NCBI GenBank assembly: GCA_021604525.1
Contig: BQJD01000041.1
Span: 1 to 32,904 of the forward strand
Direction of reading: 5' to 3'
DNA length: 32,904 bases
Source of the DNA: a marine bacterium B5-7
GTDB taxonomy: Bacteria > Pseudomonadota > Gammaproteobacteria > Arenicellales > CAJQKF01
Below the pieces are notes generated by a model. That model did no database searches, had not been told where the DNA came from, and saw nothing but the letters and a program-made list of their open reading frames with translations. The translations under genes were made by a program, and so were the position numbers. Each line of letters opens with the position of its first letter. Position 1 is the first letter of the stretch. Shown here piece by piece: positions 1 through 32,904 of this stretch.

Positions 1-81
1 AGTGATGATATTCCACAATACGATGAATATGCGCCGCCAGAAGTTAGCATTACTGCGAGGAAAACTGATGGCGCCGCATAA
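1..81 (+). CDS. C-terminal end of a cassette gene (partial)
   Basis: An open frame enters from the left edge and runs 26 codons to TAA at 79-81. The stop lies inside the R'' box (GCATAAC) of the first attC-like site, which is where integron cassette genes commonly terminate and is the main reason for believing this frame. The visible tail is hydrophilic (ends KTDGAA). Too little is present to assign a family. Confidence 0.5.
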   Translation, partial: SDDIPQYDEYAPPEVSITARKTDGAA

Positions 82-151
82 CAAACGCATGCAGTCTGAC
101 CAACAAACCGCTACGCGTTTTGTTGGCCGCTGATGCGGGGCTTTATATGGC
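76..151 (+). repeat. attC-like site 1 (R' box degenerate)
   Basis: R'' is GCATAAC (76-82). The arms CGCATGCAG and CTGATGC pair with one extrahelical base, and the centre forms a CCAACAAA / TTTGTTGG stem. The 51 bases at 86-136 match 3440-3490 with a single mismatch. The right-hand box reads TTTATAT, not GTTRRRY: the G of the conserved GTT triplet is a T, which would replace the AAC of the recombining bottom strand by AAA. The site is therefore recognisable but probably not recombinogenic. Confidence 0.75.
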
Positions 152-191
152 ACGTTTCCAAATCATTAGTATTTCGAGCACGGGTTAAACC

Positions 192-1263
192 ATGCCCATT
201 CCAAAGACGATGAAAGCAATGCTGTTAACCGGGCACGGTGGACCAGAAAAACTCGTGTTTGAGAATAACTGGCCGACCCCCGACATTGATGCAGACGAAG
301 TACTTGTTCGAGTTGGTGCCTGCGGTATTAATAATACAGATATCTGGGTTCGTGAAGGCGTCTATGGCGTATCTGATGATCCTGATGCTGTAGCTTCTTT
401 TTAGAGATAGTCCACTATCATTTCCAATTATTCAGGGTGCCGATATAGCGGGTATGATTGTTGGCTGTGGGGCTAATGTTGATTCCTCCCGAATCGGCCA
501 GCGCGTCATGATAGATTTTGGAATATATGTCGGGCCTGGAAGTGATATCCCAAACCACGATTACATCGGGTCGGGGCGACCCGGAGGCTTTGCTGAGTAC
601 GTAGCGGTTCCAGCAGAAAATGCCCATTATGTTGAGACATCTCTATCAGACATCGAACTTGCAACCTTTTGTTGTGCGTATATCACCGGGGAGCAAATGC
701 TCAGAAGAGCACGAGTCTCGGAGGGTGAAAGAGTTTTGGTAACCGGTGCCTCCGGAGGCGTCGGATCGGGTGTAGTCCAGCTTTGCAGGGCACGTGGCGC
801 AATCCCCTATGCCCTCGTTGGAGCCGGAAAAGAAGCAGCCGTAATTTCTATTGGTGCCGAAGCTACCATCACACGAGGTGAAGGCGATTTATCCGGGGCC
901 ATGGCGAAGCTCACAAATAACGAGCCAATCGATGTTGTCGTCGACACCGTGTCGGGCCCCCTGCTGCCTGACCGTATAGAAATCCTTAAACCACAAGGCC
1001 GGTACGTAACCTGCGGAGCAATGGGTGGTCCAATGGTTGAGATAGGTATGCGACGAATATATTTGAAAAACCTTGAATTACATGGCGCAACCCAAGGCAC
1101 TCGCAAAGATTTCGAGGCCGTCCTGAATTATGTCCTTTCAGGAAATATCAAACCATTGGTTGCAAAAATATTTGCGCTGGAGGATCTCGGATAGACACAA
1201 GAGGAATTTAAAAAGAAAGAGTTTGTTGGGAAGCTTGTTGTGGCCATCTCCCCATCAAATTAG
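192..1263 (+). pseudogene. Zinc-type alcohol dehydrogenase / quinone oxidoreductase (MDR family), broken by a frameshift and an in-frame stop
   Basis: The first frame (ATG 192, stop 402-404) gives an MDR N-terminus with GINNTDIWVREG. Homology resumes in the next frame with RDSPLSFPIIQGADIAG and continues through the Rossmann glycine motif VLVTGASGGVGSG to a TAG at 1192-1194. After that TAG the same frame still reads like the family C-terminus (TQEEFKKKEFVGKLVV) up to TAG 1261-1263. Removing one T from the T5 run at 398-402 and reading through 1192 would restore 356 residues, a normal MDR length. So there are two independent lesions, one a homopolymer indel and one a nonsense change. An intact enzyme would be a cytosolic NAD(P)H-dependent reductase; the substrate cannot be told. 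The gene lies between attC-like sites 1 and 2 and so forms one cassette. Confidence 0.85.
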
Positions 1264-1278
1264 CAATTATCATGTGCT

Positions 1279-1353
1279 ACATAACAAACGCATGCAGCCG
1301 GTTCAAAATGTTCGCAACGCTCTCATTTTGACCGCTGATGTAAAGCGTTATGC
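1279..1353 (+). repeat. attC-like site 2
   Basis: R'' ACATAAC (1279-1285) is followed by AAACGCATGCAG. A central stem GGTTCAAAATG / CATTTTGACC has one bulged base. The right arm is CCGCTGATG, and R' is GTTATGC (1347-1353). It sits 15 bases after the stop of the broken MDR gene. Arms match sites 1, 3 and 5 while the central stem differs, as expected for attC sites of one array. Confidence 0.75.
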
Positions 1354-1458
1354 CTTTGTCCAAAAACACATGAATTGAAGTGGGGTATCTTGATCGCGAA
1401 TGGATTGTGTTCGGACCTGAGACTGACTACTCAGTATCCCCGAATTCCTGCGCCAAGG

Positions 1459-1498
1459 CCATAACGAGCACTCCCAACGCCAGAGTATGGAGTTAGCC
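1459..1498 (-). repeat. Candidate short attC-like site at the 3' end of the minus-strand gene
   Basis: Read on the minus strand it starts GGCTAAC (1498-1492), whose TAA is the stop codon of the nuclease gene, and ends GTTATGG (1465-1459). An ACTCC / GGAGT stem lies between. At 40 bp it is shorter than known attC sites, which are usually about 57 bp or more, and it lacks the CGCATGC arm. Either it is a degenerate, inverted site or a chance match. Confidence 0.3.
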
Positions 1499-2551
1499 CA
1501 AATTCTCTCGGTAAGATACTTGGTGATTAGGAAAAGCCTCTAACAACTGATCAATTGCCTCGGCTGTCCGTGGTCCCCACATTTTTGTCAACGCAAAGGT
1601 TTTCCTGGCCGTATGAAATAGTTCATCCTCTTCAATATAGTAGCGCGTCGGATCAGATTTCTTCCCTTCTGATACTTGTTGCTCAGCCAATTGTTGTTTG
1701 AACTCTACGGCGCCTAAATTCCCTTCTATCACCCGAATAGAATTACCTCGCCATGCAAGAAGTTGGCGAATTTCTTCCGGGTCTACACCCTGGTCACATA
1801 GATACCGTATAACTTGATAGATCGCTCGGCGTTTCGGGAGTCGACTGAATGTCTGATCGCCAGCAATTACGTCAAATTTCGTGAGGTCCCTGGACTGAGT
1901 ACGGGCAACACGCTCAAGTCGTGACTTATTTCGAATCTGGATCTGGTACTCCTCGGCCTCTGGTAGAGGGATGACTTGCTGAACGTCCAACAGTAGTTGG
2001 TCACCATCCTGGTATGGTCGTAATCGCACACATCGAATGTCAAGGCTACGTTCATTAAGCCATAGTACTGAAGTGGTAACCTCCTTTGAAAACTCTGCAG
2101 AGGCAAGAATAATCCGAACGTCTTGCGCAAATTCTTCTTCATCTGGTTCATCCCATCCCAGAAATTCTAACAATAGGTCTCGTGCGTCACCCTCCTGTCC
2201 AGATTTACTCAAGTATGTTGCGAATACTTCAACAGCCCCACCGAAGGTCATGACAGACACCATGGCGGCATAACGAATTGCCTGTAATTCCATGTGACCA
2301 CCATCCTCCGTACGCTTGAGTTCAATAACTACCAAGTTGGCATCTTTATCAACTCCTAGTAGGTCAATCCTGCGACGGCTGTTGTCCCAATTTCCAAATT
2401 CTTCAGATATAACCAGAGTATCCGGTGAGATCACATCAATTTGTCTTTTGATCAATTGTTGAAGATGCTCTCGTTCCCTAAAGCCCGCATCGGAAAAGTT
2501 TGTTGCCTTGATTGGACTCAATCCTTTTTTTGTTACCTGGTAGATCGCCAT
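1493..2551 (-). CDS. Putative PD-(D/E)XK nuclease-like protein (NucS/DUF91-like), reverse-oriented cassette gene
   Basis: A 352-residue protein on the strand opposite to its neighbours. Residues 62-80 read IDLLG...LVVIELKR, giving D63, E77 and K79 in the spacing of a PD-(D/E)XK active site. E50/E51 precede it and a Q90xxRYAA motif follows, as in many nucleases of this fold. The C-terminal half is charged and matches no domain I can name. The ATG at 2549-2551 begins MAIYQVTKKG. No strong Shine-Dalgarno precedes it; the AT-rich stretch 2552-2590 is the only place for its promoter. Being antisense to the array it cannot use an integron promoter. A DNA-cleaving, defence-type role is inference only. 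The frame is intact, unlike most of its neighbours. Confidence 0.75.
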   Translation of the reverse strand: MAIYQVTKKGLSPIKATNFSDAGFREREHLQQLIKRQIDVISPDTLVISEEFGNWDNSRRRIDLLGVDKDANLVVIELKRTEDGGHMELQAIRYAAMVSVMTFGGAVEVFATYLSKSGQEGDARDLLLEFLGWDEPDEEEFAQDVRIILASAEFSKEVTTSVLWLNERSLDIRCVRLRPYQDGDQLLLDVQQVIPLPEAEEYQIQIRNKSRLERVARTQSRDLTKFDVIAGDQTFSRLPKRRAIYQVIRYLCDQGVDPEEIRQLLAWRGNSIRVIEGNLGAVEFKQQLAEQQVSEGKKSDPTRYYIEEDELFHTARKTFALTKMWGPRTAEAIDQLLEAFPNHQVSYRENLG

Positions 2552-2607
2552 TTAGTATTTCGTATAATTTTAAAGGCCAAAGAATAGCATCGTTCTGATC
2601 ATAGTTA

Positions 2608-2871
2608 TTGCAACAGTATAGTTTTAGCGACAGCTTTCGGATTGAAGTTCTAGTCGATGAAATGCTTGAAATTGCCGATAACTCCTCATACGACGATAAA
2701 GTTATCGAAACACCACGCGGCGAGAAACTTGTAGTCGACCATGAATCGATTCATCGGTCAAAGGTACCAATCGATACGCGCAAATGGCTCGCAGCGAAAT
2801 TAATGACCAAAAAGTATGGCGACCACACCCAGGTCAAGGCAGACGTGACAACACACAACCTTGATAAATAG
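2608..2871 (+). pseudogene. Phage terminase small-subunit C-terminal fragment
   Basis: The 87-codon frame starts at TTG 2608, just after an in-frame TAG at 2602-2604, and has no ribosome binding site. LVDEMLEIADN near residue 20 and the tail HRSKVPIDTRKWLAAKL followed by KKYGD match the C-terminal half of the Sf6 gp1-like small-terminase family, which recognises phage DNA for packaging. The N-terminal helix-turn-helix half of that family (full length about 150-170 residues) is absent, and the gap to the divergent nuclease gene is only 56 bp. I read it as a truncated phage-derived remnant inside the array, although a short expressed protein starting at an internal ATG (2662) cannot be excluded. 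Confidence 0.6.
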
Positions 2872-2964
2872 CCTGGAACAGGCACGCACGCATACCGAGG
2901 AAGTTCGGGGGGGAATTAAATGTGCAACGTCAACCCACCCACTAAATAAATTGAGGTAAATACC

Positions 2965-3420
2965 ATGAAGTTGAATCAATCTCAAAAAGCACTCAGAAAA
3001 ATTGGATTTTCATCTAGCCCACTAAAACGGATCGCCAATCTAAATACTGGTTCGCCAAGTCAGCTTCATCTTTTCTTTTATTCGAAATTATTAGGCAGAA
3101 ATGCAGAAGTTAAGCTTCATGCGATATTGTCTGATCACCCTCGCTCAGGTGAATAGTTCGATTGGTCACCAACGGTTCAAGGATTTCTTCTCGGTGCTAT
3201 CTTCGGTGTATCTGGTGTTATTCAAGTATCATGGCCCTTTGCTGCCGAATGCGAAAGTGCCAGTTTCATCGAAGGGACAGATTGGGTGCACGGATTTCTC
3301 GACCCCGAAAACAGATGGGCACTAGAATCAATGACTGGAATGGGTGGCGAATGAGCATTTGAGTTATTTAAAGAGTGGGATAAGTTTGCTTTAGAAAAAA
3401 TAAAAGAGAAAAAGAAATAG
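2965..3420 (+). pseudogene. Unknown small membrane protein, frame interrupted by two in-frame stops
   Basis: ATG 2965 is preceded by TTGAGG, an acceptable ribosome binding site. The frame runs 63 codons to TAG 3154-3156, then stays protein-like in the same frame for 65 codons to TGA 3352-3354 and for another 21 to TAG 3418-3420. The middle part contains one hydrophobic segment (GFLLGAIFGVSGVIQVSWPF). The last part is a lysine-rich helix (FELFKEWDKFALEKIKEKKK). Keeping one frame through both stops with sensible composition suggests a former protein of about 150 residues. I do not recognise a family. The final stop lies 10 bp before attC-like site 3, so this would be the last gene of its cassette. 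Chance continuity of frame is possible. Confidence 0.5.
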
Positions 3421-3429
3421 TATGAAAAT

Positions 3430-3504
3430 GCATAGCAATCGCATGCAGTCTAACCAACAAACCGCTACGCGTTTTGTTGGCCGCTGATGCTGGGCGTTAG
3501 GTGC
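3430..3504 (+). repeat. attC-like site 3 (R'' degenerate, R' intact)
   Basis: R'' is GCATAGC (3430-3436; TAGC where TAAC is expected). The arms CGCATGCAG / CTGATGC and the stem CCAACAAA / TTTGTTGG are as in site 1. R' is GTTAGGT (3496-3502), a full GTTRRRY match. The 51-base core at 3440-3490 is almost identical to 86-136, showing that the two sites are recent copies or are kept homogeneous. Confidence 0.78.
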
Positions 3505-3510
3505 GAGTCC

Positions 3511-3978
3511 ATGCATTCTACGTTCAAGCTGTTAATCGATTCCTTGGAACCATTATTCCAATCCTTGATGGATATGAATCCTGTGATCGTACAGAATCTC
3601 CCGCGCGACATGCCAAAAGCTGGAAATTATCTGTTTTCGGAAGGCAATAGTCATTTGTACGTCGGTAGGACGAACTCGCTCAGAAAACGACTACAGACCT
3701 ATTGTCAACCTGGCTCAGGACACAACTCGGCAACTTTTGCTTTTCGATTGGCGCGCAAAGCCACCGGATTTCTGGAAGCAACCTACGCAAGGAAAGGTTC
3801 CAGGCAGCATCTTCAAGACGATCCAAGATTTGGACCGGTCTTTGTCGAGCAGAAGGCTAGAGTGAGAGATATGCAGGTTCGGTATGTGGAGGAAGAGGAA
3901 CAGATAAGGCAGGCGCTTCTTGAAATGTACGTAGCTGTAAGCTTGAAAACACCACATAATGACTTCGACAACCATTAG
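3511..3978 (+). CDS. GIY-YIG nuclease-family protein (cassette gene)
   Basis: A 155-residue protein from ATG 3511. An in-frame ATG at 3487 lies inside attC-like site 3, so the later start, 8 bases after the R' box, is preferred. GNYLF at residues 38-42 and LYVGRTNSLRKRLQTY at 49-64 are the GIY and YIG strands plus the following arginine helix of the GIY-YIG fold. A charged C-terminal helix (RYVEEEEQIRQALLEMY) follows. Family members cut DNA in repair, homing or restriction; the glutamate normally found late in the fold is not clearly placed, so activity is uncertain. TAG 3976-3978 lies just before short attC-like site 4. It is one of two intact complete genes in the array. Confidence 0.75.
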   Translation: MHSTFKLLIDSLEPLFQSLMDMNPVIVQNLPRDMPKAGNYLFSEGNSHLYVGRTNSLRKRLQTYCQPGSGHNSATFAFRLARKATGFLEATYARKGSRQHLQDDPRFGPVFVEQKARVRDMQVRYVEEEEQIRQALLEMYVAVSLKTPHNDFDNH

Positions 3979-3980
3979 GC

Positions 3981-4022
3981 GCCTAACCAGTAGATGAAGC
4001 GCCGCTTATATGGGCGTTGGAT
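3981..4022 (+). repeat. Short attC-like site 4 (42 bp)
   Basis: It starts GCCTAAC (RYYYAAC, perfect) and ends GTTGGAT (GTTRRRY, perfect). The interior is AAGC-GCC-GCTT with weak flanking pairing. It follows the GIY-YIG stop by 2 bp and precedes the next cassette start by 22 bp, exactly where an attC should be. At 42 bp it is unusually short and lacks the CGCATGC arm of the other sites. The left box is also half of the palindrome TTAGGCGCCTAA (3976-3987). Confidence 0.5.
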
Positions 4023-4044
4023 AATAACCCCCCCGAGAACTTAA

Positions 4045-4891
4045 ATGAACCCAATATCAAATACTGCGTATTACTGTTGTGGTGTCAGGATGGAGGATGC
4101 TAAAAAAGTTCGCTCAACCTGTAATGACGTGTACGCAGAAAGATTTATGGATGAGAGAGGTAGGCAAATATTTGAACCTTTCAAATCCGAGAAAATGCCC
4201 AACATTTCGAATATTACCAGGTGTCGACTGATCGACGATTATCTGTTGTCCGAATTAGCCGAGAATAACCAACTGACTATTGTAACTATTGGAGCAGGAT
4301 TCGATACTCGACCATATCGATTAATGGGGGGCAATTGGTTAGAAATCGACGAGCCACAGATAATAGGCTACAAAAACGAAAAATTGCCAGTAGAGGAAAT
4401 GTACTAACCCACTTAAACGCATTTCCATAGACTTCGAGCATGAATCGTTGATAGGGAAACTTGTACAAGTATGCAACGAGGAGCATACGATTTTTGTCAT
4501 TGAGGGCGTATTCATGTATCTGGAACCAGAAGCTATTACAACCACCATTAGCACTATCCAGGGGCTTTATCCCAAGCATGAGCTGTATTGTGATTTAATG
4601 ACAAAAAAGTTTTTTACCAGGTTTGCGCAGAGAGTGCATTCAAAGCTCGTTGCATCTGGCGGTACGTTTTCGGAACGGCCTGATACGCCGGAAGAAATTT
4701 TTATTCAGCATGGTTACAAAAAGATCGAAAGCATGCCAATGTTCAGACGAGCAAGAGAGCTAGGTATTCTTTGGGACGAAGTTAAGATTCCAAAATTTGT
4801 GAGCTGGTTGATGCTAAACGTGTTTTTGAAAGATTTAAATGGCTATGCGGTGCATCGTTTCAATTTTGAAAAACACCGAACATTCATCTAA
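4045..4891 (+). pseudogene. Leucine-carboxyl-methyltransferase-like SAM methyltransferase, frameshifted
   Basis: The first frame (ATG 4045 to TAA 4405-4407) gives the LCM-family N-terminus NTAYYCCGVRMEDA, then the SAM-binding motif TIGAGFDTRPYRL and EIDEPQIIGYK. The second frame continues it with TNPLKRISIDFEHESL, VIEGVFMYLEPEAI and the family C-terminus to TAA 4889-4891. Removing one A from the run at 4397-4399 joins the halves into a 281-residue protein of normal family length. Proteins of this family methylate carboxyl groups of small molecules or proteins; the substrate here is unknown. The stop codon lies within the R'' box of attC-like site 5. It is a single-indel pseudogene unless the base is a sequencing error. 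Confidence 0.82.
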
Positions 4892-4948
4892 CAAACGCAT
4901 GCCGTCGGACGCGGCAGAGCCGCGCCGCTGATGCGAAGCGTTTAGGGC
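4886..4948 (+). repeat. attC-like site 5 (last of the array)
   Basis: ATCTAAC (4886-4892) is followed by AAACGCATGCCG. A GC-rich stem GCGGC-AGA-GCCGC lies in the centre, then the right arm GCTGATGCG and GTTTAGG (4940-4946). The left box supplies the stop codon of the methyltransferase. No further site follows, and 4949-5176 shows neither a gene nor a repeat I can support, so this marks the array boundary. Confidence 0.75.
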
Positions 4949-5176
4949 CTGAATGAAGTTTGTGCATTGATTCATACTTATAGTATTACGGACCACAATT
5001 TCAGGCTGCGGAACAGTAAGCTTTGAGGGCGTAAGCAGTATCAATCCATGGCACGGAATTCTGAACACTACCTCAAGCACCAAGGTGTTCTTGTAACAAT
5101 AACGATTGCGCGCTTTGACCGCGGTTACGCACAACGGCACAATGGCGTGTCATGTTTGGCCGATAATTCTTAACTC

Positions 5177-5647
5177 ATGCAATCCTTACGATACGCACGC
5201 TACATCACCACCCTATTCATGGTGGTTACCCTCGCGCTTGGTGGCTGCGTTTCAACCGGTGTTTCGAGAACATCCACCGAGGCGGTTGCCGATCAGCTTA
5301 TGCGACATTACCAGGTGTGGTATGCAACCCCATATCGTTTTGGTGGCAATAGTCGATCCGGTATCGACTGTTCCGGATTTGTACAGCAGACCTACCGGAC
5401 GGTGTTCAAGCGGGAATTGCCACGCACCACCGAAGAGCAGGCGGATCTCGGCCGGCGTGTATCACGTAACAATCTCGTCGTCGGTGATCTGGTGTTCTTC
5501 AAGACCGGCTGGTTCAAATATCATGTGGGTGTGTATGTCGGCCGCGATCGATTCATACACGCTTCCGAGAGTCGCGGCGTTATCGAGTCCTCGCTGAATT
5601 CATCCTATTGGTCGAAGCACTACTGGAAGGCACGCCGGCTTGGCTGA
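5177..5647 (+). CDS. NlpC/P60-family lipoprotein (MepS/Spr-like peptidoglycan endopeptidase)
   Basis: A 156-residue lipoprotein. A signal peptide ends in the lipobox LGGC with Cys24 lipidated, so it is probably anchored in the outer membrane. The NlpC/P60 domain follows: YRFGG at 53-57, the nucleophile Cys65 in DCSGF, His116 in YHVGVYVG and His128 in FIHASES form the catalytic triad. Length and layout match MepS-type D,D- or L,D-endopeptidases that cut peptide cross-links during wall growth. The start is the only ATG placing the signal peptide correctly; no good ribosome binding site precedes it. The DksA-like gene follows after 12 bp and is probably cotranscribed. Confidence 0.92.
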   Translation: MQSLRYARYITTLFMVVTLALGGCVSTGVSRTSTEAVADQLMRHYQVWYATPYRFGGNSRSGIDCSGFVQQTYRTVFKRELPRTTEEQADLGRRVSRNNLVVGDLVFFKTGWFKYHVGVYVGRDRFIHASESRGVIESSLNSSYWSKHYWKARRLG

Positions 5648-5659
5648 CAATAATTATTC

Positions 5660-6037
5660 ATGTCTGAAGCGACTAAATCACCGGATGATTCATCATCCAA
5701 TCATGACGAGACCTGGTTCAGGCAACGGCTGGAAGCCCGCCGCGCGGAACTCATCGCCATAAGCGCACAAGAAGATCGATCGACTATTGAACTCGATCAA
5801 ACCCGAGTCGGACGACTGTCGCGCATGGACGCGATGCAGGGACATGAGATGCATCTTGAATCGAAGCGTCGTGTGAAGATAGATCTTGCCCGGATTGCCA
5901 GCGCATTGCAGCGACTCGATGACGGCGAATTTGGCGAGTGTCTGGACTGTGGTGAAAATATCGCACCGGGACGTCTCGAAATCGATCCTGCGGCGGCGCT
6001 GTGTGTCGCTTGCGCCGAGGTGCGCGAGAATCGCTGA
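5660..6037 (+). CDS. DksA/TraR-family C4 zinc-finger protein
   Basis: A 125-residue protein with a long, charged N-terminal helical part (20-90) and a C-terminal C4 zinc finger: Cys94, Cys97, Cys115, Cys118. The motif DQTRVGRLSRMDAMQ at about 46-60 is typical of the shorter DksA-like paralogues, which bind RNA polymerase through its secondary channel. The acidic tip of true DksA is not evident, so it is more likely an auxiliary family member than DksA itself. Its TGA overlaps the ATG of the next gene (TGATG at 6035-6039), which implies translational coupling. Confidence 0.88.
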   Translation: MSEATKSPDDSSSNHDETWFRQRLEARRAELIAISAQEDRSTIELDQTRVGRLSRMDAMQGHEMHLESKRRVKIDLARIASALQRLDDGEFGECLDCGENIAPGRLEIDPAAALCVACAEVRENR

Positions 6038-6570
6038 TGCGTATCTGGACGGTCGGTCATAGCAATCGCGACCTCGATTATTTCATTCAGATGCTCAGGC
6101 AGCATCACATCGAATGCCTGGTGGATGTACGTCGTCAACCGGTATCACGGCGATTTCCGTGGTTTGAAGGTGATGTGTTGCGTAATCACATCGAGAACGC
6201 GGGACTGCGTTATCACTTCGCTGGCGTCAATCTCGGTGGCCGTCGTAACAGCGTGGTTAATAGTCCCAATATCGCTGTTAAGGGTTTTTGGCGCGGCTAT
6301 GCCGATCACATGCAAACAGATGCGTTTTTGCAATCGATCGGGCGGTTAAAAAATCTTGCCGAAGCCATGACCGTGGCAGTCATGTGCGCCGAGGGCGACC
6401 CGGATCACTGCCATCGATCAATGATCGCGGACTACCTTTATTTCGAGAGGGTGGAGACGATTCACATTATCGATACCGAGACATGCCGGACACATACCCC
6501 TAATCCGTTAGCGAGACCCCTGACCACAGGCATCGTTTACGACCGGAATCAAACGCTGTCGATATGCTGA
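6037..6570 (+). CDS. DUF488 family protein
   Basis: A 177-residue protein beginning MRIWTVGHSNRDLDYF. It has the DUF488 landmarks: an N-terminal TVGHSN strand, LVDVRRQPVSRRFP at 33-46, GVNLGGRR near 68 and the C-terminal CAEGDPDHCHRSMIADYL. The family is widespread, often beside DNA-repair or regulatory genes, and has no agreed biochemical role; the conserved Cys-His pairs suggest a metal or catalytic site. The ATG at 6037 is used because it overlaps the preceding stop; an in-frame upstream TTG/GTG extension would run into the DksA-like gene. It is the last gene of the 5177-6570 operon and is followed by a terminator. Confidence 0.85.
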   Translation: MRIWTVGHSNRDLDYFIQMLRQHHIECLVDVRRQPVSRRFPWFEGDVLRNHIENAGLRYHFAGVNLGGRRNSVVNSPNIAVKGFWRGYADHMQTDAFLQSIGRLKNLAEAMTVAVMCAEGDPDHCHRSMIADYLYFERVETIHIIDTETCRTHTPNPLARPLTTGIVYDRNQTLSIC

Positions 6571-6620
6571 CTTGTCAACAGACATGTGATCGTCCTTCAA
6601 TGCGAGGCTCGTAAAATAAA

Positions 6621-6657
6621 AAAACCCTGAAGAACCGTTCAGGTCCAACAGGGTTTT
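6621..6657 (+). terminator. Intrinsic terminator of the nlpC-dksA-DUF488 operon
   Basis: AAAACCCTG (6621-6629) pairs perfectly with CAGGGTTTT (6649-6657), and a nested CCTGAA / TTCAGG stem lies inside. The A-run on one side and the T-run on the other allow termination in both directions. It lies 51 bp after the DUF488 stop. Confidence 0.75.
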
Positions 6658-6660
6658 GGC

Positions 6661-7044
6661 AGGCTTTTTGGGTTTACTCCCATTTATCGCCCGTTATTTT
6701 TTCTATATCGCCTTTATAGTTGTACCGGCGTGTCGTCCTTGCTATCCAATTCCGTGTAGCCGGTGGTTTGTCTGTACCCCGTACAACCCGCATGGGTTGC
6801 GTCACACTCCGCAACAATTCAAGTTACGTCCGGTCGGAAGGTGAATATCGCGAACGATACCCCCGATCATTTCCGTGTCGCAGCCGACGGTCAGGCACAA
6901 AAAAACCGGTGACCTTAAACGGTTCCCGGCGAGCAGTGGGCGCCAACACCATACGAATGCGTATCTGTTGGCGGCAACCCGGCTGTCTCGATTGAGATCC
7001 GTGGCTTTCCGTCCTCGCCTCGCGACGAGTTTGGCTTACGATAA
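6661..7044 (+). other. Intergenic stretch with a possible decayed coding frame
   Basis: The 555 bp between the DUF488 and ubiB genes has no acceptable intact gene. One frame, however, looks protein-like from about 6781 to TAA 7042-7044: it includes ATIQVTSGRKVNIAND and, later, VPGEQWAPTPYECVSVGGNP. It is broken by TAG 6757-6759, TGA 6910-6912 and TAA 6916-6918. Composition is unlike the arginine-rich shadow frames. It may be a relic of a small exported protein. I could not name a family, and chance is a real alternative. 7045-7125 shows nothing I can support. Confidence 0.3.
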
Positions 7045-7125
7045 ATTAACGTTAGCACGAAGCGCAGCGTCAGGCAATACACGGTCTGCAAGTTACCCTG
7101 TCGACAGTCGTTACTAATTACGGAT

Positions 7126-8784
7126 TCAGTCTGGTTGACGTTGGCCGGTGAACCAGCCGCCAACGACAATGGCTATGCCAAGAATTGCGCTGGAGCCGCT
7201 GATCCATGTACGGGTACTGGAGTTTGACGGATCGCCAAACAGATAAACGGCAGTGGCAATTGATAACAGAGTGCAACCGATAATCGTTGCGGTCAAACGA
7301 CGGTGGTTAATGGCCAGTGTCTGCTTGAGTTGATCGACGTTGTCCGAGCGCGTTTTTACAGCTATCTCATCGTTTTTTATGCGCCTCAGGACATCGTAGG
7401 CAAGTGCCGGCATTTCAGGTCCAAGAGCCAGGAATCGCGGCAGTTCGCGGCGAATGCCCCGAGCCACGGCACGCGGTCCGTACTGCCTGCGCATCCAGCG
7501 TTCCAGAAAGGGTTTGGCGGTTTCCCATAAATCAAGTTGCGGGTACAAACGGCGCCCCAGGCCCTCGATGTTCAAAAGCGTTTTCTGCAGTAGTACAAGC
7601 TGAGGCTGTACCGGCATCTGGAACCGATGAGCCACCTGGAACAGCCGCAAAACCAATCGACCAAATGATATCTCGCTAATGGGCTTGGCAAATATCGGTT
7701 CGCATACCGAACGGATAGCACCCTCGAACTCTTCCACACGAGTATCGCGTGGCACCCAACCAGAGCGTATATGAACCTCGGCAATGGTGCGGTAATCGCG
7801 ATTGAAGAAACCGAGCAGAATCTCCGCGAGGAAACGTTGGTCGGCATCGCTCAAGGTACCCATGATACCGAAGTCGACAGCGCAATACTTTCCGGATTCA
7901 TATACAAAAATATTTCCAGGATGCATGTCGGCATGAAAAAATCCGTCGCGAAATGCCTGGGTAAAGAAAATCTCAACGCCGTTATGGGCAAGGGTGCGCA
8001 TGTCGATACCGGCATCATGCATCGCATCGATATCGCGAATGGAAATGGCATGAATCCGCTCCATCACCATTACATCACGCCGGGTGTAGTCCCAGTAAAC
8101 GCGGGGGACATAGAGCAGGTTGGAGTCCTTGAAATTGGTGCGAAGCTGACTGGCGTTGGCTGCTTCGCGTATCAGGTCGAGTTCGTCGTGGATGGTTTTG
8201 TCGTAGTCCTCGACTATCTCCACCGGTCGCAGTCGCTTACCCTGCGACCAGTATTTCTCGGCAAGGTGGGCAATGGTGTAGAGAAGTTCGAGATCACGTT
8301 CTATGACCTTCTCGATACCGGGCCGAAGTACCTTGATGATAACTTCGCTACCATCCTTTAATACACCGGTATGTACCTGGGCGACCGACGCCGAGGCTAC
8401 CGGCTCCACCTCGAAGGCGGCGAACAACTCGGTAACCGGTTGACCCAGCGCTGTTTCTACAATGTTGCGGGAGACGGTGGGCGAGAATGGCGGAACCCGA
8501 TCCTGCAGCAACGTCAGCTCGTCGGCAATATCAGTTGGTATGAGGTCGGGTCTTGTTGACAGCGCCTGACCGAATTTAATGAATACCGGACCCAGTTCCA
8601 CCAACGCTTCGCGGAGACGAACGCCTCGCGGAGCGGCGTCGCGGCGCCGCCAGTACGGGGGATACAGATAAAGCAGGTATAAATAGGGTCGGGCGAGATG
8701 CAGCGTACGGACGAATTCGTCAAGACCATGACGCACGAACACGCGGACGATGGCTAGAACCCGGAGCGGTCTGCGCCCTTTCAT
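7126..8784 (-). CDS. ubiB: UbiB, atypical kinase/ATPase of ubiquinone synthesis
   Basis: A 552-residue ABC1/ADCK/UbiB protein. The family-specific KxGQ motif is at 70-73 (FIKFGQALSTRPDLIP), the alanine/serine loop SASVAQVH at 131-138, the nucleotide lysine K151 in VIIKVLRPG, the catalytic loop HADMHPGN at 284-291 and DFG at 304-306. Two hydrophobic segments near 505-545 anchor it in the inner membrane. UbiB is needed for aerobic ubiquinone synthesis and supports the soluble Ubi complex, probably by extracting lipid intermediates. The length is close to E. coli UbiB (546). Its ATG overlaps the ubiJ stop as ATGA (8781-8784), so the two are coupled. It is the last gene of the hemB-ubi run. Confidence 0.96.
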   Translation of the reverse strand: MKGRRPLRVLAIVRVFVRHGLDEFVRTLHLARPYLYLLYLYPPYWRRRDAAPRGVRLREALVELGPVFIKFGQALSTRPDLIPTDIADELTLLQDRVPPFSPTVSRNIVETALGQPVTELFAAFEVEPVASASVAQVHTGVLKDGSEVIIKVLRPGIEKVIERDLELLYTIAHLAEKYWSQGKRLRPVEIVEDYDKTIHDELDLIREAANASQLRTNFKDSNLLYVPRVYWDYTRRDVMVMERIHAISIRDIDAMHDAGIDMRTLAHNGVEIFFTQAFRDGFFHADMHPGNIFVYESGKYCAVDFGIMGTLSDADQRFLAEILLGFFNRDYRTIAEVHIRSGWVPRDTRVEEFEGAIRSVCEPIFAKPISEISFGRLVLRLFQVAHRFQMPVQPQLVLLQKTLLNIEGLGRRLYPQLDLWETAKPFLERWMRRQYGPRAVARGIRRELPRFLALGPEMPALAYDVLRRIKNDEIAVKTRSDNVDQLKQTLAINHRRLTATIIGCTLLSIATAVYLFGDPSNSSTRTWISGSSAILGIAIVVGGWFTGQRQPD

Positions 8785-9404
8785 GAATCGCTTTCGAGAC
8801 GAATGATGCGTTGTTCCAGTCGATCGACATCGGCAACGATTTCGTCGACTGCGTCAGCAAAATCCTCAACCGATCCACGACTTGCCGCCAGGCGGATTTC
8901 TTCACGTAGATAATCCCCGCCATCGGTGAAAGTTTTCTCGCTTGCCCGTTTGCGCACGCGTCCGAGTGTGTCGATAGAACTTTCGATCCGCCAGGTCGGG
9001 GCATCGCCTATCAGCGGCGACAGACGTTGCTGCCAATTCGGGCGGTAGTATCGCAGCAAATCAGAGAATGCCTGAACCAGCGTGGCATCGCCCTCCACTT
9101 GCAGCGATCCGTCGTTGAATGCCGAACGGTCAGACGGGTTCATGGCGGCACGGGCAAAGCTGAATGGTCCGCCACATACTTCGGCATCCACCGTGCCCGG
9201 GTGATCGGTGGCGAGGTGTATGCCATCGTCGCTAAACGTGACAAACACCGAATGATCGTCCTTCAGCCACGAGTCGATACAAATCGTTTTACCTATAAGC
9301 GGTTCGAGTCTGGCAGGGCTGTCGGGGTCCTGGCGCAGCACCCGGTTAAGGCCGCTTTCAATAACTCCCAGCGATAATGGGTTCATCACACGTGTCTGGC
9401 TCAT
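8781..9404 (-). CDS. ubiJ: UbiJ, SCP2-domain ubiquinone accessory factor
   Basis: A 207-residue protein from ATG 9404, 13 bp after the ubiE stop; the longer frame upstream would overlap ubiE and is not needed. The first part is an SCP2-like lipid-binding domain (IDSWLKDDHSVFVTF, then a FNDGSLQVEGDATLVQAFSD segment). The C-terminus from about 165 is a charged coiled coil (EDFADAVDEIVADVDRLEQR). UbiJ with UbiK organises the cytosolic Ubi complex and presents the lipid intermediate. Placement between ubiE and ubiB is the standard gammaproteobacterial order and secures the assignment of a sequence that is weakly conserved. An alternative start at 9386 (MNPLSLGV) is possible. Confidence 0.9.
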   Translation of the reverse strand: MSQTRVMNPLSLGVIESGLNRVLRQDPDSPARLEPLIGKTICIDSWLKDDHSVFVTFSDDGIHLATDHPGTVDAEVCGGPFSFARAAMNPSDRSAFNDGSLQVEGDATLVQAFSDLLRYYRPNWQQRLSPLIGDAPTWRIESSIDTLGRVRKRASEKTFTDGGDYLREEIRLAASRGSVEDFADAVDEIVADVDRLEQRIIRLESDS

Positions 9405-9417
9405 CGATTGCGGCGAG

Positions 9418-10170
9418 TCAGAACTTGTACCCGGTATGCAGGGCCACAACACCGGCAGTCAGGTTGTGATAATCGACTCTTTCGAAACCGGCAGAGGTCA
9501 TCATCGACGCCAGCGTTTGCTGGTCGGGATGGCGGCGGATGGACTCCACCAGATACTGGTAACTGTCCTTGTCACCGGCGATCAGTTTGCCTAATTTTGG
9601 TATGACATTGAATGAATACAGATCGTAGGCTTTGCGCATGAGCGGCGAAGTAGGCTTTGAAAATTCCAGTATCATCAGTTTGCCGCCCGGCTTCAGCACG
9701 CGATACATGGATTCCAGCGCCCGTTCGATGCGGGTAACGTTGCGCAGCCCGAAGGAGATGCTGACGCAGTTGAAGGTGTTGTCATCGAAACACAGATTCT
9801 CGGCGTCGGTGATGCAGTATTGAAGCGGCTTTAATACGCCGTGGTCTAGCATCGAATCGCGGCCGCGGTCGAGCATGGCCGGGTTGATGTCGGTCATTAC
9901 CACCCGGCCGGTGTCACCCACCTGGTCAACGAATGCGCGTGACAGGTCGCCACTACCGGCGGCCACGTCGAGCACGGAATCGCCACGCTTGAGACCACTT
10001 TGGGTAACGGCGAAGTGTTTCCAGACACGATGAATGCCAAATGACATCGCATCGTTCATGACATTGTAACGGTCCGCTACCGAGGTAAACACGGCGCCAA
10101 CCATCGATGCCTTGTCATCGGCATCGACCTCGCGAAAACCGAAATGGGTCGTGGATCGCTCGTCTGACAT
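9418..10170 (-). CDS. ubiE: UbiE, demethylubiquinone/demethylmenaquinone C-methyltransferase
   Basis: A 250-residue class I SAM methyltransferase of the UbiE/COQ5 family, the usual length. [15 protein letters not shown] and [18 protein letters not shown] form the N-terminal UbiE signature, [11 protein letters not shown] is SAM motif I, and [10 protein letters not shown] with [18 protein letters not shown] are the C-terminal signatures. It methylates the quinone ring carbon in ubiquinone (and, where present, menaquinone) synthesis. It lies 6 bp after the DUF971 gene and just before ubiJ on the same strand, so all are probably one transcript. Confidence 0.96.
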
Positions 10171-10176
10171 GTCGGT

Positions 10177-10545
10177 TTAGCCTGCCTCGGCAGGTCGGCC
10201 GTGACCCGCTTCTTCGAGCCGTTCAAGGTAACGTTTCCAGTTGGTTTCCTTGTCAGCGCCCAACCTGTAAAGCGTTTCCCACGAATAAATTCCGGTATTG
10301 TGACCGTCATCGAAATGCAGACACACGGCATAAGCGCCGACCGGTTCGATCTGGGTAATGTTGACGTTCTGTTTGTTGAGTTGCAGTGTTTCCTGACCAG
10401 GGCCATGACCCTGTACTTCGGCGGAAGGCGAATGTACCCGAAGATACTCACAGCTTAGTTCGTAGTGCGCGCCGTCATCGAACTCTATTTCAAGCGCGCG
10501 TGACGACTGGTGCAATACCAGGGAGACAGGTTTTGGACTGGACAT
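10177..10545 (-). CDS. DUF971 protein (gamma-butyrobetaine hydroxylase N-terminal-like domain)
   Basis: A 122-residue single-domain protein: LVLHQSSRALEIEFDDG at the start, LSCEYLRVHSPSAEVQGHG in the middle and YSWETLYRLG near the end are the DUF971 landmarks. In eukaryotes the same domain precedes gamma-butyrobetaine hydroxylase; bacterial stand-alone copies have been linked to iron-sulfur or quinone metabolism, mainly by gene neighbourhood. Position directly upstream of ubiE, as here, is frequent in gammaproteobacteria. No catalytic residues can be pointed out. Confidence 0.88.
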   Translation of the reverse strand: MSSPKPVSLVLHQSSRALEIEFDDGAHYELSCEYLRVHSPSAEVQGHGPGQETLQLNKQNVNITQIEPVGAYAVCLHFDDGHNTGIYSWETLYRLGADKETNWKRYLERLEEAGHGRPAEAG

Positions 10546-10589
10546 GTGTTTTTAACCGGGCTAGTGCTGTAAAGGGTGACCGCGCAAGT

Positions 10590-11639
<1,050 letters not shown>

Positions 11640-11652
11640 TCAGGGCCATTGT

Positions 11653-13116
11653 TTAAGTACGCTTTCTGGTGGCTTTCTTTGCAGTTGATTTTTTAGCGGT
11701 CTTTTTAGCGGTCTTTTTAGTGGCTGTTTTCCTGGCTACTTTGCTGGCCGCGACCTTTTTTGAAGCAGCCTTCTTGGCGGTCGACTTCTTTTTCGTCGAC
11801 TTTTTCGCGGCAATCTTTTTAGTCACCCGCTTTTTGCTCACGGCTTTCCTGGCTATAGCTTTTTTCGCCGTAGCTTTCTTGGCTGCTGTTTTCCTGGCTA
11901 CTTTGCTGGCTGTGGTCTTCTTGGCCGTTACTTTCCTGGTTGCCGCTTTTTTACTGGCGGACTTTTTAGCCGTCACCTTTTTAGCCGTCGACTTCTTCTT
12001 CGTCGCTTTTTTTGCGGCAATCTTTTTGGAACTCCGCTTTTTTGTCACGGTTTTCTTTGCAGCAGTCTTTTTTACCGTGGTCTTTTTGGTTGTCACTTTC
12101 CTGGTTGCCGCTTTTTTACTGGCGGACTTTTTAACCGTGGCCTTTTTAGCAGCGACTTTTTTCGAACCGGCCTTTTTAGCCGTGGATTTTTTGACAGCCG
12201 GTTCTAATGCGATATCGCCTGACTTGGTCTCGGCGATGTTTTTCTTGGCAGACGCTGGCCTCCTGGCAGCCTTTCTGCGTCGGCCTGGTTTGGATTCATG
12301 GCTGTCTGCGAGATTAATTTCACTCGCCTGGCGTGGCTGCATGCGAGTGGTACGGGACTCTGTACCGCTTGATTCGCGAACGATTTTGCCACCAATGATA
12401 TGCGTATGGGTTGCCACACCCTCTACCGAGCCGTGAATGGAGATAACCTTGTTCTCAAGTGGGCGTATCTCGGTATCGATCATTTCACATAACTTCTCGA
12501 ATACCTCGAGTGGCGGGTTATCTGCGTTCAGGGTTCGCAACTTGTGCTGGGCGCGGTAGTACTGCATCAGCAGTTCGCTTTCCTGCTGGTAGGCTTTAAG
12601 CTGGGCGCGCGCGGCCGTCTCGTTGTCATCCTCACGTTGTTTGAGTTTGCGGCCCTGACAGATGTCGCATCGACCGCGAACTTGTGGCGGATTCGTATAT
12701 ATATTGAATATTGCGCCACAGTCATCGCAATTGCGGCGTCCGGTGATTCGCTGTAACAGCGAATCGGCAGTGACATCGAAATTGATCACCATTTGAATGG
12801 GGCGCGTCACCCAGCCGAGCCGGGTGTCGAGCTCCTGCGCCTGGGGAATGTTGCGCGGGAAGCCGTCAAGAATAAAGCCGCGGCGGGTATCTGTCTTTAG
12901 TACACGCTCGGATACCATTTCAATCACCAACGCGTCGGGTACGAGACCGCCCTCATTCATGATGCGCTCGGCTTTCTTGCCAGCCTCGCTGCCTTCTTCA
13001 ACCGCGGCACGCAGAATATCCCCCGTGGATATCTGCGGAACCTTATACAATTCCACAAGTTTGCGTGCTTGGGTACCTTTACCGGAGCCTGGCGCTCCCA
13101 GTAGTATGATGCGCAT
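11653..13116 (-). CDS. adk: Adenylate kinase with zinc LID fused to a histone H1-like Lys/Ala-rich tail
   Basis: A 487-residue protein. Residues 1 to about 215 form a complete adenylate kinase (ATP + AMP to 2 ADP): P-loop GAPGSGKG at 7-14, DGFPRN at 84-89, and a LID with Cys130, Cys133, Cys150 and Cys153 for zinc. Residues 216-275 are a linker containing VISIHGSVEGVATHTHIIGG. From about 278 to the end there are some 210 residues of KKxxAKK-type repeats with almost no acidic residues, like H1-like bacterial proteins and the AlgP tail. E. coli Adk stops at 214 residues. The ATG at 13116 is chosen because MRIILLGAPGSGKG is the family N-terminus; the frame extends 27 codons further upstream with no support. 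An internal Met259 could start a free tail. The tail DNA is low complexity, so its length may vary between strains. Confidence 0.93.
   Translation of the reverse strand: MRIILLGAPGSGKGTQARKLVELYKVPQISTGDILRAAVEEGSEAGKKAERIMNEGGLVPDALVIEMVSERVLKTDTRRGFILDGFPRNIPQAQELDTRLGWVTRPIQMVINFDVTADSLLQRITGRRNCDDCGAIFNIYTNPPQVRGRCDICQGRKLKQREDDNETAARAQLKAYQQESELLMQYYRAQHKLRTLNADNPPLEVFEKLCEMIDTEIRPLENKVISIHGSVEGVATHTHIIGGKIVRESSGTESRTTRMQPRQASEINLADSHESKPGRRRKAARRPASAKKNIAETKSGDIALEPAVKKSTAKKAGSKKVAAKKATVKKSASKKAATRKVTTKKTTVKKTAAKKTVTKKRSSKKIAAKKATKKKSTAKKVTAKKSASKKAATRKVTAKKTTASKVARKTAAKKATAKKAIARKAVSKKRVTKKIAAKKSTKKKSTAKKAASKKVAASKVARKTATKKTAKKTAKKSTAKKATRKRT
11723..12133. repeat. Long-period direct repeats in the adk tail coding sequence
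   Basis: A 38-base stretch at 11931-11968 recurs exactly at 12096-12133 (165 bp apart), and a 26-base stretch at 11723-11748 recurs exactly at 11885-11910 (162 bp apart). Both periods are whole codons, so the KKxxAKK tail grew by in-frame duplication of blocks of about 54-55 codons, on top of a short lysine-doublet rhythm. Such repeats are prone to copy-number change and to assembly collapse. Confidence 0.85.
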
Positions 13117-13741
13117 GTTCAAGTCTCTGAAATAGCGAATAGCGGCGGGTTTTCGCTGGCCTCTTCGCGTTTTTCGTCGGAGCGCCCCGACACGCACCGG
13201 CGAAGATGACCTATTCGTCAGGAAAGCGCTTTAAAATCAATCACTCTGATACCTGACGTTTTAAATCCGGCCTGCGGCCGCCGCTACCCTACCTGCGACC
13301 TATCGACGTGTCAATGCCTCTTAAGTCGTGAATCTGCAATGACCATATAATGGTGATGTATCACTAACAAAATATACCCCCAATGGCGCTTGCAGCGGGG
13401 CCGGGGCTAAAATAAAAAGTGGCCGTGTTGGCCGGCATGATTCATATCCGGTCGATCGTCTGATACGGGTGCTGAGTCACCACCCAAAGCCTGAAGACGA
13501 TGCATGTTGGTACGCGGACATCGCATTGGCCTTCACCTTGAGCCATTGAACAGGGAAATGGCAGCGCCTTACCTTAGTATTGCACTCGATTATCGCGGGC
13601 GACAATTTCAGTAAGTCGTCAGGTTCGTCACAATGAGGCCGAACGCGAAGGCGTAGCATCGGGCTCTGCCAACGGATATCTTTACTAACACCAACATTTT
13701 CAGTAACAGTACGGTTAAGAATATTAAGGGAGCCTTGTCTG
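13117..13741. other. Divergent intergenic region between adk and pfp
   Basis: This 625-bp region must hold the promoters of the adk-hemB-ubi run (minus) and of pfp (plus). Visible items are the -10-like TATAAT at 13346-13351 with an adjacent dyad and, next to pfp, a good ribosome binding site AAGGGAG at 13726-13732. A 60-codon minus-strand frame at 13477-13659 has no ribosome binding site and no recognisable family. Nothing else is supported. Confidence 0.6.
13346..13364 (+). promoter_or_regulatory. Candidate -10 box with overlapping dyad
   Basis: A perfect TATAAT (13346-13351) is followed after one base by the dyad GTGAT-GT-ATCAC (13353-13364), which would overlap the transcription start and could be an operator. 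No convincing -35 hexamer stands at 16-18 bp. pfp is about 380 bp further on, so the assignment to pfp is loose. Confidence 0.25.
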
Positions 13742-15016
13742 ATGAAGAAAAATGCGTTCTATGCGCAATCCGGTGGCGTTACCGCAGTGATCAATGCCAG
13801 CGCATGCGGTGTTATTGAGACCGCTCGAAGTCATCGAGATCGTATTGGTAAAGTCTATGCCGGGCGTAATGGAATTATCGGCGCACTGACTGAAGACCTT
13901 ATCGATACCTCAAAGGAATCGAAAAGCGCCATCGCCGGTTTGCGGCACACGCCATCAGGCGCTTTCGGATCGTGTCGTTTCAAGCTGAAAAGCCTCGAGG
14001 AAAGTCGCGCCCAGTACGAACGCCTGATAGAGGTTTTCAAGGCGCATAACATCGGCTACTTCTTTTATAACGGTGGCGGCGACTCGGCTGATACGTGTCT
14101 TAAGGTATCGCAACTTTCGAAAATCATGAATTATGATTTGAAGGCGATCCATATTCCCAAGACCGTCGATAACGATCTGCCAGTAACCGACAACTGCCCT
14201 GGCTTCGGTTCGGTAGCGAAGTACATCGCGATATCGACGCTTGAAGCCAGTTTCGATGTGGCATCCATGGCGCGCACATCAACCAAAGTATTCGTACTCG
14301 AAGTCATGGGGCGCCATGCCGGCTGGATCGCGGCGGCCGGTGGTCTGGCCTCGACCGAAGAACACCCGCTGCCGATCATCATTCTGTTCCCGGAAGTGGC
14401 GTTTGACGAGAAGCGATTTCTCGATGCGGTCCGAAAAAAAGTCGAGCAGTTTGGCTATGTGTCCATCGTGGTCTCTGAAGGCGTGCGGACAGCAGAGGGT
14501 TCATTCCTGGCCGAAGCCGGTACCCGTGATGCATTCGGTCATGCCCAGCTTGGCGGGGTAGCGCCGGTGGTGGCGGGTATCGTCAAGAACGCACTCGGCT
14601 ATAAGTACCATTGGGCGGTGGCCGATTATCTTCAGCGGGCAGCCCGCCATATCGCGTCCAAAACAGATGTCGAGCAGGCTTATGACGTCGGTAAAGCGGC
14701 GGTGGAACTGGCGTTGAAGGGTCGCAATGCCGTGATGCCGGCAATCAAACGGACATCATTACAGCCGTATCGATGGAAAATCGAGGAAGCGCCGCTTTCA
14801 AAGGTCGCCAATGTGGAGAAAATGATGCCAAAAAACTTTATCAGCCGCGATGGTTTCAACATTACCCGTCGTTGCCGCGACTATCTTGAGCCATTGATTC
14901 GTGGCGAAGAATACCCGCCCTATCGCGGTGGTCTGCCGCGCTACGTAACGCTCAGGAATATCGCCGTGCCCAGAAAGCTTGAAACCGAAGTCACCCTGGA
15001 AAGTTTGACGGCCTGA
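13742..15016 (+). CDS. pfp: Pyrophosphate-dependent 6-phosphofructokinase
   Basis: A 424-residue PFK-A-superfamily enzyme. YNGGGDSADT at about 109-118 replaces the ATP-type GGDGS motif. PKTVDNDLPVTD follows near residue 140, where the lysine is diagnostic of PPi-dependent enzymes and the first Asp of DND is the catalytic base. MGRHAGWIAAAGG near 195 is the family substrate signature. It phosphorylates fructose 6-phosphate with PPi, reversibly, and can serve in glycolysis, gluconeogenesis or, in some methylotrophs and sulfur oxidisers, sedoheptulose phosphate metabolism. The start is preceded by AAGGGAG at 9 bp spacing. It is transcribed alone, away from adk, and ends before a perfect dyad. 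Confidence 0.94.
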   Translation: MKKNAFYAQSGGVTAVINASACGVIETARSHRDRIGKVYAGRNGIIGALTEDLIDTSKESKSAIAGLRHTPSGAFGSCRFKLKSLEESRAQYERLIEVFKAHNIGYFFYNGGGDSADTCLKVSQLSKIMNYDLKAIHIPKTVDNDLPVTDNCPGFGSVAKYIAISTLEASFDVASMARTSTKVFVLEVMGRHAGWIAAAGGLASTEEHPLPIIILFPEVAFDEKRFLDAVRKKVEQFGYVSIVVSEGVRTAEGSFLAEAGTRDAFGHAQLGGVAPVVAGIVKNALGYKYHWAVADYLQRAARHIASKTDVEQAYDVGKAAVELALKGRNAVMPAIKRTSLQPYRWKIEEAPLSKVANVEKMMPKNFISRDGFNITRRCRDYLEPLIRGEEYPPYRGGLPRYVTLRNIAVPRKLETEVTLESLTA

Positions 15017-15045
15017 ACCTCAAGGAGATAGTCGGACCCGCATCG

Positions 15046-15070
15046 GGTGGCGTTTACGACAAACGCCACC
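15046..15070. terminator. Perfect 10-bp dyad between convergent pfp and hdeD genes
   Basis: GGTGGCGTTT (15046-15055) and AAACGCCACC (15061-15070) pair perfectly around a 5-base loop, 29 bp after the pfp stop and 44 bp after the convergent HdeD-like gene. There is no T-run directly behind it on either strand, so it may act as a stabilising or weak bidirectional terminator rather than a classic one. Confidence 0.55.
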
Positions 15071-15114
15071 ACGAAGAGCCCTTAAAAATTAAAAAATTAC
15101 TTTTCGTTGCGAAG

Positions 15115-15738
15115 CTAACTATTGATGGCGTGCCGCATCTTGCGCGCGGCAAGACCGACGAATAAGTAAAAAAAGCCGTTGGTGATAAGTTCGAAAGCCA
15201 CCAGGATGCCGATGACGGAGAGGCCGGATACCGGCCACTCGGCGTAAATAACCGCACCCAGTCCTATGGAGATCAGGCCGGCGATGATCAGCCATACCCA
15301 GCCGGGCTGACCTTTCATCTGAAATGCCATGATAATGCGCAGCACGCCGACAGCGACGACAAGACCGGCCAGCATGGCAGTAAAGGCCAGAGACGACAAT
15401 GCCGGATTATTAACGATGACGCCTGCTGCGACGATGTACAACAGACCGATGAGGATATGCGCGACGCGGCCTTTCCAGCCGGCACATTTGAAGGCGTTGA
15501 AAATCTGTGCGGCACCGCCGATGGCGAGCAGTACGCCGATGAACATGACCGTGGTCAGAGTCATCATGACCGGCATGCCGAGCGCAATGATTCCGAGTAC
15601 GATAAAGACCATGCCAAGAGCAAGAATCCAGCCCCAGTTCTTGCCAAGATCACCAAAAATCTTTTTAAGATCAGGTCCAAGTGACCCAGGAAAGTTCGCG
15701 CCTTGCAGTTGCGCTTCAGACCTGTTCGTATCCGTCAT
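15115..15738 (-). CDS. HdeD-like (DUF308) membrane protein
   Basis: A 207-residue inner-membrane protein. After a 30-residue hydrophilic N-terminus come six hydrophobic helices (for example ILALGMVFIVLGIIALGMP, MFIGVLLAIGGAAQIFNAF, LSVIGILVAFELITNGFFY) in the three-hairpin layout of the HdeD/DUF308 family. E. coli HdeD supports acid resistance at high cell density; the role here is unknown and the name is by family only. The start is certain: a strong GGAGGA ribosome binding site lies 6 bp before the ATG. It is monocistronic and divergent from the cytochrome gene. Confidence 0.88.
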   Translation of the reverse strand: MTDTNRSEAQLQGANFPGSLGPDLKKIFGDLGKNWGWILALGMVFIVLGIIALGMPVMMTLTTVMFIGVLLAIGGAAQIFNAFKCAGWKGRVAHILIGLLYIVAAGVIVNNPALSSLAFTAMLAGLVVAVGVLRIIMAFQMKGQPGWVWLIIAGLISIGLGAVIYAEWPVSGLSVIGILVAFELITNGFFYLFVGLAARKMRHAINS

Positions 15739-15887
15739 GTGTCATCCTCCAAAGTCGTTTAATCCCGTGGCTATGCTAGCATAACGGTCATTACAACATC
15801 ATGCTGCGATAACCTGTTAATTCGCACGCGTCATGTCACTGTTGGTGACGATGCATTCTTTGAGAACTGTGTTTACAATAATTCCAT

Positions 15888-18218
15888 ATGAACTTTCGTA
15901 CTCTTATGTTCCGGGCTGTACTTGTCCTGGTGACAGTGATGTCGTTCGCGAATATCACGCAAGCGGCAGATGATTCAGAGATCATTACCGATGACGATAT
16001 ACCACGAACATATGTCGGTCGCGCCGTGTGTAGTGGATGTCATGCGGATGTAAATGAAGCCTATGCTGGCTCGCATCATGACCTCGCCATGCAACATGTC
16101 AGTGAATCCAGTGTGCTTGGGGATTTCGATAACGTTACTTACAAACACCTTGGCGAGACGTTCAACTTTTATCGCAACGGCGACCGATTCATGGTACGCA
16201 CTGCCGGTTTGGACGGTGAACCGGAAGATTTTGAAATCTCCTTCACTTTCGGTGTCTATCCGCTGCAACAATACCTGGTGAAATTTCCCGGTGGCCGGTT
16301 GCAGGCGCTCAGTGTTGCTTTCGACACCCGCGCCAGGGACGCCGGCGGTCAGCGCTGGTTTCATCTTAACCCTGACGATGCCGTGCCACCCGGCGATGTA
16401 CTTCACTGGACTGGTCCGAATCTCAACTGGAATTACATGTGCGCGGACTGCCACTCCACAGCCTATCGCAAGAACTACGATGCGGCGACACAAAGCTACG
16501 CATCGAGCTATGCCGAGATCGATGTGTCCTGCGAGGCCTGTCACGGACCGGCATCAAGGCATGTTGAATGGGCTAATAATGATGGAGACGCGATCGCCGA
16601 GTATGGCGTCGATGATGATTACAGCCTTGCTGTACGATTCAATGAACGCACGGGCGTAAGCTGGTCGAGCGATCCTGAAACCGGCACGGTGAGTCGCAGT
16701 ACGCCACGCACATCGAGCCGCGAGATTGACGTCTGTGCACGATGTCATAGCCGCCGCAGTCAGCTCACCGATCAAACCGATCCGGGCGATCCGTTTATGG
16801 ACGGTTACAGGCCATCGCTGTTAACGGAGGGTCTGTACCATGCTGACGGACAGATCCAGGACGAGGTCTACGTTTGGGGTTCGTTCCTGCAAAGCAAAAT
16901 GTACATGGCCGGCGTCACCTGCAGCGACTGCCACGACCCGCATACTGCCGACCTCAGGCGGCCCGGTGATGCCACCTGTCTTGCCTGTCATGCCGGCGAT
17001 CGTTACGCCACTTCGGCCCATCACTTTCATCCACAGGAATCGCTCGGCGCACGATGTGTCGAGTGTCACATGCCATCGAAGGTCTACATGCAGGTCGATG
17101 CCAGACACGATCACAGTATACGCATACCGCGCCCCGATCTGTCGGTTACGCTCGGCACACCAAACGCCTGTAATAACTGCCATGAGGATCAGGACGCCAA
17201 GTGGGCCGCCGATACGCTTAAGCAATGGTATGGCAGTACCCCCCGAGGCCTGCAAGGCTATGCGCGTGCATTAACCGCCGGTCGGTCACGCGCAAGCAAC
17301 GGTAGTCGCATGCTTAAATCAATCGTCGCCTCCAGTGGCCAGCCGGTAATCGCCCGGGCCAGCGCCTTGACCTATCTTGGTGCCTATCCTGATCGCGATA
17401 CGTTTGCGATGATCCAGATGAATTTGAATGCCGACGATGCGCTGATGCGGCTTGCCGCGGTCGATGCGCTCGCACCGCTGGAACCACGCGCCCGGGTTTT
17501 AGCGATCGCCTCATTATGGGACGATCTCAAGGCTGTTCGCATCGCTGCCGCAAGGACGCTGGCTGGATATTCGGGAGAAGGTTTGAACAGCGCCCAGCTC
17601 GAGCGCCTTAATCGTGGCATTGAGGAATATATCGAGGTACAGGAATTCAACGCGGAACGCCCGGAAGCGCAATTAAACCTCGCCGATCTGTATTTTGATT
17701 CAGGGCGCATGGCTGAGGCCGACGCGGCCTATATGAAGGCACTCGAACTCGGCCCGCAGTTTGTTCCAGGCTACGTGAATTATGCGCAGATGCTGGCGCA
17801 ACAGGATCGCGAAATGGAGGCCGAGGCCGTGCTTCGCGAAGGTGTTGAAAAGGTGCCCGGTGAAGCCGCGATCCATCATTCCCTCGGCCTGTCGTTAATA
17901 CGCCAGCAACGACTGGATGACGCCCTGGAGCCGTTAGCCACCGCGCATCAGCTCGAACCGCAAACAATCCGCTTCGGATATATCTATGCGGTTGCGCTTA
18001 ACGCATCGGGAAGGGTCGATGACGCCCTTAAGGTGTTAGAACCGATCCATGCGATGTCACCCGACAATATTGACGTGCTGGTTGCCTTGATTACCTTTAA
18101 TCGTGACGCCGGTCGATTCAAAACTGCGCTCGACCATGCACGCAAGCTTAAGCAATTGATACCTGATGATGCCGGCGTCGATCAACTCATCGTGGATCTG
18201 GAACGCGCCGCATCGTGA
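15888..18218 (+). CDS. Exported octahaem cytochrome c with C-terminal TPR repeats
   Basis: A 776-residue protein with a signal peptide (1-26, ending ITQA). It has eight CxxCH haem sites at about 48, 185, 215, 283, 345, 364, 390 and 428 (CSGCH, CADCH, CEACH, CARCH, CSDCH, CLACH, CVECH, CNNCH). Residues 450-590 look helical and HEAT-like, and 600-776 contain TPR units (AQLNLADLYFDSGRMAEADA and similar). The order of sites recalls the cytochrome c554 / octahaem reductase superfamily. CxxCK, the catalytic haem signature of NrfA, is absent, so nitrite reductase is unlikely. A periplasmic electron-transfer or protein-scaffold role is inferred. It stands alone with no maturation genes beside it. A GTCAC-N5-GTGAC dyad at 15835-15849 lies just upstream. 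Confidence 0.92.
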   Translation: MNFRTLMFRAVLVLVTVMSFANITQAADDSEIITDDDIPRTYVGRAVCSGCHADVNEAYAGSHHDLAMQHVSESSVLGDFDNVTYKHLGETFNFYRNGDRFMVRTAGLDGEPEDFEISFTFGVYPLQQYLVKFPGGRLQALSVAFDTRARDAGGQRWFHLNPDDAVPPGDVLHWTGPNLNWNYMCADCHSTAYRKNYDAATQSYASSYAEIDVSCEACHGPASRHVEWANNDGDAIAEYGVDDDYSLAVRFNERTGVSWSSDPETGTVSRSTPRTSSREIDVCARCHSRRSQLTDQTDPGDPFMDGYRPSLLTEGLYHADGQIQDEVYVWGSFLQSKMYMAGVTCSDCHDPHTADLRRPGDATCLACHAGDRYATSAHHFHPQESLGARCVECHMPSKVYMQVDARHDHSIRIPRPDLSVTLGTPNACNNCHEDQDAKWAADTLKQWYGSTPRGLQGYARALTAGRSRASNGSRMLKSIVASSGQPVIARASALTYLGAYPDRDTFAMIQMNLNADDALMRLAAVDALAPLEPRARVLAIASLWDDLKAVRIAAARTLAGYSGEGLNSAQLERLNRGIEEYIEVQEFNAERPEAQLNLADLYFDSGRMAEADAAYMKALELGPQFVPGYVNYAQMLAQQDREMEAEAVLREGVEKVPGEAAIHHSLGLSLIRQQRLDDALEPLATAHQLEPQTIRFGYIYAVALNASGRVDDALKVLEPIHAMSPDNIDVLVALITFNRDAGRFKTALDHARKLKQLIPDDAGVDQLIVDLERAAS

Positions 18219-18276
18219 TGCCTGCGCTCAATCAATCGTTGTCGGACATCAATGACCGGATGATGATTGGTATCGT

Positions 18277-18296
18277 CCCATGCAACACCGCATGGG
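18277..18296. terminator. Small hairpin between convergent cytochrome and MliC-like genes
   Basis: CCCATGC (18277-18283) and GCATGGG (18290-18296) form a 7-bp stem with a 6-base loop, 59 bp after the cytochrome stop and 28 bp after the end of the convergent gene. No T-run follows, so terminator activity is uncertain. Confidence 0.35.
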
Positions 18297-18324
18297 CACG
18301 CACAGCAATATGAGATGAGTTCTA

Positions 18325-18921
18325 CTATGAATCGCTGATAATGCAGCTTTCGATTTGGTCAGTCGAAATATCCGATCCCGCCTGCATGGACGACAATGTA
18401 CCTCTTCCGCCGGGGCCGCTACCACGTGTCCACCACTGCATCCCATCGCCAACGTAGCGGGCGCCACTGGCTGAACGCGCGATCTTCAAACGATAGACCT
18501 GTTCCTGATAGGTCAGCGTGACGGACTGATTGTTCCCATAGTAAGCGTCGATAATCGCTCCACTCTCGCATTGATAAGTCACCGTTGGGAGTTTCGCTAC
18601 GGCCACAGCAGTTTCTTTGGTGGGTGGCTCCGGTTCGGTTGCAGCGACCTCTTGGGCTGGTAACGCTGCTTCGGTCGCAGCACTTTCTTTGGTGGGTGAC
18701 TCCGGTTCGGCCACAGCAGTTTCTTTGGCGGGTGGCTCCGGTTCGGTTACAGCGACTTCTTTTGCAGGTAGCTCTGGTTCGGCTACAACGACTTGCCTGG
18801 CGGGTAAATCCGGGTCGGACCACGTGCCACCCTGGTCAGCGGGGTGCTCGATCCTGGTGGCACAGGCAGCCAGCATTGAGACAACAATGACGGGAATAAT
18901 GGCAGATAGCGGATGTTTCAC
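18325..18921 (-). CDS. MliC-like lipoprotein with a repeat linker
   Basis: A 198-residue protein. The signal peptide ends in the lipobox LAAC with Cys20 lipidated. Residues about 40-111 are six imperfect 12-residue units rich in Glu, Pro and Ala (consensus like TEPEPPAKETAV). The C-terminal 85 residues match the MliC/PliC c-type lysozyme inhibitor domain: YQCESGAIIDAYY, VTLTYQEQVYRLKIARSASG and a MQWWT segment, with Cys118 and Cys193 able to pair. MliC proteins sit in the outer membrane and block host or predator lysozyme in the periplasm. The Pro/Glu linker probably spans some distance from the membrane. It is monocistronic. Confidence 0.85.
   Translation of the reverse strand: MKHPLSAIIPVIVVSMLAACATRIEHPADQGGTWSDPDLPARQVVVAEPELPAKEVAVTEPEPPAKETAVAEPESPTKESAATEAALPAQEVAATEPEPPTKETAVAVAKLPTVTYQCESGAIIDAYYGNNQSVTLTYQEQVYRLKIARSASGARYVGDGMQWWTRGSGPGGRGTLSSMQAGSDISTDQIESCIISDS
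18605..18820 (-). repeat. Six imperfect 36-bp tandem repeats
   Basis: Units at 18605, 18641, 18677, 18713, 18749 and 18785, each 36 bp, encode the 12-residue linker repeats of the MliC-like lipoprotein. Units 1 and 4 differ at a single base while unit 2 is the most diverged, which points to recent duplication within the block. Confidence 0.9.
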
Positions 18922-18975
18922 GGCGGCGAATTCCTTTATTAGTCTGTTGATGATAATAGCGAATACCTGTAGTTG

Positions 18976-19112
18976 GAACCTGTCTCAAAATGGCGGCAAC
19001 TCCCCATAACGGTATTAAATGCTCGCTCAAATGTTCATTCGCTCAAGTAAACGGCGTGTTTTCTCTCCTTTTGCCTTGTCTTGGCAGCCTTCGCTCAGCT
19101 TGAGACAGGTTC
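18976..19112. mobile_element. 137-bp element with 13-bp terminal inverted repeats (MITE-like)
   Basis: GAACCTGTCTCAA (18976-18988) is exactly inverted as TTGAGACAGGTTC (19100-19112). The 111 bp between has no reading frame of use. TAGT occurs two bases left of the left end and directly after the right end, so a 4-bp target duplication is possible but not exact. The right end touches the cmoB stop codon (19112-19114), and the element fills most of the space upstream of the MliC-like gene. It could be a MITE or the two ends of a deleted insertion sequence. Confidence 0.5.
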
Positions 19113-20083
19113 TAGTGTAACCGTGCAATGATAATCGCACGTCGCGGTGCCGGATAGCCTTCTACGGTTCGTTCACTGTTTAATGGATCGAGACTGTGGC
19201 TGAGTGAATCGTAATTCATCCATTCGGTCTGACGTTGCTCATCCGAGGTGGTGGTGGACACGTCGATGACCGACAGGTCGCAAAAACCTGATCGTTCAAG
19301 CCAGATCTCGAGCATCGCCACGCTGGGGATGAACCAGACATTACGCATGCGTGCATAGCGGCCATTCGGCATGAGCACGGTGCTCGCGTCACCATCGACG
19401 ATGAGGGTTTCGAGTATCAGCTCACCACCCGGGCGCAGGCAATTTTTAATCAGCCGAAGATGATCCAGCGGCGCGCGACGATGATAAAGAACACCCATGG
19501 AAAACACGCTGTCAAAACACTGTGTGTCAGTAGGCATCTCCTCAAGGGTCAACGGCAAGACCCGAACATTCGGGCAGCGGGTATAGCGGTTGATAGCCTG
19601 GAACTGACTAACGAAAAGCTGCATCGGCTCGATACCCAGCACCGCGCGCGCGCCGGCGCCCGCCATGCGCAGGCAGTGATACCCGCTACCGCAACCCACG
19701 TCGAGCACCAGGCGATCATCGAGCGGCGTGATGTGTTTCTCAAAGCGCGACCATTTCATGTCGGAACGCCACTCGGTATCGATGCGCACGCCACAGATCT
19801 CAAACGGACCCTTGCGCCATGGCATCAGGGATCGAAGAGCGCCTTCGAGCCGCTGTAGGTCATTGTCATTGACGTCTTCAATTCGACCGGCGCGAACAAT
19901 GGCTTTATCCAGTGATACGTCGGCAGGGATAATATCGGGCAGTTTTGCCAGTGAATCGCGCCATTGAGATAGATCACCGTGGGGCTTTCTGGCAACGGCC
20001 TGCTCGCCCAGCTCGCCCAGCGTATCTGACAACTCGCCTAACGCGGTACCTGCAACAATTGAGTCCGACTCGAACAACGACAT
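19112..20083 (-). CDS. cmoB: CmoB, tRNA U34 carboxymethyltransferase
   Basis: A 323-residue protein from ATG 20083, the same length as E. coli CmoB; the frame is open 26 codons further but that part overlaps cmoA. Family landmarks are the PWRKGPFEICGVRIDTEWRS segment, the SAM motif VLDVGCGSGYHCLRM, FSMGVLYHRRAPLDHL and the C-terminal ERTVEGYPAPRRAI. CmoB uses carboxy-SAM to convert 5-hydroxyuridine at the wobble position of certain tRNAs to 5-carboxymethoxyuridine. It starts 4 bp after the cmoA stop and is surely cotranscribed. Confidence 0.95.
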   Translation of the reverse strand: MSLFESDSIVAGTALGELSDTLGELGEQAVARKPHGDLSQWRDSLAKLPDIIPADVSLDKAIVRAGRIEDVNDNDLQRLEGALRSLMPWRKGPFEICGVRIDTEWRSDMKWSRFEKHITPLDDRLVLDVGCGSGYHCLRMAGAGARAVLGIEPMQLFVSQFQAINRYTRCPNVRVLPLTLEEMPTDTQCFDSVFSMGVLYHRRAPLDHLRLIKNCLRPGGELILETLIVDGDASTVLMPNGRYARMRNVWFIPSVAMLEIWLERSGFCDLSVIDVSTTTSDEQRQTEWMNYDSLSHSLDPLNSERTVEGYPAPRRAIIIARLH

Positions 20084-20087
20084 CGTA

Positions 20088-20855
20088 TTATTTAAAGGCC
20101 ACCAAAGAGGCAAAGTTGAAACACTGGAACCAGACCTCGACACGCGAAAAACCGGCGCCACGCAATCGTCTTTCGTGGGTATCGATAGTTTCCGGTATCA
20201 GCACATTTTCAATGGCGGACCGTTTCTGACTGATCTCGAGATCGCTGTAACCCTGCCGTCGTTTGAATTCATGGTGAAGTTCGGTGCATAGCCGCGCGAT
20301 GGCCGGGTCCTCGAAATGAATTTTCTCTGACAGCACCAGCACACCGCCTTTACGCATGCCATTGAAAATTCGCCTGAGCAATTCATCACGTTGTTCAAGT
20401 GCCACGAACTGCAACGTGTAATTCAAGGCAACCAGCGAGGCATTGTCGATGGGTGTTGTCAGGATATCGTCTTCAACGAGTTGTATTGGAGTAGCAATCG
20501 TCGATGTTTCAATACGCTCTCGCAGACGTTGGATCATGGATGCGGAATTGTCCACTGCCATCACCGTGCAACCCGGCGCCGAAACGCTATCGGCCATGGC
20601 GAGCGCAGTCGCGCCGAGAGCGCATCCCAGGTCATAAATATGACTATCGGGTTGGGCAAAATGGGATGCCAGCACGCCGCTGATACCAACGACAGTGGCA
20701 TATCCAGGTACCGATCGCTTAATCATGTCTTCAAATACTGCCGCGACCTTATCGTCGAAACAAAACCCGGCAACATCATCAAGCGGCCGCGCGAACAGGG
20801 TATCTGTGGCGGTTGTAGATGCGGCTTTGGTCATATCGGGCGGTGATCGTTTCAT
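20088..20855 (-). CDS. cmoA: CmoA, carboxy-SAM synthase
   Basis: About 255 residues from ATG 20855 (MKRSPPDMTK). The frame is open 31 codons upstream, but that part is hydrophobic and unlike the family, and a second Met (20834) is also possible; none has a clear ribosome binding site. TLFARPLDDVAGFCFDDKVA is the CmoA N-terminal signature, YDLGCALGATALAM the SAM motif, and HHEFKRRQGYSDLEISQKR the C-terminal signature. The enzyme makes carboxy-S-adenosylmethionine from SAM and prephenate, the donor for CmoB next door. Confidence 0.95.
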   Translation of the reverse strand: MKRSPPDMTKAASTTATDTLFARPLDDVAGFCFDDKVAAVFEDMIKRSVPGYATVVGISGVLASHFAQPDSHIYDLGCALGATALAMADSVSAPGCTVMAVDNSASMIQRLRERIETSTIATPIQLVEDDILTTPIDNASLVALNYTLQFVALEQRDELLRRIFNGMRKGGVLVLSEKIHFEDPAIARLCTELHHEFKRRQGYSDLEISQKRSAIENVLIPETIDTHERRLRGAGFSRVEVWFQCFNFASLVAFK

Positions 20856-20940
20856 GATAAAAAAGAAAATGCTCACTTCATAACAGGTATGCTGGATTGT
20901 AAACCGGGTGCGCTGTAACTGCGCATCGACCCATTTTGGT

Positions 20941-22107
20941 ATGGACATGTCTTCAACAGTACAAGAGCGCGCCGATATGCGCGAAGCCGTTGCCGCACTG
21001 TGTGCGCGATACGGTGAAGATTACTGGCGACGCCTCGATAGCGAACGTGGCTATCCTGCCGAATTCGTCCGCGAGATGACCGAAGCGGGGTTTCTCGCCG
21101 TACTCATTCCGGAAGTTTATGGTGGCGCCGGCCTTGGACTGATAGATGCCTGCGCGATCATGGAGGAAATCAGTCGCCGCGGCGCCCATGCCGGCGCATG
21201 TCACGCACAGATGTATGTGATGGGCGCGGTGTTGCGACACGGTTCCGATGCGCAAAAGCAGCGTTATCTGCCAAAAATTGCCAGCGGTGAATTGCGCCTG
21301 CAAAGCTTTGGCGTCACCGAGCCCGACACCGGCACGGATACGACGGCGCTTCGTACCACCGCTGTACGCGAGGGTGATCGCTACCGCGTCAACGGCCAGA
21401 AGGTATGGATCAGCCGTGTCCAGCATTCCGACCTGATGGTACTGCTGGCGCGGACGACACCGCTGGATCAGGTCGAGCGGCGTACCCATGGCCTGTCTGC
21501 ATTCATAGTTGAACTCGATCAGGCCATTGGCCATGGACTCGATGTGCAACCCATCGATGCGATGATTAATCACCATGCCTGCGAATTATTCTTCGACGAT
21601 CTCGACATTCCCGCCGACAGCCTCCTCGGTGACGAGGGCGATGGGTTCAGGGTCATTCTCGACGGCATGAATGCCGAACGGATTCTGATCGGTGCCGAAT
21701 GTGTCGGCGATGCCCGCTATTTTATCGACAAGGCAGTCGCATACGCCGCTGATCGAGTGGTATTCAATCGCCCTATCGGCAGCAATCAGGCAGTGCAGTT
21801 TCCCATCGCCCGCTGCTATGCTGAAACCGAAGCGGCCGCGCTGATGGTGGAGCGTGCCGCGATGCTGTTCGATGCTGCCGAGCGCTGTGGTGCGGAAGCG
21901 AACATGGCCAAGATGCTGGCTGCCGACGCCTCCTGGAAGGCGGGTGACATGTGTATGCAAACCCACGGCGGATTCGCGTTCTCGCGGGAATATCATATCG
22001 AACGCAAGTTTCGTGAAACCCGTCTGTACCAGATCGCGCCGGTGTCCACCAACCTGATTCTTTCCTACATCGCCGAGCATGTCCTCGGTCTGCCGCGGAG
22101 TTATTGA
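20941..22107 (+). CDS. Acyl-CoA dehydrogenase
   Basis: A 388-residue flavoprotein from ATG 20941 (an upstream GTG at 20908 is in frame but the family starts here). FGVTEPDTGTDTT at about 123-135 binds FAD and substrate, and the C-terminal QTHGGFAFSREYHIERKFRE matches the family signature. The C-terminal catalytic glutamate of short/medium-chain enzymes (in YEGT) is missing: the segment reads YQIAPVST. Instead Glu246 in GMNAERILIGAE occupies the helix-G position used by isovaleryl- and long-chain enzymes. So a branched or unusual acyl-CoA is likely, in line with the CoA-transferase and CitE-type lyase that follow at 4 and 9 bp spacing. Confidence 0.92.
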   Translation: MDMSSTVQERADMREAVAALCARYGEDYWRRLDSERGYPAEFVREMTEAGFLAVLIPEVYGGAGLGLIDACAIMEEISRRGAHAGACHAQMYVMGAVLRHGSDAQKQRYLPKIASGELRLQSFGVTEPDTGTDTTALRTTAVREGDRYRVNGQKVWISRVQHSDLMVLLARTTPLDQVERRTHGLSAFIVELDQAIGHGLDVQPIDAMINHHACELFFDDLDIPADSLLGDEGDGFRVILDGMNAERILIGAECVGDARYFIDKAVAYAADRVVFNRPIGSNQAVQFPIARCYAETEAAALMVERAAMLFDAAERCGAEANMAKMLAADASWKAGDMCMQTHGGFAFSREYHIERKFRETRLYQIAPVSTNLILSYIAEHVLGLPRSY

Positions 22108-22111
22108 CGTC

Positions 22112-23305
22112 ATGACTCGTCCACTTGAAGGCATGACCGTGGTCAGCGTCGAGCAGGCGGTTGCCGCACCGCTGGCGAGCGCCCGATTACGTGACGCCGG
22201 CGCCCGCGTGATCAAGGTGGAACGCGAGGAGGGCGACTTCGCGCGTGGTTACGACCAGGCGGCCCGAGGCGACAGCTCCTATTTTGTCTGGCTCAACCAG
22301 GGCAAGGAATCGGTGATAATCGATTTCAAGACGCACTCAGGTGCCAAGTCGTTGTGGTCATTGATCGAATCGGCCGATGTCTTTATACAAAACCTCGCGC
22401 CGGGTGCGTTGCAGCGTGCCGGCTTCGGACGCACTGAGCTACGCACACGCTGTCCGTCGTTGATCGTCTGCGAGATATCCGGTTATGGCGACAGTGACGA
22501 AATGCGGTCAATGCGGGCCTACGATTTGCTGGTGCAGGCGGAATCCGGGCTGGCGTCGATATCCGGTGGCCCCAACGAGATCGGCCGTATCGGTGTCTCA
22601 ATCTGCGATATCGGCGCCGGCATGACTGCCCACGCCGCTATTCTCGAAGCCTTGATTCGACGCCAGCATGATGGCAGCGGCGCGGTGTTATCGGTATCGC
22701 TTTTCGATGTGGCTGCCGAGTGGATGACCGTGCCACTCATTCACAACGATTATGGCGCCGGACCGCCGACTCGCCAGGGACTGCGTCATCCATCGATCGC
22801 GCCCTATGGCGTGTACACCACTGGCGAGGGAATACAAACGCTGATATCCATTCAGAACGAGCGCGAATGGCAACGACTCTGCAGCCGGGTTCTTGAGCGG
22901 GGCGATCTTGCCTACGATCCACGTTTTATCGACAACAATTCCCGGGTATCGCAACGCGAAGCGCTCGATGATGAGATACAGGAAATTCTATCGTTTCTCG
23001 ATGCGGCAACATTCCGCCAGCGGCTCAAGGATCACGCCATAGCATTCGGCGCGGTGAACGGCGTGCCGGAGTTGTCCACTCATTCGGCGTTAAGACGACG
23101 GATGGCCGGCAACACATCAGGCCAGGTTTTGCCCATACCCGATCATCCGGTGATCTGGCAGGATGAAACATGGCGCGATGCGTCGCAGGGCTGCAGCAGC
23201 GCGCCGGCACTCGGGAACAATAATATCGCCACGCCAGATAATTCGGCTGAAGGACCTGAGTCATTGATTTCAGGTAAAGGCGAAAATACTGACAGGGATG
23301 GTTAA
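22112..23305 (+). CDS. Class III (CaiB/BaiF) CoA-transferase
   Basis: A 397-residue protein from ATG 22112, 4 bp after the dehydrogenase stop; the frame is open further upstream inside that gene. RPLEGMTVVSVEQAVAAP is the family N-terminus, GKESVIIDFKT the CoA-binding region, and Asp138 in RAYDLLVQAESGL the catalytic residue that forms the anhydride/thioester intermediate. A proline/serine-rich tail of about 40 residues after 355 is unusual. The family moves CoA between carboxylic acids such as succinate, itaconate, mesaconate or malate. The exact pair cannot be read from the sequence. Confidence 0.92.
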   Translation: MTRPLEGMTVVSVEQAVAAPLASARLRDAGARVIKVEREEGDFARGYDQAARGDSSYFVWLNQGKESVIIDFKTHSGAKSLWSLIESADVFIQNLAPGALQRAGFGRTELRTRCPSLIVCEISGYGDSDEMRSMRAYDLLVQAESGLASISGGPNEIGRIGVSICDIGAGMTAHAAILEALIRRQHDGSGAVLSVSLFDVAAEWMTVPLIHNDYGAGPPTRQGLRHPSIAPYGVYTTGEGIQTLISIQNEREWQRLCSRVLERGDLAYDPRFIDNNSRVSQREALDDEIQEILSFLDAATFRQRLKDHAIAFGAVNGVPELSTHSALRRRMAGNTSGQVLPIPDHPVIWQDETWRDASQGCSSAPALGNNNIATPDNSAEGPESLISGKGENTDRDG

Positions 23306-23314
23306 GGATCGAAC

Positions 23315-24202
23315 ATGACCCATTCACCCTTGGGGCAACTGCCGCCCCGCAGCATTCTCTTCGTGCCTGCCGACCGGCAGGACATGGTGGCAAAAGCCGT
23401 GACGAGTGGCGCCGATGCCATCTGTCTCGACCTCGAGGACGCGGTGGTCCGTGAGCGCAAGGAACTGGCCCGCAACAACCTGGAACAATCAGTTCGATTA
23501 ATACATAACGCCGGTCTGCAGGTACTGGTGCGTATCAATGCTGACGATGCCGATATGTCCCGCGATGTCGATGCGTTGGTTGATTTTGTCAACACAATCG
23601 ATGCACTGGTTATCGCCAAGGCGTCTGGCGTTGAACAAATTGAACGGCTACAGCAAGGACTGGGCGATCGTGGCGCTGCTGCAGCAATCATCGCCATGAT
23701 CGAGGATATAAACGGGCTTGATTCGTTTGCCGCAATACGTCCAGGTGAATTACATAGCATCGCTGGAATTACTATTGGTTGCGAAGACCTCGCTGATCAG
23801 TTCGAGTGCGAACCCGATAGCCCCGCGATTGAGTTCGCTTTTTACCGGTTGCTGGAGTGTGCCCGGCGGTTAGCTGTGCCGCTGTACGGCTTTCCCGGAT
23901 CCATCGCCGATTTTCGTGACCTCGATTCCTTTGCAACACGACTTGGAATAGGTGCAAAGATGGGCGCAGTCGGCGCGTTCTGCATTCATCCTCGCCAGGT
24001 CGGGGTAGTCAATGAGCGGTTTTCACCATCCGAAGATGAGATTGAAAACGCCCGCGCGGTGATTGCCGCCGTGGATGATGCACCGACAGCGGGCGCGTTT
24101 GCGGTCGATGGACGGATGGTTGATCGACCCGTTGTATTGCGCGCGAGGCGGGTGATGATGCGTGCCATGCGAATCAACGCTGTGGAAAAATCCGATCCCT
24201 GA
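23315..24202 (+). CDS. CitE-like (HpcH/HpaI family) acyl-CoA lyase
   Basis: A 295-residue TIM-barrel protein, normal length for the citrate-lyase beta family. RSILFVPADRQDM is the N-terminal signature, CLDLEDAVVRERK at about 37-49 carries an acidic metal-binding site, VRINADD at 72-78 the substrate arginine, and AMIEDINGLD the second metal acid. GAFCIHPRQVGVVNERF is the C-terminal signature. Stand-alone members cleave or form malyl-, beta-methylmalyl- or citramalyl-CoA. Third gene of the operon, 9 bp after the CoA-transferase. The set dehydrogenase + CoA-transferase + lyase suits breakdown of a C5 dicarboxylate such as itaconate, mesaconate or methylsuccinate, but a hydratase is not here. Confidence 0.92.
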   Translation: MTHSPLGQLPPRSILFVPADRQDMVAKAVTSGADAICLDLEDAVVRERKELARNNLEQSVRLIHNAGLQVLVRINADDADMSRDVDALVDFVNTIDALVIAKASGVEQIERLQQGLGDRGAAAAIIAMIEDINGLDSFAAIRPGELHSIAGITIGCEDLADQFECEPDSPAIEFAFYRLLECARRLAVPLYGFPGSIADFRDLDSFATRLGIGAKMGAVGAFCIHPRQVGVVNERFSPSEDEIENARAVIAAVDDAPTAGAFAVDGRMVDRPVVLRARRVMMRAMRINAVEKSDP

Positions 24203-24262
24203 GGAAGTTGAAGATGTGCTCGCCAGGCGTGTCCCGAATAGCTGGCGTTCAGGCATCGTCCG

Positions 24263-26293
24263 TTAAGCCCGACGCAGTGACGCATCGCTGGACTGCGCCG
24301 CCTCAAGCGCCTCCATGGCTTCAAGCAGTTCGGATTCGGCCCGTTCAAGACGATCATTCAACGTGCCCTGATCCTTCAATAAAGCGGTCAACCGACTGGC
24401 CGATGCGGATTCGTACAAATCGCCATCGGCCAATCGCTTATCCATTTCATCGCGCTCCTGATGAAGACGATCAAGTACGCCTTCGAGTTTCCGTACCCGG
24501 TCGCTCATTGGTTTCAATCGTGCACGTTGTTCGGCCTGGCGACGACGTTGGTCGCGCCGGTTGCTTTCATCTGTCAACGAACCAGGATTTACCGTACGTA
24601 TCTTGTGGTTCGTCGATTCGCCAGCGTTGTCCGGCGATCTCGTCAGCGCTTCGGCAGATACCGTTTCAGGGGCGTGATCTGAGCCGACAGGAATCGTCGC
24701 CGGGATCGTTGCTTCCCGGCGACGACGCGTCGCCAACCATTTCGGATAGTCATCAAGATCGCCGTTGAATTCACTGATCACACCGCTATCGACCAGTAAC
24801 AGGCGGTCGGCGGTGGCACGTAGCAGGTGTCTATCGTGAGAAACCAGCACCACAGCGCCCTCGAAGGATTGCAGCGCGCGAGTCAGCGCGAGGCGCATAT
24901 CGATATCGAGATGATTGGTCGGTTCGTCGAGAATCAGCAGGTTGGGGCGTGAATAGACCACCGTGGCGAGCACCAGGCGGGCTTTTTCGCCACCGGAAAA
25001 TGGTGCGATCTTCTCGAACACCCGGTCGCCGCTAAAGCCGAAGCCGCCGAGAAAATTGCGCAGCGCCTGTTGATCGTGAAGCTTGAACAGCCGCCCAAAA
25101 AGCTCCGCAGGCGTTTCCTCGAAACGTAGCAGGTCGAGCTCGGATTGCGCGAAGTAGCCGCAGTCAAAACGATTGGCGAGCACACAATGTCCGGCCATCA
25201 ACGGCAACCGACCGGCCAGTAATCGGCTGAAGGTTGTTTTACCGGCGCCGTTAAGACCGAGCAGCCCCAGGCGGTCGCCCGGCGAGATGCTTAGCTTGAT
25301 CGATTCAATGATCGCATTACCACCATAGCCGATACTGACATCATCGAGGCGAATCAATGGGTCGGGCAGGGCGGCGGGTTTGAGGAAATCGAAATGAAAC
25401 GACGAATCGATGTGGGCCGGCGCAATCAACTCCATGCGCTCAAGCGCCTTGAGACGACTTTGCGCCTGGCGCGCCTTGGATGCCTTGGCGCGAAAACGGG
25501 TCACGAATGAGTGGATGTGCGCGACTTCGCGTTGTTGTTTACGATGCGCTGCATGCTGTTGGGCCAAACGTGCGGCACGAGTCGCCTCATAGTCGCTGTA
25601 ATTACCCGTGGTGTCGGTTACCCGGCGATTTTCGATGGCCACGATCCGCTGCACGATCCGATCGAGAAATTCGCGATCATGAGAAATCAGCAGCAGGGTT
25701 CCCGGATAACGCCGCAGCCAGTTTTCCAACCAGATGACGGCATCGAGGTCGAGATGGTTGGTTGGCTCGTCGAGCAGTAACAGGTCGGAGCGACACATCA
25801 GGGCACGGGCCAGATTGATACGCATCTGCCAGCCGCCCGACAGGGTATTGGCCGGCGCACGCATGCGTGTCGAGTCGAAACCGAGTCCGCTTAAAAGACG
25901 TGCCGCGCGCGCCTCGGCACCATAACCATCGATCTCCTCAAATCGCGCCTGATCGCGACCACCGGCGGCACTGCTCAAGGCTTCACTACCAGACGCTGCC
26001 ATCCGCGCCTCGATCTGACGCAGCTCGACATCGCCATCGAGGGTGTGTTCGACGGCGTCCCGTGAATCGCATTCAAGATGTTGGGCAACATGTGCGATTA
26101 CCGGTGATGCGGAAATTTCCAGCTCGCCGTGATCGGCTTCGATCTGGCCGAGGATCAATTCAAACAGACTTGATTTACCCGATCCATTAGCACCGACAAT
26201 GCCGACACGCTGCCCGCTGGTCAGCGTGACGCTGGCATGCTCGAACAGAACTCGCGTACCGCGACGTATGGCGAGATCATTCAGCTTGAGCAT
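24263..26293 (-). CDS. yheS: YheS-like ABC-F ATPase
   Basis: A 676-residue soluble protein with two ABC domains and no membrane segments. Walker A motifs are at 34-41 (GANGSGKS) and 346-353 (GLNGAGKT), signatures LSGGW at 151-155 and FSGGE near 439, and two LDEPTNHLD Walker B motifs. The linker IHSFVTRFRAKASKARQAQSR is the YheS-type P-site tRNA interaction region. A charged coiled coil closes the protein (about 585-670). ABC-F proteins act on the ribosome; YheS has been linked to relieving stalled translation. It is slightly longer than the E. coli protein (637) because of the linker before the coiled coil. It is convergent with the lyase gene. Confidence 0.93.
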   Translation of the reverse strand: MLKLNDLAIRRGTRVLFEHASVTLTSGQRVGIVGANGSGKSSLFELILGQIEADHGELEISASPVIAHVAQHLECDSRDAVEHTLDGDVELRQIEARMAASGSEALSSAAGGRDQARFEEIDGYGAEARAARLLSGLGFDSTRMRAPANTLSGGWQMRINLARALMCRSDLLLLDEPTNHLDLDAVIWLENWLRRYPGTLLLISHDREFLDRIVQRIVAIENRRVTDTTGNYSDYEATRAARLAQQHAAHRKQQREVAHIHSFVTRFRAKASKARQAQSRLKALERMELIAPAHIDSSFHFDFLKPAALPDPLIRLDDVSIGYGGNAIIESIKLSISPGDRLGLLGLNGAGKTTFSRLLAGRLPLMAGHCVLANRFDCGYFAQSELDLLRFEETPAELFGRLFKLHDQQALRNFLGGFGFSGDRVFEKIAPFSGGEKARLVLATVVYSRPNLLILDEPTNHLDIDMRLALTRALQSFEGAVVLVSHDRHLLRATADRLLLVDSGVISEFNGDLDDYPKWLATRRRREATIPATIPVGSDHAPETVSAEALTRSPDNAGESTNHKIRTVNPGSLTDESNRRDQRRRQAEQRARLKPMSDRVRKLEGVLDRLHQERDEMDKRLADGDLYESASASRLTALLKDQGTLNDRLERAESELLEAMEALEAAQSSDASLRRA

Positions 26294-26351
26294 GGCGTGT
26301 TTTTTTCATAAGTAGTGTGTGAACAGGGTTAGTAGCATGCGCAAATACGGC

Positions 26352-27329
26352 TTATCGGTTGTAGGCCGGAATCGGTCCGGCAAGTTGATTGTAAATAGCA
26401 TCGGCACGTTCACGTTCGTGGTCGCTTAGCGACTGAGCATCCATGGCATCAAGGCTCTCGCCAAGCTGTTTTGGTGTATTCGCACCAAGGATCACGCTTG
26501 AAATCGCATCATGATCGAGACAGTAACGGATGGCCAACTCCACGGGTCGGCGACCCGACTCAACGGCAAGTTCGCCAATCGCTTGGGCTGCCTGACGCTG
26601 GCGGTTGTCAAAGTATCGTCGCCGGTAATGGTCATTACGTGTCAGCCGACCTTCGGTTTCGGACGTACCGATACCGTACTTGCCGGTCAGCAGTCCGCCG
26701 GCGAGGGGATTGTAGTTGCAAACGCCCAGATCGTAACTGCGCGCCATGGGAAATAATTCGGTTTCCGTGGCGCGAGTCAATACGTTATACATACATTGCG
26801 CGATGGTCGGGCGAATCCAGCCGTTTGCTGCGGCCAGCCGGTCGGCTTCGACAATCTGCCATGCAGCGAAATTCGACAGCCCAACAGTGCGAATCTTGCC
26901 TGCCCGAGCCAGTCGATCAAGACAATACCAGGTGGTTTCCAGCGGTGTATCATAGTCCGGTTGATGGAGGAAATAGATATCAACCGCGTCCAGTGCGAGG
27001 CGCTTAAGCGAACGATCTATTTCCCGCTCGATAGTCGCAGGCGACAGGCCTTCACTGGTTGCATCGCCACCGACGCGATAACGCACCTTGGTTGAGACGA
27101 TGAGGTCGTCGTAGTGACCTCGTTTATTAATCCAGCGCCCGAGTATGCGTTCCGCTTCGCCGCCGTTATACATATTGGCGCAGTCAAGGAAATTCACGCC
27201 GCGCTCAAAAGCGAGATCGAGCAGTGCGAACGAAGTCTTTTCATCGGCACCGTCACCCAGGGTCATGGTACCGAAGGAGAGGGGTGAGACTTTAAGGCCG
27301 CTACGGCCAAAACGGTTGCGCTGGATCAT
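26352..27329 (-). CDS. Aldo/keto reductase
   Basis: A 325-residue AKR-superfamily TIM barrel. The catalytic tetrad is complete: Asp49 and Tyr54 in FLDCANMYNGGEAE, Lys81 in VSTKVRY and His122 in YFLHQPDYD. SVILGANTPKQLGESL near the C-terminus is the NADPH-binding region. It reduces aldehydes or ketones with NADPH; closest in style to the YajO/Tas or YghZ-like group. The substrate is unknown. Probably monocistronic; its promoter shares the 78-bp gap with the divergent ydbH gene. Confidence 0.9.
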   Translation of the reverse strand: MIQRNRFGRSGLKVSPLSFGTMTLGDGADEKTSFALLDLAFERGVNFLDCANMYNGGEAERILGRWINKRGHYDDLIVSTKVRYRVGGDATSEGLSPATIEREIDRSLKRLALDAVDIYFLHQPDYDTPLETTWYCLDRLARAGKIRTVGLSNFAAWQIVEADRLAAANGWIRPTIAQCMYNVLTRATETELFPMARSYDLGVCNYNPLAGGLLTGKYGIGTSETEGRLTRNDHYRRRYFDNRQRQAAQAIGELAVESGRRPVELAIRYCLDHDAISSVILGANTPKQLGESLDAMDAQSLSDHERERADAIYNQLAGPIPAYNR

Positions 27330-27407
27330 GGCTTAAGTATCGTGGGTTCAGTCGTGGTACAGGACCGGCTATTCAAACTGGGCACTTTTAAGAAATAAGC
27401 GAGAGTA

Positions 27408-29984
27408 ATGAAGGGCGGTCGAATTGTGGGTGCATCCATTTTAACAGTGATTGCATTGGTGTTTGTTGCGTGGTTGTCATTGCCATACGTTATTGGTCGT
27501 ATTGCAACCAGCGCTCTGGCCGATTATGGCTTCGACGATGTTGCTGTCAACGTGGCAGATATCGGCGTAACCGGAATGACCATCAAACGCCTCGAGCTGA
27601 CTGAAGCCAACAGTGGACTCAGCATCGATATCGACACGGCACGCGTCGGCTATCAACTGAACGAACTTCTCGATCGCCGGGTTCGCTCACTCGACATCGG
27701 CAGCTTAACGATTGACATCACTTCGCAAAACGACCAGAGCGACGATAACAGCTTGCCTCTGGTGGTGCCCGATACCCTGCCGGTGATTGATTCGTCGTCA
27801 TGGATAGATTGGTTGCCCGTCGAGGGTATGAATATTGATCGTCTTACCGTACTGCCGCCGGGCGAGGCGCGGGTTCCAATAATGACAGCCCATGTTGTCA
27901 CCAAGGCTGACGCCGTCTGGTTCGGCATCCAGACTGTGGACGGCAGCGGCGATGATATGACGCGCGTGGTTGAGGCGGTCGTTGATCGCTCCGGGCGAGT
28001 CGCGCTGGTAATCAAATCATCCGAACAACCCGCACCGGTGCTGGAGATCAATCTCGATACCCACGCACCCGATGGCGGTCACTGGAGTGCCGAGGCAAAG
28101 ACCAGCCTTGAACATCTCGCCGAATGGCTCGCGCCCTGGGTTGATCTGCCGCCCAAAGGAGCTTGCGGCGTTCATGCACGGCTACGATTAACTGAAAATC
28201 CACTTGAGGCGGCGATAGTCAATGCCACAATGTCAGATTGCTCGATCAGTGGCATCAACTTCGCTGACGCGCGACTAAATGCCCACATGATGCGCACGGC
28301 ACACGGCATGGCGACAATTACACCGCTACGCCTTGTGCTCGATAAACCCGGCAGCGATACGTTTGTGAGCGATCACATTACCGTTGAAACCGGTTTTGAC
28401 TGGACGGCAAAGAGCAACATGATTCGTCTGCCCAAGGGGGCGCGCATGACCACAGGCGTATCCACCCTGGAAGGTTACTCGCTCGATCCGCTGGTACTGA
28501 CCCTCGTCGAGACATGGCCATTTAACTGGCAACATCCGCACGGATCTGTTCGTTTGGCAGCCGACACGTTTTCGTTATCATCAAACGATCTGAACGTGTC
28601 GTCAACGGGACTTGAAGCAAGTGTGGCATTCAATGACCCGGACGGTTTCGGTATGCCCGAAACGTCCATCAAATTTATCGATGCCACTGTTCGCGATGGC
28701 GAAATCGATATAAGACTTGATGGTGGTTCATTGGTGGTCAAGCCCGCTGCAGGGGTGAAACCGGATACTAACGACATCGACATTTTACTGACATCTAACA
28801 CGGCATCTTTGCTGATGCCGGACACACGGGTGTCAGTAACTGATATGGCGGCGAACGCCCATATTGGTCACAGCGATGAGATAGAAACGAACCTCACCGT
28901 GGCAACAGCGCAGATCAACAGTGGCGAATACGAGGTTGAGCTTAAGGACAGCAAACTGGCCGCAAATCTTGGTCGTACAACCACCGCTGGCACTTATACT
29001 ACCGCCCTTGCCGGTATTGTTCCGCTGACCGGCCAGTTCAGTGTAAGCACGGATGGTATGATCGCACTAAATGTATCAGCCGCGCCGTTCGAACTGGGCA
29101 CTGCACCGCAACGTGCGTCGCAATTGTTACGCAAGGGCTGGCCTGAAGGCATGGAACTGGTCAATGGCCGTCTGTCATTCTCATCCGATGTAAAAGTCGA
29201 TAACGATGGCGTACGGGTTAATGCGTCGATCATGCTAGATGAGGTCGGCGGTGTTGTCGAGGGTGTTTACTTCTCTGATGCCTCAACCGAGCTTGATCTT
29301 GAGGTGTATCCACAACTTGTTTCGATGCGTCCCGCAAAGGTTACCGTTGCAGTTGTCGATTTCGGCGTATCGTTGAAAAATCTTGATGGCGAATACCATA
29401 TCGAAGGAATCGAATATGGCGCGCCGGTTGTGGTTGTCAAAGACTTGAGTGGCGAGTTGTTCGACGGCCATATCCGTATACCATCCATCGATACGCGCAG
29501 CCAGCAAAGTATCGATGTCATCGTCGAGAGTCTCGATCTCAAACGGATGGTTGGCGAAGATCAGTTTTCGGGGCTTGAAGTCAGCGGAAGGGTGTCAGGC
29601 GAGATACCCGTTACCCTGACGGAAGAGGGTCCGACAGTACGCGACGGTCTTGTTAAAAACGTCGAAGATGGCGTCATCAATTATGATCCCGGCAGCGACG
29701 GTGCCGGTAGTGGTGCTGAAATATTGTTTCGCGCGCTCAAGGAGTTTGAATACACCGTACTGTCGGTGGAGCCTCGTTACCAGGCCGACGGTACCTTGTT
29801 GTTAAAGATACACATGGAAGGTACCAGTGAGGAAATTGGTCGTTCGCAACCGATTCACTTCAACGTAAATCTTGAACAAAACCTGTTGGCGCTGTTGAAA
29901 AGCGTTCGTGTCGTTAGCGGCTTGAACGATACAATCGACAAAAAGGTGCAGGAGTTCTATAAAACCAACACACCCCAATCATGA
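27408..29984 (+). CDS. ydbH: YdbH-like AsmA-clan lipid-transport protein
   Basis: An 858-residue protein (E. coli YdbH 879). One N-terminal membrane anchor (about 9-28, ILTVIALVFVAWLSLPYVI) is followed by a long periplasmic part of short beta strands, with alternating hydrophobic and polar residues, as in the groove-forming AsmA-like clan. The C-terminal part (KNVEDGVINYDPG, then LFRALKEFEYTVLSVEPRYQ and GRSQPIHFNVNLEQNL) is the most conserved YdbH segment. YdbH, with YhdP and TamB, carries phospholipid from inner to outer membrane. The assignment is fixed by the ynbE and ydbL genes just downstream, the conserved three-gene operon. GAGAG precedes the ATG. Confidence 0.93.
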   Translation: MKGGRIVGASILTVIALVFVAWLSLPYVIGRIATSALADYGFDDVAVNVADIGVTGMTIKRLELTEANSGLSIDIDTARVGYQLNELLDRRVRSLDIGSLTIDITSQNDQSDDNSLPLVVPDTLPVIDSSSWIDWLPVEGMNIDRLTVLPPGEARVPIMTAHVVTKADAVWFGIQTVDGSGDDMTRVVEAVVDRSGRVALVIKSSEQPAPVLEINLDTHAPDGGHWSAEAKTSLEHLAEWLAPWVDLPPKGACGVHARLRLTENPLEAAIVNATMSDCSISGINFADARLNAHMMRTAHGMATITPLRLVLDKPGSDTFVSDHITVETGFDWTAKSNMIRLPKGARMTTGVSTLEGYSLDPLVLTLVETWPFNWQHPHGSVRLAADTFSLSSNDLNVSSTGLEASVAFNDPDGFGMPETSIKFIDATVRDGEIDIRLDGGSLVVKPAAGVKPDTNDIDILLTSNTASLLMPDTRVSVTDMAANAHIGHSDEIETNLTVATAQINSGEYEVELKDSKLAANLGRTTTAGTYTTALAGIVPLTGQFSVSTDGMIALNVSAAPFELGTAPQRASQLLRKGWPEGMELVNGRLSFSSDVKVDNDGVRVNASIMLDEVGGVVEGVYFSDASTELDLEVYPQLVSMRPAKVTVAVVDFGVSLKNLDGEYHIEGIEYGAPVVVVKDLSGELFDGHIRIPSIDTRSQQSIDVIVESLDLKRMVGEDQFSGLEVSGRVSGEIPVTLTEEGPTVRDGLVKNVEDGVINYDPGSDGAGSGAEILFRALKEFEYTVLSVEPRYQADGTLLLKIHMEGTSEEIGRSQPIHFNVNLEQNLLALLKSVRVVSGLNDTIDKKVQEFYKTNTPQS

Positions 29985-30000
29985 CAACCGAGGATGTACT

Positions 30001-30207
30001 ATGAATTCAAATCGACGGGCACTTTTTGCATCGCTGGCTGCGGGGCTCATGGTGCTGACCAGCTTCGGCTGCACGCCAACCGTGCGAGTTGAGTCGCCGA
30101 GCGAACCCATCACCATTAATCTGAATGTCAAAATAGAACACGAGATTCGGGTCAAGATCGACAAGGAACTTGATGAACTATTCAGTGAAGACAGCGGCCT
30201 TTTCTAG
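30001..30207 (+). CDS. ynbE: YnbE-like lipoprotein, partner of YdbH
   Basis: A 68-residue lipoprotein. The signal peptide ends SFGC with Cys24 as the lipid site, so it is an outer-membrane lipoprotein. The mature part carries the family core EPITINLNVKIEHEI followed by an acidic end. YnbE is known to bind the C-terminus of YdbH and complete the bridge to the outer membrane. It begins 16 bp after the ydbH stop. It ends in a normal TAG, useful evidence that TAG is a genuine stop in this genome. Confidence 0.93.
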   Translation: MNSNRRALFASLAAGLMVLTSFGCTPTVRVESPSEPITINLNVKIEHEIRVKIDKELDELFSEDSGLF

Positions 30208-30266
30208 CCGACCGCTTAATTTGCGTATCGCAATTGTCATTTAAAACCTCTTTCAGGGAGATTGTT

Positions 30267-30596
30267 ATGAAACGTATTCACTTACTCATTGTCGTGCTCG
30301 CGACCTCAATACTGATGCCACTCAGTGCCTATGCGCTCGATATCGGTCAGGTAAAGCAGCAGGGAGTTGCAGGGGAAACAGATAGCGGTTACGTGGCAGC
30401 GGTCGGTGCAGCCAGTGACGAAGTTAAAAAGCTGATCGACTCCATTAACGCTAAACGTCGTGCAGCATACGAAAAGCTCGCCAGGCAGAACAGCGTACCT
30501 ATGTCTGAAGTCGAGAAGGCAGCAGCTAAAAAAGCGATTGATAAAACACCGGCTGGTCAGAAAGTGCGAATAGGCGGCAAGTGGCAGACCAGGTAA
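30267..30596 (+). CDS. ydbL: YdbL-like (DUF1318) periplasmic protein
   Basis: A 109-residue protein. The ATG at 30267 follows AGGGAGA at good spacing; the frame opens 11 codons earlier without support. The signal peptide is cleaved after AYA (about residue 23). The mature part has the DUF1318 pattern: ALDIGQVKQQGVAGET, then LIDSINAKRRAAYEKLA and AAKKAIDKTPAGQ near the end. YdbL is a periplasmic chaperone that keeps YnbE from multimerising wrongly in the YdbH bridge. It is the last gene of the operon and converges on the dehydrogenase gene 19 bp away. Confidence 0.93.
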   Translation: MKRIHLLIVVLATSILMPLSAYALDIGQVKQQGVAGETDSGYVAAVGAASDEVKKLIDSINAKRRAAYEKLARQNSVPMSEVEKAAAKKAIDKTPAGQKVRIGGKWQTR

Positions 30597-30615
30597 TGCA
30601 GATCTACAACGTCTG

Positions 30616-31551
30616 TTAATAACCTGCGTTCCGATCAACCTGGTACAGCAACGGTTCGCCACTTTGCAGCCGTTTGAAATTTTCGGCGATGTCGGCTAAT
30701 CCGTCGTCAATATGCCAACCCGAGACATGGGGGGTGATGACAACGCGTGGATGGCGCCACAACGGGTCGTCGGGTGGCAGGGGCTCGTGGTGAAAAACGT
30801 CGAGGACGGCGCCGCCGAGGCGTCCTGAATCAAGCGCGTTGAGCAAGTCTTGCTCGACTATCAGCTCGCCACGTCCGACATTGATCAATACAGCGCCCGG
30901 TTTCATCATGGTAAACCGTTGCGCATCAAACAGACCCCGTGTGTGCGGTGTTGACGGCAAAATGGATACCACGAAGTCTGCCAGGGCAAGCACCGTATCG
31001 AGAGCATCGTCACCGTGATGACAGGTTACTTTTTCAATCTGCTTGGGATGCCGACTGTAACCGTGTACCGTGAAACCCAGCGATGCAAATACCTCCGCGA
31101 CCCGACCGCCGATATGTCCAAGACCAAGGACGCCGATTACCGTACCAAGGCTTGATCGGGGCGGTACAGGATCCCAGCGACAGTGGGCTTGGGCATCACC
31201 ATATCGTTTTAGATGACGCAATTCGCCAAGTACATGGGCGAGGCAATACTCGCTAATCTCCCTGGCCGGCGCATCCGATTTCAAGCGTGTGACCCGAACG
31301 TGTGGGGGCAGACTGGGGTCGCCGACAATGGTTTCTACGCCTGCACCAAGTTTCTGCACCAGTTTCAGGTTGGGATATTGCGCAAACTCACCCGGTTCGG
31401 TGCTTGAAACCGCCAGCATGGTGATATCGGCAGGGTCGCCCGGCTTGGCGGCACAGCGTATATCTGCATTGGGCAAATACGATTCGAGCAGGGACTTAAG
31501 CGACTCGTCGGTAATCCAGTCTACCTGTCTGATATCAATAAGAATTGCCAT
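30616..31551 (-). CDS. GhrA-like D-2-hydroxyacid dehydrogenase (glyoxylate/hydroxypyruvate reductase)
   Basis: A 311-residue NAD(P)-dependent dehydrogenase, the length of GhrA (312). The Rossmann motif VLGLGHIGGRVAEVF lies near 140-154. Catalytic residues are Arg in NVGRGELI (about 225), Glu in HHEPLPPDDPLW (about 255) and His in ITPHVSGW (about 273). It reduces glyoxylate or hydroxypyruvate to glycolate or glycerate. GhrA versus another member of the family cannot be settled by eye. It lies 23 bp after the amidotransferase gene on the same strand, so the two are probably one transcript. Confidence 0.88.
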   Translation of the reverse strand: MAILIDIRQVDWITDESLKSLLESYLPNADIRCAAKPGDPADITMLAVSSTEPGEFAQYPNLKLVQKLGAGVETIVGDPSLPPHVRVTRLKSDAPAREISEYCLAHVLGELRHLKRYGDAQAHCRWDPVPPRSSLGTVIGVLGLGHIGGRVAEVFASLGFTVHGYSRHPKQIEKVTCHHGDDALDTVLALADFVVSILPSTPHTRGLFDAQRFTMMKPGAVLINVGRGELIVEQDLLNALDSGRLGGAVLDVFHHEPLPPDDPLWRHPRVVITPHVSGWHIDDGLADIAENFKRLQSGEPLLYQVDRNAGY

Positions 31552-31574
31552 TTTATATCGTGCCGGTCAGTTCA

Positions 31575-32354
31575 TCAGTCCGGTATTACCCGGCGTCCTG
31601 CTTCGAAGCAGGCAACTTCACCCGGCTCGAATGCGATCCACTCACCATCATCAAGTGGTGTGGTCGCCACCAGGGCGATATCGGTAGTCGGTCCGTCAAA
31701 TTGTACTCCCTGTGGATCATCGATAGCACCCTTGCTTTCGCAATAATGCAGGCCCGGTTCGCTGCTTATTCTTCGACCCGGGAGCGTCTTCCGATGACCA
31801 TGGGCAAACAGTGTCGCACCATCGCTGTAAAGAAAGTTTGTCGATCCATGAGGTCGTATAGCGGTGGCAAACGCATTCACAACTTGCAGTCGTTCAGCCA
31901 GCGGCGGGACGTTGCCGGAGCGCCACAACGGTTCAAGAGAATTCAGTAACCGGCAGAACAAATGTTCTGAATCCGTCTCGCCAATGGGCGTAAGCCAGGC
32001 ATTGGCCAGTGACTCCACTGTTGCATAGCCATTGTGTGCAAATACATGACTATGAGGGCCGAGCGCGCGAACGAAGGGGTGGGTATTGGCAAGACTCACA
32101 TCGCTGCCAATGGCGTTGCGTACATGGGAAATAACCAAAGTCGACATCGGCAGATGATTGCCAAGGAAATATACCAGTGGGCTATCCTCTGCAGGTATCG
32201 GTTCACGAAACAGTGCCACGTCGTGACCGATATAGTTTGCGACACCCCAGCCGTCCGGATTGCCATCACTGGTCGAGCCGCGTAGCGCGAAGGATTTCCA
32301 ACTGAAGTTCAGGCGGACTGGCGTTGCTGATGAAGCACCAAATAACTGACACAT
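31575..32354 (-). CDS. YafJ-like class II glutamine amidotransferase
   Basis: A 259-residue stand-alone Ntn glutaminase domain. Cys2, freed when Met1 is removed, is the nucleophile (MCQLFGASSATP). NPDGWGVANY at about 32-41, SHVRNAIG with NTHPFVR near 76-95 and VFAHNGY near 103-109 are the family strands that bind glutamine. Members release ammonia from glutamine for a partner or act as hydrolases on gamma-glutamyl compounds; the role of YafJ is not established. The start is fixed by Cys2 and by a GAGGAAA ribosome binding site. The dehydrogenase gene follows. Confidence 0.9.
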   Translation of the reverse strand: MCQLFGASSATPVRLNFSWKSFALRGSTSDGNPDGWGVANYIGHDVALFREPIPAEDSPLVYFLGNHLPMSTLVISHVRNAIGSDVSLANTHPFVRALGPHSHVFAHNGYATVESLANAWLTPIGETDSEHLFCRLLNSLEPLWRSGNVPPLAERLQVVNAFATAIRPHGSTNFLYSDGATLFAHGHRKTLPGRRISSEPGLHYCESKGAIDDPQGVQFDGPTTDIALVATTPLDDGEWIAFEPGEVACFEAGRRVIPD

Positions 32355-32511
32355 CGCATTATTTCCTCAGGCAGTAGTGATATCCATATGCTCAAAAATG
32401 TCACGGACGAGTTATATTTCGTGTGAATTCTTGACCCATTTCAAGCTTCTCTTAACACAATGACGTCGATCCCTATGCGCCATCAACGTAATTAATCAGG
32501 AGAATTTGGGC

Positions 32512-32673
32512 ATGTTTGTATGCCCTGGCATAAATAACGGCACTCCAATAATGCACCTGAATCAGGTATTGATGCGGGTTTCAAAAAAAGTGCCATTCGG
32601 TCAAGTCCACATTTTAACGGCTGGAGCCGGATACAGGCGAGCAAAGAAACAAGCCTTTCAAGATTATAGGTAA
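32512..32673 (+). CDS. Possible small protein, 53 residues
   Basis: A 53-codon frame from ATG 32512 to TAA 32671-32673. A near-ideal ribosome binding site AGGAGAA (32498-32504) lies 7 bp upstream. The product begins MFVCPGINNGTP and is basic towards its end (GAGYRRAKKQAFQDYR), with no signal peptide or membrane helix. I recognise no family. A hairpin GACAAAT-TGTC-ATTTGTC follows at 32698-32715. The good start site is the only support; base composition alone would not make it a gene. The rest of 32355-32511 must hold the yafJ promoter, but I see no convincing hexamers. Confidence 0.4.
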   Translation: MFVCPGINNGTPIMHLNQVLMRVSKKVPFGQVHILTAGAGYRRAKKQAFQDYR

Positions 32674-32763
32674 GCTACGCGTATTGCTCTTTCGTCAGAC
32701 AAATTGTCATTTGTCATCAAGCCAGGCAATCAATCAGGTGTTCGCGTTGGGGGAGATGCGAAC

Positions 32764-32792
32764 AAAAAAAAGCGCCGATGTGGAATCGGCGC
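32764..32792 (-). terminator. Intrinsic terminator for a minus-strand gene right of the window
   Basis: On the minus strand GCGCCGAT and ATCGGCGC (32772-32779, 32785-32792) form a perfect 8-bp GC-rich stem with a 5-base loop, followed by eight T (32764-32771). It is the strongest terminator in the window and implies a leftward transcript from beyond the right edge. Confidence 0.85.
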
Positions 32793-32822
32793 ATAACACT
32801 TAGGAGGAGAACTTTCTCACCG

Positions 32823-32859
32823 GCTGTCCGCCTGGGGTGATGACCCTTGGGCGGACAGC
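32823..32859. repeat. 10-bp perfect inverted repeat upstream of the terminator
   Basis: GCTGTCCGCC (32823-32832) is exactly inverted at 32850-32859 around a 17-base spacer. On the leftward transcript it would be a stable hairpin in the 3' untranslated region, just before the terminator, and could protect the messenger end or belong to a small 3'-derived RNA. Confidence 0.55.
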
Positions 32860-32875
32860 GGTGATGGTTGCCTGA

Positions 32876-32904
32876 TCAGGCAGCCTTTTTAACGGTATCG
32901 GAAA
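32876..32904 (-). CDS. C-terminal end of a minus-strand gene (partial)
   Basis: A minus-strand frame enters from the right edge and ends SDTVKKAA at TGA (32876-32878). Only eight codons are visible, so the call rests on the strong leftward terminator about 85 bp downstream. A competing reading is that the GGTTGCCT / AGGCAGCC hairpin with its T5 (32866-32890) is a plus-strand terminator. Confidence 0.3.

Follow-up and report, generated by a model that had tools for sequence, protein, structure and literature searches.

An adenylate kinase with a lysine/alanine-rich, histone H1-like tail in a marine gammaproteobacterium and its relatives

Why would an enzyme that interconverts adenine nucleotides carry a long basic tail of the histone H1-like kind? 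One gene in the window raises this question; the window is the whole stretch of DNA analysed here (32,904 nucleotides of contig BQJD01000041.1 from the marine bacterium B5-7, order Arenicellales, class Gammaproteobacteria). The gene lies at 11653..13116 on the minus strand and runs from ATG to TAA, encoding 487 amino acids followed by a stop. An earlier reading of the sequence alone had given these coordinates and a single continuous frame, and it was right on both.

A frame or assembly artefact was ruled out because other genomes carry the same fusion, free of stops and in many cases at the corresponding locus. Two genomes of the same genus aligned to residues 1–485 and 1–486 of the window protein (59% and 61% identity), again without stops. 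When the nucleotides of the tail were shuffled 20,000 times, the frame never stayed open. An antisense frame (11669-12436, plus strand) was read as a by-product of the Lys and Ala codons on the other strand, and terminator-like sites on the plus strand within the tail were set aside (5 found, 4.6 expected). No RNA family reached its gathering score between positions 9000 and 16500.

Residues 1–215 (12472..13116, minus strand) form an adenylate kinase (Adk) according to the Pfam and NCBIfam profiles. The Pfam family ADK matched residues 5–190 (6.4e-48) and ADK_lid residues 127–163 (3.4e-12). The scores were 230 bits for TIGR01351 (cut-off 168) and 252.8 bits for NF001380 (cut-off 251). The predicted fold resembles solved adenylate kinases, with a pLDDT of ~92 over the kinase. 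The P-loop GAPGSGKGT occupies residues 7–15 (13072..13098, minus strand). The lid at residues 127–163 (12628..12738, minus strand) is of the Cys4, zinc type, with cysteines at 130, 133, 150 and 153. In sequence and structure matches, kinase and lid are like those of the Bacillus-type Cys4-lid adenylate kinases, but these have no tail, and 5g3y has arginine where residue 172 of the window protein is Gln.

This Gln is encoded at 12601..12603 (minus strand) and replaces a near-invariant arginine: arginine was present at the equivalent position in 196 of 200 Adks compared (75 of 75 untailed, 121 of 125 tailed). The residues K13, R36, R88, R123 and R161 are kept in the window protein. From the residue comparison, residue 172 is the counterpart of E. 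coli R167 (our own numbering), a residue important for catalysis. R167 is listed among the inhibitor-contacting residues of the E. coli structure 1ake in a passage of PMC4922591. A second adk gene is present on another contig of the window's genome (4.41 Mb, 119 contigs). Its product has 224 residues, no lid cysteines, no tail and all six of the substrate-binding residues that were checked. As a substrate-contacting arginine is replaced by Gln, the tailed kinase of the window's species may be weak; it exists there beside an intact untailed Adk. The sequence-only reading had called the adenylate kinase complete; this holds for length and fold, whereas Gln at position 172 puts its activity in doubt, as far as residues can tell. 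Neither the missing arginine nor the second adk gene was visible to that reading.

After the kinase, the frame continues into a linker (residues 216–278; 12283..12471, minus strand) and a Lys/Ala-rich, H1-like tail (residues 279–487; 11656..12282, minus strand), so that the in-frame linker and long KKxxAKK tail described earlier are indeed present. The landmarks are EIRPLE at 216, THIIGGKIVR at 238–247 (window 12376-12405), Met259, the start of the basic stretch at 279 and KKxxAKK repeats from about 308. The net charge was +83 over the 273 residues after residue 214. The histone H1-like family HC2 (PF07382) matched residues 307–444 with 86.5 bits (cut-off 40), and the best tail stretch in the genome search reached 59.7 bits. 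Two stricter NCBIfam H1-like models, scored over the whole protein, stayed below their cut-offs (NF038052, 49.2 of 135 bits; NF038053, 58.7 of 80 bits). Composition and KKxxAKK pattern are nevertheless those of the bacterial H1-like proteins covered by PF07382, NF038052 and NF038053, which typically stand alone. A phage source for the tail was rejected, as no PHROGs family matched at E≤0.01.

The linker motif, written as TxIxGGxIxR, was found in 32 of 53 tailed proteins of the order and in 0 of 62 from the rest of the class, and was therefore ruled out as a universal signature. The strands predicted at this motif had a pLDDT of about 50 and the long helix predicted for the tail rested on 9 sequences; neither was used. 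A second product starting at Met259 had been proposed and found little support: the 18 bases before this ATG contained no GGAG, AGGA or GAGG, and 5 of the 53 tailed relatives of the order had an internal start preceded by one of these runs in the first 90 codons past the kinase. This is a weak test: a Shine-Dalgarno run of this kind is also missing before the main start of the window gene and is present before only 21 of the 53 main starts in these relatives.

Is the tail particular to this species? An Adk was counted as tailed when at least 50 residues followed the kinase and at least 12% of them were Lys or Arg; some tails were cut by contig ends or contained runs of N. Within the order, 109 genomes were searched, 98 had an Adk-type match and 83 were read at sequence level. 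At least 53 of the 109 genomes, from eight families, have a tailed Adk. All 53 came from the first 63 genomes read, which had been chosen for their long frames or high scores. The remaining ten comprised three in which a contig end interrupts the gene or tail, five (family f11) with a short Adk without a tail, one (G075) with a short Adk without lid cysteines and one (G006) with a remnant of 29 residues after the kinase. A check set of 20 genomes (19 of families f2 and f10, one of f8) contained neither tailed nor Cys4-lid Adks. The G006 protein (L102) has a Cys4 lid and the changes R36S and R88H, sits on a very long branch of the tree and is accompanied by a second Adk in its genome. It is probably a decaying copy.

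For the class survey, 370 genomes at least 90% complete were searched at E≤1e-20, with at most 8 candidates scored per genome. The best matches were listed. All 67 listed matches with open frames of at least 300 residues were read, together with the best 86 matches and a minority of the listed short-frame matches below those. Among the 67 long frames, 61 were tailed, and these belonged to 61 genomes of 31 other families. The best 86 matches comprised 71 with a Cys4 lid (40 tailed, 31 untailed) and 15 without (0 tailed). Absence of the tail from all relatives, named in the sequence-only reading as a refutation, was thus not what was found: the tail is widespread in the order and in the listed genomes of the class. 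In 33 of the 61 tailed class genomes, no other Adk was found among the scored candidates, while 28 had one or two more. Hence, a tailed Adk can act as the housekeeping enzyme. The tail is dispensable for the enzyme, however, since it is missing in 31 of the 71 Cys4-lid Adks and in the five f11 genomes. Two genomes (G085 and G039; loci L095 and L098) have two adenylate-kinase-type matches in tandem plus a tailed Adk elsewhere in the genome; in G039, the tandem lies on contig C138 at about 40.3 and 41.1 kb.

Tail and neighbour counts were based on 115 distinct tailed loci of the class. Fifteen duplicated or truncated loci (L002, L025, L076, L091, L093, L100, L103, L105 and L157–L163) were dropped from the tree and from the tail, residue and neighbour counts, and L232–L251 were outside the tree and residue counts. 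In the window, a divergent phosphofructokinase gene (PF00365; 13742..15016, plus strand), presumably of the pyrophosphate-dependent type (pfp), lies upstream of the gene, and hemB (delta-aminolevulinic acid dehydratase; 10590..11600, minus strand) lies downstream. Both are frequent neighbours in relatives: pfp was divergent upstream at 73 of the 115 loci, hemB was downstream in the same direction at 68, both were present at 43, at least one at 98 and neither at 17. Some of these 17 lack both partly because the stretches were short, but about 8.6 kb could be read in eight of them, so the neighbourhood truly differs in some families. Measured from the start of adk, the hemB match begins at 657–729 bases in the 13 untailed relatives whose stretch reaches hemB, except for one partial match at 863, and at 946–1657 bases in 68 tailed relatives. 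The space between adk and hemB is filled by the tail. Farther along the window, a large multihaem c-type cytochrome with TPR repeats (15888-18218, plus strand; families Cytochrome_C554, Cytochrome_C7 and TPR) adjoins a gene for a DUF308 protein (15115-15738, minus strand).

The same architecture was found outside the class. Of 348 Pseudomonadota genomes, 10 had a protein above the cut-off of NF010381 (PRK13808); all 10 belong to one family (f210) that we take to be Alphaproteobacteria. Like the window protein, these proteins consist of an Adk followed by a Lys/Ala-rich, H1-like tail, which was present in 10 of 10 (70–95 residues, median 77, net charge +34). They differ in having a lid without cysteines and a shorter tail, and the window protein scored 144.7 bits against their cut-off of 426. 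In the tree, these Adks form a separate clade next to two untailed Adks from a different family that is also outside the class, and their tail is probably a separate gain. PRK13808 is named in part of PMC8263066 for a weak match of a fungal protein, which has no bearing on the window Adk. The tailed architecture is implicit in the NF010381 model. A search of the literature by title and abstract openings, which covered few subscription papers or preprints, found no adenylate kinase with an H1-like tail.

Is the tail maintained, or did it merely grow? The 95 complete tails of the class had a median length of 171 residues and a median net charge of +57 (range 3 to 113), with 31% Lys and 21% Ala. 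The HC2 profile matched the Adk tail in 2 of 8 genomes known to have a tailed Adk, and the window tail as query did so in 2 of these 8, once at E=0.32. The likeness to HC2 is largely one of composition and not of common sequence. Tail letters diverge fast, and charge and composition are maintained. In the tail, pN was smaller than pS in 12 of 12 chosen pairs (some of which share a sequence). Its dN/dS was 0.08–0.57 in ten of them; in the two with saturated dS, pN was about half of pS. For the kinase part of the 12 pairs, dN/dS was 0.03–0.20. Seven further pairs also had pN smaller than pS in the tail (7 of 7). Hence, the tail appears to be translated and constrained, and in the tested pairs it is, by these ratios, under purifying selection weaker than that on the kinase.

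These ratios bear on the idea of tolerated low-complexity growth, in which KKxA repeats were expanded by slippage and have little function. The window tail does contain an imperfect duplication of 148 nt (11750..11897 and 11957..12104, minus strand; 72% identical, spacing 207). Moreover, complete tails range from 77 to 329 residues, and presence of the tail is patchy: the whole tree requires its state to change at least 10 times. That number of changes fits one old gain with losses and several gains within the class alike. The constraint seen in all 12 chosen pairs, a charge kept while the sequence diverges, mixed Lys codons in the window tail (AAA 43, AAG 32) and the probable separate gain in another class all argue against mere growth, which we consider very unlikely.

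The missing arginine of the window copy raised a different idea: the role of the tail would be DNA packing, with the kinase serving mainly as its folded carrier and being close to a pseudokinase in the window's species. Besides Gln at 172, this is suggested by the distribution of deviations at positions 161 or 172, which occurred in 8 of 125 tailed Adks (two being Arg to Lys) and in 0 of 75 untailed ones; all eight belong to families f1 and f8 and have retained the tail. Within the order, 4 of the 9 genomes that have a second Adk held a deviant, against 4 of the 44 that lack one (Fisher p=0.02). An arginine loss owing to the second Adk is thus suggestive within the order, but it was unsupported across the class, where the link vanished (4 of 37 with a second Adk, 4 of 77 without, p=0.43). 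Both arginines are intact in 117 of the 125 tailed Adks. In three deviant f8 copies the kinase has evolved faster (pN/pS 0.49–0.77), and this looks more like decay. We regard the carrier role as quite unlikely. To judge from residues, tailed Adks in their common form look to be active, tethered kinases, with the window copy as a less typical member.

If the tail is a tether, what would it hold on to? Other proteins of the window's genome offer a comparison. Its topoisomerase I (TopA) has a Lys/Ala-rich C-terminal tail (HC2 23.8 bits, below cut-off). At this locus (L180, contig C2, 1486-3132, minus strand), the Lys/Ala tail is followed by a short neutral-acidic end. An HU-family protein (PF00216) with a Lys-rich N-terminal end adjoins a phasin-like protein on contig C4 (L230); the latter has a Lys/Arg-rich N-terminal half and matched Phasin_2 at E=0.0023 and HC2 at E=0.0044, both below cut-off. 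We take this pair to be reminiscent of granule tethers of the PhaF/PhaM type. There is also a stand-alone Lys/Ala frame of 125 residues without a Pfam family match. With the window tail as query, basic segments of two of these proteins other than TopA were weakly matched (E=0.02 and 0.65). Judged by these admittedly weak matches, the proteins that carry such segments here are of the kind that meets DNA. In relatives, stand-alone Lys/Ala H1-like frames of ~160 residues occur alongside a tailed Adk (L224 in genome G007, L181 in genome G139). In G139, another frame (L177) continues into long EKAAAEKA repeats followed by a KKAAPKK stretch; it reads to us like an RND-type transporter, and such repeats would presumably be unusual for a membrane pump.

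An enzyme with a comparable end is known. Part of PMC7398561 describes the C-terminal lysine repeats of actinobacterial TopA, likened to histone H1, as stabilising the enzyme on DNA. This essential enzyme resembles the window Adk in its C-terminal lysine repeats. TopA acts on DNA, however, and DNA affinity is obviously useful to it, whereas a nucleotide kinase has no such use. The type of tail is known and the enzyme is known; their combination is unexpected and widespread.

With a net charge above +80, such a chain would bind polyanions. Our preferred reading, which we hold with about even confidence, is that a Cys4-lid Adk with a long, probably disordered Lys/Ala tail is electrostatically tethered to nucleic acid, most likely the nucleoid. 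The tail would hold the kinase on the nucleoid, and there it would interconvert AMP, ADP and ATP where polymerases, ligases and synthetases use them. The sequence-only reading had proposed a tether to nucleic acid or polyphosphate and a placement at the nucleoid. A tether of either sort fits the anatomy best, and the tail is widespread; we infer the binding to DNA or RNA, the placement on the nucleoid and the relevance to nucleotide supply.

Affinity for polyanions need not mean DNA. The tail could bind tRNA or rRNA and bring the kinase close to the aminoacyl-tRNA synthetases, which release AMP and are a major source of it. Extensions rich in lysine bind both RNA and DNA. A valine--tRNA ligase model also gave a weak match that stayed well under its cut-off (24.3 bits, E=6.4e-06). 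The similar segments in the window's genome, however, sit on DNA-type and granule-type proteins, and we give a tether to RNA or the ribosome little probability.

The tail could also keep the Adk on polyphosphate (polyP) granules, where it would use or supply ADP or AMP for polyphosphate kinases. E. coli work has described an Adk-Ppk pair as a polyP-AMP phosphotransferase. A further point in favour comes from AlgP of Pseudomonas. In passages of PMC9239181, AlgP is an H1-like protein with a KPAA-repeat domain of net charge +55 that sits on polyP granules and without which these are not evenly spaced, and AlgP and PhaF are thought to tether granules to the nucleoid; in this respect the two are also precedents for a nucleic-acid tether. 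AlgP and PhaF are like the window Adk in joining a Lys/Ala-rich, disordered H1-like domain to another domain. They differ in their Pro-rich KPAA repeats, which are absent from the window tail (Pro is 1.8% of stretch 215–487), and the other domain of AlgP is helical and not an enzyme. Against the polyP tether, no polyphosphate gene was found among the seven neighbouring window genes checked, and we consider it unlikely. As polyP granules arise in the nucleoid region (again from passages of PMC9239181), the polyphosphate and nucleoid readings overlap. We think that a nucleic-acid tether is the most likely and a polyphosphate tether the next.

A broader picture can be offered tentatively, as a possibility that we would not bet on. 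Chromatin-tethered Adks may be widespread and convergent: the sole, housekeeping Adk of many Gammaproteobacteria and, through a separate gain, an Adk of a family in another class would be held on the chromosome by an H1-like tail and would buffer or sense the adenylate energy charge on the nucleoid. In some lineages, perhaps that of the window, the kinase would be on its way to becoming a nucleoid protein, with a second, soluble Adk in the same genome.

Tails of the H1-like kind have been described for a DNA enzyme, for nucleoid proteins and for proteins of storage granules. Here, such a tail is on the enzyme that balances AMP, ADP and ATP, which is often the only Adk found in the genome. For annotators, this gives a nameable architecture for proteins that are now filed simply as 'adenylate kinase'. 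The question raised is whether central energy metabolism is located on the bacterial chromosome. Should that be so, the premise that the adenylate pool is well mixed would have to be re-examined for a large part of the Gammaproteobacteria.
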